Source: Thermoprotei archaeon
Lineage (GTDB): Archaea > Thermoproteota > Thermoprotei > Thermoproteales > B15-G16
NCBI GenBank assembly: GCA_003649205.1
Contig: QMRC01000001.1
Coordinates: 140,767-204,766 of the forward strand
Length of the DNA stretch: 64,000 nucleotides
Reading direction: 5' to 3'
Shown one piece after another: positions 1 to 64,000 of this stretch (the first letter of the stretch is position 1; each line of letters opens with the position of its first letter). Under the pieces are notes generated by a model. That model was given only the letters and a program-made list of their open reading frames with translations. It was not told where the DNA came from and searched no databases. The position numbers and the translations under genes were made by a program.

Positions 1-141
1 TATTTGATGAATCTAGCTTATTAATCGTTTCATAGATGAAGTTTATTTTTATGTCTAATCACACGAAAGGCACAATACTTGAAATTAGAACACTTTGTCA
101 TATAACAAATAGAGTATATAAAGTAGTAGTTTGGATGTATT

Positions 142-2121
142 TTACCGCAGAAGATTTCTGATGTCTTCGGGAAGGGATTCAATATCGATACCCAGCTTTA
201 TTAATGTTTCCTTTTTTGGTAATCCTGTTTCAAGATCCCAACCACGTTCATCATAGTAATCATCTTGAATTCTATGCAAGTCATCTGTAGTTAGCTGAAT
301 TATTCCATAGTAATCTCTCAATTCGATAATTCCCTCTGGAGTATTCATGGGTCTAAGCCATGTTTTTGGAACTTTATCATCCTCTCTTGTAAATCCTTCA
401 CGTGCATTGAGTAATCTATAGAGGTTAAATGCTCTCTCTCCACATCTCAGTAATTCTTCAGCGCTAATTTCTTTTCCAGTGGCTGCTGAATAGGCTTCAG
501 CTAAGTCATCTATTCCAAAGAAGCCGAAGAATGTATACATTGAGCACGTACCGAGACTGTTGTGAACCATCATTCCATCTTCCATGTATTTCGTGTACCT
601 ACCAACGTTAAATGCTCCACTATATGGTGTGAACTGGAATATTTGTTCAAGTCTATCTTTAGGAATCCCCCAATGTTCAAACTGCTCCCTAATCTCTTTA
701 AGTGGTCGTAATACTTGTGCTGTTTTTGTATGGCAACCCCCGTGATGAGGCCTTGGATTGACAACGAATGTGAACATTAGTGGATGTAATCTAGCAGGTC
801 TAGCATCGTATATGAAATCAACGCCTTTATTTATACCTGCATACCAGTATTCCTGTGGATCTAGACCATATTTTTCTGCAACTCCAAGCCATCCTTCAGC
901 TAGATCATTACCTACTCCCTTTCTTTCTATAACTTCATAGAATAACCTTAAGTAGCAATTCCAGTCTCTCCTTATTTCCTCACCTAGCTTATCTTTTGGA
1001 ATTGCTCCCTCTACGACCTTCTTTGTAAAGAAATCTACTAACCTAGTAAATGTATAGTAGTCTAGACCTTCTCTATTAGCTAGACAGACAAGGTATATCA
1101 TCTTATTATAGTCCTCTATACCCCATAACATAGCACTTGTTGCACTTTTACCATAAGGTGATCCTAACCCCCACCATCCCGCGTAATCACCTGTCTTTAT
1201 CCTCCACTTTATTCTGCATGCAATCAAACATGTTGGACAAGCATATGTTCTCTCTAGAGTCTCGAGTCTCTTCTCTTCTCCGCACAATCTATCCCATTTA
1301 TCCTTAGGCCATATACCGGGGTATTGTGTATGTTTAAATGTTCTCCAACCCGCACCCATACCGAGCTTTATCCAATGTGGTCTATACGACCATTCCATTA
1401 TTCTCCTTCTAACCTCTAAGACCTTCTTCATAAATCTATCAGGGTCGGCTACTGTAATACCTTTTCTAGATCCCTTAACAACTATTGCTTTCAATTTCTT
1501 GGATCCAAATATAGCTCCTACTCCATTCCTTCCTAAGCTATCTCTTTTATCAACAATTGCCATAGCGTATCTAACTAGATGCTCTCCGGCTTTCCCTATA
1601 GCTACTACTGAGGCACACTTATTGTGTCTTCGTCTAAGCTCGTCCGTAGTTTCGTAGATATTCTTCTTACCCCAAAGATCTGAGGCATCATGTATTTCAA
1701 TATCGTTATCAATTATTTTAAGGTAAACAGGCTCCTCGGAAGCCCCTGTAATAACAAGTCCATCGTATCCAGCAAGTTTGAGTTCAAGTCCGAGGTTTCC
1801 ACCAACTACAGACACTGCTATGAAGTGTTTGTACTTACCATCTTTCTTACCTGCAATAATTGGTAATTTAGTGAGAGCAATGGTTTTAGTTGCGCTTGGA
1901 AACGGTGTTCCAACGAGAGCCCCAGTAAATATAATTAACGGATTTTTAGCAGAGAATGGGTCTATTCCTGGAGGTATCATGTCTATTGCAAGTCTAATGG
2001 CATAACCCGCACCTCCAATGTACTTGTCTACTATTGTGTGGTCTATCGATGTTTCCTTTATCTTCTTTTCTGTTAAATCAACCCAGAGGATTTTCCCCGC
2101 GTATAAGTGCATGATTCTCAC
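142..2121 (-). CDS. Aldehyde ferredoxin oxidoreductase family (tungsten-dependent AOR-like) protein
   Basis: 659 aa; N-term YAGKILWVDLTEKKIKETSID, CPTCLIAC cluster motif, late Cys in NSLGTCSM, AOR-like length. Confidence 0.9.
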   Translation of the reverse strand: MRIMHLYAGKILWVDLTEKKIKETSIDHTIVDKYIGGAGYAIRLAIDMIPPGIDPFSAKNPLIIFTGALVGTPFPSATKTIALTKLPIIAGKKDGKYKHFIAVSVVGGNLGLELKLAGYDGLVITGASEEPVYLKIIDNDIEIHDASDLWGKKNIYETTDELRRRHNKCASVVAIGKAGEHLVRYAMAIVDKRDSLGRNGVGAIFGSKKLKAIVVKGSRKGITVADPDRFMKKVLEVRRRIMEWSYRPHWIKLGMGAGWRTFKHTQYPGIWPKDKWDRLCGEEKRLETLERTYACPTCLIACRIKWRIKTGDYAGWWGLGSPYGKSATSAMLWGIEDYNKMIYLVCLANREGLDYYTFTRLVDFFTKKVVEGAIPKDKLGEEIRRDWNCYLRLFYEVIERKGVGNDLAEGWLGVAEKYGLDPQEYWYAGINKGVDFIYDARPARLHPLMFTFVVNPRPHHGGCHTKTAQVLRPLKEIREQFEHWGIPKDRLEQIFQFTPYSGAFNVGRYTKYMEDGMMVHNSLGTCSMYTFFGFFGIDDLAEAYSAATGKEISAEELLRCGERAFNLYRLLNAREGFTREDDKVPKTWLRPMNTPEGIIELRDYYGIIQLTTDDLHRIQDDYYDERGWDLETGLPKKETLIKLGIDIESLPEDIRNLLR

Positions 2122-2132
2122 CTCAAACCATT

Positions 2133-2357
2133 TTACTCATATCGGAGAGCACCATATGGACAAGACTCTACACATTTAAGACATGAATCACATCCGTCTA
2201 GTATTTCTGCGTGTGGATTTCCTTCTTCATCTTCGTATATGCGTATGAAGGCCTTGCTAGGATTGAACTCGTGGAAGTGGTGGAAGGAACACATGAATTG
2301 ACAAGTCCTACATATTCTGCAATTTTCCGGAACGAATATTATTCTTTTCTGACTCAT
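2133..2357 (-). CDS. Small 4Fe-4S ferredoxin-like protein, probable AOR partner
   Basis: CRICRTCQFMC and CDSCLKCVESCP motifs; directly upstream of the AOR gene on the same strand. Confidence 0.8.
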   Translation of the reverse strand: MSQKRIIFVPENCRICRTCQFMCSFHHFHEFNPSKAFIRIYEDEEGNPHAEILDGCDSCLKCVESCPYGALRYE

Positions 2358-3073
2358 CTTTCACCCTCCATCATCTTCTTATATTCCTCTATTATTTCTA
2401 CACCAGAACTGGTACCTATTCTATCCGCTCCCGCTTCTATTACTTCCAGTGCTTGTTTTGCTGTCCTTATACCGCCAGCAGCTTTTATTTTGACTCTATT
2501 CCCTACTATTGACTTAATGAACCTCACATCTTCTGCCGTTGTTGGCCTCCACTTGTGGAATCCTTTGAATCCCGTTGAAGTTTTTATGTAGTGTACTCCA
2601 GCCTCAATAGCTAGTTCACAAGCTATTTTTATCTCCTCTTTAGTGAGGTATGGTACTTCGATAATTGCCTTTACTATGCGGCCTTTAGCAGCTTCTACTA
2701 TTTTTTTAAGTTCTTCTCTTACTTCATCTATTTTACCACTTTTTAAGGCACCTTTATTCAAGACAAAGTCTATTTCTACTTCATCAGCTCCATCCTTGAT
2801 TGCTCTTTCAACTTCAAGTACCTTAAGCTCTATAGGAACTGTACCAAGAGGAAATCCTATTGCTGCTGTGATTTTCACTCCTGTTCCCTTGAGGATTTCT
2901 CTAGCAAGAGGTATCATCGCTGGATAAATTGCAACAGATGCGAATCTGTACTTTTTTGCGTTTAGGAGGAATTTTATAAATTCATCTTCGCTGTCTGGAA
3001 CAATTTTGAGGTATGTTTGATCTATTCTTTTCGCAAGTTCTTCCACAGACAGCTTGATCACTTTACTATTCAC
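2354..3073 (-). CDS. deoC: Deoxyribose-phosphate aldolase (DeoC family)
   Basis: YIKTSTGF Schiff-base Lys motif, VKIKAAGGIR second Lys motif, DEVEIDFVLNKGALK. Confidence 0.88.
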   Translation of the reverse strand: MNSKVIKLSVEELAKRIDQTYLKIVPDSEDEFIKFLLNAKKYRFASVAIYPAMIPLAREILKGTGVKITAAIGFPLGTVPIELKVLEVERAIKDGADEVEIDFVLNKGALKSGKIDEVREELKKIVEAAKGRIVKAIIEVPYLTKEEIKIACELAIEAGVHYIKTSTGFKGFHKWRPTTAEDVRFIKSIVGNRVKIKAAGGIRTAKQALEVIEAGADRIGTSSGVEIIEEYKKMMEGER

Positions 3074-3851
3074 CTCTTAGCTTTGATTTAGGATCTTCCT
3101 TAATCAATCTAATTACCCTTTCATATAAAAGTTCCTTTTTCTCCTCTGATAATGCTTCCCACGCTTTCTCGAGAGTATTGAAGACATCTTCTGGTGTGCT
3201 TGTTGCAATTCTATCGGCACCCGCTTCCAGCATGCTAAGAGCTATTTCAGCATTTCTAACACCGCCTGCAGCCATAACCTTTATTTTATCTCCGTAATTA
3301 TCCTTGATAATCTTCACATGCTCAGGTAGCGTCTTTAACCCATAGCCGCTATTGGTTTTTATGAAATGAGCACCGGCCTCAATAGCGATCTTTGTAAATA
3401 GTTTTATTTCTTCAGGAGTCAGGAATGCTGTTTGTGGAATTACTTTGACAATTACGTTCTCGGATTCAGCTATCTTAACTATTCTTCTAATTTCCTCCTT
3501 TAACAGATCGTACTGACCAAACTTAAAGTAGTACATATTTACAGCAACGTCAAGCTCATTAGCTCCTTGCTCAATAGCCCATTTAGCTTGTTCAACTTTA
3601 ATATCTGTTGGTATTCCTCCAGTAGGGTATGCGATTGGTGCTACTACATCAATTTTTGTGCCTTTAAGCAGTTTCACAGCAAGAGGTATGTAGTATAGAT
3701 CTACAGCTATTGCTGCATATGGATACTTCTTATGGTGTTCAATGAATTTTCTGACTTCCTCTTCAGTAGTATCGGGTTCTATCAGTGAGGTATCCATTAT
3801 TCTAGCTAGGAGATCTACCGTGAGTTTATATTTACTCCCCATAACGTACAC
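3066..3851 (-). CDS. DeoC-family aldolase paralog, divergent
   Basis: FIKTNSGYG and AAGGVRNAE; Lys of the KAAGG motif replaced by Met (KVMAAGG). Start may be the internal ATG (MGSKYK). Confidence 0.75.
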   Translation of the reverse strand: MYVMGSKYKLTVDLLARIMDTSLIEPDTTEEEVRKFIEHHKKYPYAAIAVDLYYIPLAVKLLKGTKIDVVAPIAYPTGGIPTDIKVEQAKWAIEQGANELDVAVNMYYFKFGQYDLLKEEIRRIVKIAESENVIVKVIPQTAFLTPEEIKLFTKIAIEAGAHFIKTNSGYGLKTLPEHVKIIKDNYGDKIKVMAAGGVRNAEIALSMLEAGADRIATSTPEDVFNTLEKAWEALSEEKKELLYERVIRLIKEDPKSKLRGE

Positions 3852-3935
3852 CCGAATGGGCTGTCTAGCTGTTAATAGTTGTGTGAAAAGGGTAGTTAAA
3901 GAAATATATGTGGATTTCTATCTTTGTCAACAAAG

Positions 3936-5495
3936 TTAGAAGATGTTGTACTTTAGTCCTACTTCAAATAGTTGCTTATAAATGGAATCGAGTGTTCTCC
4001 AGATGTTCTTATACACTTTGTATATCTCAGTGTATATTTTGTGTGCTTCTGAATCAGGCTTCTCTACTGCTATATCTCTTATTAATTTTTCAACAATGCT
4101 GTAATCCTTGTAAATACCTACGCCAATACCAGCGGCAACTGCTGCAGCTAGGCAGTTTGCTTCTTGGAGTAGTTCTGGAACAAGTAGTTCTACTCCTAAG
4201 ACATCTGCCATAATTTTTCTCCAGGTAGCATTTTGTGCACTACCACCTATTAACCTAATGAGTTCGATTTTTGCACCTTCTTCTCTGAAGATTTCTATGA
4301 TTTCTCTCATTGTTAATGCTACTCCCTCCATTATTGCTCTTATGAAGTGTTCTTTTCTATGGGCTAGCGTTAGGTTGAGGAAGCCTCCCTTTATGTAGCT
4401 CTTGTTGTGTGGTGCACCTCCACCCATTAGGTACGGGAGAAATACTAGACCCCCACTTCCAATAGGTACTTGTTCAGCTTTAATCTGGATAACGTCATAT
4501 ATGCTGATACCAGCTCTCTCAGCTCCTTCCTTTTCTGATATCAGAAAATGCTCAATAAACCAGTCAATACTAGCTGAACCGCTGTGAGTGAATTGATGAG
4601 GAGTGTACTTTCCAGGTATCATGCTACATAACGTACATATGCGGTACTGTGGACTTATCATTGGGGAGTTTGTGAATATCCCAGACCAGAAGGCTGTACC
4701 AGTACATATGTATGAGATACCCTCTTTGACAACGCCAGCACCGACTGCTGCAGCTGGTACGTCACCAGCACCCGCTACTACTGGTGTTCCTGGTTTTAGA
4801 CCTGTTACTTTAGCAGCTTCATCAGTTACATAACCGACAACATCATGAGACTCATAGAGATCAGGAAGCTTATCCATATCAATTCCCATGAATGAAACGA
4901 CCTCTTCGTCCCATGTGCGCTTGTGAATATTGAGCATTCCGGTGTTTGATGCGTCAGTGTAGTCACTTGCTATCTTACCAGTTAATTTAAGCCTAATGTA
5001 ATCCTTACATTGGATGAACTTATGTGTCTTCTCGTATATTTCGGAAAGATGCTTCTTTATCCATGCTATTTTAACAAGTGGATACATAGGTACAGCCATG
5101 CCAGAACCTGTTCTCTTGTAAAATTCTTCCCATCCAAAGTTTTTCTCAAGATGCTCACTTTCCTCAACAGCTCTCATGTCTTCCCATATAATGACTCTCT
5201 TCATTAAGAGATTACCTTCTTTATCTACAGGAACAGCACCCATCATTTGTCCACTGAATGATATGGCTGCAATTTTTTCAGGTGGTATCTTCGTTTTCCT
5301 TAGGATATTCCTCGTAGACTCAACAACAGCCACCCACCATTCTTCAGGGCTCTGTTCGACCCATTGGGGTCTTACGTAATAGGTATTGTAACGTCTATAC
5401 TCACGTGCAATAGCTCTTCCCTCGGTGTTGAATAGTACTGCTTTAACACCAGAGGTGCCAAGATCGTAAACTAGAAAATATTCCTTCTCTACCAT
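3936..5495 (-). CDS. FGGY-family carbohydrate kinase (copy 1)
   Basis: N-term DLGTSGVKAVLFN, GGSAQNATWRKIMADVLG, EANCLAAAVAAGIGVG. Confidence 0.87.
   Translation of the reverse strand: MVEKEYFLVYDLGTSGVKAVLFNTEGRAIAREYRRYNTYYVRPQWVEQSPEEWWVAVVESTRNILRKTKIPPEKIAAISFSGQMMGAVPVDKEGNLLMKRVIIWEDMRAVEESEHLEKNFGWEEFYKRTGSGMAVPMYPLVKIAWIKKHLSEIYEKTHKFIQCKDYIRLKLTGKIASDYTDASNTGMLNIHKRTWDEEVVSFMGIDMDKLPDLYESHDVVGYVTDEAAKVTGLKPGTPVVAGAGDVPAAAVGAGVVKEGISYICTGTAFWSGIFTNSPMISPQYRICTLCSMIPGKYTPHQFTHSGSASIDWFIEHFLISEKEGAERAGISIYDVIQIKAEQVPIGSGGLVFLPYLMGGGAPHNKSYIKGGFLNLTLAHRKEHFIRAIMEGVALTMREIIEIFREEGAKIELIRLIGGSAQNATWRKIMADVLGVELLVPELLQEANCLAAAVAAGIGVGIYKDYSIVEKLIRDIAVEKPDSEAHKIYTEIYKVYKNIWRTLDSIYKQLFEVGLKYNIF
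4774..4886. repeat. 113-bp block identical to 6342..6454 in the neighbouring kinase gene
   Basis: Base-by-base comparison, 113/113 identical, same orientation. Confidence 0.95.
5251..5339. repeat. 89-bp block identical to 6822..6910 in the neighbouring kinase gene
   Basis: Base-by-base comparison, 89/89 identical. Confidence 0.95.
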
Positions 5496-5509
5496 ATTTA
5501 CTCACCTCC

Positions 5510-7087
5510 TTAAATTGTACTCAACTTATTAAAGATTTCATTTAAGTTCCTGAATGATGACTTGAAGAGTTCATATAGCTTCTCATATATCTCCACGTTT
5601 TCTGGTGTGGGCTCAACAACTTTCTTTATCTTAACGACCCTTTCTGCGGCCTCCTCATAGGATTTCCATAGGCCTACACCAATACCTCCCATGATTGCTG
5701 CTCCAATAGCTGTTGTGTCTTGAGGATTCTCTAGTACGATCATCTTCATGTTTAGAATATCTGCATGAATTTGCACCCATAGGTCACTTAGAGCGCCGCC
5801 TCCTATTGTCCTAAACTCTCCCCACTTACGTAGTGGTATGCCTGCTTCTTCGAACTGCTCAACTAACCATTTGAATGCAAAAGCTACTCCTTCGAGTACA
5901 GCTCTGTAGAAGTCAGCCCTCTTTGTATGTAGGGACGTTATGCCTATAAATGCTCCTCTTGCATTAGGATTCCAGTGTGGACCTCCACCACCTGCAATGT
6001 ATGGGATGAATATTAATCCACCACATCCAGGTTTAACTTCTCTAGCCTTTGATTCATAGACATCAAGAACTTTTATTCCTAAATTGCTTAGGATGCTTTC
6101 CTCTATACCTAGGAATGTGCTCTTAAACCAATCGACTGATAGACCTCCTGCAGATATGTATGAGAACGGCGTGTACTTACCTGGAATCGCTGATAAGAAG
6201 TTGTTTATACGTGCCTTTGGGTCTAGTATCGGCTCATGAGAAAATGCTGCTAGCTGACTTGCTGTACCGATGTAGCAATAGGCTGTTCTCTCTTTGACAA
6301 CGCCAGCACCCACCGCTGCGCAAATGCTATCACCTGATCCTGCTACTACTGGTGTTCCTGGTTTTAGACCTGTTACTTTAGCAGCTTCATCAGTTACATA
6401 ACCGACAACATCATGAGACTCATAGAGATCAGGAAGCTTATCCATATCAATTCCTGCTGCTTCAAGGATTTCCTCAGAGTACTTTCTCTTCCTTACGTCT
6501 AGCCATCCCGTGTTTGAAGCTCCACCGTAGTCACCTACGAACTTTCCTGTTAGCTTAAGTATTATGTAGTCCCACGTTTGTAGGAACTTGTATGTTCTGT
6601 TGTAGACTTCAGGTTCATTTTCCTTTAACCACATTACTTTGGATATAGAGAGCATGCCTAGTGGGTGGCCGAGACCATGAATCTTGTAGAAATTCTCGTA
6701 ACCTCCTAGCTTCTCTACAAGCTTCTTTCCTTGTTCTTCTGCTCTCAAATCCGCCCAAATCATTACGTACTTACGTACAACTCTACCTTCTTTATCTACG
6801 GGGACACATCCAGGGAAGTGCCCACTGAATGATATGGCTGCAATTTTTTCAGGTGGTATCTTCGTTTTCCTTAGGATATTCCTCGTAGACTCAACAACAG
6901 CCACCCACCAGTCCTCGGGACACTGCTCAACCCATAGGGGTCTAGGACGGTATGTTGGGTATGGTCTGAACTCTGAAGCAACAAGGTTACCCTCACTGTC
7001 TACTAGGACTGCTTTATCACCTGAGGTACCAAGGTCATGTGTTAAGATATATATCTCGTCCTTTCGAGGACTGGCCATCTCTACCAT
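5510..7087 (-). CDS. FGGY-family carbohydrate kinase (copy 2)
   Basis: HDLGTSGDKAVLVDSEG, GGGALSDLWVQIHADIL, TTAIGAAIMGGIGVG; tandem paralog of copy 1. Confidence 0.87.
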   Translation of the reverse strand: MVEMASPRKDEIYILTHDLGTSGDKAVLVDSEGNLVASEFRPYPTYRPRPLWVEQCPEDWWVAVVESTRNILRKTKIPPEKIAAISFSGHFPGCVPVDKEGRVVRKYVMIWADLRAEEQGKKLVEKLGGYENFYKIHGLGHPLGMLSISKVMWLKENEPEVYNRTYKFLQTWDYIILKLTGKFVGDYGGASNTGWLDVRKRKYSEEILEAAGIDMDKLPDLYESHDVVGYVTDEAAKVTGLKPGTPVVAGSGDSICAAVGAGVVKERTAYCYIGTASQLAAFSHEPILDPKARINNFLSAIPGKYTPFSYISAGGLSVDWFKSTFLGIEESILSNLGIKVLDVYESKAREVKPGCGGLIFIPYIAGGGGPHWNPNARGAFIGITSLHTKRADFYRAVLEGVAFAFKWLVEQFEEAGIPLRKWGEFRTIGGGALSDLWVQIHADILNMKMIVLENPQDTTAIGAAIMGGIGVGLWKSYEEAAERVVKIKKVVEPTPENVEIYEKLYELFKSSFRNLNEIFNKLSTI

Positions 7088-7845
7088 CCCGTATACTACT
7101 TTCTTTTCATGTACTGAATCTTACGGATATATAAAGATTTTCGTTTCTACTATAAAAAGAGACGAAATTCGCATGATTTACATAGTTCTCACATGACTGT
7201 TTCTGTATAATTTGATAACTTTTCAATTTCATCAATTAATCATTAGTATTCCTCTAGTTTCTCTTTAGTAGTATATGCTGTGTTACATCTAAATATCAAT
7301 ATACGGTTCTATCTGCTCCCTTTAGCATCTAAATGTAATTATTGTTCAATTCTTTCACCACTATAGCTCGTGTATTAGGTATTGGCTATAATAAGGAACC
7401 TTTCAAGGAGTAATACCTGCTGTTCAAGCACTCTCTGAGGAGAGTACACATTGATGTTGAAATCGAAACTATCAAAACTATACCATTAAGCAAAACTATT
7501 CTAATTGAGTTGAGAATGAAGTGTAGGATTGAATGTTTGTTAATGTTGCCTACATAAACACTGTTACTAGATACCGAACATTACTAGAATGTGGTTTTTA
7601 AAGGTATATGATTTTAGCTTAGGAATGAATATCTGCTGAGAAGTAAGTCATTAAAGTTATTGATAAGGTGCTAAAATATAACATGACACACTTACATTAG
7701 ATTGATTACCACAACAAAGATCATAATAACGACGTAGTTGTGCTTACAGATCTCGGTAACTATTTTTGTACTATGTAATAACTTTTTAACTAACTTTAAT
7801 TAACACTTATTAGCAAAAGAAAAATTGAAAAATTTTTAAATAAAA

Positions 7846-9186
7846 GTGGCTCTACAACCAGTTACCGATCAGGTTAATAAGGGGTATACGGATATGTCGA
7901 TCCTAGAGTTCATAGTAAATCTCTTTAGACAACCAGCGCTATTCATAGGGATCATAGCTTTAATAGGTTACCTACTAATGAAAGAAGACATAAACAAGAC
8001 CATAATAGGATCCATAAAAGCTGCTGCAGGGCTTGCCATCCTATTATGGGGCGTAGGCTTTATGTTTCAAGGATTACAACCAATAGGCACCGTACTAGCA
8101 AAAACAGTTGGAGTAAAGCCTCTTGAAGTGACTGTCGGTACGAGTAAGATCATACGTCAGTACGGTACTGAGATAGGTATAGCTATGATAGTGATGTTCT
8201 TAACGAATCTATTCTTAGCAAGAGTAACTAAGATGAAATATATATACCTAACGGGCCAGTTATATCTATTTGTTACATGGATTCTAACAGGCATCTTTGC
8301 ATATACTTGGGGCCTTTCTGGAATACCACTGGCACTTGTAGTAGGAGTTGTTTCCGGTATATACGTAACGATCCAACAATGGTATACAGCAAAATTTGCG
8401 CTCGCTATTAATCCTAAAAAGGATTACGTCCTAGGACACATATGTTCACTAGGTGTATTGATAACATCATTGATCTTCACAAAAGGAGGAAAACAGCTCG
8501 AAAGGCCATCACATGTTAGAAGTATGGAGGAGATGACCTTACCAAAGAAATTACAGTGGATAGGAGAGACAACAGGCCTACTCTTTGTGCTGTTCCTAGT
8601 AATTTACTTAGTACTGATAGGATTAAACTACCCAGAATGTCTTAAACTGGCAACAGCTGCTGGCATGCATCCTGTTGTATGGGCAATCATGCAATCACTA
8701 ACATTTACAGCAGGCTTCGCTGTTCTCATATTAGGCGTTCAGCTTCTTGTAGAGAACTTAATTCCTGCCTTTAAAGGTATAGCGTTGAAACTAGTTCCCG
8801 GTGCATTGCCTGGTCTTGATGTTCCAATGTTCTATGTATTTGCACCAAAGACCACTGCGATCACAGGCGTAATTGGAATAATAGCACAAGTGGCGTTTGC
8901 TCTCATAGTCATGGCGCTAGGATACCCCTACTTCATCTTTGCTCCTTCAGCGTGGGTATGGTTCCATGCAGCATGTGCCGGAGTATTTGGGAATCACTTC
9001 GGAGGAATAAGGGGTGCCATCACGGGTGCCATCATTACAGCCTTGCTCATGGTTATAGGACAAATGATATTGACCCCAATACTGGGGCCTATAATAGGAG
9101 ATTACTTCATGTGGGGCGGCGATCCTGACCTCCAAATATATGGCAGCATTATAGCGTGGCTAGGTAAGATGGTTACGGGACACTAG
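7846..9186 (+). CDS. PTS IIC component, ascorbate type (UlaA/SgaT family)
   Basis: Multi-TM; LVENLIPAFKGIALKLVPGALPGLDVPMFYVFAPK and GVFGNHFGGIRGAI are UlaA-type motifs. Likely true start at ATG 7894. Confidence 0.8.
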   Translation: MALQPVTDQVNKGYTDMSILEFIVNLFRQPALFIGIIALIGYLLMKEDINKTIIGSIKAAAGLAILLWGVGFMFQGLQPIGTVLAKTVGVKPLEVTVGTSKIIRQYGTEIGIAMIVMFLTNLFLARVTKMKYIYLTGQLYLFVTWILTGIFAYTWGLSGIPLALVVGVVSGIYVTIQQWYTAKFALAINPKKDYVLGHICSLGVLITSLIFTKGGKQLERPSHVRSMEEMTLPKKLQWIGETTGLLFVLFLVIYLVLIGLNYPECLKLATAAGMHPVVWAIMQSLTFTAGFAVLILGVQLLVENLIPAFKGIALKLVPGALPGLDVPMFYVFAPKTTAITGVIGIIAQVAFALIVMALGYPYFIFAPSAWVWFHAACAGVFGNHFGGIRGAITGAIITALLMVIGQMILTPILGPIIGDYFMWGGDPDLQIYGSIIAWLGKMVTGH

Positions 9187-9369
9187 CTATTACTTCAAAG
9201 CTTTGTTATATTTTTTACAAATTTTTAAGTCCTCTTAAGCAATTCCAAAACGCCTTCGAAGTGTTTTTGTTCATAGTATCGAGGTTAAAGCCTCAATACC
9301 TCCTAATCTTCTTCCATAAAGTTTTTATACCTTTAAGTGAAAGTCGAGTAGCTCTCGGAGGGTACATTA

Positions 9370-10047
9370 ATGGTACTGTGCATTATCTTTGATTTTGATG
9401 GAACACTTGTAAATACAAATGCTATACAGATTTCAATACTGGAAAATATCTTCAAAGAGTATCGTCTTGGTTCAAGGGAAATCTTATTGAGATACTTTGG
9501 GTTAAGAACTCAGGATTTCTTTGAAAAAGTACTACCGGATGCAAGTGAAGAATTGAGAAGTAAGTTAGTTAATAAATTTTTAAGCGAGTATAAGAGGAGA
9601 GTTTTACTTGAAGCGGAGGTATTTCCAGACGTTATTCCCACATTAGAGTCATTAAAGAACTATGATATAAAGATTGCAATTGCAACGTCTTCTCCGAAAT
9701 CAATAGTTGAGCCTCTTCTCACTAAGACTAAACTAATTCAATTTGTAAATTACTATGTTACTGGGGACGATGTGGAACATGGTAAACCACATCCAGAAAG
9801 TGTATTTAAGATTCTTAACGTATTCAATATTCCACCTAGTAGGTGCATTGTGGTAGGAGATACATTTTTTGATGTAAAGATGGCAAAGAATGCTCATTGT
9901 AAAGCGGTTCTCATAGTAAGAACCCCAATTTTTATTTTCTCGTCAGAAGCACCTCTTCCAGATGTCATAATACCGAGGTTGCAAGATCTTATTTGGGTTA
10001 TAAGGGAATGGTTTCCAGAAGAACTACTACCGCATAAGCGAAAGTAG
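9370..10047 (+). CDS. HAD-superfamily phosphatase (phosphoglycolate phosphatase-like)
   Basis: FDFDGTLVNTNA, IATSSPKSIV, GKPHPESVF, VVGDTFFDVKMA. Confidence 0.87.
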   Translation: MVLCIIFDFDGTLVNTNAIQISILENIFKEYRLGSREILLRYFGLRTQDFFEKVLPDASEELRSKLVNKFLSEYKRRVLLEAEVFPDVIPTLESLKNYDIKIAIATSSPKSIVEPLLTKTKLIQFVNYYVTGDDVEHGKPHPESVFKILNVFNIPPSRCIVVGDTFFDVKMAKNAHCKAVLIVRTPIFIFSSEAPLPDVIIPRLQDLIWVIREWFPEELLPHKRK

Positions 10048-10158
10048 GTAACTACATTATATATGTACCCATTGCTATGTCATTGCGACTCTTATAGTTA
10101 CGTATTTATGCATTACGATTTCCTTAAATACTGAAAAGAGTTCTTCAACTATACTCTA

Positions 10159-10382
10159 TTGCAGACTGATCTAAAAGTAGGGGTAGTTAATAGAACAGGT
10201 CTCCAGATAAGATCTGCTGTACTCTTTGTTGATATGTATCAAAAATTTGAAGTCAGATATAAGGGTAATTCAGGGAAAAAAGCTAACGCTAAAACATACT
10301 TCAAGTCCTTACTCTGGGAGTCGATATGAGTAACAAAAGTAACAAAAATAGTGCAAAGGTAATGATTAGAGAGGTCTTGTAA
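10159..10382 (+). pseudogene. Decayed HPr (PTS phosphocarrier) gene
   Basis: My translation LQTDLKVGVVNRTGLQIRSAVLFVDMYQKFEVRYKGNSGKKANAKTYFKSLLWESI*, then a shifted frame ending AKVMIREVL*; resembles VNRTGLHARPAALFV..KF...RYKGN.GKEANAKS of HPr. Confidence 0.65.
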
Positions 10383-10685
10383 TGAGTATGGATTATGGAT
10401 GATGTTTATTTTTCATAATGATTCTTGCTACAATATTAATTTACTCTTTTCAACTGTTCTAGAACCTAGCTAGTTAGGTTACTAAAGTCTCTTATCTAAA
10501 AGATTACTTTCATTTGTGTTAAAGACCATACGAGGTAATTTAGCTAGACTCTACGTCGATAAGATTTAGTAGAGCTCCATTACAGATACAGATAAAGAAC
10601 TATCAGGTGTTTAGCTGTAAATGCACAGGCTAATGTCTATGTTAGTTTAGTCGTGTTATACCCTGAATAGAGTTCTTTAACATTT

Positions 10686-10930
10686 TTACCTGTAATTTTC
10701 ATCGACTGAATTCTTCAATCCTACAGTTATCTTTACACGCTCTCTGAGTTCTGGTTCATGAAGTATTGAAGCAGTAACCATATCCGCTCTGCTGCTTTTG
10801 CAGTCAATAACTCTATAGCTTTGATTTTGCTGGAATCTCTATTTCTTCAATCACACCTTCAACAAAATATCCTCATGATTGGTGGGCTTTTCTGTTCAAC
10901 ACCGCAAATAGTTAAAACTTGAATGATTTA
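10686..10930 (-). pseudogene. Decayed PTS IIB (UlaB/lactose-galactitol-like) gene
   Basis: Minus-strand translation IQVLTICGVEQKSPPIMRIFC*, then frame-shifted EGVIEEIEIPAKSKL and VIDCKSSRADMVTASILHEPELRERVKITVGLKNSVDENYR*; P-loop Cys plus ADxVxxS...VGLKN pattern of IIB domains. Confidence 0.55.
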
Positions 10931-11064
10931 GTGAGTTTGTAGGCGTATTTAGAGCATCATAAGCAACTTAAATTTAACTACTATATAAGGAGTGGAGAAG
11001 TAGGGGTTGCTATTGATTACTTACTATCGATTATATGTTAAGAACCTCTTAGTACTGGTCTAGT

Positions 11065-12230
11065 AGGTCTTTGAGTAGCCACATTATAAGGCTGCTTCTT
11101 TCCGACCTCCGGAGGGATTACCAAATATAGCTACTGCTTCGCTTAGGAAGAATAGCATCTTCATCAATAGCACTATTATTGTGAACCTTGTAAAGAAGAA
11201 TATTGCCATGAATATCAAGAATATAGTGAGTCCACTCACAAACTCTATGACTATAGTTACTGGTGTTCATGGGAAGACAACTGGACAGTCTAGTACTAGT
11301 TAGCTCTTGGTATGATTTTCATAGCTAAACCCCTGAAGGCTGGTATGACCTCAGCTATGAACATCTTAACTCTGGTTAGTAGTACAATGATTGATGTAGC
11401 GAAGTACACACCTTTCAGGGATGCCCATGTACTGGATTGAGTTACCTTGCAAGTCCCTACACTTTAGCTGGGTTTATGAAGTATCCTGTAATGGATGTCA
11501 TTACCATTATAAGTCCAAAGCCTTCAGAGAACTTAATTTCGTCTATACTTTCTTCTAGCTAGCTAACGTACTCACCTAGCATATAAGCTAGGTGAGCAGC
11601 GAGAGAACTAGTATTTCCATGAGTTATTTCATCTGTATTTATAATGGTTCTCATAACTCTGTTTAGGTATGCTGGCTGAATACTTTAGTACAGTGTTATG
11701 ACTATGAACCCTATAGCTACCAACTGCTATGGAGGAATATTTGGGCCTATAGTTAGTTTGGTAATGTTACTACTACAGTTAGTGAGACTCACCGCACTAA
11801 GTGACCTGTTGAGTAAACGAATTTCATGGGTGTGAATTTGGCAGTGAATAGACGAATTATGAATCCTAAGTCATTATTATAGCTGTGTAGCTTCTGTACT
11901 TAGCTATTAAATCGCTTATAAGCTAACATAGTCAAGTGGGTATTTAGGAGTTAAACCTGCAACGCTACCTAATAGATTCTGGAGGTTTTTCTGGAAATTT
12001 ATTAGCTCTTGAACGAATAATGTTGCTCTAGTAGTTGTTATTCCTACTCCTCCATTACTTTGGATGTACTGATGATAGCATTGCTAAAAGGTTTTCTGAA
12101 TCATAAACCTAGTGAAACCTACTAGACCTAGCAGTATTATCGGTTGACCAATACTATGTTTCTAGCTATCCAGACGAGTACATCAAGCACTTCTAGATTC
12201 TTCTCTCAGAAATTTTCCTATATACAATTC
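11065..12230 (-). pseudogene. Decayed PTS IIC (UlaA/SgaT family) gene
   Basis: Minus-strand fragments in order: QPIILLGLVGFTRFMIQKTF; GGVGITTTRATLFVQELINFQKNLQNLLGSVAG; VAIGFIVITLY; NTDEITHGNTSSLAAHLAYMLGEYVS*LEESIDEIKFSEGFGLIM; VLLTRVKMFIAEVIPAFRGLAMKIIPRAN*; LVLDCPVVFP*TPVTIVIEF; FGNPSGGRKEAA; separated by stops and frameshifts. Confidence 0.78.
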
Positions 12231-12478
12231 CCTATGTGTGGTAATGATAGAATAGTAAGTTTCCATTTTAGTAAATAATGTTTAGTAAAGTGGGCTCGGG
12301 ATGTTAACCTGTAAGGAATTGCAAAACAGATTTAAAGGGTTTAAATTCTGTGTAGTTAGTATCTCACTATGCCGCTTGTACCTAAAGAGACCCTATAATG
12401 TAGGTGCTTTTAAACACAGTAGCAAGTGAAATAACGCAAAACACAAATAAACACAATTTCTTATACTCACACGGGCGA

Positions 12479-12569
12479 GCCGGGGTGGCCTAGCCTGGTC
12501 CATGGCGGCGGCCTGCTAAGCCGCTGGGGCAGTGGCCCCGCCCGGGTTCAAATCCCGGCCCCGGCGCCA
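12479..12569 (+). tRNA. tRNA-Ser (GCT), CCA encoded
   Basis: Acceptor gccgggg/ccccggc, anticodon stem gcggc/gccgc with loop ctgctaa, long variable arm, GGTTCAAATCC T-loop. Confidence 0.93.
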
Positions 12570-12599
12570 CTTCTACTAATTCCCTAAGTGTTACCTTCT

Positions 12600-12968
12600 G
12601 TAAACTTTGGTGGTGCGGTGGAGGTATTCCTTGGGGTGTAGAGGCCTATAGCTGGTTTTCAGAGGACTTACGATCCTGTAATTGGTGATACTCATAGCTT
12701 ACTACTTGAGTATGGGTACTCTACACTATTTAGGGTACTTAGTTGATTAGTTGATCTCTTTTCGTGAATGAAAGAGGATGTGTCCAGGATTGGTTATGTT
12801 CTTTTTCACGGGCTTTCTCATGATGTAGAGGATGTGTTGTGTATGGTGTTCTGAGGAGAGTTTATTGAGGGTTACGTGAAGTAGGTTCTTGAGTCTAGTG
12901 TCTGTAGGTCTGATGTGAAGTTTTGAGGTGTTGTAACTAGGTCAATGGTTCATGGTGGAGAGTAGTAC
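12600..12968 (+). pseudogene. Decayed reading frame, unknown family
   Basis: One frame gives protein-like text with several stops: GGAVEVFLGV*RPIAGFQRTYDPVIGDTHSLLLEYGYSTLFRVLS*LVDLFS*MKEDVSRIGYVLFHGLSHDVEDVLCMVF*GEFIEGYVK*VLESSVCRSDVKF*GVVTRSMVHGGE*. Confidence 0.4.
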
Positions 12969-13376
12969 ATGCCTTGTGAACGATATATTGACTGGCTGGA
13001 TGAAGCTCTCGATGATTATGGTACTGCTGAGGATCTCTTTCGGCTAGGTAGGTACAGTAAGACCTGTTTCTTCTGTCATCAAGCATGTGAAAAAGCTCTC
13101 AAGGCTTTACTAATCAAGAGAGCTGGTCGCTATGTACCGATACATAGTGTTGCTGAGTTACTTAGGATTGCTGCTTCGATCACTAATGTACCTAGTGAGT
13201 TAGTTAGAAAGGGTGATGTCTTGGATCGATTCTACATACCTACCAGGTACCCTAATGCATGGCCTTCAGGTGCACCCTACAAGCACTACACTAGGGAGGA
13301 TGCTGAGTTAGCTCTTAGATATGCAAGGGAGGTGCTCGAGTTTGTTAAGAGAGAGATTGAGAGAGATTCTAGCTAG
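12969..13376 (+). CDS. HEPN domain protein
   Basis: WLDEALDDYGTAEDLFRLGRYSKTCFFCHQACEKALKALLI; coupled to a nucleotidyltransferase. Confidence 0.87.
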   Translation: MPCERYIDWLDEALDDYGTAEDLFRLGRYSKTCFFCHQACEKALKALLIKRAGRYVPIHSVAELLRIAASITNVPSELVRKGDVLDRFYIPTRYPNAWPSGAPYKHYTREDAELALRYAREVLEFVKREIERDSS

Positions 13377-13725
13377 AGTGAGTTCTCTCGATCTTCTTGA
13401 CGACTTGGTGAAAGTTCTGGAGGACTTAGTGAGGAGCTATAGACCTCTCTCTATCATTATTGCTGGTTCTCTTGCGAGAGGGGACTTCATTAGGGGGTTG
13501 AGTGATATTGATGTTCTAGTTATTGTTGGGTACTCTGTTGATAAGTTTAGTAGATTTCTGTTGAGAGCTGTTGATGAGGTTGATGTTGAGATTACGGTGT
13601 TTAGTCTTGAGGAGGTTATTGAGTGTATTGAGAGAGGTAATGAGTTTGTGATTGATGCTCTTGTACGTGGTTGTGAAGTATATGGTAATCTACGGGGTGT
13701 ACTGCTTAGATATGTCAAGCGTTAA
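13321..13725 (+). CDS. Minimal nucleotidyltransferase (MNT), partner of HEPN
   Basis: IIIAGSLARGDFIRGLSDIDVLVIV (GSxxRGD...SDID motif); true start probably downstream of 13321. Confidence 0.85.
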   Translation: MQGRCSSLLRERLREILARVSSLDLLDDLVKVLEDLVRSYRPLSIIIAGSLARGDFIRGLSDIDVLVIVGYSVDKFSRFLLRAVDEVDVEITVFSLEEVIECIERGNEFVIDALVRGCEVYGNLRGVLLRYVKR

Positions 13726-13738
13726 TTGTTAAATAGTC

Positions 13739-14998
13739 TTGATCCTGTTTCAGTTTTGGGTGATTTGTATTGACATCTACCATAGTATTCACTTAACGTG
13801 TATCAATTGTGGTGAAGTGTTTCCTCCAAATGCTGTTTTGTATACTTGTCCTCGTTGTGGTTCTCTTCTTGAGGTAAGGTATGAGTTGAGAGTAGGTGTT
13901 TCATGGTCTATCTTTAGGTCAAGGCCTTTCACTATGTGGAGATATCGTGAGTTGATTCCTGTTGATACAAGGTACGTGGTTTCTCTTGGTGAAGGTGGTA
14001 CACCACTGTACAGAGCTGAGAAGTTAGCTAGGTGGGTTGGTGTTAAGCGTCTTTACTTGAAGTTTGAGGGTGCTAATCCGACAGGTTCGTTTAAGGATAG
14101 AGGTGTTTGTGTTGGTATTGCGAAAGCTCTGGAGTGTGGTGCTAGGGTTGTTGCCTGTGCTTCAACGGGTAATACTGCTGCTTCTGTCGCTGCGTATTCA
14201 GCGAGAGCTGGAGTGAAATGTGTTCTCTTCTTACCTGAAGGTAAGGTTGCTCCTGGTAAGTTATTTCAAGCACTTCTCCATGGAGCTACAGTAATCGAGC
14301 TGAATTGCAACTTTGATGAAGCACTGAGGTTAGTGCTTAAGCTATGTGGGCGAGGTTGCATGTACTTACTGAACTCAGTTAATCCATGGAGGTTAGAGGG
14401 TCAGAAGTCTATTGCGTATGAGATAGCTGATGTCATTGGTGTTCCAGATTATGTCGTTGTCCCTGTGGGTAATGGTGGAAACATATCAGCTATATGGAAG
14501 GGCTTTCGTGAACTACATGACCTCGGTCTAGTAGGTGAATTACCTAGGATGATTGCTGCTCAAGCTACGGGCGCTGCACCTATCGTTAAGGCATTTAGGG
14601 CTGGTAAGGTAACGGTAGATCCTGTTAATGAGCCTGAGACTATAGCTACAGCCATTAGGATTGGAAATCCTGTCAATGCACCTAAAGCACTTAAAGCGCT
14701 TTACGAGTCTAGAGGACTTGCTGAAGCTGTTAGCGATTACGAGATATTGGAAGCGCAGGTAGCTATCGCTAGGTATGAGGGTATTGGTGTTGAGCCTGCT
14801 AGTGCTACCTCAGTTGCTGTATTGAGGAAGCTAGTTCATGAGGGAGTACTTGAACCTGATGCAACATATGTATGTGTTCTCACAGGACATGCACTTAAGG
14901 ATCCTTCGGTAGTAGATTACCTCAGTAAATGGGTTGAAAGGTATCGGTGTGGTGTAGGTGATATTCACTACATTCTTGAAACCGTGCTGAGGAAGTGA
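13739..14998 (+). CDS. thrC: Threonine synthase
   Basis: Zn-ribbon-like N-term CINCGEVF..CPRCG, EGANPTGSFKDRG PLP-Lys motif, VPVGNGGN. Confidence 0.9.
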   Translation: MILFQFWVICIDIYHSIHLTCINCGEVFPPNAVLYTCPRCGSLLEVRYELRVGVSWSIFRSRPFTMWRYRELIPVDTRYVVSLGEGGTPLYRAEKLARWVGVKRLYLKFEGANPTGSFKDRGVCVGIAKALECGARVVACASTGNTAASVAAYSARAGVKCVLFLPEGKVAPGKLFQALLHGATVIELNCNFDEALRLVLKLCGRGCMYLLNSVNPWRLEGQKSIAYEIADVIGVPDYVVVPVGNGGNISAIWKGFRELHDLGLVGELPRMIAAQATGAAPIVKAFRAGKVTVDPVNEPETIATAIRIGNPVNAPKALKALYESRGLAEAVSDYEILEAQVAIARYEGIGVEPASATSVAVLRKLVHEGVLEPDATYVCVLTGHALKDPSVVDYLSKWVERYRCGVGDIHYILETVLRK

Positions 14999-14999
14999 T

Positions 15000-15488
15000 T
15001 TAGAATGGTACTCTACTTCTCCATGAGACAATACCTGTTATCGTGAAGTAGAGTGAGAAGAAGATAACGTAGTTCCTCAGATACGGTACCTCCACGTATG
15101 GTTCTACGACGTACATACTACCAATGACTAGCGTAGCTATGGTAGTACTCACAACTATCTGAATTAGGCTTCTTAACTGTAATAACCTTAGCCTGGTAAC
15201 GTAGTAGAGAGATGTTATGGATGATGCTATGTTGTATGAGATAACGTAGCTAGGTAACAGTACAGTAACTGCCATAAGTACTGTGAAGTCAAGTATGGCT
15301 CTACACCCAAGTATTGTTGAGAGAATTACTGGTACCAATATCATAGCTCCGAGGAGTGGCGCATTCTTAGTGAGAATGTCATTATTCCTGAGTACCTCTC
15401 GATTTGACTTACTGGTAGGGTTCAGGTTCACTAGTATGGATGTACAGAGAGCAAGTACATTCAGTAGTAGGTGGTCAAGTAGATTCAC
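15000..15488 (-). CDS. Hypothetical membrane protein
   Basis: 162 aa, several hydrophobic segments. Confidence 0.5.
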   Translation of the reverse strand: MNLLDHLLLNVLALCTSILVNLNPTSKSNREVLRNNDILTKNAPLLGAMILVPVILSTILGCRAILDFTVLMAVTVLLPSYVISYNIASSITSLYYVTRLRLLQLRSLIQIVVSTTIATLVIGSMYVVEPYVEVPYLRNYVIFFSLYFTITGIVSWRSRVPF

Positions 15489-15581
15489 TAACTCAGTCCC
15501 CCTTTTCTGAACTGATCGTTATCACCAGACTTATATCTCTTAACCGATATCACCTAGGTAAAGAATACATGTGCTCTAGAT

Positions 15582-16091
15582 CTACCTAATGTACTTCTCT
15601 AAAGTTCTCGAGAAGACTTCTCTCAATTCATCTGGGTTAAGCGATATGTACTTACACAGTCTAGCTAAGCTCATAGCGTAGATCTCAAGTAGCTCAAGAA
15701 CTATCTTCTTTAATTCCTCAGGCTCGATACCCCTGATGGACTTTAACAGCAGCGCAACACTCTTACCGATGGGTGTTAATCTGTACCACTTAACCCAGAC
15801 GTACTTCTCACCCGTCTTAATCTTCTCAATGCCCTCCTCGAGAATACCTTCCTCTACAAACATTCTGAGGTACCTAATTATCGTCTTATTCGAGTGGCCA
15901 CGTAACTTCCTGATTAAGTCCTTCTGGTATGTCTTGTCGTGCATATCCATGTTCAGCAGTATGTCGATAGCTACTTTCGACCTGAAGATCGTTGAAAGTA
16001 CGTTAATCCAGTACTCTCTCCTACACGGTAGCAACAATATTACTGGCCAGTACTTTAGCTCCTGCTCTCTCTCGGTAAGCACTCTCCTCAC
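15582..16091 (-). CDS. wHTH transcriptional regulator
   Basis: DKTYQKDLIRKLRGHSNKTIIRYLRMFVEEGILEE helix-turn-helix-like; divergent from ECF genes. Confidence 0.65.
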   Translation of the reverse strand: MRRVLTEREQELKYWPVILLLPCRREYWINVLSTIFRSKVAIDILLNMDMHDKTYQKDLIRKLRGHSNKTIIRYLRMFVEEGILEEGIEKIKTGEKYVWVKWYRLTPIGKSVALLLKSIRGIEPEELKKIVLELLEIYAMSLARLCKYISLNPDELREVFSRTLEKYIR

Positions 16092-16198
16092 CCTATCAAT
16101 ACACTCTCGGTAGGTGGGTGTAGTAAAGTGTAGCCCTTACGCCTTTGGAATTTGCTCTTAGTAATTAGCTTATCATGGTAACGTTTATATGACGGAGT

Positions 16199-16231
16199 TT
16201 CCCTCTGTACACTGGAGTGTTGTTTAGGGAA
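16199..16231. promoter_or_regulatory. Nested inverted repeat ttccct-n4-acact-gg-agtgt-n5-agggaa in the divergent promoter
   Basis: Arms read from sequence; about 15 bp downstream of TATA-like tttatat. Confidence 0.5.
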
Positions 16232-16241
16232 GTGTATCTTC

Positions 16242-17009
16242 ATGGGTAGCTGGTGTGAGTACAAAAGACCATTTACGCTAAAGGTCGCATTGATTGCTGT
16301 GTTTGCTGCTTTCTTCTACGCAATTCTCTGGCTTCCAGGAATTCCAGCTATCGGTATTCCAGGTCTCAAAATTCAGTGGACTGCATCAATGGCTTCTGTC
16401 ATAGCTATGTTACTAGGACCTGGTCTTGCACCGATCGCTGTTCTCATAGGTTCTGTACTCAAGACACTGTACCCTCTAACTCCCTTCGGTATACCATTCA
16501 TGTTCTGTCCAGTTCTTAATGCTATCTGTGTCTCCTTGATGTTGAGAGCAAGGAGTTTCTACCTCGCTTACCTAGTACCGCAACTGTACTTCATCACAAT
16601 GCTGGTGCTCACATACTTGACACCAGTATTCTACGGATACCTCTACCCATACTACGTAGTTGGGCTTGCAGATGTGATAGCAGCTACAGCTCTTGTACTA
16701 CCAGCTTACTTACTTAGTCGTGGAGTATTCACTACTACATCGTTGAAAACTGCTATTGGACTCTTCTTAGTTATGTTCATAGGTACTGAGGCGGATATTG
16801 TGCTAGGTGACTTTGCATTCTGTCTACCGATTGTACACCGTACACTCTTTGGAATTCCAACGGAAGCAGCTAGAATGGCATTTCTTGCTAAGCCACTGTA
16901 CATAGCTATTGAGCACGTACTTAGAGCATTACTCGCTTACTTGGTAGCTATACCGTTGCTTAGTATAGTTCGTAAGAGTAGTAGGTTGAGGTATGTATTT
17001 GGTCTATAG
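16242..17009 (+). CDS. ECF transporter substrate-binding (S) component
   Basis: Multi-TM protein, first gene of an S-A-A-T operon; substrate not assignable. Confidence 0.7.
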   Translation: MGSWCEYKRPFTLKVALIAVFAAFFYAILWLPGIPAIGIPGLKIQWTASMASVIAMLLGPGLAPIAVLIGSVLKTLYPLTPFGIPFMFCPVLNAICVSLMLRARSFYLAYLVPQLYFITMLVLTYLTPVFYGYLYPYYVVGLADVIAATALVLPAYLLSRGVFTTTSLKTAIGLFLVMFIGTEADIVLGDFAFCLPIVHRTLFGIPTEAARMAFLAKPLYIAIEHVLRALLAYLVAIPLLSIVRKSSRLRYVFGL

Positions 17010-17026
17010 TTTGAAGTGATGTAGCT

Positions 17027-17884
17027 ATGTTGAGGAATAGGGATGTTGTCATTGAGTTTAGAGGTGTTTGGTATAGGTATCCACATAGTGATGACTACGC
17101 TCTCAAGGATATCAATTTGAGGATTTACCGTGGTGAATTTGTCGTTGTTGTTGGTCCTAGTGGTTGTGGTAAGTCAACTCTTGTTCGCTGTATCAATGGT
17201 CTGATACCGCACTACTATGGTGGTGAGTTGAGAGGTCAGGTAATTGTTTGCGGTTTAGATACTAGAGAGGTTACTGTTCAAGAGATTTCTAGGTACGTTG
17301 CAACAGTTCTTCAAAATCCTGAAGATATGTTGATCACTGATCTAGTTGAGGATGAGCTTGCTTTCACACTCGAGAACTTAGGTTACTCAGAATCTGAGAT
17401 TAAGGAGAGAATTAGGTGGGTTGCTAAGTTACTAGATATCGAGCACCTACTAAGGAGATCAACACTAGATCTCTCTTATGGTGAGATGCAGAAAGTCGCT
17501 TTCGCAACAGCTCTCATACTGAAGCCTAAGATTCTTCTACTCGATGAGTTTACTAGTAATCTCGATCCGTACTCAGCACAGTACTTCGCATCTATTGTAG
17601 ATGAGCTTAGACGTAAGGAGGGCACTACTGTCATCAATGTATGTCATAGGTTGGAGTACTTCCTCAAGTACTGTACGAGGTTAATTGTCATGAATTCAGG
17701 TAGAGTAGTAGCTGATGGTGATCCACGGACAGTACTTTACGATGTACTTGAGGATTACAATTACCCACCTTTAGTTTTCATCTTCAAGAACTTGAGGGAA
17801 CTCGTGAATCTTTATGGTAAACCAATTACTGTTGAGGAGGGTAGATTAGTTCTTGAGAAATTCCTCAAAAGAATTAGTAATTGA
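17027..17884 (+). CDS. ECF transporter ATPase (EcfA-like)
   Basis: GPSGCGKSTLVRCINGL, LSYGEMQKVAFATAL, LLLDEFTSNLDP. Confidence 0.9.
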   Translation: MLRNRDVVIEFRGVWYRYPHSDDYALKDINLRIYRGEFVVVVGPSGCGKSTLVRCINGLIPHYYGGELRGQVIVCGLDTREVTVQEISRYVATVLQNPEDMLITDLVEDELAFTLENLGYSESEIKERIRWVAKLLDIEHLLRRSTLDLSYGEMQKVAFATALILKPKILLLDEFTSNLDPYSAQYFASIVDELRRKEGTTVINVCHRLEYFLKYCTRLIVMNSGRVVADGDPRTVLYDVLEDYNYPPLVFIFKNLRELVNLYGKPITVEEGRLVLEKFLKRISN

Positions 17885-18698
17885 GGTTCGAGATCTCTGG
17901 TTTAGGTACTCTAGAGAGAGTCCTTGGGTACTTAGAGGTATTGATCTTGAGCTATATAGTGGTGAGATTGTTGCTATTGTCGGTAGGAATGGTTGTGGTA
18001 AAACTACCTTGATTAAGCACTTCAATGGTCTTCTCAAGCCATGTAGAGGTATTGTGAAGGTCTTAGGTATGGATACGAGGTATGTAAGTACGAGTGAGCT
18101 GTCTAAGTACGTTGGTATTGTATTTCAGAACCCGATTTATCAATTCTCGTGTTCAACAGTATTCGATGAAGTAGCTTTTGCACTTAGACTACGCAACTTA
18201 CCAAGTGATGTAGTTGAGAAGCTAGTTAACTCAGTTCTAAGTGAGTTAGGAATAGTTCATCTAGCTAATAGGTGCCCATATGATCTATCTCTTGGTGAGC
18301 AACGTCGTGTATCGATAGCGTCAGTACTCGTGTATAGACCTAAGGTTTTGGTACTTGATGAACCGACGACTGGTCTAGATTACAGGAGTAAGCTCTTTCT
18401 ACTGAACGTCATAAGGAGGGAGAGGGAGAGAGGTTGTTGCATTGTGCTCGTTACGCATGACATGGAGTTTCTCTGTGAGTTAAAACCTGATAGAGTAGTC
18501 TTGATGGATGATGGGAAGGTAATCTACGTTGGTGATCCTAGAGAGGTTATGTATAGTCCTGAATTACTTAGTAGATGCAATCTAGTACAACCTCAAGTAC
18601 CTGCGCTTTCCCGAGGATTGCTCTCAGCAAGGCCTCTATCAGCGAAGGAGTTCTTGAGTGAGTTCATGAAGATGAGGGATGTGAGTGGTACTCCGTAG
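17853..18698 (+). CDS. ECF transporter ATPase (second)
   Basis: GRNGCGKTTLIKHFNGLL, LSLGEQRRVSIASVL, LVLDEPTTGLD. Confidence 0.9.
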   Translation: MRNSSKELVIEVRDLWFRYSRESPWVLRGIDLELYSGEIVAIVGRNGCGKTTLIKHFNGLLKPCRGIVKVLGMDTRYVSTSELSKYVGIVFQNPIYQFSCSTVFDEVAFALRLRNLPSDVVEKLVNSVLSELGIVHLANRCPYDLSLGEQRRVSIASVLVYRPKVLVLDEPTTGLDYRSKLFLLNVIRRERERGCCIVLVTHDMEFLCELKPDRVVLMDDGKVIYVGDPREVMYSPELLSRCNLVQPQVPALSRGLLSARPLSAKEFLSEFMKMRDVSGTP

Positions 18699-19431
18699 AA
18701 GTTCAGTTACAACAGCTCTATTCTATAGACCTCGTGAAACAGTACTTCATAAACTCAATCCACTAACTAAGCTAGCAATGATACTGATCATAACAGCAGT
18801 CCTCTTCAACACAGATAACCCAATAAAGCTAGCTATTACACTTACTACGGTTCTCATACTCTTACACCTCGGTAAGGTACTGAGAAGCAGTCTAGTACTC
18901 ATGACAACACTACTACCGATGTTTGCGCTGCTCTTCACAGTGTGTGCACTATCGTGGATGTACGTAGCTGACAAACCACCAACAACAGCAATCACAATAG
19001 CGACACTCATAACTACGAGACTAGTCATATTGACCTTATCACTTCCAATACTCTACTCAACTACGAGACTGAGCGACATAGCTAGATCACTCCTACTACT
19101 CAAGATTCCCTTAAGCGCAGTACTCCCAATAATTCTAGCCTATAGATTCATACCGGTACTCCTAAGAGACCTAGCAACAGTGTACGAATCACAGATCTCT
19201 CGTGGATTAAGCTTTAGGACGAAGAACCCAGTGAAGATAATCAAGAACCTAGTTCCAGTAGCGATACCAGCAGTAATCGTAGCTACATTGAGGGCTATAG
19301 ACCTAGCTGAAGTCCTAGCACTAAGAGGTGTAGCACTCAAGAAAGTAAGATCTAGACCATCCATAACCCACTATGATGTACTACTGCTCGCAGTAGTAAT
19401 AGCAATAGCAACAATACCCTTCACCACCTAA
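18685..19431 (+). CDS. ECF transporter T component (EcfT-like)
   Basis: LHKLNPLTKLAMILIITAVLF N-term, SRGLSFRTKNPVK coupling motif. Confidence 0.85.
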   Translation: MVLRRSSVTTALFYRPRETVLHKLNPLTKLAMILIITAVLFNTDNPIKLAITLTTVLILLHLGKVLRSSLVLMTTLLPMFALLFTVCALSWMYVADKPPTTAITIATLITTRLVILTLSLPILYSTTRLSDIARSLLLLKIPLSAVLPIILAYRFIPVLLRDLATVYESQISRGLSFRTKNPVKIIKNLVPVAIPAVIVATLRAIDLAEVLALRGVALKKVRSRPSITHYDVLLLAVVIAIATIPFTT

Positions 19432-19490
19432 AATGAGAAACCTAAAAGTAGATACATTAAAAACCTAGAGAGAAGTACACAGTCGATAGA

Positions 19491-19578
19491 GCCGGGGTGC
19501 CCGAGCCAGGTCAAAGGGGGCGGATTCAGGGTCCGCTGGTGTAGGCCTGCGTGGGTTCAAATCCCACCCCCGGCACCA
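19491..19578 (+). tRNA. tRNA-Leu (CAG), CCA encoded
   Basis: Acceptor gccgggg/ccccggc, anticodon stem gcgga/tccgc with loop ttcaggg, long variable arm. Confidence 0.93.
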
Positions 19579-19583
19579 CAAAC

Positions 19584-20027
19584 CTAGCTCTCTAGCACCT
19601 CTATGTAGACTCTAACTCTCTTACCTATCAACCTAGCTGGAACCTGTACCTCAATAACAGCTCTTCTCCTAGTTTGTTTCTGCTGTTGCTGCTTCTTGGT
19701 CTTTCTCTGTGGTTTCTTCTCCTTAACAACAACTTCCTTAGGCCCAATTCTCTCAACTACCTTTGGTGATGTCTTAGCTACAACTTGTTCAATTGCACCG
19801 ATACCCCACTTCGTTAGTGAGTATATTGCATTAGCTACTTCAGGTACCTCCGAGGGGAGAAATATTGAACCGCACTTAGGACATCTAACCTCACGTAGGT
19901 CAACTAACTCCATACCCTGGTACTCAGCCTTTATACCGTATACGTACCTCAATTCGAATCTACCATCAAATACAACAATAACTTCACTCCAATCAGCTCC
20001 ACATCTAGGGCACTTACCGTAGCTCAA
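19584..20027 (-). CDS. Zinc-ribbon protein of unknown function
   Basis: CPRCGADW...CPKCGSIF, Lys/Gln-rich linker KKQQQQKQ. Confidence 0.55.
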   Translation of the reverse strand: MSYGKCPRCGADWSEVIVVFDGRFELRYVYGIKAEYQGMELVDLREVRCPKCGSIFLPSEVPEVANAIYSLTKWGIGAIEQVVAKTSPKVVERIGPKEVVVKEKKPQRKTKKQQQQKQTRRRAVIEVQVPARLIGKRVRVYIEVLES

Positions 20028-20117
20028 GTCTGATCACCGTATTGAGAAACCATGATTTACTTATAAGGTTGTTCACCTCTGTGGTTCTAGGGTTACTGTA
20101 CTTAGAGGTGAGAGTAC

Positions 20118-21515
20118 TTGATATCTAGAGCTATGATAAGGAATGTTGATGAACTTCGTGTAGCACCTGATGATGTAACTGCCAAAGCAAGAGAAATTGC
20201 TATAGCTCTTCTCGAAGCTGGATTGAAAGCAGCTGATCCTGTAACTGCTATTGAGAGAAACGTAGTTCTCGAAGGTGAGAAGCTAAGGATTAGAGACCTT
20301 GTCCTAGACTTGTCTAAGTACGATAGGGTACTTGTGGTTGGTGGTGGTAAGGCTTCAGCAGCTATGGCGTATGCTCTTGAGAAGGTACTCGATAAGTACA
20401 TAACTGCAGGACTAGTAGTCGTACCCAGGGGTCTAGCTGAGACGTATAGGACTGAGAAGATTAGACTTCTTGAAGGTACTCACCCAATACCTAGTGAAGT
20501 GAATAGGAAGCACTGTGAGGAAATTATTGAGTTACTGAAGCAAACTACCGAGAGAGATCTCGTGATATGTCTCATATCCGGTGGTGGTTCAGCTCTTCTC
20601 TGCTGTCCATACGATACCATATCTATGGAGGATATGATGATGCTCACCAAGATACTGCTCAAGTGTGGTGCAAACATCAATGAGATCAATGTCGTGAGGA
20701 AGCATGTAGAGAAGCTCAAGGGTGGTAGATTAGCTAAGTTAGCTCACCCAGCAACCGTAGTCTCACTAATAGTATCTGATGTTGTTGGTGATCCACTCGA
20801 TACAATAGCATCAGGACCGACAGCACCAGACCCATCAACGTATAGTGATGCAATAAGCATACTGAAAAGGTACGGTGTGTGGGATGAAGTACCGGAGAGC
20901 GTGAGGGAAGTACTGAGTAAGGGAGCTAGAGGAGAGTTGGAAGAATCTCCAGGACCCGAAGACCCGGTATTCATGAAGGTACATAACGTAATCATAGCTA
21001 GTAATGAGCTTTCTCTAAAGGCTATGGAGCAAAAGGCTAGAGAGCTAGGTCTAAACACCTTAGTACTGACATCGTATCTAGAGGGCGAAGCAAAGGAGGT
21101 AGGTAAGGTCTTAGCCTCATTAGCAAAGCAGGTACACTTTAAGGACTATCCACTTAAGAGACCATGTGCATTAATTGCTGGTGGTGAGACAACAGTTACA
21201 TTACCTGCATACGGTGTTGGTTTAGGTGGTAGGAATCAGGAGCTAGCGCTATCAGCAGCATTAATGATAAGAGGTTTGAGAGGTGTCGTCATAGCATCTA
21301 TGGGTACCGATGGTATAGATGGTAATAGTGACGCAGCTGGAGCTATAGTGGATGGGTATACAGTAGATGAAGCATTGAAGAAGGGATTAGACCCCTATGA
21401 CCACCTAGCTAAACACGATAGCTACACGTTCTTCAAGAAATTAGGGAGACACTTAATCATGACAGGACCAACAGGAACAAACGTGAATGACATAATGACT
21501 GTAGTCTGTCTCTAG
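20118..21515 (+). CDS. Glycerate kinase (GckA/MOFRL family)
   Basis: VLVVGGGKASAAMAYAL, CLISGGGSALL, GGETTVTLPAYGVGLGGRNQELAL, TDGIDGNSDAAGA. Confidence 0.88.
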   Translation: MISRAMIRNVDELRVAPDDVTAKAREIAIALLEAGLKAADPVTAIERNVVLEGEKLRIRDLVLDLSKYDRVLVVGGGKASAAMAYALEKVLDKYITAGLVVVPRGLAETYRTEKIRLLEGTHPIPSEVNRKHCEEIIELLKQTTERDLVICLISGGGSALLCCPYDTISMEDMMMLTKILLKCGANINEINVVRKHVEKLKGGRLAKLAHPATVVSLIVSDVVGDPLDTIASGPTAPDPSTYSDAISILKRYGVWDEVPESVREVLSKGARGELEESPGPEDPVFMKVHNVIIASNELSLKAMEQKARELGLNTLVLTSYLEGEAKEVGKVLASLAKQVHFKDYPLKRPCALIAGGETTVTLPAYGVGLGGRNQELALSAALMIRGLRGVVIASMGTDGIDGNSDAAGAIVDGYTVDEALKKGLDPYDHLAKHDSYTFFKKLGRHLIMTGPTGTNVNDIMTVVCL

Positions 21516-21532
21516 CTCCTTAACCTACGCGT

Positions 21533-22594
21533 TCAGAATACTCCGTAGAGTGGTCGCTTAGGTGGAACTACGTATCTACCTACAATTGGTATTTTTGCTC
21601 CACATTCGGGACAAGTCATATCCTCCCTTAGATTCCACTCAAGTATTTCGAAGCCGAATCTAGCTATGAGTCTCTTACCGCATTCCGGACAGTAAGTATG
21701 TTCGTACCTGTGACCTGGTACATTACCTATGTACACGAACTTAATACCTTCCTCTCTAGCTATTTCACAAGCCTTCTCAAGTACCTGTACCGGTGTTGGT
21801 TCTACATCGAGGAATCTGTACTCTGGGTAAAACCTCGAGAAGTGTAGTGGTGTATCTGGTCCCAGTTCATCAACTATGTACTTACACATCTTCCTTATGT
21901 CGTCGAAGTTGTCATTTACTGTCGGTATGATTAGGTACGTTATCTCTATGTGTAGACCTCTTCTCTTCATTTCCTTAGTAGCGTGAAGTACTGGCTCTAG
22001 TCTTGCCTTTATGTACTTGCTGTATACTTCCTCTCTGAATGCTTTCCAATCGACGTTTGCAGCATCTATGTACTTACACAGCTCATCTAGAGCTTCATCA
22101 GTTGCGTACCCATTAGTGACGAGGATGTTCATTAACCCCTCTCTCTTTGCTAACTTAGCGACATCTACAACGTACTCAAACCAAATTATTGGTTCATTAT
22201 ATGTGTAGGATATGCTCATACAACCATACGACTTTGCCTCCTCGACAACTAGCTCAGGATCCATGTGTCGGAGATGCCATGAGTAGTTCTTTATCGTTGT
22301 CTGCGATATCGGCCAATTTTGACACCATGGACATCTGAAGTTGCAGCCTACACTAGCTATGCTGTATGTTAGGTGATTTGGCCAGAAGTGGTAGAGCGGT
22401 TTCTTCATTACTGGATCAATACCTATTGACGATACCTTACCGTATGAGAGGAGAACTAGCTTACCACCCCTATTCTCACGCATACCACATATACCTGTAG
22501 CACCTGGAGGTATAACACACCTGTGAGGACATACGAGACACTGAAAGGTTCCATTACCTAGGTCCTTACATAATCTAGCTAGTACTTCAGGCAT
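21533..22594 (-). CDS. AmmeMemoRadiSam system radical SAM enzyme
   Basis: CLVCPHRCVIPPGATGICGMRENRGGKL, CNFRCPWCQNW, SISYTYNEPIIWFEY. Confidence 0.87.
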   Translation of the reverse strand: MPEVLARLCKDLGNGTFQCLVCPHRCVIPPGATGICGMRENRGGKLVLLSYGKVSSIGIDPVMKKPLYHFWPNHLTYSIASVGCNFRCPWCQNWPISQTTIKNYSWHLRHMDPELVVEEAKSYGCMSISYTYNEPIIWFEYVVDVAKLAKREGLMNILVTNGYATDEALDELCKYIDAANVDWKAFREEVYSKYIKARLEPVLHATKEMKRRGLHIEITYLIIPTVNDNFDDIRKMCKYIVDELGPDTPLHFSRFYPEYRFLDVEPTPVQVLEKACEIAREEGIKFVYIGNVPGHRYEHTYCPECGKRLIARFGFEILEWNLREDMTCPECGAKIPIVGRYVVPPKRPLYGVF

Positions 22595-22650
22595 GTGGAT
22601 GCACCTACGTTATGTAGTGCACCTGTGTAGAATATAAGATCTCTTGAGAT

Positions 22651-23847
22651 TTGTTTAAGAGCTTTGAGAGTAGTTCTATGGGGTGTCTGTACGTGGGTTT
22701 ACAGACAGATGCTATTCACTCACACGGTTACTACGATGAGGCTACAGGTACGTTCATACCACCGATCTACCAGGTAGCTATGTTTGAGCAAATTGTTGAG
22801 CCTAGACTCAGCGACCGTGGTGTTGACCTCAAATACTCTAGGGAGGAAAATCCAACTGTTAGATGTTTAGAGAGAGTAATTGCAAGGCTTGAAGAAGGTG
22901 ATGATGCACTGTGCTTTTCAAGCGGCATGGCTGCAATATCCTGTGTGTACATTGGCTTACTCAGGAAGGGAGATAGAGTCGTGATACCTATGGAAGCTTA
23001 TGGAACAACCATACAGCTCGCACTCGAGCTAAAGGAGAAATTCGGAATAGAGGTTGTTACCGTGTACCCAGAAACCGAGGAAGTAATCAATGCAGTGAAC
23101 AGAAACACGAAGCTAGTCCTCGTTGAGACAATAACGAACCCAATGCTCAGAGTAATAGACGTACCTGAAGTAGCTAAGGTATGTAAGGAATACGGAGTTA
23201 CACTAGTAGTGGACAATACCTTCGCAACACCAGTACTGTACAAACCACTGAGAGATGGAGCAACACTAGTTATCCACAGTATGACTAAGTATATAGCAGG
23301 TCACAACGATGTTATTGCTGGATCAGTAATTGGATCAAGAGAATTAATCCTACATCTATGGGATTGGAGAAGAAAATTAGGAACGATAATACCACCCTTC
23401 GAAGCGTACCTAGTACTTAGAGGAGTCAAGACACTTGAGCTTAGAGTTAGAAAGCACTGTGAGAATGCACAAGCAGTAGCTGAGTTCCTAAAGGAGCATT
23501 CAAGAGTTGAGGAGGTCTTGTACCCTGGATTACCAGATAATAGGTATCACGAAGTAGCTAAGAAGCTACTTAGAGGTGGATTTGGAGGAGTTGTCTCATT
23601 TAAGATTAAGGGAGGTAAAGAAGAAGTACGTAAATTCTTCAAGAACCTCAAAGTAATTAAACCAGCACCAAGTCTAGGAGGACCTGAGAGCCTAATAACG
23701 TACCCAGTGCTCAGTGCAGCAAGGACAATACCTGTAGAATTTAGGGAGAAATTAGGAATTACAGAGAACTTAGTTAGACTATCAGTTGGTCTCGAGGATG
23801 TTAATGACATAATCGAGGACCTAGATAGAGCACTTAAAGCAATTTAG
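22651..23847 (+). CDS. Cys/Met metabolism PLP enzyme (cystathionine gamma-synthase/lyase type)
   Basis: CFSSGMAAIS, VDNTFATPVLYKPLRDGATLVIHSMTKYIAGHND. Confidence 0.88.
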   Translation: MFKSFESSSMGCLYVGLQTDAIHSHGYYDEATGTFIPPIYQVAMFEQIVEPRLSDRGVDLKYSREENPTVRCLERVIARLEEGDDALCFSSGMAAISCVYIGLLRKGDRVVIPMEAYGTTIQLALELKEKFGIEVVTVYPETEEVINAVNRNTKLVLVETITNPMLRVIDVPEVAKVCKEYGVTLVVDNTFATPVLYKPLRDGATLVIHSMTKYIAGHNDVIAGSVIGSRELILHLWDWRRKLGTIIPPFEAYLVLRGVKTLELRVRKHCENAQAVAEFLKEHSRVEEVLYPGLPDNRYHEVAKKLLRGGFGGVVSFKIKGGKEEVRKFFKNLKVIKPAPSLGGPESLITYPVLSAARTIPVEFREKLGITENLVRLSVGLEDVNDIIEDLDRALKAI

Positions 23848-24059
23848 TTAATCATCTTCGCCCTCTAATTAGCATCAAGAATTTCCTTAACAACCCCCAT
23901 CTCCACCTATACCTCCACCTATGTCTATACCTCATCAACACACCCAATAGAAAAGAGAATTAGACACAGTAAAAGAACTTTTCCCTCACACAACAACAGG
24001 GTAAACCCATGTAGAAAGCCATATAAAGCCCTTAGAGATGACAAAGAGAGACGAGAACT

Positions 24060-24167
24060 GGGCCCGTAGCTCAGCCTGGTAGAGCGTCGGGCTCTTAACT
24101 TGGGTCTGAGGATCGATGACTGGGAGAGACCCGAAGGTCCCGGGTTCAAATCCCGGCGGGCCCGCCA
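24060..24167 (+). tRNA. tRNA-Lys (CTT) with a 31-nt intron at 24098..24128 (position 37/38)
   Basis: Acceptor gggcccg/cgggccc, anticodon stem tcggg/cccga; intron can form gggtct/agaccc bulge-helix-bulge helix; CCA encoded. Confidence 0.9.
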
Positions 24168-24281
24168 TACTCCCTCCTCCTCACCACAATCACTAGAGGC
24201 AAATCTACGACCCTTAAGATGTTAAGCTATAAATTAGCCTTAAGAGTTTAAACCTTAGATCGACTAGGGTTGTGACAGTGT

Positions 24282-25577
24282 ATGAGACTACTGGCTTTGT
24301 CCGTAATACTGAGCTTACTCTTGATATTTACTGCCATAACGTCGATGTATGGTGATTATGAGGAGAAGGTTGTTTCATTACGTGGTCTCGAAAGGTATAG
24401 GATTACTATCGACTTTAAGGTGCTTCAGTATGGTTTTGTGTTGCCTAGTCTTGAGGTTTTGCTGAGTAACTCAAGTACCTTTAAGGTGTACCTAAACAGT
24501 AAGTTCACTCCCCTACCTGGATTTTACCTATTTTTGAGGCGTATTGTTGAGCGTAGACATGCGATGCTGTGCTGTGGTTCTTGGTATGAGCTTGAGATTC
24601 ATAATGACGGTAGGTTCATGAGGTTTATTGTCAAGGTGCTTAATTCAACGTTTATCGTAACCAGGGTACACACCGTACCTGTACTGTTTAGTCAGGGATT
24701 GACGTATGGTGGTGGGTATTGGTACTTTACTGGAACAGCTTCAATCTACAAGCTTTCTCCGGACATGAGTAAGGTAGTGGAGTACAGTGATGATCCTATA
24801 CCGGTGTTTCTGAAGGAGGAAGGGTACTTTCACCTAGGTGACCTGGATTACTATAGGGGCTTGTTGCTGATACCTATTGAGAAAACTGGATATGTGAGAC
24901 CTGCTGTCATAGCTTGTTACAACGCATCGACGTTGGAGCTTGTTAGGTATGCGTATGTGCCTCAGGATCACATGCCGTGGATTGCTGTTGATGGGAGTGG
25001 TTACATCTATACCTCGGAGTTCTCACCTGTTCGTGAGATCTATGTGTATCACGTAGATTTGATTGGTAGGGGGAATTCTATTGAGCCTACTAGGATTTTG
25101 AGGTTGAGTTGTGAGTTGAGGAATGTCCAGGGTGGTGTTGTGCTTGGTGGTGGTAAGCTCCTTCTCTCAGCTGATGATGGTGATAATCTCTACGTTGTTG
25201 ATTTGAGGAGTGGTGAGGTGAGTAAGTTAGTTACGTTACCTGGTCTCTACGAGATGGAGGGTATTGAGTTTGTTGGTGATGATAATTCGATCTATGTACT
25301 TGTGAATACTCATGAGGAGGAGAACATCGTGTACGAGCTCAAGTACTTTGAGAGAGGGTCTTCTCTAGAGGTATTTAGGTTGAGGACTAGTGATGTTGAG
25401 GTGCATGATAAGGTGATTATTAGGTACAGAGCATCTGAGGTCGTTCTAGGGGGTGTGCGGTGTGAAGCTACTGGATTTGGCATGAAGACTAACCTTGGGG
25501 TAGTGCTTGGTGTTGCTGTGGTGTGTGCTCTGTTGATTACTCTCTACCGGTACTTCAGGCTTAAGAGAGTAAAGTAG
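24282..25577 (+). CDS. Hypothetical exported protein, C-terminal membrane anchor
   Basis: N-term signal-like hydrophobic segment, C-term LGVVLGVAVVCALLITLYRYFRLKR. Confidence 0.55.
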   Translation: MRLLALSVILSLLLIFTAITSMYGDYEEKVVSLRGLERYRITIDFKVLQYGFVLPSLEVLLSNSSTFKVYLNSKFTPLPGFYLFLRRIVERRHAMLCCGSWYELEIHNDGRFMRFIVKVLNSTFIVTRVHTVPVLFSQGLTYGGGYWYFTGTASIYKLSPDMSKVVEYSDDPIPVFLKEEGYFHLGDLDYYRGLLLIPIEKTGYVRPAVIACYNASTLELVRYAYVPQDHMPWIAVDGSGYIYTSEFSPVREIYVYHVDLIGRGNSIEPTRILRLSCELRNVQGGVVLGGGKLLLSADDGDNLYVVDLRSGEVSKLVTLPGLYEMEGIEFVGDDNSIYVLVNTHEEENIVYELKYFERGSSLEVFRLRTSDVEVHDKVIIRYRASEVVLGGVRCEATGFGMKTNLGVVLGVAVVCALLITLYRYFRLKRVK

Positions 25578-25689
25578 TTAGGTATCAGCTAAGAGAAACT
25601 TCTTCACCTACTCTGTGAGTAGGGGCTTCATCATCGATCCCTTAATGGTGAGTACGATTATCTAGGTTACTACTTACCTTCTCCATTAA

Positions 25690-26646
25690 CTATTCAGTTC
25701 TTACCTTTACTTCATTCCTCAATCTAGTCCAAACTTCGTACATCACTAATGACTTTGCTGTACAGCATGTGTCGAGTACATAGTCTAGTAAGTTGTCTAT
25801 GGTCGTGAGTTCATTGTGTATGCTATTTCTTACATAGTGCATCACAGGAGAACACAATACTCTGTACAATGTCTCTAGGTGGTAGAGTCTTGCTATGCTC
25901 AGTCCATGACTATACGCCTTCACCACTATTTGATCTATGTCCTCTACCTCTAGACTACTGAGTTTCTGTAGTGAACTTACTTCACTTAGGAAGTCCATCT
26001 CAAATGCATCTATTGGTTCAGCGAATTCATCGCCTATGACAGCACTTGCCAGTAGAACTTTATTGGAGAGGTGTCTACTCGCTATCTCAATTGCTAAACC
26101 GCTTGTGTTGAGTACATTACTGTGCTTGACTATGTTCATAAGTGCTCTACTCACTTCACTTTCCATTTCCATACCGTTTACTGAGCTACCTACTGTTAAG
26201 TACATTGTCAAGATCTTGAGGTCATGGAGGAACCAGTTGAGGTGCTCAAATACTATTACCCTATCCACGTAGTATGGATCTTCTTTAGCTTCAAGTACTT
26301 CTCTGAAGTACTTAATAGCTAGGCTCAGTACCTCTTCAAAGCAATTGAGTTCTGTAGCTTTTACCCTAGTCTCTAATTCATGACTTACATCTAGTAGGTA
26401 TCTCGTTACCTCACTGTAGTTACATGTCTCGACAAGTATGGTACTGAGTTTAAAGAACTTCCATTCCAACCAGTCAATTAATTTCAGTTTCTTAGCTATG
26501 TGCTGAACTAAGTGATTGCTACTAGTTACTGATTCCAGTAGGTGAGTTGACTGATTTAATTCCTGGATATGTGTAATGAGTTCTCTGTGGAATCTATAGG
26601 TGTTGAAGTTGTTCTTAATCACTAGGTTTAGTAAGTGAATCAGCAC
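25690..26646 (-). CDS. Hypothetical protein (last gene of five-gene cluster)
   Basis: 318-aa ORF, co-directional with the cluster. Confidence 0.5.
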   Translation of the reverse strand: MLIHLLNLVIKNNFNTYRFHRELITHIQELNQSTHLLESVTSSNHLVQHIAKKLKLIDWLEWKFFKLSTILVETCNYSEVTRYLLDVSHELETRVKATELNCFEEVLSLAIKYFREVLEAKEDPYYVDRVIVFEHLNWFLHDLKILTMYLTVGSSVNGMEMESEVSRALMNIVKHSNVLNTSGLAIEIASRHLSNKVLLASAVIGDEFAEPIDAFEMDFLSEVSSLQKLSSLEVEDIDQIVVKAYSHGLSIARLYHLETLYRVLCSPVMHYVRNSIHNELTTIDNLLDYVLDTCCTAKSLVMYEVWTRLRNEVKVRTE

Positions 26647-26667
26647 AGTGTATAATACGTGGTTGTC

Positions 26668-27315
26668 TTACTTCAGTATTTCAGTTAGTAAGATTATGGG
26701 GTCTATGTTCCTGTCTACTAGCTCTTGTTGAAGGAGCCAGTATGTGAAGATACCTAGTGCTAGCTTCTTCACGTAGTACGTAGTTGCTGAATTGTACTTC
26801 TCTAGTAACTTAAGTGGTGTAAATCTTAGCTGTATCTTTGTACTATCTAAATTCAGTACCATTCTCGTTTCTTGGTCTAGTGGTTTATCGACTAGGAAGT
26901 TCTGTGGTACCTCTGTGCTTAGGTAGGATCTCCAGCCAATACCCCTACTGGTGTAGAGTACGTACTCTCTCGTAGCTACTACTATTGATGAGTTTGGTAG
27001 CTGCACCATAAACCCTCTCTTCTTTAATGTTTCGTAATCCTTTTTGACTAATTCAGCTATGTTCTTCGGTGTTGATGTTGTTAATCTTATGAGTACTGCC
27101 TTCTTTACAGCTACTCCCTTCTCTTCAAACACTATAAACCCTTCATACCTCCTCCTTCTCGGTATTACATGGCCACTTCCAATCTGTACTCTTCCAAGGT
27201 GTATTGCCACAATACCGAACTTAGGTAGTGCTTTACTGTATTTCCTCAGTGCATCGCCTACATACTTGAGCATCTGGTATACTTCTCGGTACCTTCCCTC
27301 AACCTCACTACCCAC
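26668..27315 (-). CDS. Hypothetical protein in radical SAM/ATPase cluster
   Basis: 215-aa ORF, 1-nt gap after upstream ATPase stop. Confidence 0.5.
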   Translation of the reverse strand: MGSEVEGRYREVYQMLKYVGDALRKYSKALPKFGIVAIHLGRVQIGSGHVIPRRRRYEGFIVFEEKGVAVKKAVLIRLTTSTPKNIAELVKKDYETLKKRGFMVQLPNSSIVVATREYVLYTSRGIGWRSYLSTEVPQNFLVDKPLDQETRMVLNLDSTKIQLRFTPLKLLEKYNSATTYYVKKLALGIFTYWLLQQELVDRNIDPIILLTEILK

Positions 27316-27316
27316 A

Positions 27317-28351
27317 CTAATCGACCTCCATAGTTATGTCCAGTTCATTGAGTAGGTTCTGGAAGTGTCTGAGTACCTGCTCATTGTACACAGTGCTCTC
27401 GAGTAGTCTACGAAGTACGTCGGATTCGGTACTAGCTTCATGCAGTCGAAGCTTCATCAAGGCCTCGTACAGTGCTCTGATGCTACCGGGATTCCTCGAG
27501 GACCAAACTAGCTTAGTAACGATGTCAGCAACTAGTTCTTCGAGGTCAGTACTACTTCTCAGCATTGGGAGTAGGGACCTGAGTATGTACCTGACATCGC
27601 TTTTCTGAAGTGGATCAAGTACGTAGATGCTGAGTATTCCTCTCTGGTACGATAACCATCTCTCAAAGCTTAGCTTATTTTCCTCTGTGAGTATTGGTAG
27701 CACTGCTACTACGACCTTTACGTGTTCTTCATGACTTCTACTCGTTAAGTGGTTGAAGAAGGTCGATAATCCTCTCCAATCGAGACCTGGTACCTCTATG
27801 AGAGGTTCAAACTGATCCCATAGTAGAGCTACCTTCAGATTTAGCTTCTCAATTAATCTACACATAGCTAGAACTAGCTCATGGATACTAGCTCTCGTCT
27901 CTGTAGAGGACTTAACTATCTCCTTCATGCTGGGAATTAGTGATTTGGCTTGAGATAGTACTCCCACCTCATCTAGATTATCGATGAAGTCTACTGGTGA
28001 ATTACCTATGTGAATGGGTCCATATGGTGGTCCTCTAGCTAGATCACTAACTACATACTCAAGTAAATTACGTATCAATTCGTTAACTTCAACGTAACTC
28101 CTTCTCATGTACTCAAAAGCATACCCAACTCTAAATCTAATGACGAAGAATCCTCTCCTAATTAGTTCACTACCGATAGCTTTGAGCAAGTGCGTTTTGC
28201 CGAAACCGTAGTCTCCAATGATGATTGTGGGTCTATATCCTTCAGCTAGAATTCTAGCCTTTACGCTTCTGTAGTCAATGTACTTAGTCCTCTCGATATC
28301 ACTTAGAGATTTAAGCTCTTCGGCATCAATTAGTGTAAGTGTGCTCTGCAC
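27317..28351 (-). CDS. P-loop ATPase (AAA/STAND-like; possibly DUF2791/BrxD-like)
   Basis: Walker A GDYGFGKTHLLKAI, candidate Walker B LKVALLWDQFEPL. Confidence 0.7.
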   Translation of the reverse strand: MQSTLTLIDAEELKSLSDIERTKYIDYRSVKARILAEGYRPTIIIGDYGFGKTHLLKAIGSELIRRGFFVIRFRVGYAFEYMRRSYVEVNELIRNLLEYVVSDLARGPPYGPIHIGNSPVDFIDNLDEVGVLSQAKSLIPSMKEIVKSSTETRASIHELVLAMCRLIEKLNLKVALLWDQFEPLIEVPGLDWRGLSTFFNHLTSRSHEEHVKVVVAVLPILTEENKLSFERWLSYQRGILSIYVLDPLQKSDVRYILRSLLPMLRSSTDLEELVADIVTKLVWSSRNPGSIRALYEALMKLRLHEASTESDVLRRLLESTVYNEQVLRHFQNLLNELDITMEVD

Positions 28352-28417
28352 ACACCTCCCATTAGGTGCTTGGTATGTTGAGGATAATTAATTATTTACG
28401 ACTCACAATTACCTGTA

Positions 28418-29326
28418 CTAGATAACTACGTAGAGCGAGTACGTAACTGAGTACCTTCTAAATCCTCTTCTAGTATCCGGTATAGCAGCTCCACCCCACT
28501 TCAGTATGAAACCCCTCCTTCTCAACTCCTCAAGTAACTTCATTACTTCGATACTGGTTAGGGGTGAGTAACCTCGCTTTACGAGTTCTCTATTTATTTG
28601 TTCAAGAGTTAGTGGAATACGTAGGTGAGGTCTATACACGAGATCTACCTTAGCTTTCCCCCTCTTCACACTAAGTTCCTTAATACTGAGTATAATCTCA
28701 TACATTACTTCAGGTGATGGAAAAATTTCACTAGGGATTTCAGCCTTAAGTAACCAAGTTGAGAGCAAAGGATTGAGAACTATTACTTTGTCTCCTAGGT
28801 CTTTACTACATTGCACTAATTTGAGGGATTTGAGTAGAGAAATCATGTTGTTGAGAGTCGTCTCATCAGCAACTTCCTTAGAAAGTAATTCATTCCTTAA
28901 TACGTCTAGATCTACAACTCTACATCCAGAGGAAGTTATCTTCTTTAGAAGTCTCAGTAGTTCTCTGAAGCATCTAAAAGTGAGGAATCTTTGAATAATT
29001 GTGAATTTCCATTCACAATCCCCAGACTTCAGTGATGTTAGCACCTTTTGTCCATCCTCGAGTAGAATTACCTTAAGGTTATTTCCTCTACCTTCTCTCC
29101 TCACTAGACCAAGGTAGGATAAGATCTTCAGATTCTCCCTCAGCACCCTATCACTGACACGTAACCTACCTCTAAGTGCATTAAAGTGACAAGAACCACC
29201 AAGATCATTAATTACTTCAAGTACTTTCAGTAATGACCTAACTGAAATCCTACTAATTGGTAGCTTAACAGCATGCGTTCGAGCATGTGGCATGTGGACT
29301 CCATACAGGTAAGTGCTGAGTATCAA
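28418..29326 (-). CDS. Winged-helix DNA-binding protein
   Basis: FNALRGRLRVSDRVLRENLKILSYLGLVRREGRGNNLKVILLEDG and a second wHTH-like C-terminal region. Confidence 0.6.
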   Translation of the reverse strand: MILSTYLYGVHMPHARTHAVKLPISRISVRSLLKVLEVINDLGGSCHFNALRGRLRVSDRVLRENLKILSYLGLVRREGRGNNLKVILLEDGQKVLTSLKSGDCEWKFTIIQRFLTFRCFRELLRLLKKITSSGCRVVDLDVLRNELLSKEVADETTLNNMISLLKSLKLVQCSKDLGDKVIVLNPLLSTWLLKAEIPSEIFPSPEVMYEIILSIKELSVKRGKAKVDLVYRPHLRIPLTLEQINRELVKRGYSPLTSIEVMKLLEELRRRGFILKWGGAAIPDTRRGFRRYSVTYSLYVVI

Positions 29327-29374
29327 CTTAATCTTCCTCAGAGCAGATGTACGTATTATGGTGTAGGTAATGGG

Positions 29375-30175
29375 CTACTCAATACAGTACTCAATCTCTG
29401 ACTCAGCATGTGAAACACCCCTAGCTTGCTCAAGTAACTTATCTATTAATCTGATGTAGACCCTAATTCCGTACTTCTCGTGAATTAGCTCAGCAATGTG
29501 CTTGAGGTACTTGGGCTCTGTCTTACCAATACCCCTGAAGTGACTAGACAATGTATTGACAGGAACATACTGCTGTAGGACGTACTTGACTTTAGTGAAG
29601 TCAATACCTAGCTCAAGTAGTTCCTGAACTAACTTCAGAATATCAACTTCACTAATCAACGTAGGTACAACAACTGTACGAATCTCAAGATCAATACTAC
29701 TACCAATTAGCAATCGAAGGCTCTCTATTATTTTTCTAAGCAGATCCCTCATAACCTCGATATTGAGTCCAGTAACCTCACTGTACTTAGCTACATCACT
29801 TAAAGGAGCTTTAACATCACACGTTACGTGATCTAGCAAACCACGTCTCAGTAATCTACCAAGCACACTAGGTCTCGAGAGATTCGTATCCAGACTACAT
29901 GCAAGATCAAAATCCCTCGCTAAGGTAAATACCTCCTCAAGAGTATTGGGGTGAAGAGTTGGTTCACCTCCAGTAACGTGAATGTACTTAACACCTCCCT
30001 CACTAATAAACCTCTTCAATTCATCAGCTGTAATCTCAAGTACTCTCTCACCAAGAACAACATCCCTAAAGCAACACCAAGGACACCTAAAGTTACACCC
30101 TGGTAACCAAAGCATTAATGATAATCCATAACCAATTAGAGGAGCCCTATCAACCCTTGAAATCAGCAACTTCAC
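29375..30175 (-). CDS. Radical SAM protein (NrdG/PflA-like)
   Basis: CNFRCPWC (CX3CX2C), VTGGEPTLHP. Confidence 0.85.
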   Translation of the reverse strand: MKLLISRVDRAPLIGYGLSLMLWLPGCNFRCPWCCFRDVVLGERVLEITADELKRFISEGGVKYIHVTGGEPTLHPNTLEEVFTLARDFDLACSLDTNLSRPSVLGRLLRRGLLDHVTCDVKAPLSDVAKYSEVTGLNIEVMRDLLRKIIESLRLLIGSSIDLEIRTVVVPTLISEVDILKLVQELLELGIDFTKVKYVLQQYVPVNTLSSHFRGIGKTEPKYLKHIAELIHEKYGIRVYIRLIDKLLEQARGVSHAESEIEYCIE

Positions 30176-30200
30176 GCAATGAGCACCTCCTACAATTTAG

Positions 30201-31799
30201 TTAAACTCTCAGCTTTCTAAGCATAACTCTAGCTATTAGCACAACTACTATCAGCAATGCTACACCTATTCCTGGTGGTATGAGTATGTACGTGCTGAAC
30301 TCACCCTCTATGAGTGATAGGGGTAGTACCATGATGAGTATGGTAGCTACTACCTGAGCTGGTAATAGGAATAGCTGGACGATATACTCCTTAATGTGTA
30401 GCGATCTTTGTTGTAGTGTTACCTCGAGTTCACTAACTGTTACAGGTAGTTGAGTAGCTCTTAGATACGTTCTCAAGCCTAGAAGTAGTGTTAGATCGAT
30501 GTGTATGTGTAGTGCTACTCCGTACGAAATTAGTACAGCCACCAGGGCCATTACTGAAGTTAGCAGTGCTACATCAGGTAGGTGCAGTACTGTACTTAGC
30601 ACTAGTAGAGCTAGTGATACTGCACATATCGGTGTTGTGTAGTACCTTAGAGCTAACTTCCTTATGTAGTGACCTAGGTGCCTTATCTCGAGACCAGCGG
30701 TGATGAAGTGCCACGATATGAATCCAATTAGTGAGGTTGTGCTTGTTAGAATCGTGTTAGGTGCTATGACTATAGCAATCATCAATATGCCAACGATTAT
30801 TGATGGTATTATCTCAGCTCCTTCTATTGATACGTAGTTTCTCACGATGTAGTCAATCACTGGTGTGAGGATTATTGCAGTACACACTCCAACTGATACT
30901 TTGATTAGTTTGTTCCGTAGTAGGGTTTTCATTAGAGAATTGAGGTCAGTGATGCGTGGTTCATGTAGAGATATAGTGATTGATTCTCCAAATACCACAT
31001 CTAGCGGCTTAGCTGCTAGTTCATGCCCTGTAATATACATAAGCAGTATTGCCGCAACAACTACGTAGAGTAGTGTTGCTGCAACAGCTGGTGTGAACCT
31101 AGCTTCTGCTATGTCGATTACCGCCATTGCAATTGCTGAGCTAGGTAGTAAATGTGGTACGTACTCGATCTTTAGCCATATGAAGATGGGTCCTAGTACG
31201 GATAGGGGTACCATCACTACACGTACAGTACTTAGAGCATTACTCAACCTAGCTAAGTTACAGTAACGACTCAACTCTGGTAGTGAGGTAATGTACTCAA
31301 CCGTGAATCTCAATGCTACTAGAGAGAGTAGACTAGATAGTACGTACATGAAACTGCGAGGAGATGAGACTACTAGCCACACAACCGTGTACACCATGTA
31401 TGGCATGTATACTAAGATATCGGTAAGTATCGAGGAGAATACTAGCGTTCGTAGTGAAGTTGATGATACGTAGATTAGATCTAAATCCTCTAGAAGTACA
31501 TGTGGTATTCCTGAGGGAACCCCAAGACTACCATACTTCCTACCTCTAGCAAGCCCCTTCTTACGTAGTCTAGGTGCTATGGCTGAAAGTATGAGGATTA
31601 CAGCAAATGCGGTGGACAGAGCTAATTCAGTTAAATCTCTCGACATCAAAGTAACTTGTGACCTACTACTTCTCTCTAGAAATCTCGGTAGGATACCAAG
31701 CGCACCTATGGCTAGTGCTAGGTATGAGAATTTAAGTGCTCTAACCGTAGCTAGTGTCTTGTAGTAAGTGAGCTTGAGTAAAGTCGATAACTCACTCAC
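30201..31799 (-). CDS. ABC transporter membrane protein
   Basis: 532-aa multi-TM protein overlapping an ABC ATPase gene. Confidence 0.65.
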   Translation of the reverse strand: MSELSTLLKLTYYKTLATVRALKFSYLALAIGALGILPRFLERSSRSQVTLMSRDLTELALSTAFAVILILSAIAPRLRKKGLARGRKYGSLGVPSGIPHVLLEDLDLIYVSSTSLRTLVFSSILTDILVYMPYMVYTVVWLVVSSPRSFMYVLSSLLSLVALRFTVEYITSLPELSRYCNLARLSNALSTVRVVMVPLSVLGPIFIWLKIEYVPHLLPSSAIAMAVIDIAEARFTPAVAATLLYVVVAAILLMYITGHELAAKPLDVVFGESITISLHEPRITDLNSLMKTLLRNKLIKVSVGVCTAIILTPVIDYIVRNYVSIEGAEIIPSIIVGILMIAIVIAPNTILTSTTSLIGFISWHFITAGLEIRHLGHYIRKLALRYYTTPICAVSLALLVLSTVLHLPDVALLTSVMALVAVLISYGVALHIHIDLTLLLGLRTYLRATQLPVTVSELEVTLQQRSLHIKEYIVQLFLLPAQVVATILIMVLPLSLIEGEFSTYILIPPGIGVALLIVVVLIARVMLRKLRV

Positions 31800-32517
31800 C
31801 TGTAATCACCTTTAGGAGAGCATCCTCAAGTGTAGATACCTTCATAGCTTGCTTAACCTCGGTAATAGTACCCTCAATTACCTTGATTCCACGATGCATT
31901 ATGCATACTCGATCTGCAATTCCTTCAACCCAAGGGAGTACGTGACTTGATAGTAGAACTGATGAACCGGACTTAACGAGTTCCTTAATCTCCTCCTTGA
32001 GCACTTTCTGAGCTAGGACGTCGAGAGCCATGTATGGTTCGTCCATGACTATAAGCTTGGGTTGAGGTATGAAGGCCATCGTTAGTATTAGCTTCTGTAT
32101 GTTACCTCTCGAGAGCTTAGATACCTTAACCTTCTCAAGACCTTTCAGCTCGAAGCGTTCGAAATAGTACTCCGCTCTCCTCTCAGCAAGCGATTTCTCG
32201 AGACCACGAATAGACGCTAGTAAGTACACATACTCCATAACAGTTAGCTCACCGTAGAGTACCGGATTGTCTGGTACGTAGGTGACGTACTTGAGTGCCT
32301 TGGTTCGTTCACGATGTACGTCGTAACCCATGACCTTGACTGAACCACGGCTTGGTGAGAGGAGCCCAACTACTGTCCTCAAGGTGGTTGTCTTACCAGC
32401 ACCATTAGGGCCAACCAATGAGTACACTATGCCCTCATCTATTGCGAACGTAAGTCCACGAACTGCAGGGTAAGAGCCATAGAACTTCCAGAGATCGTTG
32501 ACCTCAAGTACCTGCAT
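31792..32517 (-). CDS. ABC transporter ATPase
   Basis: GPNGAGKTTTLRTVVGLL, LSRGNIQKLILTMAFI, LIVMDEPYMALD. Confidence 0.9.
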   Translation of the reverse strand: MQVLEVNDLWKFYGSYPAVRGLTFAIDEGIVYSLVGPNGAGKTTTLRTVVGLLSPSRGSVKVMGYDVHRERTKALKYVTYVPDNPVLYGELTVMEYVYLLASIRGLEKSLAERRAEYYFERFELKGLEKVKVSKLSRGNIQKLILTMAFIPQPKLIVMDEPYMALDVLAQKVLKEEIKELVKSGSSVLLSSHVLPWVEGIADRVCIMHRGIKVIEGTITEVKQAMKVSTLEDALLKVITGE

Positions 32518-32672
32518 CGTGGGTGTAGAGTTTTCTTGACTGTAATTAAAACTTTACACCTTGACCCGCATCCTACACCCTAGGTACTAGGTGGGTTAGG
32601 TACTGCTACGTAATTCACTTAAGAGCTTCAACACCACTCTTAACTCGGAAATACCATCCATAGACAGTACTG

Positions 32673-33083
32673 TTACATGCTTCGCCTCACTACGGTCTCT
32701 GAATCGTTTATGTGCCTCCATAGCCCACTCTTTGCTCTCAGTATCACAATACCTAACCTCTCTATCAGTGCATCCGACATAGCAGGTTCATCGAGACCGG
32801 GCTTTATTAGGACTAGTGTCTCTGCTTCAGATAGCTTATTTCCGTGTTCATCAAGTAGTTCTATGGTTATTGGTTCCTGAATTAAGTACCCTATGGTTTC
32901 TGAGGTAAATTCCATAACTGGTACAGCAGTGCTACTCTCGGTAGGCCATATACCAAGTTGTTCAGCTACCTCTGGTGGTATAGCTATGATAGGTACATCG
33001 GTTTCAGCACCTGCACTAGCTAGAGCAACAATCTCAATGCTTCTATCCCTTGACTAAAGCCTATCTTTGACTCGCACAACCAT
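32673..33083 (-). pseudogene. Clan AA (retropepsin-like) protein interrupted by an in-frame TAG
   Basis: Manual translation from ATG 33083: MVVRVKDRL*SRDRSIEIVALASAGAETDVPIIAIPPEVAEQLGIWPTESSTAVPVMEF...; TAG at 33054..33056. Confidence 0.45.
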
Positions 33084-33085
33084 GT

Positions 33086-33277
33086 TCAAGTTCCCTTAAT
33101 CAGCTTCTTGACATCTACCTTTATCTTGAATTTTCTAAAGCAGATTTTCAGATCTCTCCTCAATTTTAGTTCTCCTCTCAGAAGTGCTTCAAATTCCTCT
33201 CTCGTCAGTACCAAGACTACTCTTCTCCCCCGATTGTACATCTGGGCTTCCCCAAATATTCCACAACTTGATCCCAA
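33086..33277 (-). CDS. Small hypothetical protein upstream of the interrupted gene
   Basis: 63-aa charged ORF ending 2 nt before the next ATG. Confidence 0.4.
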   Translation of the reverse strand: MGSSCGIFGEAQMYNRGRRVVLVLTREEFEALLRGELKLRRDLKICFRKFKIKVDVKKLIKGT

Positions 33278-33375
33278 TATACTTCACGCTACCATGCCCA
33301 GCTGTATGCCATGTCTTTACGTAGGTCATAACTTTAACATTTGGGGTACTTCTCTCTTCTCTATGGTGATTATGG

Positions 33376-33663
33376 TTGAGGAGGGTCGCTCTTGTCCTTG
33401 ATCGTAGAGATAATGTTGCTATTGCTCTTCGTGATCTCAGAAAAGGTGAGAGAGTTCGCGTTGAGGTTAATGGTGGGGTTATTGAGGTGACGTTGTTAGA
33501 TGATGTTCCTTTTGGTCATAAGTTTGCTATTAGGGAGGTTAGGGAGGGTGAGTACATAGTTAAGTGTGGTGAGGTTATTGGTCGTGCTACTAGACTGATT
33601 AAGGTTGGTGAACACGTTCACGTTCACAATGTTGAGAGTGTAAGGTTTTCACCACGTACCTGA
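33376..33663 (+). CDS. UxaA/altronate dehydratase small (SAF-domain) subunit
   Basis: RRDNVAIALRDLRKGERV, DDVPFGHKFAIREVREGEYIVKCGEVIGRAT. Confidence 0.82.
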   Translation: MRRVALVLDRRDNVAIALRDLRKGERVRVEVNGGVIEVTLLDDVPFGHKFAIREVREGEYIVKCGEVIGRATRLIKVGEHVHVHNVESVRFSPRT

Positions 33664-33672
33664 GGTGTCGAT

Positions 33673-34833
33673 ATGTATGAGCTTAGAGGTTTTGTAAGAC
33701 CTGACGGTAGAGTTGGATTCAGAAATCACGTACTTGTTCTCCCTACTGTTGCTTGTGTTAGTGAGGTTGCTATGAGGGTAGCTATGAAGGTTGAAGGTGT
33801 TGTTGCTGTGTGGAATCCCTATGGGTGTACTCAAATTGGTAGAGATCTCGAGATAACTACGAGAACTCTGATTGGTATTGGTAGAAATCCAAATGTATTT
33901 GCTGTACTTGTCCTCGGTCTTGGTTGTGAAACTGTTGATACTGATAAGGTTGCTGATGCTATTGCTAAGACAGGTAAACCTGTTGAGGTTGTTAGAGTTC
34001 AGGATGTTGGTGGTATTTTGAGAGCTGAGGAGCTTGCTACATCTATCGTTGCTAGGTTTCGTCAAGAAGCTTCAGTACAGAGACGTGTGAGTGTTGATTT
34101 CTCATCACTTGTAGTTGCTGTTGAGTGTGGTGGTTCAGATACTACGTCAGGTATTGCTGCTAATCCTGTTGTTGGCTACGTAGCTGATAGAGTTATTGAT
34201 CTAGGCGGTACAGTTATTATGTCTGAAGTACCTGAGATGATTGGTGCTGAACACATCCTTGTTAAGAGAGCTGTATCGAGAGAGGTCGCTGAGAAGTTAC
34301 TTCAGTTAATTAGGGAGTGGGAGGAACTAGCTAAATCAGCTGGTGCCGATATCAGGGGTTCACAACCAACTCCAGGTAATATTGCTGGTGGGATAACGAC
34401 ATTGGAGGAGAAGTCTCTAGGTGCTATCTTGAAGGGGGGTACTAGACCTATTGTTGGTGTTCTTGATTATGCTGAAGAGCCGAAAAGTAGGGGATTATGG
34501 GTAATGAATACACCAGGATTCGATATTGAGTCTGTTACTGGTATGGTTGCTGGTGGTGCTCAGGTAGTGCTCTTCACAACAGGTAGGGGAACCCCTGTAG
34601 GTTCAGCTATAGCTCCTGTCATTAAGGTAACAGCAAATTCAGAGACCTACAGGAAGATGAGAGATATAATTGACTTCTATGCAGGTACTGTAATTGAGGG
34701 AGTAGAGACCATCAAACAAGTAGGTGAGAAGTTATTTAAAGAACTGATTGAGGTACTTAATGGTAAGTTAACCAAGTCGGAGATTCTGAAGCATAGAGAA
34801 TTTGGCATAATGAAGGTATCGCCATCACTTTAG
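33673..34833 (+). CDS. UxaA-family (altronate/galactarate dehydratase) large subunit
   Basis: FVRPDGRVGFRNHVLVLPTVACVSEVA, CGGSDTTSGIAANP, QPTPGNIAGGITTLEEKSLG. Confidence 0.87.
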   Translation: MYELRGFVRPDGRVGFRNHVLVLPTVACVSEVAMRVAMKVEGVVAVWNPYGCTQIGRDLEITTRTLIGIGRNPNVFAVLVLGLGCETVDTDKVADAIAKTGKPVEVVRVQDVGGILRAEELATSIVARFRQEASVQRRVSVDFSSLVVAVECGGSDTTSGIAANPVVGYVADRVIDLGGTVIMSEVPEMIGAEHILVKRAVSREVAEKLLQLIREWEELAKSAGADIRGSQPTPGNIAGGITTLEEKSLGAILKGGTRPIVGVLDYAEEPKSRGLWVMNTPGFDIESVTGMVAGGAQVVLFTTGRGTPVGSAIAPVIKVTANSETYRKMRDIIDFYAGTVIEGVETIKQVGEKLFKELIEVLNGKLTKSEILKHREFGIMKVSPSL

Positions 34834-34960
34834 TTACCACATGTAGGAAGTGGAGTAATGTAGTAACACATTATATCTGTAACTAATAAAGTGGTAGTAA
34901 TTACCTCAATAAATGGATTACAGGTATTTTTCATAAAAGAAATTCAGAAATTCCTATGTA

Positions 34961-35407
34961 GTGGGTGCTATCTTGAGTATTGAGTACGTGGAGATTTTGA
35001 AGAGGAGAGCACAGCAATTTGTTAAGTATGGTGATGTAGCTTTACAGAATGAGGACTATGACTTAGCATGCTTTATGTACCATCAAGCTAGTGAGCTATA
35101 CCTTAAAGCCATACTACTTAGATTAACAGGACATGTACCTCGATTACATTCGATTAGACAATTACTTGCTCTCTTAATCAAAATTCTCGAAGAGGTATTT
35201 CACCAGAGACTTAATGATATAATTGACTTACTGAGATACTTTACCTCACGTTATAGGAGCGAACTTAAGCTTCTCGATGAAGTTTACGTACAGGCTAGAT
35301 ATGCTCCTCGAAGATATTCAAGGGAGGAATGTGAGAGTTTAAGAGATTTATCTAGACACATACTTGAGGTGGTGAAGCTTATTGAAGAGAGACTTTCAAG
35401 CATCTGA
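34961..35407 (+). CDS. HEPN domain protein
   Basis: NEDYDLACFMYHQASELYLKAILLRLTGHVPRLHSIRQLL. Confidence 0.85.
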   Translation: MGAILSIEYVEILKRRAQQFVKYGDVALQNEDYDLACFMYHQASELYLKAILLRLTGHVPRLHSIRQLLALLIKILEEVFHQRLNDIIDLLRYFTSRYRSELKLLDEVYVQARYAPRRYSREECESLRDLSRHILEVVKLIEERLSSI

Positions 35408-35774
35408 AGAAGTATACCTTAGAATTAGAGCAGAGATGTTTCGTGAACTACTAAAGTGGAGGCACTACCTAAAGTACTTAATTGAAGCTAGTGAGAAGGT
35501 ACTTGGTGAGAATGCTGAGATCTATGTCTTCGGTAGTGCTATTGAGGGTAAGTTAACTGCTGATAGCGATGTTGATGTAGCTATCGTACTACCTCAAGTA
35601 CCTTCCTCTGGTGCTGAGAGAGCTAAGGTGATTGATAGGATCTTTAGGTATATGGAGGAGAGGGGTGTTCCTTGGTGGTATCCCTTCGAAATTCACTTAG
35701 TGACTAGAGAGGAAATGGAGGTATTGAAGAGAGGAGGAGCTAAATTCTACAACGCTAAAGAACTAGTCAAGTAG
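35382..35774 (+). CDS. Nucleotidyltransferase (MNT)
   Basis: IYVFGSAIEGKLTADSDVDVAIVLP; overlaps the HEPN gene. Confidence 0.85.
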   Translation: MKRDFQASEEVYLRIRAEMFRELLKWRHYLKYLIEASEKVLGENAEIYVFGSAIEGKLTADSDVDVAIVLPQVPSSGAERAKVIDRIFRYMEERGVPWWYPFEIHLVTREEMEVLKRGGAKFYNAKELVK

Positions 35775-35787
35775 ATGCATATTGCTA

Positions 35788-37620
35788 CTAGTGTGTGACT
35801 TTCTTCACTAGGTACCTGGGTGAGTCAATTGGTCTTCCTAGTAATTCTCCAAGTCTATACGATAGGAATTGTAGTGGTATTGCAAATGCTATTGGTGCTA
35901 TATGTCTTGTAGTTGGTGGGACGAGTAGTGTGGGTACACCTACCATACGTAGATTTTCATCGTGCTCAAACCCTACACTGATTACGGTAGCTCCCCTCTC
36001 CTTAGCTACTTTCATTAGAGGGTACGTAGCTTCTGCTGCTACCTTCTCGACGGGTACTATGAATATGGTGAAGAAGTTCTCACCTATGAGTACTATTGGT
36101 CCATGTTTGAACTCTCCTGCTTCAATACCTTCAGCGTGAATGTATGCTACTTCCTTGAGCTTAAGTGCTCCCTCTAGTGCTATTGGGTACGTAATTCCCC
36201 TAGATATGACGTATCCACTCCTACACTTTACTATTTTCTTAGCTGCTTCAGAAGCTACTGCATCAATGTTCTTCATGTGTTTGGTAAGTTCCAAAGCATA
36301 CTTCTTCAGCTCTTCAACTCTATTCCTGAACTCTGAGGCTGATAGCTCTCTCCTCTCCTTCGCTACTCTTAGAGCCACTATGTAGAGTACTGCCAGGGTA
36401 GAGGTAAAGGTCTTTGTTGCTGGTACAGCTAATTCAGGTCCTGCCGCTATTGGTAAGTACAGATTCGAGAGATTTGCTAATTTAGAACCTATGTAGTTTG
36501 TTATTCCAAGAATTGTTGCACCTCTAAGCTTTGCTTCGTATACTGACTTTATGACATCTGATGTCTCTCCTGACTGTGATATCGCTATCACGACAGTTCC
36601 TGGTCCTACATTCTCAACGTAGTATAGTGGGAATTCAGCAGCACTAACAACTATTGGACTTATCTTAGCTAGTTCAGAGAGATAGTATGAACCTACGAGT
36701 CCTGCATGGAGACTAGTACCGTCAGCAATTATGTATATGCTCTCAGCTTCTTGGAGTAGTCGAGAAGCAAATGTCAGGTACTTTTCCTGAATTGACGATA
36801 ATGTCCTCAGTAGAGCATACGGTATCTCATAGATTTCCCTAAGCATATGGTGTGGAAATCCATCAGTGTAAATATACTCCGCCTTTACTTCAAGTGGTTT
36901 AAATTCCTTCTCCAAAGGCCTCATCTCTTTTACATCCATGAAGCGTACACCATCTCTAGATAGAACAGCTAACTCACCACCCCTAAGTTCCGTAACTACG
37001 TCAGTAAAACCATGTAGAGAGCTCCTTGTTGAAGCTATAGCAATCAGATCTCTCGATAACCCAACATAGAGTTCCTGAAGAGAGGTGTAGGCAAGTATCG
37101 ATCTCGATTCAGCATGTAGAACTACAAAGCTAAAGAAACCTTCAAGTTTCCTAGCTACAGCAGCTACAGCTTCCTCTACACTTATACCCTCTTTCAACTC
37201 ATCCTCCAGCAAGTGAGCTATAACTTCGAAATCACAGCGAGAAACTACTCTATGCCCTTTCACAAACAATTCATCCCTTAACATCTCGTAGTTTGCTATA
37301 GCACCATCACCAACAACAGCAATCAAACATGAGCAATCAGCGTGTGGATGAGCGTTATCCACATGTGGTCTTCCATGTGTAGAGAACCTGGTATGACCAA
37401 TAGCTACATCACTTCGGCAAGAGGATAGGGCACGATCCCGATACACCTTATTGATATCACCAACACCCTTGCGTACCTCAATAATATGGTCTCTAAGGAA
37501 GGCTATACCAGCTGTATCTGAACCCCTAAATGCCATCCTCCTCAAACACTCAACAACGATACCAATGACGTCCGAACCCGATCTCGAAATCACACCACAT
37601 ACACCACCCACATCCATCAC
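35788..37620 (-). CDS. glmS: Glucosamine-fructose-6-phosphate aminotransferase (GlmS)
   Basis: CGVISRSG Ntn amidotransferase start, HTRFSTHGRPHVDNAHPH, two SIS domains. Confidence 0.88.
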   Translation of the reverse strand: MMDVGGVCGVISRSGSDVIGIVVECLRRMAFRGSDTAGIAFLRDHIIEVRKGVGDINKVYRDRALSSCRSDVAIGHTRFSTHGRPHVDNAHPHADCSCLIAVVGDGAIANYEMLRDELFVKGHRVVSRCDFEVIAHLLEDELKEGISVEEAVAAVARKLEGFFSFVVLHAESRSILAYTSLQELYVGLSRDLIAIASTRSSLHGFTDVVTELRGGELAVLSRDGVRFMDVKEMRPLEKEFKPLEVKAEYIYTDGFPHHMLREIYEIPYALLRTLSSIQEKYLTFASRLLQEAESIYIIADGTSLHAGLVGSYYLSELAKISPIVVSAAEFPLYYVENVGPGTVVIAISQSGETSDVIKSVYEAKLRGATILGITNYIGSKLANLSNLYLPIAAGPELAVPATKTFTSTLAVLYIVALRVAKERRELSASEFRNRVEELKKYALELTKHMKNIDAVASEAAKKIVKCRSGYVISRGITYPIALEGALKLKEVAYIHAEGIEAGEFKHGPIVLIGENFFTIFIVPVEKVAAEATYPLMKVAKERGATVISVGFEHDENLRMVGVPTLLVPPTTRHIAPIAFAIPLQFLSYRLGELLGRPIDSPRYLVKKVTH

Positions 37621-37633
37621 CTCATCAATTAAT

Positions 37634-39391
37634 TTACACCAGTAACTTTACACCGAAGTCCCTGAGCAACCTAGTAACAACCTCTCTAACCTCCTCCGGA
37701 GTAGAAGCTTCATCAATAAGCTCATCAATTATCGGCTTTATCTTTGAAACATTGAGTTTTCTAATCACGTACTTAGTCCTACCAACAAAGCTTGGTGATA
37801 CACTGAGCTTCCTAATACCAATGGATATCAGTATAGGTATGGCATAGACATTACTAGTCATCTCACCGCAGATCTCAACATCTAGGCCACACCTCCTAGC
37901 TCTCTCAACAACATCCCTAATTAACCTTAGAACAGCAGGATGAAGTTCACTATAGAGATGAGCTACGCGAGGATTCTCTCTATCTACAGCAAGAACGTAT
38001 TGCGTCAAGTCATTTGTACCCAAGCTTATAAACTCTATTGGTCCTGCTTTAACGAACCTATCAAGTAAGATGGCAGCAGCAGGTGTTTCAACCATTATAC
38101 CGAGCTTTGGTCTCGAATATCTCACACCTTTCTCTCGAAGTTCATTCTCAACCTCTTCCACGATCTTCATAAACTCCTTAACCTCGATAGGACTTGAAAC
38201 GAGAGGTAACATAATCCGTAATTTATCACCAACCCTAGCTGCGAGACGTAGAGTAGCTTCAATAAATGGCTTCAGCAACTCGTCCCTGTACTGAAGCAGA
38301 AGCCTAATACCACGAAGGCCAAGTTGAGGATTCGATTCAGGTGTTAACTGTAGGAACTTCACAGGTTTATCAGCACCAATATCAAGTGCACGAACTGTTA
38401 CCTCTCCATCAACTGAGTTCACTATCTCCTCAAGTACCTTCTCAATATCTTCAGCAGTTGGGGGAGAAGATCTACCCATGTAGACGAACTCCAGACGAAG
38501 TATACCAATACCTTCACCACCGTAAGACTTAAGCACCTTTGCCTCCTCAATAGAACCTACATTACAGAGGACATGGACTCTAATACCATCTCTAGTCACA
38601 GCTTCTTTAAGTGCTTCCTCCCTACATACCCTACTCAATTCTCTATACATCGCAATTACGTCACGATACCTCTCAAGAGTACTCTCTCTCGGATTAATTA
38701 TCAAGACACCATTTATGCAGTCAAGGATACATGTATAACCGTCACTCAATGTAGATACGTCGAGATCACTAACTATCAGGTACGGTATTCCATAGCTCCT
38801 AGCTAGTATAGCTACATGCGATGTTAAACCACCTTCTCTTGAGACAATACCACTGATACCACATCGAATTAGGTTCATAAAGTCTAGTGGTAGTATCTTA
38901 TCAGCAACAACAACCTTACCCCTCAGAAGCTTTACTTCCTTCTCGTAGACCCCCATCAAAATACCTATCAACCTTGTAGCTAGATCCTCCAAATCGTGAA
39001 CTCTAAGAGCAATAGTAGAGCTGCTAGCCTCCTTAAGCTGTTTAGCATATCTTTCAAATACATTCTTCACAGCTACCTCAGCCCTAATTCCTTCAGAGAG
39101 TATAAGCTCGGTAGCTTCAGCTACTAACGCTTCTAACATCATGACCTCAGCATCAAGTAGATCCTTTTCCTCCTCTGGTGCAGACTCCTTAAGCTTCTCA
39201 AGCTCCTCCATTAACCTCTTCTTCGCTCTCTCAAGTCTATCTACCTCAGCATTCACATCACGAACCTTCTCACTCTCAATAGCACCCTCCAAGACTACTT
39301 TCCGTTTAAGAACAGCAATAGCACTGTACGTCAAACCTGGTGAAGCTACTAATCCCCTATAGATCCTCTCCACATCAACACCTCCAAACAC
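37634..39391 (-). CDS. ptsI: PTS enzyme I
   Basis: GGLTSHVAILARSYGIPYLIV active-site His, EGIGILRLEFVYM, FISLGTNDLTQYVLAVDRENPRV, EICGEM. Confidence 0.93.
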   Translation of the reverse strand: MFGGVDVERIYRGLVASPGLTYSAIAVLKRKVVLEGAIESEKVRDVNAEVDRLERAKKRLMEELEKLKESAPEEEKDLLDAEVMMLEALVAEATELILSEGIRAEVAVKNVFERYAKQLKEASSSTIALRVHDLEDLATRLIGILMGVYEKEVKLLRGKVVVADKILPLDFMNLIRCGISGIVSREGGLTSHVAILARSYGIPYLIVSDLDVSTLSDGYTCILDCINGVLIINPRESTLERYRDVIAMYRELSRVCREEALKEAVTRDGIRVHVLCNVGSIEEAKVLKSYGGEGIGILRLEFVYMGRSSPPTAEDIEKVLEEIVNSVDGEVTVRALDIGADKPVKFLQLTPESNPQLGLRGIRLLLQYRDELLKPFIEATLRLAARVGDKLRIMLPLVSSPIEVKEFMKIVEEVENELREKGVRYSRPKLGIMVETPAAAILLDRFVKAGPIEFISLGTNDLTQYVLAVDRENPRVAHLYSELHPAVLRLIRDVVERARRCGLDVEICGEMTSNVYAIPILISIGIRKLSVSPSFVGRTKYVIRKLNVSKIKPIIDELIDEASTPEEVREVVTRLLRDFGVKLLV

Positions 39392-39421
39392 TGGAATTAC
39401 AATTGAGGTGGAGAACTCAGC

Positions 39422-39509
39422 GTCTCAATCATGAGACAGTTACTCGAGTTAAAGTACTTATTTATATTCACTTACACTTAACACCTCTCTGAAGTGTAGA
39501 CAAGGTGTT
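39422..39509. promoter_or_regulatory. Cluster of inverted repeats between ptsI and IIA genes
   Basis: GTCTCA-atca-TGAGAC (39422..39437); ACACTT/AAGTGT (39474-479/39492-497); AACACCT/AGGTGTT (39480-486/39503-509); TATA-like tttatat between. Confidence 0.45.
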
Positions 39510-39514
39510 GAGTC

Positions 39515-39943
39515 ATGACCGGCGTAGTAATTGTATCACATGGTAGGTTTGTTGATGGGATACTCGACTCTGTAAGGATGCTCCTAGGCTCTGATGTACT
39601 GAATAAGGTCACTAGCGTCGTATTGACTGAAATGGATTCTGTTGAAGGGCTTGTACAGAGAGTTAAGGAAGCTATTGAGAAGGTAAGAGATGAAAATGGA
39701 GTACTTGTATTAGTTGATCTCTTTGGTGGTACACCATCGAGAGCAGCTGCCATGATAGTTATTGAGAACCCTAATGTTGAGGTAGTAGCTGGACTCAACT
39801 TACCAATGCTACTACAAGTCCTTCTAAATCTAGATAAACCTGCTAATGAACTTGCAAAGCTAGCTGTTGAAGCAGGTAGGGAAGGGATAATACATGTAAG
39901 CGAGAGAATTAGGGAACAAGTACTGAAGACTAAGGAGCAGTAA
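39515..39943 (+). CDS. PTS EIIA, mannose family
   Basis: GVVIVSHGRFVDGILDSVRMLLG active-site His, VLVDLFGGTPSRAA, GLNLPMLLQVL. Confidence 0.92.
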   Translation: MTGVVIVSHGRFVDGILDSVRMLLGSDVLNKVTSVVLTEMDSVEGLVQRVKEAIEKVRDENGVLVLVDLFGGTPSRAAAMIVIENPNVEVVAGLNLPMLLQVLLNLDKPANELAKLAVEAGREGIIHVSERIREQVLKTKEQ

Positions 39944-39955
39944 CCCACTAGGTAT

Positions 39956-40459
39956 CTAGGCCTTGACCAGACCTTTACTCTTTAGTAGCTCATAGAAGTC
40001 CTGAGCTTTTTCACTGGGAAGCATCTGGTACACTAATCTAATACCCATCCTCACCATCTCTTCAAAAGCCTTGACATCATCCATATCAACAGCAAAGCTC
40101 TTAACAACGAGAACCTTACCCTCTTTCCAAGCACTTTGCCCAACATTAACCCAATCTATACGTAGATTACTCTCTTTAATTAGCTTCAGACAGGTAGTTG
40201 CTTTAGCTACAATTATCATTATATTGCTCCTCTCGTCAAAATTTCGGTTTCGAATCTTCTCAATAGCTTCACTGACCTTTAGCACCTCAACCTTCGTATT
40301 TGGTGGTGCGAGTGCAATCTGAAGCTGCTTCAGTATAGGGTTTGAAGCTATAGTATCGTCAACGACCCAAATCTCATTTATGCCATATGCATTGACCCAA
40401 CCAACAGTAACCTGACCGTGGATGTACCTATCATCTATTCTTATCAACTTAATAGGCAT
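39956..40459 (-). CDS. PTS EIIB, mannose family
   Basis: LIRIDDRYIHGQVTVGWVN active-site His motif, VNVGQSAWKEG. Confidence 0.93.
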   Translation of the reverse strand: MPIKLIRIDDRYIHGQVTVGWVNAYGINEIWVVDDTIASNPILKQLQIALAPPNTKVEVLKVSEAIEKIRNRNFDERSNIMIIVAKATTCLKLIKESNLRIDWVNVGQSAWKEGKVLVVKSFAVDMDDVKAFEEMVRMGIRLVYQMLPSEKAQDFYELLKSKGLVKA

Positions 40460-40561
40460 AGTAACTCAACTCCACGCTCTTTAAAGAGGTAGGAAGCGAG
40501 TAGGGGAATTAAAATTTAGGTTAAGTATTAAGGAAGGAAAAGATAAGGGGTTATAGGTGGC

Positions 40562-42307
40562 TTAGCCAGGTGCTAGGACGCCTATCAGTCCAAGTACGAA
40601 ACCAATTACGAAGTACAGCCCAAGTACCTTTATCGGTGAAATACCCTTCTTCATCAATGCAAATGCTCCTAGGAAGAATGCCAGTGGTATTAATCTAGGC
40701 ATTATCTTATCGATACACTCCTGTATTGATATTGCTGCACCCTTCATACCAACAATCTGTAATGGTACCTTAACATTTACGTAGGTTACACCTAAAGCAG
40801 CAATAACTGCAACTGCTAAAGCGGCTAGTGCTGTTCTGATAATCTCTATTCTACCTGTCCTTAGTATAGTTGCAATACTTAGGCCATACTTGTAACCGTA
40901 GTACAGTAGAAGCCAACCAACGATGAACACAACTGGTATCCAAAGTACTGCTGCTACAACTGGTCCTACGAAACCTGCAGTCATAGCTAGTGATGCACCT
41001 ATACCAAAGGCAATTGGTCTCCAGGTGAACCAGAAAATACCATCACCGAGACCAGCTAGTGGTCCCATGAGTGATGTCTTGATGCCACGAACGGTCTCCA
41101 TGTCTGCTCCACTCTCTTCTAGTGCAGCGTCTATACCTACGATCAGTGGTATCATAACTGGGTTTGTGTTGAAGAACTCATTGTGCATCTTCATCCAAGT
41201 CTTCAATTCATCCGGTGTCTTCCTCAGTTTCTTCTCTATGTGAGTCATGATGAAAGCGTAAGCTGAACCTTGCATTCTCTCGTAGTTCCAAGCCCATTGT
41301 GACGCAAAAGCAATCTTGAGAAATGTCTTCACTAAGTCCTTCTTAGTGAGAACACGCTGCCCTTCTGTAGGTGTGGCAGTAGTTGGTGCTGCAGCTCTAA
41401 TAGCCTCCCAAAGTTCTTTGCGCCAAACAAGGAATATTAGACCTGCAACCAGTAATGCAACACCTAAGATGGGTAGCTTTAGGTAGGCTATGAGGACGTA
41501 ACCTAGTATCAACCATGGAAGCATTTCACTAGTGTAGAGTAGCTTTAGCAACCAACCTAGACCAATAGCAGGCATTAACCAACCTGCGACGCCAAGTGCG
41601 GTGAAAATCTTCTTCACTATTGGTGTATTGACGAAGGTCCTCAACGTCTCCACTGCCTGTGGACTCATGCCCAATGCCGCAAATGCGACAACTGGGATCA
41701 GGTACGCTATAAACCACTGGAATGTACCTAGAGCAACTACTGGTCCAATAGCACTAATATTACCTGAATCAATGAGCCTATCAACTAGGTGTGAGTAACC
41801 AACACAACCCATTCTAGCTAAGACAACCTCTATGTACATAGCTAGTAGACCTATTGGAACTACCAGAGCTACTATGCTAGAGAGAGCTTCTGTCGTAACC
41901 TCAGTAATACCTAGGATCTTTGCAAACATCACTGCTACGATTGTTGCAACCCAAGCACAGGGTGCAGCAGCACCACCAATAGGGAAGACACCTAGGTACA
42001 CTAGCTCTAACATTGCTGATAGGACGAGAGCGACTTCAGGAATACCGAGTATGAATCCAGCGATAGTACCTATGAGGAGTGGTTCAGTGAATCCTAGTGG
42101 GTTAAAGCCAAGAAATGTATAGACAATTACTAGCAGCAATGCAGCAAGGCCAGCTAGCTGCAGTGGTGTGATTACGACACCAGCTTGCGTTGGTGATGGT
42201 AGGAATGTATTGAGTCCTAGAACTGGTTTAGCTAAGGCTAGTGTCAAGAGTATTAGGCAGAGGGTAGAGATGTATAGCTTACCATTAGTACGTATTTGCG
42301 CGATCAT
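40562..42307 (-). CDS. PTS EIIC-EIID fusion, mannose family
   Basis: N-half IIC (PEVALVLSAMLELVYLGVFPIGGAAAPCAWVATI), C-half IID (LTKKDLVKTFLKIAFASQWAWNYERMQGSAYAFIMTHIEKKLRKTPDEL, MGPLAGLGDGIFWFTWRPI) in one 581-aa frame. Confidence 0.92.
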   Translation of the reverse strand: MIAQIRTNGKLYISTLCLILLTLALAKPVLGLNTFLPSPTQAGVVITPLQLAGLAALLLVIVYTFLGFNPLGFTEPLLIGTIAGFILGIPEVALVLSAMLELVYLGVFPIGGAAAPCAWVATIVAVMFAKILGITEVTTEALSSIVALVVPIGLLAMYIEVVLARMGCVGYSHLVDRLIDSGNISAIGPVVALGTFQWFIAYLIPVVAFAALGMSPQAVETLRTFVNTPIVKKIFTALGVAGWLMPAIGLGWLLKLLYTSEMLPWLILGYVLIAYLKLPILGVALLVAGLIFLVWRKELWEAIRAAAPTTATPTEGQRVLTKKDLVKTFLKIAFASQWAWNYERMQGSAYAFIMTHIEKKLRKTPDELKTWMKMHNEFFNTNPVMIPLIVGIDAALEESGADMETVRGIKTSLMGPLAGLGDGIFWFTWRPIAFGIGASLAMTAGFVGPVVAAVLWIPVVFIVGWLLLYYGYKYGLSIATILRTGRIEIIRTALAALAVAVIAALGVTYVNVKVPLQIVGMKGAAISIQECIDKIMPRLIPLAFFLGAFALMKKGISPIKVLGLYFVIGFVLGLIGVLAPG

Positions 42308-42430
42308 CGGGGGAAAAGTAGTAATATTGACGTTTTTATAGATTTAATGATACTACCCTGTCAAGTGATGAAATAAATTTAGAGAGATAGGTAACCGTGT
42401 AAGTACTTGAGTACTAATTGAGGGGTCAGC

Positions 42431-42709
42431 ATGACTGTGGAAGCTAGTTTCAAGATCCTAAATAGGTTAGGTCTACATGCTAGGCCAGCTGCACTATTCG
42501 TTAAGACCTGTCGTAAATTTAAGTCGAAGATAGTGATCTTCAAGGGTGATAGAATGGCGGATGCAAAGAATATACTTCAAGTACTTGCACTTGATGTAAA
42601 CCAAGGAGATGAGATAAAGGTAGTTATTGAGGGTGAAGACGAGAAGGAAGCCTATATGGAGATAGAGAATCTTATCAAGAAGGTACTACCTGAGGTAGAT
42701 AGAGGATAG
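42431..42709 (+). CDS. ptsH: PTS phosphocarrier HPr
   Basis: NRLGLHARPAALFVKTCRKFKSKI with His active site. Confidence 0.93.
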   Translation: MTVEASFKILNRLGLHARPAALFVKTCRKFKSKIVIFKGDRMADAKNILQVLALDVNQGDEIKVVIEGEDEKEAYMEIENLIKKVLPEVDRG

Positions 42710-42748
42710 TGTTCAGTACTTGAAGAGTATTGCAGACATGAATCATAC

Positions 42749-44032
42749 ATGAATCATAAACGAAATTTAAGTTGGGACAACGTGGATCAGTTAGGTGATT
42801 CCCTCTTGAGTCTTTCATTGAGGATAAAAGACATCGGTCCTGTATCGGAGTTAAGAGGCGAACTTCCTAGACTAACTGTAGTGTATGGGAGAGTAGGCTC
42901 TGGTAAGAGCTACATCTTCAGAATATTGACACTACTACACCTAGCTCACCAGCTAGCAGAGCTGTGGGGTTTTAGGAAGGGAGGAAGGGAGGACTATGCT
43001 AAGGCATTAGCTAGATTAGTTATGTTGGAGTGTGGTCATTTTGAAGAGGCTTTCTCTGTTGATCCAGAAGTCTTGAGAACTCAGTACGTACCTCATTTCC
43101 TTCTGAAGAGAGGTATGGAGAGAGGTACCTACGAGGTACTTACTTCAGGTAATTTCCTCGCAAGACTTGAGGTATTAAAGAAAGGTATGGACTTAGAGCT
43201 TGGAGATGAGTTTAGTGAGTACGTCATTGTGACCATACCACAGGAGAGGAATCCAGTACTGATACAGCGCGATTTAGAGACTTTCTCAGCTCGCTTAAGG
43301 AAATTGTATGAGAGGTGGGGAACCAGTATACCAATACGTCAGCAGGCTTACCTAGCACTTACCTCTGAACTAATGCGGAGAAGTCCTGTCTACATGCACT
43401 ACCTCATGAATTTACTAGTTGCTACATCCTTTTTCCTAGAAGAGCGAGAGGTTGAATGTATTGAGCTTGGTAGAGATCATAGACTCAAGCTACTTGTTCA
43501 CGACATTGGTGAGGTCCTGATATGTGATGAGTATTCAACAGGGTCCAGCTACTATGACCTTGAGACACCACTCGTACTTCCTCAAGGAGCAATTGACTAC
43601 CTACTACTCACACTACTACTCAAAGCTCTTAGAAAGGCCGCGAGGGAAGTACGTGGTATCAAGTTTTTCCTCGTAGTTGATGAATTCATGGCACACGCAG
43701 ATCCATTACTAACGATGAAGGCACTAGACCTGGTTCTCGAGATACTTTACAGTGAGGAGAGAATAAGCATAGTTCTTGTAACTCACAATCCAGATGTAGT
43801 GAGTAGGTTACTGAACATCCTTCAGCATAGTAAGGAGTTCAGAGAGAGATTACTGAATCAAGTAAAGTTCCTCTACCTCGAGTACTTGTCCGAAAAACAG
43901 GGAGTAGTAGGCCAATTCTCAGGATTGAAGTTAGAGGACAATGTTGTGTTACCCGAAAGAGAAATACCTTGGTTAGAGGAGTATACACGGAAACTCACAT
44001 CACCTACCGAAATACCGAAGGTACCTAGTTGA
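42749..44032 (+). CDS. ABC-type/AAA ATPase
   Basis: Walker A GRVGSGKSYIF, Walker B KFFLVVDEFMAHADP, His switch IVLVTHNPDVV. Confidence 0.75.
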   Translation: MNHKRNLSWDNVDQLGDSLLSLSLRIKDIGPVSELRGELPRLTVVYGRVGSGKSYIFRILTLLHLAHQLAELWGFRKGGREDYAKALARLVMLECGHFEEAFSVDPEVLRTQYVPHFLLKRGMERGTYEVLTSGNFLARLEVLKKGMDLELGDEFSEYVIVTIPQERNPVLIQRDLETFSARLRKLYERWGTSIPIRQQAYLALTSELMRRSPVYMHYLMNLLVATSFFLEEREVECIELGRDHRLKLLVHDIGEVLICDEYSTGSSYYDLETPLVLPQGAIDYLLLTLLLKALRKAAREVRGIKFFLVVDEFMAHADPLLTMKALDLVLEILYSEERISIVLVTHNPDVVSRLLNILQHSKEFRERLLNQVKFLYLEYLSEKQGVVGQFSGLKLEDNVVLPEREIPWLEEYTRKLTSPTEIPKVPS

Positions 44033-44041
44033 GGTACCTAA

Positions 44042-44473
44042 ATGAGTCTCGTGCTCGATGCATCAGCATTTAAAATACTTGCAAAGCAGAGAAACCTATA
44101 CGACTTATGTAGGATGTTAAGTGAACTAAGTAGAAGAGATGGTCGAAGATACATGATTTTGGTACCGAATTCGCTACTTAAGCTATATGAGCGATTAGTT
44201 CCAAGGCTTAGATTTGAACCTCGAATATTGAAGAGAAGCATCCCATTAGCTATTCCAGAAGCTCAGCAGTATCGAAGCAATAGGCTCTTTCAACAGCTTC
44301 TACGTGATTTAACTGAATTCTTTAGATCTGAAAAGCATACTGGTGCTGAGGAAGATGCTGAGTGGCTAGCAACAGCATTGATGTACCACATAGAGTACAT
44401 AAAGGATGGAGACTTCCTCGTCATAACTCATGGTGAGTACGAGTATAGACGATTTGCATCAGCAAAAAACTAA
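44042..44473 (+). CDS. PIN-domain-like protein, partner of the ATPase
   Basis: SLVLDASAFKILA N-term Asp, EEDAEWLATAL acidic cluster, DGDFLVITHGEYE. Confidence 0.5.
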   Translation: MSLVLDASAFKILAKQRNLYDLCRMLSELSRRDGRRYMILVPNSLLKLYERLVPRLRFEPRILKRSIPLAIPEAQQYRSNRLFQQLLRDLTEFFRSEKHTGAEEDAEWLATALMYHIEYIKDGDFLVITHGEYEYRRFASAKN

Positions 44474-44547
44474 TCGAGCACAGGATACAGCAACTAGGAG
44501 AAGCTCACTGGCAACCATGTTGGTACAAAGTTGAGCACCTCTAGACC

Positions 44548-45030
44548 TCAGTAATCAGTACAAGTAAGAGAATTATCAGCATCTAACTTAACTTCAAACC
44601 ATGTATAGGGTTTCGAGCAATGACCACAAAGCTTACACAGCACTCAAGTACCTGTGACATTAGGTATGTAAGTAATCGCTATCTCTCTGAACTTAAGCTC
44701 ACAAACTCCAGCACAAGCAACTCTCTGAACATTCTACACCATGCCTATGACAATAATGCACTAGCTACGCGTAAGACCCAGGCACATAATCCTGGGATTT
44801 AACCTCTTCACTTCCCTTACTTTACTAACCTCAACATGCCTATGTAATTCAGTATCGTTACAGGTAGTAGGACCGTGAGCCTCCAAGTATTCAAGTAGGT
44901 ATTCAGGGTAATTCCTGTAATTTTTGATTGAGTTCCCATTAGATAGCAGGTCTCTTCATATAGCTTGTCTGTATCACATACCCAGCATTTAAAGCACCTT
45001 GCTAACAGGAGTTGCTTGGCAGGAACTGTC
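44548..45030 (-). pseudogene. Decayed zinc-finger-containing reading frame, unknown family
   Basis: Minus-strand fragments AKQLLLARCFKCWVCDTDKLYEETCYLMG; IKNYRNYPEYLLEYLEAHGPTTCNDTELHRHVEVSKVREVKRLNPRIMCLGLTRS*; NVQRVACAGVCELKFREIAITYIPNVTGT*VLCKLCGHCSKPYTWFEVKLDADNSLTCTDY*. Confidence 0.45.
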
Positions 45031-45080
45031 GCCTCTTAGCAAGCTTGAAGTTAGGAAGTGTGTGTTAGGTGTAGGGGGTT

Positions 45081-45158
45081 TGGCGCCCCGGCCGGGATTT
45101 GAACCCGGGTCGGCGGAGTGACAGTCCGCCATACTAGACCAGGCTATACGACCGGGGC
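45081..45158 (-). tRNA. tRNA-Asp (GTC), CCA encoded
   Basis: Reverse complement: acceptor gccccgg/ccggggc, anticodon stem gcgga/tccgc with loop ctgtcac, GGGTTCAAATCCC. Confidence 0.93.
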
Positions 45159-45369
45159 TGTTACGTCGTCTACCATATCTCCCTACTGCGTTTTTATTCG
45201 TTACTTCATGAATTCCCTTTACTTTGCTATGTGTCTTGCTTCATTTCAGCTGCTCAGTTCACGCATTAGTTTGTTTTTGTTTTTCTGTATTTCTTTTGGT
45301 GTTCTGTCTCTGTGATGTACCTTGTTTTTGGTCATTGTTTTGTGTGGTGTTTCGTCCTTGGTTTCTTGT

Positions 45370-46182
45370 ATGGTTGTTCTTGTTGTTGGTTTTGATCCTG
45401 GTCTTAAGTCGTATGGTTATGCTGTTGTTTGTCGTAGGTTTGATGTTGTTTTGAGGTTTTGTGATCTTCTTTGTCGTAGGGGTGTTTCTCCTGTTTTGGT
45501 TTGTCGTATTGGTGGTTTTGGTGTTGTTGCTGGTGCTCTTGAGGTTAGTAACTACGTTGATCCTAGGGATTTCGTTGTTGAGTTCTTGCTGAGGTTTAGG
45601 GATTATGTTTCTCGTGGTTCTGATGTTGTTCCTCATTATCGTTACTGTGGTTTTAATTGGTTGATTCCTCATTCTCTTCTACATGATTTGGGGATCTACG
45701 TTGTATCTCCTTCGAGATTGAATAGGGTTATTAGGTGTGCTCTATCTACTTGGTTTAGGAAGTACAAGTATTGTCTGAGGTGTGTTCTTGGTCATCTCTT
45801 CTGGTCGTTGTCTAGGCTCTATCACTTCTATAGGTCTAGGGATGTTGTTGAGATTGTTGTTGCTAGTGAGAGTATCAAGTACGTTTATGCTGGTGGTGAG
45901 GAGCTGTATACTAGGTATGTGTGGAGGAGCGTTGCTAGGATAGCGACTGCAATGTTTAGGTACTGTGTAGCTGGATTCAGTAGGACTGTTATTCTCGATA
46001 ATCGTACTGTTATGCGACTTGTTAAGCGTTGTCCTCTCTGTTTAACTAGGTTACGTAGGAAGAGAGCTAGGTACCTTAGTTGTCCCAGGTGTGGTGTTAT
46101 GCTTCATAGAGATGTTGTTGATGCTGTTAATTATGGTGTCTACGTTGCTCGTATGCTTTGTGATGAGCGATCGGAGCGCTGA
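45370..46182 (+). CDS. Compact RuvC-fold plus zinc-finger protein, TnpB/Cas12-like C-terminal core
   Basis: RuvC-I-like VVGFDPGLKSYGYAVV at residue about 7, candidate RuvC-II EIVVASESIKY, CPLC...CPRC, RuvC-III-like MLHRDVVDAVNYG. ORF track start 45322 is TTG; ATG 45370 preferred. Confidence 0.65.
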   Translation: MVVLVVGFDPGLKSYGYAVVCRRFDVVLRFCDLLCRRGVSPVLVCRIGGFGVVAGALEVSNYVDPRDFVVEFLLRFRDYVSRGSDVVPHYRYCGFNWLIPHSLLHDLGIYVVSPSRLNRVIRCALSTWFRKYKYCLRCVLGHLFWSLSRLYHFYRSRDVVEIVVASESIKYVYAGGEELYTRYVWRSVARIATAMFRYCVAGFSRTVILDNRTVMRLVKRCPLCLTRLRRKRARYLSCPRCGVMLHRDVVDAVNYGVYVARMLCDERSER

Positions 46183-46266
46183 GGAGGTGATGATGCATTG
46201 CTGACCTAGCTAATTTTCCGCACCCGAGAGGTGCGGGGGCGATCAGTCCGCCGTCTGAACTCTTTT
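46183..46266 (+). ncRNA. Candidate structured RNA / 3' UTR element downstream of the RuvC gene
   Basis: 7-bp hairpin ccgcacc-cgaga-ggtgcgg (46218..46236), second hairpin ggcg-atcagtc-cgcc (46238..46252), then T-run ctcttttt. Confidence 0.35.
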
Positions 46267-46289
46267 TACTAACTGACTGACTGTGTGTT

Positions 46290-47099
46290 GTGGTGATGCT
46301 CATGGTCTTGCTGTGGCTTCTCGGTACTGGTGCTGCTGAGGGTATTCCTGTTCATGGCTGTCACTGTACTGCATGTATGGAGGCTAGGAGGAATCCGCTG
46401 TATAGGAGGAGACAGGCGACTTACCTCGTTGATACAGGTAACTTAGTGATGTTACTTGATTGTGGTTCTCAGGAGGTTGTTCATAGGGAGCTTCTCGATG
46501 TTGAGATTGATTACGTCTTTATATCTCATCCTCACTTAGATCACGTAACTGGTATACATGATCTTAGGTGGAGTAAGCAGAGTAAGCAACCTACTTTGGT
46601 CATTAACCGTAGGTTCATGTACTGTGATGAGATGACTTACCTAATACCTAGGTTGAGGATCTTCTCTGTTGAATACTATGAGGAAGGTAGTGTGTATAGG
46701 TTGTGTGATGGTACTAGGATCACTCCCATTAGGTTGAGGCACGGTGATTTACCTACGTATGGCTTCCTCATCGATTGTGGTAAGGTTATTGCGTATCTTC
46801 TCGATACGAAGGGTCTTCCTCAGGAATCTCTGAAGTTGCTTAGAGAGTACAGTATTGATGTTGCTCTAGTTGACTCTACATTTGGTAGTGGATACGTAAG
46901 TGATGCTCACAATACCGTTGTTGATGCTCTTGAGTTCTCACGTATGCTCAATGTTAGGAAGCTCGTGTTGACCCACATCTCGCACAATGTTACAGGTGGT
47001 ATGAGAGAGATTGAGGAGCTTGCTAGGAGGTACGTGAAGGAGCTCTCAGTTAACTGTGAGATTTTAATTGCTCTCGATGGTATGGAGATTCACCTATAG
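46290..47099 (+). CDS. Metallo-beta-lactamase fold hydrolase (PhnP/RNase Z-like)
   Basis: GIPVHGCHCTAC, FISHPHLDHVTGIHDLRW, DAHNTVVDALEF, LTHISH. Confidence 0.85.
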   Translation: MVMLMVLLWLLGTGAAEGIPVHGCHCTACMEARRNPLYRRRQATYLVDTGNLVMLLDCGSQEVVHRELLDVEIDYVFISHPHLDHVTGIHDLRWSKQSKQPTLVINRRFMYCDEMTYLIPRLRIFSVEYYEEGSVYRLCDGTRITPIRLRHGDLPTYGFLIDCGKVIAYLLDTKGLPQESLKLLREYSIDVALVDSTFGSGYVSDAHNTVVDALEFSRMLNVRKLVLTHISHNVTGGMREIEELARRYVKELSVNCEILIALDGMEIHL

Positions 47100-47117
47100 T
47101 AGCAAACTTTTTATACT

Positions 47118-47135
47118 TGTAATACATGTATTACA
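47118..47135. promoter_or_regulatory. Perfect 18-bp palindrome TGTAATACATGTATTACA
   Basis: Exact self-complement; directly after TATA-like tttttata and ending 1 nt before the GTG start. Confidence 0.8.
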
Positions 47136-47645
47136 GTGGTGACATGTATGGGTGAGCGAAGTGAGAAGAAGGTACTGAGTGTTAGAGGTGTTGACGAGGT
47201 TACTTATCGTGAATTTGTTGCTACTGCTAAGGAACTTGGTAAGACTGTTGGTCAGGCATTGACTGAAGCTATGAGACTGTACTTACTGTTTGCTAAATCT
47301 GCATCTACTGCCCTCTCATCACTAGCCAATAACATTAATGCTTTGAAGAAGTTGACTAAAAATGCCCTATCAGCAGCATCTGAGGGGTTTAGGGAGGTTA
47401 TCCCTGAAACCATTAGTAATATCGATGAATTAGAGGTTGGTAAGGCTGATTTAGAGGCTCTTGGTAAGAGAGTTACGTTCAACAACATTAAGAGGCTCAT
47501 ATTTAGAGAAGATGTCGATAGAGAGACCTTCGAAAAGTATGTTGTCAGCATATCGAATATTGATGAATTAGTAATTCCTAGTACGCTACCTAGGTTGCTA
47601 GTGCTTGCAAGGTGTTGTAATGTTAAGAAGTTAGCTGTTAGATAG
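47136..47645 (+). CDS. Putative RHH-like DNA-binding protein
   Basis: KKVLSVRGVDEVTYREFVATAKELGKTVGQALTEAMRLYL resembles RHH; operator palindrome upstream. Confidence 0.55.
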   Translation: MVTCMGERSEKKVLSVRGVDEVTYREFVATAKELGKTVGQALTEAMRLYLLFAKSASTALSSLANNINALKKLTKNALSAASEGFREVIPETISNIDELEVGKADLEALGKRVTFNNIKRLIFREDVDRETFEKYVVSISNIDELVIPSTLPRLLVLARCCNVKKLAVR

Positions 47646-47701
47646 GTTTAATTCTCGTAAGATTTTTCTAGCTCTCTCTCACTTCCCTCTTTTGTGATTG
47701 T

Positions 47702-49087
47702 ATGAGGAGGACGAAGATAATAGCTACCATTGGGCCTTCTAGTAGATCTTATGATATACTGTTTAGGTTGGTCCTTGAGGGTGTTAGTGGTTTTAGGCTG
47801 AATTTCGCTCATGGTACTCATGAGGAGAAGCTTGAGGAGGCTAAAGCTGTTAGAGCTATTGAGCGGGAGCTAGGTACCTACGTTACTATTGTCTGTGATC
47901 TATCTGGTCCAAGTGTGAGGTTAGGTAAGGTACCTGAGTTCTACGTTCATGAGGGTGAGCAAGTTCATTTAGTGTACTCCGATGTTGGTAAAGCTGAGGA
48001 AAAGGAGGTACCTGTACCTGTTAGGCAGTTCTTTGAAGTTCTTGAGGATGGCGACATCGTCCTTATTGACGATGGTAGGGTTTGGCTTCGTGTAGATAAG
48101 ATACGTAGGGATAGAGTGGTGTGTACAGTCTTGACCAGTGGTGCTATTAGACCTGGTAAGGGTATAGGTATTAAGGGTAAGGACTTAGAGTTACCTCCAC
48201 TAACTAGCAAGGATGTCGAGGACATTAAGTTCTGTGTAGCTAATGGAATTGTCGATTACTTTGCACTATCATTCGTTAAGCGTGGCGATGACGTTAAGAT
48301 ACTGAGAGACTTACTAAATGACCTCGGTGCCGATGATGTTGGTATACTAGCTAAGATTGAAACTAAGAGTGCTGTTGATAGGGTGGATGAGATTGTTCAG
48401 CAGAGTGATGGTGTTATCATTGCTCGTGGTGATCTAGGTATTAGTCTTGGTCTTGAGAAGGTACCAATTGTTCAGCATGAGATCGTTAGGAAGTGTAGGT
48501 ACAGTGGTAAACCGTCGATAATAGCTACGCAGATTCTCGAGTCAATGGTTGAGTCACCAGTACCCACGAGAGCTGAGGTCGTTGACATCATGGTGTCAGT
48601 ACAGGAAGGTGTCGATGCTATCTTACTAACCAATGAAACTGCTATTGGTAAATACCCAGTGACCTGTGTTACGTGGTTGAAAAGAGTCTTACTGGAGGCA
48701 GAGCAGAGGTATCAACCTGAACAAGTTGATGCTACTGATGACCTCTACGATAAATTCGCTAGAGGTGTTGCCTCTCTAGCTGACTTCATCGGTGCTAAGC
48801 TACTGATCTTTACAAGGAGAGGAACAACAGCTAGGAGGATAGTGAAGTATAGACCGAGAACAGCAATCTACGTAGCAACACCAAGTGAGGTCATTGCTAG
48901 GAGGCTCAACGTCATGTGGGGTGTAAAGTCATTTGTAATTGAGGAGAGAGATGTCAGTAAGGCGCTCGATAAATTCCTTGAGCACCTAAAGGAGAGGGGT
49001 GACTTAACGTACGGTGATATCGTCATACTGACAGGTGGTATGAGAGGAGGAGCAACAGACTTAGCAAGAGTAGAGATTGTCAGGTAG
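47702..49087 (+). CDS. pyk: Pyruvate kinase
   Basis: MRRTKIIATIGPSS, FRLNFAHGTHEEKL, ILAKIETKSAVDRVDEI, IARGDLGISLG. Confidence 0.93.
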   Translation: MRRTKIIATIGPSSRSYDILFRLVLEGVSGFRLNFAHGTHEEKLEEAKAVRAIERELGTYVTIVCDLSGPSVRLGKVPEFYVHEGEQVHLVYSDVGKAEEKEVPVPVRQFFEVLEDGDIVLIDDGRVWLRVDKIRRDRVVCTVLTSGAIRPGKGIGIKGKDLELPPLTSKDVEDIKFCVANGIVDYFALSFVKRGDDVKILRDLLNDLGADDVGILAKIETKSAVDRVDEIVQQSDGVIIARGDLGISLGLEKVPIVQHEIVRKCRYSGKPSIIATQILESMVESPVPTRAEVVDIMVSVQEGVDAILLTNETAIGKYPVTCVTWLKRVLLEAEQRYQPEQVDATDDLYDKFARGVASLADFIGAKLLIFTRRGTTARRIVKYRPRTAIYVATPSEVIARRLNVMWGVKSFVIEERDVSKALDKFLEHLKERGDLTYGDIVILTGGMRGGATDLARVEIVR

Positions 49088-49568
49088 ATACATCTCTCTT
49101 ACCCAGCTTCTCTATGAATTCACAACATCGTCTAACTAAGTCAGGTCTCCTAGCGTCAATAACTACATCAACAGAGTACCTATGTGCAACACCACCATCC
49201 TCACTACTTCTGAACGAAATTACAACATCAACTCTCTGTAGGTAGAACGGTGCTTCGGTAGCGAATTCAGACATCACCCTATTAGCTAGCGCTATAGCTG
49301 TCTCAAGATCAGGTACATCAGGTACATGAATTTGAACAACATTACCACGATTGAGAGTAATAGGTCTAAAACCTCTCATCTGTAGCCTACGAATGTAGTC
49401 AAGAGGTACATACGGTGGTTCAGAGACAGCTCTAAAAGCCTCCATGATATCCTCACGAGATCTAGCTAACACAGCAACCTTACCAATGAAGTACACCCTA
49501 AGCTTACTAACATCAACACCCAGTACCTCAGCTACCTTAGAGAGAACCTCACACATAAGTACACCCAC
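49080..49568 (-). CDS. Hypothetical protein
   Basis: 162-aa ORF. Confidence 0.5.
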   Translation of the reverse strand: MGVLMCEVLSKVAEVLGVDVSKLRVYFIGKVAVLARSREDIMEAFRAVSEPPYVPLDYIRRLQMRGFRPITLNRGNVVQIHVPDVPDLETAIALANRVMSEFATEAPFYLQRVDVVISFRSSEDGGVAHRYSVDVVIDARRPDLVRRCCEFIEKLGKRDVST

Positions 49569-49656
49569 AGAGATCTTTGAGAACAGGAATAAGTACTTTG
49601 AAGCTTAGGGAAGTAGAGTGAAGTGAGAAGTACACTGTTGGTGGTGTTGGTTAGTC

Positions 49657-49887
49657 GTGATTTCTGGGTACCTAATTACAACCGTCAGTATCATAGTAAC
49701 TGTAGTGTCGTCAGCTGCTACTTTAGCTTATTGGCTTGGTAGAAAACTTACTCGTATCGAGTATGAGGTAAGTACCTTGAGAAGGATGATTAAGGGTCTT
49801 GCAGAAGCTTCAGTGGAAGCACACTCAATAGCTATGGAGTACCCGTCACTAAAGGGATTCTTGAGAGGAGTGAAGTCGATTATTTGA
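49657..49887 (+). CDS. Small single-TM protein
   Basis: 76 aa, N-term TM then coiled segment; overlaps next ORF. Confidence 0.45.
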   Translation: MISGYLITTVSIIVTVVSSAATLAYWLGRKLTRIEYEVSTLRRMIKGLAEASVEAHSIAMEYPSLKGFLRGVKSII

Positions 49888-50120
49888 GGAAGAGAGTTAG
49901 TGCTGTGTACAGTATGCATGTGAGATCCAATCCTGCAATTAGTGAAGAGGAGTTGAGACTAATTAAGGAGTTCATTGCTAAGGATCCAGATGAAGTAACT
50001 CTTGAAGAGTGTGAGCGAGTTTACGATGCTGAAACTGGAGATTTGAGAGGATTCTACGCAGCTATATACGCAACCTACGTTAGGGGATACCTCATAAGCA
50101 AGAAAGCTAGAAAGAGATGA
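49884..50120 (+). CDS. Small hypothetical protein
   Basis: 78 aa, follows with 4-nt overlap. Confidence 0.45.
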   Translation: MRKRVSAVYSMHVRSNPAISEEELRLIKEFIAKDPDEVTLEECERVYDAETGDLRGFYAAIYATYVRGYLISKKARKR

Positions 50121-50171
50121 GCAGTAGCGCCATACCACGCCCCTTATATTCTCTCTCAACAAGGTAACTAC

Positions 50172-50966
50172 TTGATGCACTACCCTCGGTACCTAATCAA
50201 GGAAAGAAGTACATTTGATCCTATAGAGTTAGCTAGAGTTACGGAGTCCATTGTGTGTAAGCACATTAATGGTGTACAGTTACGTAAGTACGATGACTTC
50301 TATGTAGTTTGGGTTTATAATGGTGTAGCTACTGGCTACGTTGTTGGGTGTAACCTTCGTTGCTACTTCTGTTGGTCATATATTTCGAGAGATTTCCCTG
50401 AGAGATACGGTACCTACTATAGTCCTGAGGAGGTCGTTACTAACCTAAGGAGGTTAGTCAAAGAGTACGGTGTTGACAAAGTTCGTATTAGTGGTGGTGA
50501 ACCAACAGTATCTAGAGATCACTTACTTCAAGTTCTTGAACTCGTTGAACAAGTACCTGAAATCAAGCTCTTTCTACTTGAGACAAATGGTATTCTCCTT
50601 GGTCACGATGAGGGTTATGTTCGTAAGCTAGCTCAATTCAGAAAGATTTTAGTTCGTGTTAGTTTGAAAGCAGGTACACCGGAGAAGTTTAGTGAGAGAA
50701 CAGGAGCTAAACCAGAGTTCTTTGAGCTTCCCTTCAGAGCTATTAGACATCTTCTGAAGTACGGTGTTCCTGTCTATGTAGCTGCTATGACTGATCCTAG
50801 GTTGATGAGTAATGAGGAGAGACTTGAGTTGATGAAGAAGTTAGCTGAGATAGATCCTGACTTGGTTAAGAATCTTGAGGAGGAGAGTGTTGATCCATAT
50901 GAGACTACACTTCTAAGACTTGAAGCAGCTCAAGTCAATATACCTTGGGAATCACTTGAGTTCTAG
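50172..50966 (+). CDS. Radical SAM protein
   Basis: GCNLRCYFCWS (CX3CX2C), RISGGEPTVSRDHL. Confidence 0.87.
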   Translation: MMHYPRYLIKERSTFDPIELARVTESIVCKHINGVQLRKYDDFYVVWVYNGVATGYVVGCNLRCYFCWSYISRDFPERYGTYYSPEEVVTNLRRLVKEYGVDKVRISGGEPTVSRDHLLQVLELVEQVPEIKLFLLETNGILLGHDEGYVRKLAQFRKILVRVSLKAGTPEKFSERTGAKPEFFELPFRAIRHLLKYGVPVYVAAMTDPRLMSNEERLELMKKLAEIDPDLVKNLEEESVDPYETTLLRLEAAQVNIPWESLEF

Positions 50967-50969
50967 CTG

Positions 50970-52094
50970 GTGAGTGTAGTGAATGTGAATTGGTGTGAAA
51001 CGCTAAGTAGGTTACATGAGTATGTAGTTCCTGATCTAGGAGTGAAGTTCATTGATAGAGAACTAGAGTTTGAGAAGCTCATTAAGCATTACTGTAGAGG
51101 GGATGCACCTTGGATTCACGTAATTACTGGTCCTTGGGGTTGCGGAAAGACACAGTTTGCTAGAGCAATGACGTATGCACTCCAGTTCTCAAGTGACTAC
51201 GTGGTATTTTACGTGAATTTAAGTGAGGAGGAACTCGATAGGGTATTCTACCCAACAAAACCAGAGTTACAGGACTTAGTCATTAAGCTAGTTATTGAAG
51301 TTTTAGGTGGAACTGTACTCAAGCTACCTACGAATCTGTATAGGTTCGTGAAGTATGTAGTTGAGAGGCTACGTGTTAGAGGTAAGATCTTCTTAGTGAT
51401 AATTGATGAAATAACTAGGTCACTAGATCAATACCGTGTATCGATTAGGGATTATGTTGCTAGTCTCAGCTTGAAGATATACGATATCTCAAATGAGTAC
51501 AGCTGTACATTCTACCCAATACTCCTCACGAGTGATCAAACAGCTACAGAACTCTTTATAAGGGAGAGAGGTAAGAACCTAAGTACTCACCTACTATGGA
51601 ACTTACCTAAAGAAGCACTCACTGAACTTCTTCAATTACTCAATTCACCACTTGACACTGCTGTAGTTTGGTACATTACTGGTGGAAATCCTAGAGAAGT
51701 TCTTCTACTAATGAGGGAGTATAGGTGGGAGTTGATACCCTACATAGATGCCAGGGTGAGGGATGTTGTATCTGTAATTGCTGAGTACATCCGAGATGTT
51801 GGTATCTCCATAGATGAGGTAATACATCAGTGTCGAGTAGCAGTTGAGAATCCAGATTACTTAAGTTATCAGAGATTTTGGAATTACCTACTTAGGTACA
51901 ACGTAGCTATGTACGTAGATGCTAGATTGCACAGACTATCAACTATTGATAGGTGTGAGTGGATTGGTGAGGATTGTGCATTTCAATTACCTATCTACTA
52001 CTGGATACTGAGAGCTATCGTCGATAGGAGGAGATTGAGAGTAACAGCAAGAGATGTACTGGAGGTACTTAGATCACGTACTAACATCTTTTAA
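50970..52094 (+). CDS. Archaeal P-loop ATPase (STAND/AAA-like)
   Basis: Walker A TGPWGCGKTQFARAM, Walker B IFLVIIDEITRS; TTG/GTG start region after rSAM stop. Confidence 0.75.
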   Translation: MSVVNVNWCETLSRLHEYVVPDLGVKFIDRELEFEKLIKHYCRGDAPWIHVITGPWGCGKTQFARAMTYALQFSSDYVVFYVNLSEEELDRVFYPTKPELQDLVIKLVIEVLGGTVLKLPTNLYRFVKYVVERLRVRGKIFLVIIDEITRSLDQYRVSIRDYVASLSLKIYDISNEYSCTFYPILLTSDQTATELFIRERGKNLSTHLLWNLPKEALTELLQLLNSPLDTAVVWYITGGNPREVLLLMREYRWELIPYIDARVRDVVSVIAEYIRDVGISIDEVIHQCRVAVENPDYLSYQRFWNYLLRYNVAMYVDARLHRLSTIDRCEWIGEDCAFQLPIYYWILRAIVDRRRLRVTARDVLEVLRSRTNIF

Positions 52095-52899
52095 ATACTA
52101 CATTGATTGGGTGTAGAGCTGGTCTAAAGGTGGATTCTAGCTCTAGTGTTGGTCCTAGTACTTTGTAGAGTTTCCAGCCAACGTCTTCAGCTAGTTTAAT
52201 CAGTTCATTAAGTGAGTAAGCACGTAGTTGGAATGAGACCTCACCAAGGTACTTAAGGTCGTGATTTTGCTGCTTGTAAAATCTCCACGTATTGATGAAT
52301 AAACCCCTCTCAGACCTGTAATCAGGGTACTCGATAACGACTAGGTCATCGTAATGTGAAATAATACCCTCAACAGGTACTATATTCCTTATCAGCGATA
52401 TAAAGTGTGGATTACTATGTTCAAGAATTAGTAGGTACCCACCTTCCTCAGTTAGTTCTAGACATTGCTTCAGTATTGATTTATCGGTTTCTTCATCGTA
52501 GTACCCAATTAACGTAGTCCAGATGAAGTACACTACCTTGAAGGGTGCGTAATCACGTAGGTACTTCACTAGCTCTCTAGCATCACCAGCAATGAACTTA
52601 ACTCTGTCTTCAAGACCTAGCTCTCTAGCTCTCTTAATACCATCCTCGATGAGGATAGGTGAGATATCTATACCATAGACCTCATACCCATACCTAGCGA
52701 GGTGTAGAGCAACTCTACCATTACCATAACCAACTTCAAGCACCTTACCAGACTCAACACCAAGTGACTTCAGTAATCGAGCAATTGCCTCAGCACTCCT
52801 CCTACCTCTCTCCCACATTTGCCCTGAACTAACCATCTTTAGGAATAGCTCACCATAGTCTATGAATAGCTTCTCAATCCAGTTACTCAGGCACTTCAC
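52081..52899 (-). CDS. Class I SAM-dependent methyltransferase
   Basis: GKVLEVGYGNGRVALHLARYGYEVYGIDISP. Confidence 0.82.
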   Translation of the reverse strand: MKCLSNWIEKLFIDYGELFLKMVSSGQMWERGRRSAEAIARLLKSLGVESGKVLEVGYGNGRVALHLARYGYEVYGIDISPILIEDGIKRARELGLEDRVKFIAGDARELVKYLRDYAPFKVVYFIWTTLIGYYDEETDKSILKQCLELTEEGGYLLILEHSNPHFISLIRNIVPVEGIISHYDDLVVIEYPDYRSERGLFINTWRFYKQQNHDLKYLGEVSFQLRAYSLNELIKLAEDVGWKLYKVLGPTLELESTFRPALHPINVVFKRC

Positions 52900-52903
52900 C
52901 TCA

Positions 52904-53143
52904 CTAGGTACCTGTTAAGAGGTCAAGCAATCTAATACCTTCCTTGATACCATCAATAACTTCCTTGCTGTAGAACTCAGTGTACCCACAACGACAGCAG
53001 ATAACAGCAACGTACTCGTAAGCTTGCCAGTCAAGTAATCTAGTTAGTCCTGCACCTGTGAAGGCATGTTCCTGTATCTTAAATTCAATTGAGCCACACT
53101 TAGGACAACGCCAACCGGAAAAGTACTGACTTAGCTCGACCAA
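52904..53143 (-). CDS. Small zinc-ribbon protein
   Basis: CPKCGSIEF...CCRCGYTEFY. Confidence 0.7.
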   Translation of the reverse strand: MVELSQYFSGWRCPKCGSIEFKIQEHAFTGAGLTRLLDWQAYEYVAVICCRCGYTEFYSKEVIDGIKEGIRLLDLLTGT

Positions 53144-53182
53144 GAGAGTTCACCTCTACTCATCTGGAGTATGGTATTATAG

Positions 53183-53662
53183 CTATACCTTGTCTCTCCT
53201 CTTGTTGAGTATTTCTAAGAGTTTATCAATGTAGTGAGCAATTGTACTGTATACTCTGAGGTATGTAGTGATATCATGTCCAAAGGGATCCTCTATATCG
53301 TCGTCAATACCTGTGATGTACCCAATCAATGTCGTTACTGGTACATCAATTCCATGAATCTCACAGATGCACTTAACTTCATCAACTAGATTACGCTCCA
53401 TGGTCAGCACTAAATCTGGTCTAAAGACCTTAATTACATCACCTACGTACCTAGGTACGTGATCACTTAAATTCACACTAAATATCCTAGCCGCTTCAAT
53501 AGCTTCATGCGGTATTCCATATCTGTACGGTACTGTACCTCCTGAGCTAGCTACATGAGGTAAATTGATATCTCTACACCTCTTATTGAAGTACCTCTCA
53601 GCAAAAGGACTCCTACACACATTACCGATACACACAAAGACTATTCTCATGATTTCTCTCAA
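53183..53662 (-). CDS. Low-molecular-weight protein tyrosine phosphatase/arsenate reductase family
   Basis: VFVCIGNVCRSPFAE (CX5R loop), DPFGHD. Confidence 0.85.
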   Translation of the reverse strand: MREIMRIVFVCIGNVCRSPFAERYFNKRCRDINLPHVASSGGTVPYRYGIPHEAIEAARIFSVNLSDHVPRYVGDVIKVFRPDLVLTMERNLVDEVKCICEIHGIDVPVTTLIGYITGIDDDIEDPFGHDITTYLRVYSTIAHYIDKLLEILNKRRDKV

Positions 53663-53939
53663 GTAATGTGGGTTATTTTAGAAATTCTCTTAGTTACATA
53701 CCTATCCTCAAGTGATTAGAAGGTGATACAGCTGGCTTAGCTTAAATTGCGTGATCTCAAGTTGGAGTTGTACCATGACTACATCGTTATACCAAATTAT
53801 GTAACTTGTCAATCTCGTTTAGAGAAGTTACTCGGGATAAGGAGCATACTTAGTGATTTGTACATGAAGGTTAATCGACGTACTTCCATATTGAGATGAG
53901 AAAACGTTTATCTTTTAGCTTGTTCTTCTTTCTCACAGC

Positions 53940-54533
53940 ATGCTGTTACTCCTAAAGCTGACAGAGGAGGGCTACGTTCCAGTTCTATTCTCAAGAGAGG
54001 ACGATCCTCTAGATGAGGAACGTGATCTAGAGTTATTGACTTCCTTGACTGTAGCTGTGCTCGGTTTTGCATCAATACTATCACATGACACTGTTGAGCT
54101 CAGTACTGATACTGGTCAGAAGCTCTTTGTTGTAACTTCTCAGAGCGGATACTGTTTAGCTATTTGGAGTGATAGCGAAATCAATAGGAATTTAGCTAGG
54201 GAGACATTACGTAAACTCGAGGAGCTGCATAAGAGTAGTAAACTTACGCCTCTTCACATGTGCGTTGCTGAGTCCCTACTACGTAGTAATTTACCTCCCG
54301 ATGTTCTTGACTTTGTTGGGAGAGCTATTGACTTTGCTGAATCCGAGTTTAAGTATGCTCTTGACCTATCAGTCAATTTCACTGAGCTTCCAGATGACGT
54401 GAAGAAGAGAATGATTGCTATCCTCGAGAAGCTACCTATGAAATTTGAGGAATTACTTCACTATGTTTCTGATAGGGATGTCCTTATGGGTATTCTCGAG
54501 TTAATTAAGTTAGGTATTCTCATAGTTAGGTGA
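53940..54533 (+). CDS. Longin/roadblock-like protein, first gene of GTPase module
   Basis: LKLTEEGYVPVLFSRE...LLTSLTVAVLGFASILSHDTVELSTDTGQKLFVVTSQSGYCLAIWSD pattern resembles longin-type folds. Confidence 0.45.
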   Translation: MLLLLKLTEEGYVPVLFSREDDPLDEERDLELLTSLTVAVLGFASILSHDTVELSTDTGQKLFVVTSQSGYCLAIWSDSEINRNLARETLRKLEELHKSSKLTPLHMCVAESLLRSNLPPDVLDFVGRAIDFAESEFKYALDLSVNFTELPDDVKKRMIAILEKLPMKFEELLHYVSDRDVLMGILELIKLGILIVR

Positions 54534-55555
54534 GCTTCATGTTGTGGATGCTCGAAGCGCTCAAAATTGCACGCAAGGTTGATGACTACGTACTGCACTG
54601 TGTTTGGGATGAACTCAATAAGCTTGGTATTGTTGATGAATTGAAGAGAGGTACTGAGCCTACGGTTATTGCCGATAAGTTTGGTCTCGATAGATCACTA
54701 TTCTTGTCATTGTATAACGCTCTCACTCAAACAAGACTTATTAAAGCTATTTTAAAAGGTGTTAAGAAACCGAAACTTGGTCCTGAGTTTTCTAAATTTG
54801 AAACTGGTATGAGAATGCTTGTTAGAGCTTTCTTCATGAGGATGCAAGGTAAGGTTCCAGATGAAATGGAGATCTTTGATAGAAGGTTCTACATCTTGTC
54901 GTTTAAGTCTATACATGTAAATAGAGCTATTATCAGAGCAAAAGCGATAGGACTTAGAGGTCTTGGCTTTAAACCTAAAAACGGTGTTAAGCTTATTGAG
55001 CTTGGTGCTGGTTATGGCTCATTTACACTATCTATCCTCAGTATGTTAGCTAGATACGGTGTGAGAGACTTCAAGCTAATATGCGTTGACATGAGTGAAG
55101 ATATGGAAAAGGAATTCTATAAGACTGTGACATCTGAAATGTTAACGTCATTGAACATACCTGAAAAGTATCTTGAAAATATCGAGTATAAGATTGCTGA
55201 TGTCTCAGAGCTTCCTAAGTTTGCCAACGACCTTGGTAAGGAATCCTTCGATTATGCTCTATCCTGCGCTCTTCAGCATTGGGTTAGGAATAGGCATGAG
55301 ATGTATAGAGGTATTGCTACGTTACTTAAACCTGGTGCTATTTGGTTTGATGTAGGTTCTCTCTATACTGAGAAGGTTCCTTCACTAATGTCAGTACTTC
55401 TACTATTTACGAGGGATTATGCTGGTGCACTTACTGAAGCTGATTTAGATGAAATTAGGAAACACCTTGTAGTTGAGAAGGTTAAGACAAGGAGAACTAA
55501 GACCTTTACATCAATTCACATCCGAGCCGCTAAGCCAGTGTACTTGGTGATGTAG
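54530..55555 (+). CDS. SAM methyltransferase with N-terminal winged-helix-like region
   Basis: KLIELGAGYGSFTLSILSML, ICVDMSED, DYALSCALQHWVRNR; 4-nt overlap with previous gene. Confidence 0.78.
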   Translation: MSFMLWMLEALKIARKVDDYVLHCVWDELNKLGIVDELKRGTEPTVIADKFGLDRSLFLSLYNALTQTRLIKAILKGVKKPKLGPEFSKFETGMRMLVRAFFMRMQGKVPDEMEIFDRRFYILSFKSIHVNRAIIRAKAIGLRGLGFKPKNGVKLIELGAGYGSFTLSILSMLARYGVRDFKLICVDMSEDMEKEFYKTVTSEMLTSLNIPEKYLENIEYKIADVSELPKFANDLGKESFDYALSCALQHWVRNRHEMYRGIATLLKPGAIWFDVGSLYTEKVPSLMSVLLLFTRDYAGALTEADLDEIRKHLVVEKVKTRRTKTFTSIHIRAAKPVYLVM

Positions 55556-55556
55556 G

Positions 55557-56186
55557 ATGAATATTGACATCAGGTCTCTCCTGGAGAGATTGAGGACTGT
55601 TAAAGTCATGGTAATTGGCCCCCCGTATGCAGGTAAGACTACATTACTGCAAGCTATCGATAGTAGGTGTAGGTGTATCACTACACAAGCAAATTCTCCA
55701 GCTCCGTACAGGAGTACAGTGTTTATTGATAGTAGCTGTATTGTTTTTGATTTGAATACCGGTAGGTGGTTCTCAAGTGGATCTGAGTTCAGTAATTACC
55801 TTCTGGAATCTCAAAGTGCTATTGACAATGCTGTGAAACGCTTTATCAAGGTTAAGTTCATAGGTACCCCAGGTCAGCGAAGATTTGAGTATCAACGTGA
55901 TATACTGTTTAGTCTACATAAGGTAGTTGATGTTGTTGCTCTTGTCGTCGATTCTGCTTCTGAAAGTAGCATCAATGAGATTCCTAAGTTTCTTGACCTT
56001 GTTAAGGCTAAGTTGAGGTATAAGGCTCTGTTACTAGTTGCTAATAAGCAGGATATACCTGGTGCATTGCCTGGTTCTGAAATTGCTAAGAGATTCGGTA
56101 TTCAGGAATTTGTTGAGACTAGTGCTCTCCATGGTTGGGGTGTAGACAGATTTGTCAGGAAGTGCGTTGAGTTAGGACTTAGCTGA
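55557..56186 (+). CDS. Small Ras-like GTPase (MglA/COG2229-like)
   Basis: G1 GPPYAGKTTL, G3-like IGTPGQRRF, G4 NKQD, G5 ETSAL. Confidence 0.8.
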   Translation: MNIDIRSLLERLRTVKVMVIGPPYAGKTTLLQAIDSRCRCITTQANSPAPYRSTVFIDSSCIVFDLNTGRWFSSGSEFSNYLLESQSAIDNAVKRFIKVKFIGTPGQRRFEYQRDILFSLHKVVDVVALVVDSASESSINEIPKFLDLVKAKLRYKALLLVANKQDIPGALPGSEIAKRFGIQEFVETSALHGWGVDRFVRKCVELGLS

Positions 56187-56280
56187 TCAAGGAATTACCT
56201 TAAGAATATTCCTGAAGAGGTACTAGGAAGCCTAAGAAAGAGAACGAAAATAGAGAAAGCCTATGAGAGAACCCACCTCC

Positions 56281-56835
56281 TTACTTCTCCTTCCCCTCCC
56301 CCTCTTCACTCTTACCTTCTTTGCCAATTCGCCTCTCAGCCTCCTCAATAATCCTACGTACATCCACTTTATACCTCTTCCTCCTCTCGACACCATACAA
56401 CCAGCTAAAGTCAGGATCACTCCTTATACATGGATGTTCAGGATCGACAAGAATGACCTCGAAGTATTTATAATGACCGTCTTCACCTACCCAGTAGCTT
56501 CCAAGGACCTCCATGTTTGGGTACCTTCTTGCTGCTCTCTCCTCTGCTATTAGCTGTAGGCTTTTCTTTGCTGCATGGTAAATACCCATTCTCTTTGGTC
56601 TTCGACCTGAGTCAGGTCTTGGTTTCTCGAGTAGTCCTCTACGAACCTTTACTCTCACAACTATGATACCGGGCTTTGCCTTGTAGCCTAGTTGTCTAGC
56701 TTTGTCTAGTCTCGTTGGTTTTGGTATCCTAACTACTGTTGGTTGCTTTCTCCACTGAACCATCCTTTGTTTGATGATTTCCCATATCCAGCTCTTTCTA
56801 GCTCTTCTCCAAGCTAACTTAATGTACTTGTACAC
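56281..56835 (-). CDS. rpl15e: Ribosomal protein L15e
   Basis: [49 protein letters not shown]. Confidence 0.93.
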
Positions 56836-56894
56836 TGAACTTCACCGCGTAGGTCTTCCTTGAGGTACTTCTCTAAAAACTTAACCACTTTGAG

Positions 56895-58160
56895 CTAGGT
56901 AAGTACCTTAGTGAGGAGTGACTCAGTAGCTACTACGAGGGGATCTCTCAAATTAGTTAGCTCTGGATTGTATCCAATGGTGATGTGTAGTAGTTCCTGT
57001 AGTGATGTACTCTTCAGTATGCTTATTGCAATGAGTTTAGCTATGTCACATACTCTCTGATCTGTACCAGCTATGAAGCTACCGAGTAGTCTCTGTGTTC
57101 TGTAGTCGCAGATTAGCTTTAGCGTGATCTCACTAACTTCCTTCCCTGGAAGGGGTTGAGTTATCGGTGATCTAATTCTCGAAGCTACAGTGTTCACACC
57201 TTGCTTTCTTAGGAAGGTAGCTGTGTAGCCGATGAGTGCTATGATGTACTTACCTAGCTTCAGTAGCCTAATTGGTACGAAACCTCTTACGTGGATGCTG
57301 TACCCAGCTAGCTTCAGTGCTACGTACAGTGCATGGAGGTAGGAGAATGTATCTGATTCAAGCTTATTAGCTATACCGAGTACAGGATCTACTACCTTGC
57401 TGCATCTACCTACGCAGTAGATATTGCTGTACTTCGTTGATCCGATGGTATTAGTTGCAGGTTCTTCACCGAGATCGAGATTAGGTACCTTAGACCAACT
57501 ACGTAGCTCTACCTTAGCAATTACGTCAACTTCATACACTTTCTCAGGCTCCGTGACGACACCGTACTTAATACCTTCCTCTTCAAGCACCTTGGTGATT
57601 AGAGACCAAGTATCTGGATCTAGGTACTCACGAACATAGCTAGGTATTAGGAGTACACATTCGATACCTAATTCCCTCAATACGGTGAGTAGAGTTGATG
57701 CAAGAGTAGAGAAACCGTAGACACCAATGACCTTACCCCTATCAACTAGCTTACGAAGCTCTAGAGCACTATCCTCACTCCAGAAGTGAAGAATTACCCT
57801 ATCATCAATCACGAGAGGACCATGTACTTTGGGTCCAGTACATACTGCCAGAATATCGAAAGCTATCTCTTCATCACCTACTACAGCTATACGCTCAGTA
57901 GTGCTGATGCTTGAGACTGTAGATCGGAGTAGTAGTTCAACACCACAGTAATCTTGTAGATGTTCACGAGTATACATCTGCACATCATCAAGTGACAAAA
58001 CATCAGAAACCACGTAAGGAAGTAGAGACCTAATGACAGCAATTCTCTCGTGTTCCTCAACTACGGTGATATCTACCCGTGGTAAGTACCTACTTAGCAA
58101 GACTGCGAGCGAGCAACCAGCAATACCACCACCAATGATGAGTACCTTCATGGCTATCAA
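56895..58160 (-). CDS. FAD-dependent pyridine nucleotide-disulfide oxidoreductase family
   Basis: VLIIGGGIAGCSLAVLLSRYLP, NIYCVGRCSKV. Confidence 0.75.
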   Translation of the reverse strand: MIAMKVLIIGGGIAGCSLAVLLSRYLPRVDITVVEEHERIAVIRSLLPYVVSDVLSLDDVQMYTREHLQDYCGVELLLRSTVSSISTTERIAVVGDEEIAFDILAVCTGPKVHGPLVIDDRVILHFWSEDSALELRKLVDRGKVIGVYGFSTLASTLLTVLRELGIECVLLIPSYVREYLDPDTWSLITKVLEEEGIKYGVVTEPEKVYEVDVIAKVELRSWSKVPNLDLGEEPATNTIGSTKYSNIYCVGRCSKVVDPVLGIANKLESDTFSYLHALYVALKLAGYSIHVRGFVPIRLLKLGKYIIALIGYTATFLRKQGVNTVASRIRSPITQPLPGKEVSEITLKLICDYRTQRLLGSFIAGTDQRVCDIAKLIAISILKSTSLQELLHITIGYNPELTNLRDPLVVATESLLTKVLT

Positions 58161-58175
58161 CCTCCATACTTTCCC

Positions 58176-58709
58176 GTGGAGAAACTTAATTTAGCTACCT
58201 ACGCAATTTGGACATCAATGGGAAGGATCAAGGTACTATTCCTCGATCTAGATGGTACAGTGTGGGATCACCTTGACATATCGAGCCTTAAACCACCATT
58301 CACAAGAATATCTGACAACACCATTGTAGACAGTACGGGTGTGACTGTACACCTTCACCAGAACGTACGTAGATTTCTGTCAGAGATTAGGGAGCTAGGT
58401 ATCAAGGTCATTGCACTGAGCTGGAACGTCTACGACATAGCATACCAGGCACTACAGGCATTTGACTTAGTTAAGTACTTTGATGCACTCTACATAGAAC
58501 CTCATCCACATAAGGGCTACCTAATGGCGAGAGCACTTCAGGAACTCAACCTAAATGTTAAACCGTGTGAGGTCCTGTATGTCGATGATCGAGATATACA
58601 CATTGATGAGATTAAAGCAATTGTTGGAGATGTAGTTTTTATCCAGGCTTGGAAGCACTTTAAGAGCTTTAATGAGCTTCTCGACCTTGTAAAGAAGTTA
58701 TGCTCATAG
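58176..58709 (+). CDS. HAD phosphatase (MDP-1-like)
   Basis: VLFLDLDGTVWDHLD, ALSWNVYDIAYQAL, VLYVDDRDIHIDEI; probable start at ATG 58218. Confidence 0.78.
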   Translation: MEKLNLATYAIWTSMGRIKVLFLDLDGTVWDHLDISSLKPPFTRISDNTIVDSTGVTVHLHQNVRRFLSEIRELGIKVIALSWNVYDIAYQALQAFDLVKYFDALYIEPHPHKGYLMARALQELNLNVKPCEVLYVDDRDIHIDEIKAIVGDVVFIQAWKHFKSFNELLDLVKKLCS

Positions 58710-58817
58710 TGCTCTCCTCCAACTACTTGCTGCTCTAGGTACTTTACTCATTACCTCAATTGAGCTAGGGTTTTTTATTCTGAGCTGGTCTACAGGACTC
58801 CTTGAGGTATCCCTACG

Positions 58818-59846
58818 TTGATCACTATGAGGCGTGTAGTTAAGGTTGATGGTGATCTTCCGCTTATTGGTTGTATAGCGTTTGGGATAATTGATCGTGG
58901 TACCAACCTACTTCAGATTAGGGTTACTACGTTATGTCCCTACAACTGTATCTACTGCTCGGTTGATGCTGGACCTCACTCACGTACTAGACAGACTGAG
59001 TACGTGATTACTGATGTTGACTATCTAGTTGAGACCTTGAGGCAGGTAATTGAGTATAAGGGTGTTAAGCATGTTGAAGCTCACTTAGATGGTGTTGGTG
59101 AAGTTATGACCTATGACAAGATTGTTGAGTTAGTTCAGAAATTGAGTGAGATTCCTCAGATCAAGGTAATTTCGATGCAGACTAGGGGCTATAGATTCAC
59201 CTATCATATCCTCGATGAGTTAGCTGATGCAGGTTTGAGTAGGGTCAATTTATCGATTGATGCTTTGGATTCTGACTTAGCTAAGTACATGGCTGGTGTT
59301 GACTGGTACAATGTTGAGGAGGTTATCAACTATGCTGAGTACATTGTGCGTTCAACTAAGATGGATCTTCTGATAGCTCCTGTTTGGGTTCCTGGTATTA
59401 ATGATCGTGAGATACCTAGATTGATTGAGTGGGCTAAGAGAATTGGTGCCGGTAAGAGGTGGCCTCCTCTTGGTATTCAGAAGTTTGTTGTTCATAAGAG
59501 AGGTAGGAAGCCTAGAGGTGTTAGGGAGATGAGGTGGAGTGAGTTCTATAGGTGGTTGAGGAAGTGGGAGAAGGAGTTTGGTATTAAGTTGGTGCTCTCT
59601 CCTGAGGATTTTCAGATATTTAAGACTAGGTCGCTACCAACTAGGTTTAGAGTTGGTGAGAGAATTTGGGTTAAGGTCGTTGAGTGGGGGTGGCAGAAGG
59701 GTGAGTTACTTGGTGTTTGTGGTGATAGATTAGTAACTATTGTTGGTGTTCGTAGCGATGAGGGGGAGTATCTTCTTGGTAAAGTTGTTAGGGTTGAGGT
59801 TATCGAGAATAAGCACAACATATACCTAGCTAGGTTACATCTATAG
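58818..59846 (+). CDS. Radical SAM protein with C-terminal TRAM-like domain
   Basis: RVTTLCPYNCIYCSVDAGP (CX3CX2C); C-term VGERIWVKVVEWGWQKGELLGVCGDRLVTIVG. Confidence 0.8.
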   Translation: MITMRRVVKVDGDLPLIGCIAFGIIDRGTNLLQIRVTTLCPYNCIYCSVDAGPHSRTRQTEYVITDVDYLVETLRQVIEYKGVKHVEAHLDGVGEVMTYDKIVELVQKLSEIPQIKVISMQTRGYRFTYHILDELADAGLSRVNLSIDALDSDLAKYMAGVDWYNVEEVINYAEYIVRSTKMDLLIAPVWVPGINDREIPRLIEWAKRIGAGKRWPPLGIQKFVVHKRGRKPRGVREMRWSEFYRWLRKWEKEFGIKLVLSPEDFQIFKTRSLPTRFRVGERIWVKVVEWGWQKGELLGVCGDRLVTIVGVRSDEGEYLLGKVVRVEVIENKHNIYLARLHL

Positions 59847-60123
59847 TTTATGAGGTGTTTTAGTAACTTATTTGCTATCTCCATGTAGTAAGCTAAGGTG
59901 GTACTAGCTTGTGTAGCAGAGCAACACCATGTACGTCTCCAGTAGCTCCATTAGTTGTAAGGAGGTATTGAGTGCATTCCAGAGGAAGCTCAGTACAATT
60001 TCATTAAGCTAGGGTAATTGTTTAAGTGTAGGTTATTGTGAAAGCTTATATAGTTAATTTGTATGTTTTACGAGGACGAGGTGAAGTCTGTGGTGCAGAG
60101 CTTTCTATAAGGCTCTTGAGCAA

Positions 60124-63087
60124 ATGCTTCATGATCCTAGGGTTAGGGGTTTTGTAGAGTACTTAAGGAAGATTGAGAGTAAGTGGCAAAGGAAATGGAT
60201 GGAAGAAAGGGTTTTCGAGGCTGATCCTGATCCTAGCAAACCTAAGTTCTTCATAACAGTAGCATTTCCGTACCCCAATGCCCCTCAGCACCTAGGTCAC
60301 GTCAGGACATACAGCATAACTGATGTACATGCTAGGTACAGGAGAATGAAGGGGTATAACGTACTATTTCCAATGGGCTTCCACTACACAGGTACTCCGA
60401 TACTAGCAATGGCTAGGAGAATAGCTAGGGGAGATTCCGACCTAGTATGGTTACTTACAGAGGTGTATGGTGTACCTAAGGAGAAGCTACCTGAACTCAC
60501 TGATCCACTTAAACTAGCTAGGTACTTCCATCAGGAGATTAAGGAGGGCATGATTAGACTTGGCTATAGCATTGACTGGCGTAGAGAGTTCACTACAGTT
60601 GATCCTGAATTCAATAAGTTCATTGAGTGGCAATTCCTAAAGCTTAGGGAGAAGGGATTTATTGTCTCCGGTACCTACCCCATACCTTACTGTCCAAGCT
60701 GTGAGAATCCCGTTGGTATGCATGATACAGAGGACGATGTAGAACCTGAGGTAGCTGAGTTCACGGTGATTAAGTTCAGGTTAGAGGATGGTACAGTACT
60801 CCCAGTGGCAACCCTTAGACCAGAGACTATCTTTGGTGTTACAAACCTCTGGATTAATCCTGACGCCACTTACGTAGTGGCTGATGTCAATCAGGAAAGG
60901 TGGATTATATCGAGGGAGGCTGTTGAGAAGTTAAAGCATCAGAACTACAGCGTGGAGATTCTATCTGAAGTTCGTGGTTCTGATCTCATCGGTAAGTTCG
61001 TGCTAAATCCAGTAACTAATGAGAAGGTACCTGTACTACCAGCTACATTCGTTGATCCTGACTTTGCAACAGGTATAGTAATGTCGGTACCTGCTCACGC
61101 ACCCTTTGACTATGCAGCACTCAAGGACTTGAAACAGAGGTCTAGAGAGGTAGCTGAGAAGTACGGTCTACCTGAAGAACTCATTAAATCTATAGAGCCA
61201 AAGATAATCATTAAGGTAGATAGTACCCCTAAAGCCACTGCTGTTGAGTATGTCGAGAAGTACGGTATTAAGTCGCAGTCTGAGAAGCTAGCTCTCGAAT
61301 CTCTCACTCGAGAGGTATACTCACTGGAGTTACTTAGAGGGGTAATGCACGATAATACGCCTTATGCAGGAACATCAGTTAAGGATGCACGAGAGAAGGT
61401 GAAGGAGGATCTCACTTCACGAGGTTACGCTACTATAGTGTACGAGATTGTGAATAGACCTGTCTTCTGTAGGTGTAAGACAAAGGTTATAGTGAAGATA
61501 CTTCCAGATCAGTGGTTTATCGACTACGGTAATGAGAAGTGGAAGGAATTAGCTAGAGAGTGCTTAAGGAAGGTCAACATAATTCCACCTGAGATACGTA
61601 AGGAATTTGAAAACACTATTGAGTGGTTGAGGAGAAGACCATGTGCGAGGAAGAGAGGTTTAGGTACTAAGCTACCTTGGGATAGAAGGTGGGTTATCGA
61701 GTCGCTAAGTGACTCAACCATATACATGGCATTCTACACAATAATTCACCTCATAAGGAAGAACAGGATACCACCAGAGAAGTTAACGCCAGAATTCTTC
61801 GACTACATACTCCTAGGTATAGGAGATGTAGAGGAGCTATCGAAGAAGCTAGGAATACCTACGGAAGTACTTGAGGAAATTAGAAGGGAGTTCACCTACT
61901 GGTACCCCTGTGACGCTAGACACAGTGGAAAGGACTTAGTACCAAATCACTTAACATTCTACCTCTTCAATCATGCAGCAATATTCCCTGAGGATAAGTG
62001 GCCTAGATCGATAGTTGTCAATGGTTGGGTACTACTTGAAAAGCAGAAGATGTCTAAGTCAAAGGGTAACATAATTCCTGTACGTAAAGCACTTGAGCTA
62101 CTTCCAGCAGATGTCATAAGGTTAACCATACTATCAGCTGCTGAGTTGATGCAGGATGCTGATTTCTCGCTTGAAGGTGTTAAGACTTCGATAGACATAC
62201 TGTCCAAGATGTATACACTCATTAGGAAGGTAGTGGAGATGGGTAGACCGGGACCCGTGAAGAGTACTGAGTTAACGTACTGTGACAAGATCTTCATTAA
62301 CAAGGTTAAGTTGCTGATTAAGGAAATAGATGAGTCACTGAGTAGATTGAGAATTAGGGATGCAGTGCAGAAGGCTTACTTCAGTATGTACAATTTTGTT
62401 ATGGACTACTTATCGCTTGTAGAAGATGAGATGAGTGACGAGAGGAGGCGAGAAGTGATTAAGTATGTGCTGTGGTATGTGATCGATAAGTGGATTAGGG
62501 TCATTGCTCCTTTCACACCACACATAGCTGAAGAGCTTTGGTCTATGATTGATGGTGAAGGTTTTGTATCCATTGCTAGGTGGCCTGAAGTAAGGGATGA
62601 GGAGATTGATTACAGCTATGTCCTAGCTGATGAGTACATCAAGAGGTTAGTAGATGATATCTCTGCTGTTGTGAGAGCTACAGGAAAGAAACCTAGCAGA
62701 GTGTTCATTTACGTTGCTAAGAGAGAACACCTAGAGCTACTACGCAAGGTACTACACTACATAAGTACCGAGAAGCTTAGTGCTAGCGAAGCTGTTCGTA
62801 AGGTACTCAGTGAGGTCAAGGATCGTGAACTCAAGAAGTGGCTTGGTGAGAGAATGAAGAAGTTCATTGAGTACGTTGTCACAATTCCAGAGCTAATGAG
62901 GGATCTAGTGATTAGAGGAGTACCTATAGACGAGTATAGTGTGCTGAAGGAAGGTAGTAAGTACTTAGCTAAGTTACTGCACTGTAGTGAAGTCATTGTG
63001 TATCACTACGATGATCCTGAGAGGTATGATCCAGCAGGTAGGAGTAAACTAGCACTACCACTTAGACCGGCAATATACATCGAGTAG
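60124..63087 (+). CDS. leuS: Leucyl-tRNA synthetase
   Basis: HIGH-type PYPNAPQHLGHVRTYS, KMSKSKGNI, 987 aa. Confidence 0.95.
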   Translation: MLHDPRVRGFVEYLRKIESKWQRKWMEERVFEADPDPSKPKFFITVAFPYPNAPQHLGHVRTYSITDVHARYRRMKGYNVLFPMGFHYTGTPILAMARRIARGDSDLVWLLTEVYGVPKEKLPELTDPLKLARYFHQEIKEGMIRLGYSIDWRREFTTVDPEFNKFIEWQFLKLREKGFIVSGTYPIPYCPSCENPVGMHDTEDDVEPEVAEFTVIKFRLEDGTVLPVATLRPETIFGVTNLWINPDATYVVADVNQERWIISREAVEKLKHQNYSVEILSEVRGSDLIGKFVLNPVTNEKVPVLPATFVDPDFATGIVMSVPAHAPFDYAALKDLKQRSREVAEKYGLPEELIKSIEPKIIIKVDSTPKATAVEYVEKYGIKSQSEKLALESLTREVYSLELLRGVMHDNTPYAGTSVKDAREKVKEDLTSRGYATIVYEIVNRPVFCRCKTKVIVKILPDQWFIDYGNEKWKELARECLRKVNIIPPEIRKEFENTIEWLRRRPCARKRGLGTKLPWDRRWVIESLSDSTIYMAFYTIIHLIRKNRIPPEKLTPEFFDYILLGIGDVEELSKKLGIPTEVLEEIRREFTYWYPCDARHSGKDLVPNHLTFYLFNHAAIFPEDKWPRSIVVNGWVLLEKQKMSKSKGNIIPVRKALELLPADVIRLTILSAAELMQDADFSLEGVKTSIDILSKMYTLIRKVVEMGRPGPVKSTELTYCDKIFINKVKLLIKEIDESLSRLRIRDAVQKAYFSMYNFVMDYLSLVEDEMSDERRREVIKYVLWYVIDKWIRVIAPFTPHIAEELWSMIDGEGFVSIARWPEVRDEEIDYSYVLADEYIKRLVDDISAVVRATGKKPSRVFIYVAKREHLELLRKVLHYISTEKLSASEAVRKVLSEVKDRELKKWLGERMKKFIEYVVTIPELMRDLVIRGVPIDEYSVLKEGSKYLAKLLHCSEVIVYHYDDPERYDPAGRSKLALPLRPAIYIE

Positions 63088-63093
63088 GTAGAA

Positions 63094-63720
63094 GTGAAGA
63101 ACTTGAAGCTAAATACCCTACTAGAGATTCGTACCAAAAAATTAAGAGATCTTGAGTTCATTGAGTTAAAACCAATTCAAGCACTCCTCCTCTTTCTATC
63201 TCAAGAACCTAAGGGATTTAGTAGCTATTTAAAACTACACCTAGCCATATTTCACGTACATGACTTAGTTCCTTACAATTTCATGGTAACACCATTCATG
63301 CCCTACAGCTCTGAACTTGAAAACGATATTGAGCAGTTACGTAGGTTGAGATTGCTTGAGTTCAGGTACAGGAAGTACTACAGTGGTAGGGTGTGTGAGA
63401 TCGTGGTTACTAATCGAGGAATTGAAATCAGTAATCATTTGCTCAATCTCGTTCGTAAAGGTAGCATTTTGCTATGGTCATCACTCATAGTGAAGGGAAA
63501 GGATTACGTGAGTAGGTTACGGTACATGAAGAGATTACTCGCTGAGTTACCTATGAGGAAGCTAGTAATGAGCTATATCGTGAAGTTCCTATTTAGAAGT
63601 AATGAAGTGATCTTCAAGCATGATCTGAGTAATCTCAAGAAACTAGCTCTGTACGAAGCTTTATCGGTAATCTCAGCAGATACTTCTTCAGACCTATACA
63701 TATTAATCCCTTCATACTAG
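63094..63720 (+). CDS. Hypothetical protein
   Basis: 208-aa ORF just downstream of leuS. Confidence 0.5.
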   Translation: MKNLKLNTLLEIRTKKLRDLEFIELKPIQALLLFLSQEPKGFSSYLKLHLAIFHVHDLVPYNFMVTPFMPYSSELENDIEQLRRLRLLEFRYRKYYSGRVCEIVVTNRGIEISNHLLNLVRKGSILLWSSLIVKGKDYVSRLRYMKRLLAELPMRKLVMSYIVKFLFRSNEVIFKHDLSNLKKLALYEALSVISADTSSDLYILIPSY

Positions 63721-63990
63721 TTCAAGAATGGAGTTTATGAAGGTATCAGCACCAACTACTCTACATCCAAGTACTTTAAGTACCTGAGGAACAATATTGG
63801 ATAGCCTAATCGAGCGCATCCTACCTATTTTCCTCCTCAATCTGGCGTACAAGCAATCGGGAATTACTACCAGTACATCACCCCTCTCAAGACCTCTAGG
63901 TTCAACTTCACTACTCAACACTACAATGCGTGTAATACCTTGAACTGGGTTCTTCAGATGAACTTCATATCCTAGGTACTCAACCTCCAT
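63712..63990 (-). CDS. Hypothetical protein
   Basis: 92-aa ORF at window edge. Confidence 0.4.
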   Translation of the reverse strand: MEVEYLGYEVHLKNPVQGITRIVVLSSEVEPRGLERGDVLVVIPDCLYARLRRKIGRMRSIRLSNIVPQVLKVLGCRVVGADTFINSILELV

Positions 63991-64000
63991 ACCTAGTAGC

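Follow-up and report, generated by a model that had tools for sequence, protein, structure and literature searches.

A mannose-family PTS clustered with a GlmS homologue lacking the glutaminase nucleophile in a Thermoprotei archaeon

Introduction

The PTS is encountered mainly in bacteria. The mannose family is exemplified by Escherichia coli ManXYZ and related EII complexes (6k1h, 1vrc, 1vsq), which have the IIA, IIB, IIC and IID families and the phosphorylated histidines in common with the locus described here, whereas in the latter IIC and IID are fused, IIA and IIB are encoded individually and in opposite orientation, and the set carries its own EI and HPr. GlmS (TIGR01135, 4amv) resembles a protein encoded next to this PTS in its full-length two-half architecture and its sugar-site residues, and that protein scores over the TIGR01135 cut-off; unlike GlmS, it has Cys1 replaced by Gly, Asn98 by Asp, and a replaced Trp74. 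NagB-II (8eol) and archaeal GlmD (NF041128) possess a homologous SIS half and catalyze the reaction proposed here for this protein, but they lack the glutaminase half of which a degenerate form is kept in the GlmS homologue, and the latter remains far under both model cut-offs.

Among crenarchaea, a PTS has been reported for Thermofilum pendens in the consulted parts of PMC2678158 and PMC3189178, which describe the system as missing from most archaea and in which the GlmS homologue is not discussed. The open-access full-text literature likewise mentions the T. pendens PTS, and the GlmS group was not found there, subscription papers being outside the scope of that search. Genomes of a Thermofilum-like genus likewise encode the GlmS homologue together with EI, HPr, IIA, IIB and a IIC-IID fusion; the present locus differs from theirs in gene order and in that NagA is not adjacent. 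As far as the parts of the literature consulted extend, the PTS is thus not new to the class, and the neighbouring GlmS homologue is the novel element.

This paper describes a cluster in a Thermoprotei archaeon that probably encodes a functional PTS of the mannose family which supplies amino-sugar breakdown, in which the GlmS homologue would act as GlcN6P deaminase; on the basis of sequence comparisons, this reading is given a probability of roughly 0.6. It offers a testable route for PTS-dependent amino-sugar use in crenarchaea, where PTS is rare.

Materials and methods

The source assembly comprises 2.07 Mb in 31 contigs, with 93.8% completeness and 4.2% contamination. The window, i.e., the whole stretch of DNA that was analysed, is 64,000 nt long and corresponds to positions 140767-204766 of a contig of 372,623 bases. 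No SSU rRNA gene was found in the assembly, and the window genome is placed according to group codes, in a family of its own within an order that also includes Thermocladium; the genus designated Thermofilum-like is so called from its group position. Residues of GlmS and its homologues are numbered as in E. coli GlmS.

Results

Organization of the locus

Within an archaeal contig of 373 kb, a segment of 5.1 kb contains the genes for EI, IIA, IIB, a fused IIC-IID and HPr (Table 1), in agreement with an earlier note on this DNA that had placed them within about 5 kb. Its recognition that an archaeon has a full PTS of the mannose family was equally borne out, as all parts were matched in Pfam and the active-site histidines aligned with those of solved homologues. 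The reported distance of 13 bp between the end of glmS and ptsI had to be revised: it is the start of the gene for the GlmS homologue that follows EI, and with the likely start at a GTG at 37611, which has GAGGTG 6 nt upstream, the gap is 22 bp. Both genes are on the minus strand with EI upstream, and the pair is therefore probably co-transcribed, while the location of IIA and HPr on the opposite strand indicates that the cluster consists of several transcription units and is not a single operon. A scan for sigma-70-type promoters gave no signal exceeding chance.

Table 1. Features of the PTS cluster, with positions in the window and the evidence for each assignment.
Feature	Position	Strand	Evidence
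GlmS homologue ("GGIF-GlmS")	35788-37611	-	TIGR01135 match; degenerate GATase half and intact double-SIS sugar half
PTS Enzyme I (ptsI)	37634-39391	-	TIGR01417, 410 bits; active-site His and CGEM motif align with solved EI
EI/IIA divergent intergenic region	39392-39514		Gene layout and sequence; promoters probable, putative role
PTS IIA, mannose family	39515-39943	+	Pfam; SHG His aligns with ManX
PTS IIB, mannose/sorbose family	39956-40459	-	Pfam; RIDDRYIHGQ aligns with 1ble and 1vsq
PTS fused IIC-IID membrane protein	40562-42307	-	Pfam; ManY-like and ManZ-like halves
IIC-IID/HPr divergent intergenic region	42308-42430		Gene layout and sequence; promoters probable, putative role
HPr	42431-42709	+	Pfam; alignment with solved HPr

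PTS proteins and their active sites

Pfam scores amounted to 282 bits for EI, 95 for IIA, 136 for IIB, 265 for IID, 117 for IIC and 96 for HPr, each well over its cut-off, and the Pfam and PDB matches together established a full mannose/sorbose-family set of IIA, IIB, IIC and IID. The phosphorylatable histidine is present in EI, HPr, IIA and IIB when aligned with solved homologues: TSHVAI of EI matches TSHSAI of 2hro, GLHARPAA of HPr aligns with 3le1 and includes the active-site His, SHG of IIA aligns with THG of ManX (1vrc), and RIDDRYIHGQ of IIB with RIDDRFIHGQ of 1ble. The two halves of IIC-IID match the solved ManY and ManZ. IIA has its best match with the GalNAc model AgaF and IIB with the general mannose/sorbose model, in both cases under the cut-off, and with IIA in this position the family matches do not separate GlcNAc from GalNAc. 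The HPr residue corresponding to Ser46, the regulatory serine of bacteria, is Asn; the same residue is seen there in most aligned archaeal HPrs. The IIC-IID fusion is shared with Baldrarchaeota, Coprothermobacter and some Actinomycetota, and its candidacy as an archaeal hallmark was rejected on account of its occurrence in Coprothermobacter, Cryosericum, Pseudonocardiaceae and others.

Archaeal ancestry of the cluster

As PTS is mainly bacterial and the contamination value of the assembly is 4.2%, the cluster might represent mis-binned bacterial DNA, a possibility raised by the earlier note, or a very recent bacterial transfer. This is highly improbable in view of the archaeal marker genes that flank the locus on the same contig, with a proteasome alpha subunit, an exosome RNase PH subunit and L37ae on one side and L6 and a mevalonate-kinase-like GHMP kinase on the other, and of the base composition, which is flat across the PTS locus. 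The EI phylogeny, which had been proposed as a test of bacterial transfer, points the same way: in a tree of 24 sequences, with haloarchaeal EIs outside the sample, ten archaeal EIs including that of the window share one side of a branch (100/98), and the window EI branches next to the Thermofilum-like EIs (99/98). Taken together, the markers on both sides and the archaeal EI make contamination unlikely, and they suggest that EI is shared among these archaea rather than freshly imported from bacteria. A likely source of the contamination value itself is contig C3, which proved perfectly palindromic in the parts checked; such an assembly artefact would inflate this value. Apparent duplicates of GlmS and NagA on C3 were likewise discarded as products of the assembly palindrome.

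The GlmS homologues form one clade (100/99). In the IIC-IID tree, the proteins of the window genome, of G002 (a genome of another class) and of the Thermofilum-like genomes constitute a clade (100/99), with those of Baldrarchaeota and Thermocladium falling outside it; constraining all archaeal IIC-IID proteins together was not rejected (p-AU 0.21). The window EI and GlmS homologue are 44-47% and 52-57% identical, respectively, to their Thermofilum-like counterparts, whereas IIC-IID is closest to that of G002 (52%, versus 38-42% to Thermofilum-like), implying that parts of the cluster have partly separate histories.

Distribution and co-occurrence

The rarity of PTS in archaea that had been noted earlier agrees with the parts of the literature consulted, in which the system is absent from most archaea, but the present case is less isolated than this suggests: a phylum-wide sample of 400 genomes yielded 10 with EIID, and 14 of the 81 genomes of the class have EI. 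The EIID carriers are the window genome, Thermocladium UBA166, seven genomes of one Thermofilum-like genus, and G002; accordingly, the same kind of PTS cluster occurs in the Thermofilum-like genus, in Thermocladium and in another class. G002 had appeared to be devoid of EI in the first family search, and its EI was later found (37% identity) beside HPr and NagA, which illustrates that absence calls based on a single family are weak.

The GlmS homologue was found in 19 of the 81 class genomes, all with match scores of at least 716 bits, while all other matches in the class scored at most 551. It is present in 12 of the 14 genomes with EI versus 7 of the 67 others, and when counted by genus in 6 of 7 with EI versus 1 of 23 without (Fisher p 8e-5, uncorrected for relatedness); EI was undetected in the 7 class genomes that bear the homologue outside the former group. 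The homologue adjoins PTS genes in ten genomes, and most of its carriers also hold an ordinary GlmS.

The GlmS homologue

The GlmS equivalog model TIGR01135 was matched at 504.7 bits (cut-off 418), so automatic annotation will label this protein GlmS. Members of a whole clade that pass this cut-off are devoid of the residue that defines GlmS chemistry, which constitutes a systematic annotation trap. The nucleophile Cys1 is replaced by Gly in 15 of 15 aligned members and in every orthologue of which the N-terminus could be read; the oxyanion residue Asn98 is Asp in the same 15, and in all of them Phe, Tyr or Ser takes the place of Trp74. In 8 ordinary GlmS proteins encoded by the same or related genomes all three residues are retained, and the sugar-site residues K485, E488, H504 and K603 are retained throughout. 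Complete separation of the homologues from ordinary GlmS is provided by few positions only: C1G, N98D, A400P, A588G and one gap. Among the readable N-termini, high scorers read xGG[ILV] and low scorers xCG[IV], one high scorer being truncated and one being taken from the alignment with E. coli GlmS.

The loss of Cys1 and Asn98 implies that the protein is not a glutamine-dependent GlcN6P synthase, and from its residues the glutaminase should be dead. The description of the PTS as clustered with GlmS thus holds for the adjoining position of a homologue and not for the enzyme activity that the name implies. With the GTG start, Gly is the second residue of the window protein and the first Cys is at position 5, so that N-terminal processing may have to be considered; the loss of Asn98 speaks against it, as do orthologues that have no Cys in their N-terminal region. 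Between the window protein and its Thermofilum-like orthologues the GATase half is 38-43% and the SIS half 62-67% identical, whereas the halves of ordinary GlmS are about equally conserved (57 versus 55%), a pattern from which the constraint on the GATase half is judged to be relaxed or shifted. Its retention despite this divergence would be compatible with a structural or regulatory function. The NagB-II and GlmD models were matched at 130 bits (cut-off 430) and 61 bits (cut-off 580), respectively, and the homologue constitutes a lineage of its own that descends from full-length GlmS.

Amino-sugar genes in the genomic context

In the Thermofilum-like genomes the GlmS homologue adjoins NagA, EI and HPr, in clusters that also include a HAD phosphatase and a ceramidase-like protein, and in G418 and G388, two genomes that belong to another family, it is grouped with HPr, EI and SIS_2, the G418 locus additionally carrying a GAT-type IIC and IIB of a different EII family. 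Two Thermoproteaceae without a mannose-family PTS have the homologue next to a NagK-like BadF kinase and a TatD-type hydrolase. A comparable PTS cluster in Baldrarchaeota contains a SIS-only GlmS-like protein without a glutaminase half.

The window genome itself encodes candidates for the remaining steps of amino-sugar breakdown. In this genome, NagA (340 bits, cut-off 226) and SIS_2 (61% identical to Thermofilum-like) are paired on contig C3 with a ceramidase-like gene nearby, and neither is adjacent to the PTS. A stop codon flagged in this NagA proved to lie upstream of the true start, leaving the gene intact. The ordinary GlmS is also on C3, and another protein that might act as deaminase, SIS-only, GlmS/GlmD-like and 366 aa long (L134), is encoded on contig C5. 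A NagK-like kinase, well under its model cut-off, is located on contig C1 at about 55 kb from the PTS.

Discussion

Starting from the observed parts, active-site residues, linkage and EI phylogeny, the phosphotransfer, its substrate and the direction of the GlmS-like reaction can be proposed as follows. Phosphate would be relayed from PEP via EI, HPr and IIA to IIB, and the fused IIC-IID would import the sugar and release its 6-phosphate, the sugar most likely being N-acetylglucosamine, or glucosamine, and less likely GalNAc. The imported sugar phosphate would be deacetylated to GlcN6P by NagA, whose gene is on another contig, and the SIS half of the GlmS homologue, with its glutaminase presumably dead, could deaminate the GlcN6P to fructose-6-phosphate and ammonia. 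The amino sugar that the earlier note considered plausible as a substrate is thus supported, but the loss of the glutaminase residues and the presence of an ordinary GlmS elsewhere direct this link to breakdown rather than to synthesis. If the deaminase assignment is true, a biosynthetic enzyme has been made catabolic through loss of its glutaminase. This assignment is weakened by the candidate deaminase on C5, the ambiguity between GlcNAc and GalNAc, the 7 carriers without detected EI, and the separation of NagA and SIS_2 from the PTS in the window genome.

The direction of the reaction is where an alternative deserves weighing, since SIS-type enzymes can work either way: all catalytic residues of the sugar half are kept, the gene is only 22 bp downstream of EI on the same strand, and the protein next to a genuine PTS could be a GlcN6P synthase that uses ammonia and has become independent of glutamine. 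This is rather improbable, as most carriers examined have an ordinary, Cys-bearing GlmS and the partner genes (NagA, the NagK-like kinase and the PTS) are those of breakdown. The substrate leaves space for a different view, since the mannose family is broad, the best matches of IIA (AgaF) and IIB (mannose/sorbose) are all below cut-off, and the HAD phosphatase and ceramidase-like protein of the Thermofilum-like clusters fall outside a plain GlcNAc pathway; the PTS might then carry mannose, glucose, GalNAc or a sorbose-like sugar, with the GlmS homologue as isomerase or deaminase of its phosphate. The recurrence of NagA in several cluster types and in the window genome, and the descent of the enzyme from the gluco-acting GlmS and not from AgaS, render this unlikely. 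A tentative further proposal, doubtful at present, is that the homologue represents a distinct enzyme class, a GlcN6P deaminase made from full-length GlmS, of which the dead glutaminase half has become regulatory and tunes amino-sugar breakdown to PTS uptake; with similar reserve, that half might use its retained Arg73/Asp123 pocket to bind an effector, for instance an amino acid.

Besides the PTS, an ABC sugar transporter is encoded on C1, about 55 kb from the cluster, and its binding protein shares 76% identity with that encoded near the GlmS homologue in the Thermofilum-like genome G177. Relatives of this transporter accompany the GlmS homologue in Thermofilum-like genomes.

Second PTS-type permease in the window

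Besides the mannose-family PTS, the window holds a second PTS-type permease, an EIIC that belongs to the GAT (ascorbate/galactitol) family. Neither an EIIA nor an EIIB gene was seen beside it, and EIIA_2 was not found in a search of the window's own genome; this EIIC is possibly a lone permease. The tandem aldolase and kinase genes that adjoin it suggest a pentose or deoxysugar locus.

Features in the window and at comparison loci
Feature	Location	Position	Strand	Remark
deoC x2 (deoxyribose-phosphate aldolase), FGGY kinase x2 (xylulokinase-like), both tandem	window	2354-7087	-	
EIIC, GAT family	window	7846-9186	+	PF03611, 228 bits
HEPN/nucleotidyltransferase-like pair	window	12969-13725	+	similar-looking; recognised by eye
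HEPN/nucleotidyltransferase pair	window	34961-35774	+	directly adjoins PTS/GlmS-homologue cluster
EI-HPr-DhaM-DhaL-DhaK	L179 (G042)	4887-8938		
Ceramidase-like (PF04734)	L013	13713-14981		
Ceramidase-like (PF04734)	L037	2026-3315		
Ceramidase-like (PF04734)	L043	13488-14771		
Ceramidase-like (PF04734)	L176	7917-9194		

PTS components in other archaea

GAT-type PTS parts (EIIC-GAT, PTS_IIB or PTS_EIIA_2) were encountered close to SIS_2, and mostly also to EI and HPr, at loci L177, L180, L239 and L138, the hosts being a second thermoproteal class, Baldrarchaeota, family f9 and the Thermofilum-like genome G177. In G042, a genome of the Thermoproteaceae group, the gene order at L179, with aquaporin-like and glycerol-kinase-like genes close by, likely represents a crenarchaeal dihydroxyacetone kinase that depends on the PTS. 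Searches identified EI, HPr, DhaM and DhaK; the remaining genes were recognised by eye.

Other observations

In the parts that were checked, contig C3 of the window's own genome (291,428 bp; loci L133 and L184) forms a perfect inverted palindrome; the assembly has folded back on itself, and genes are counted twice as a result. In both archaea and bacteria, the ceramidase-like protein recurs within or close to mannose-family PTS/NagA clusters. HEPN/nucleotidyltransferase pairs, of which the window carries one and a look-alike, are typical of toxin-antitoxin modules.
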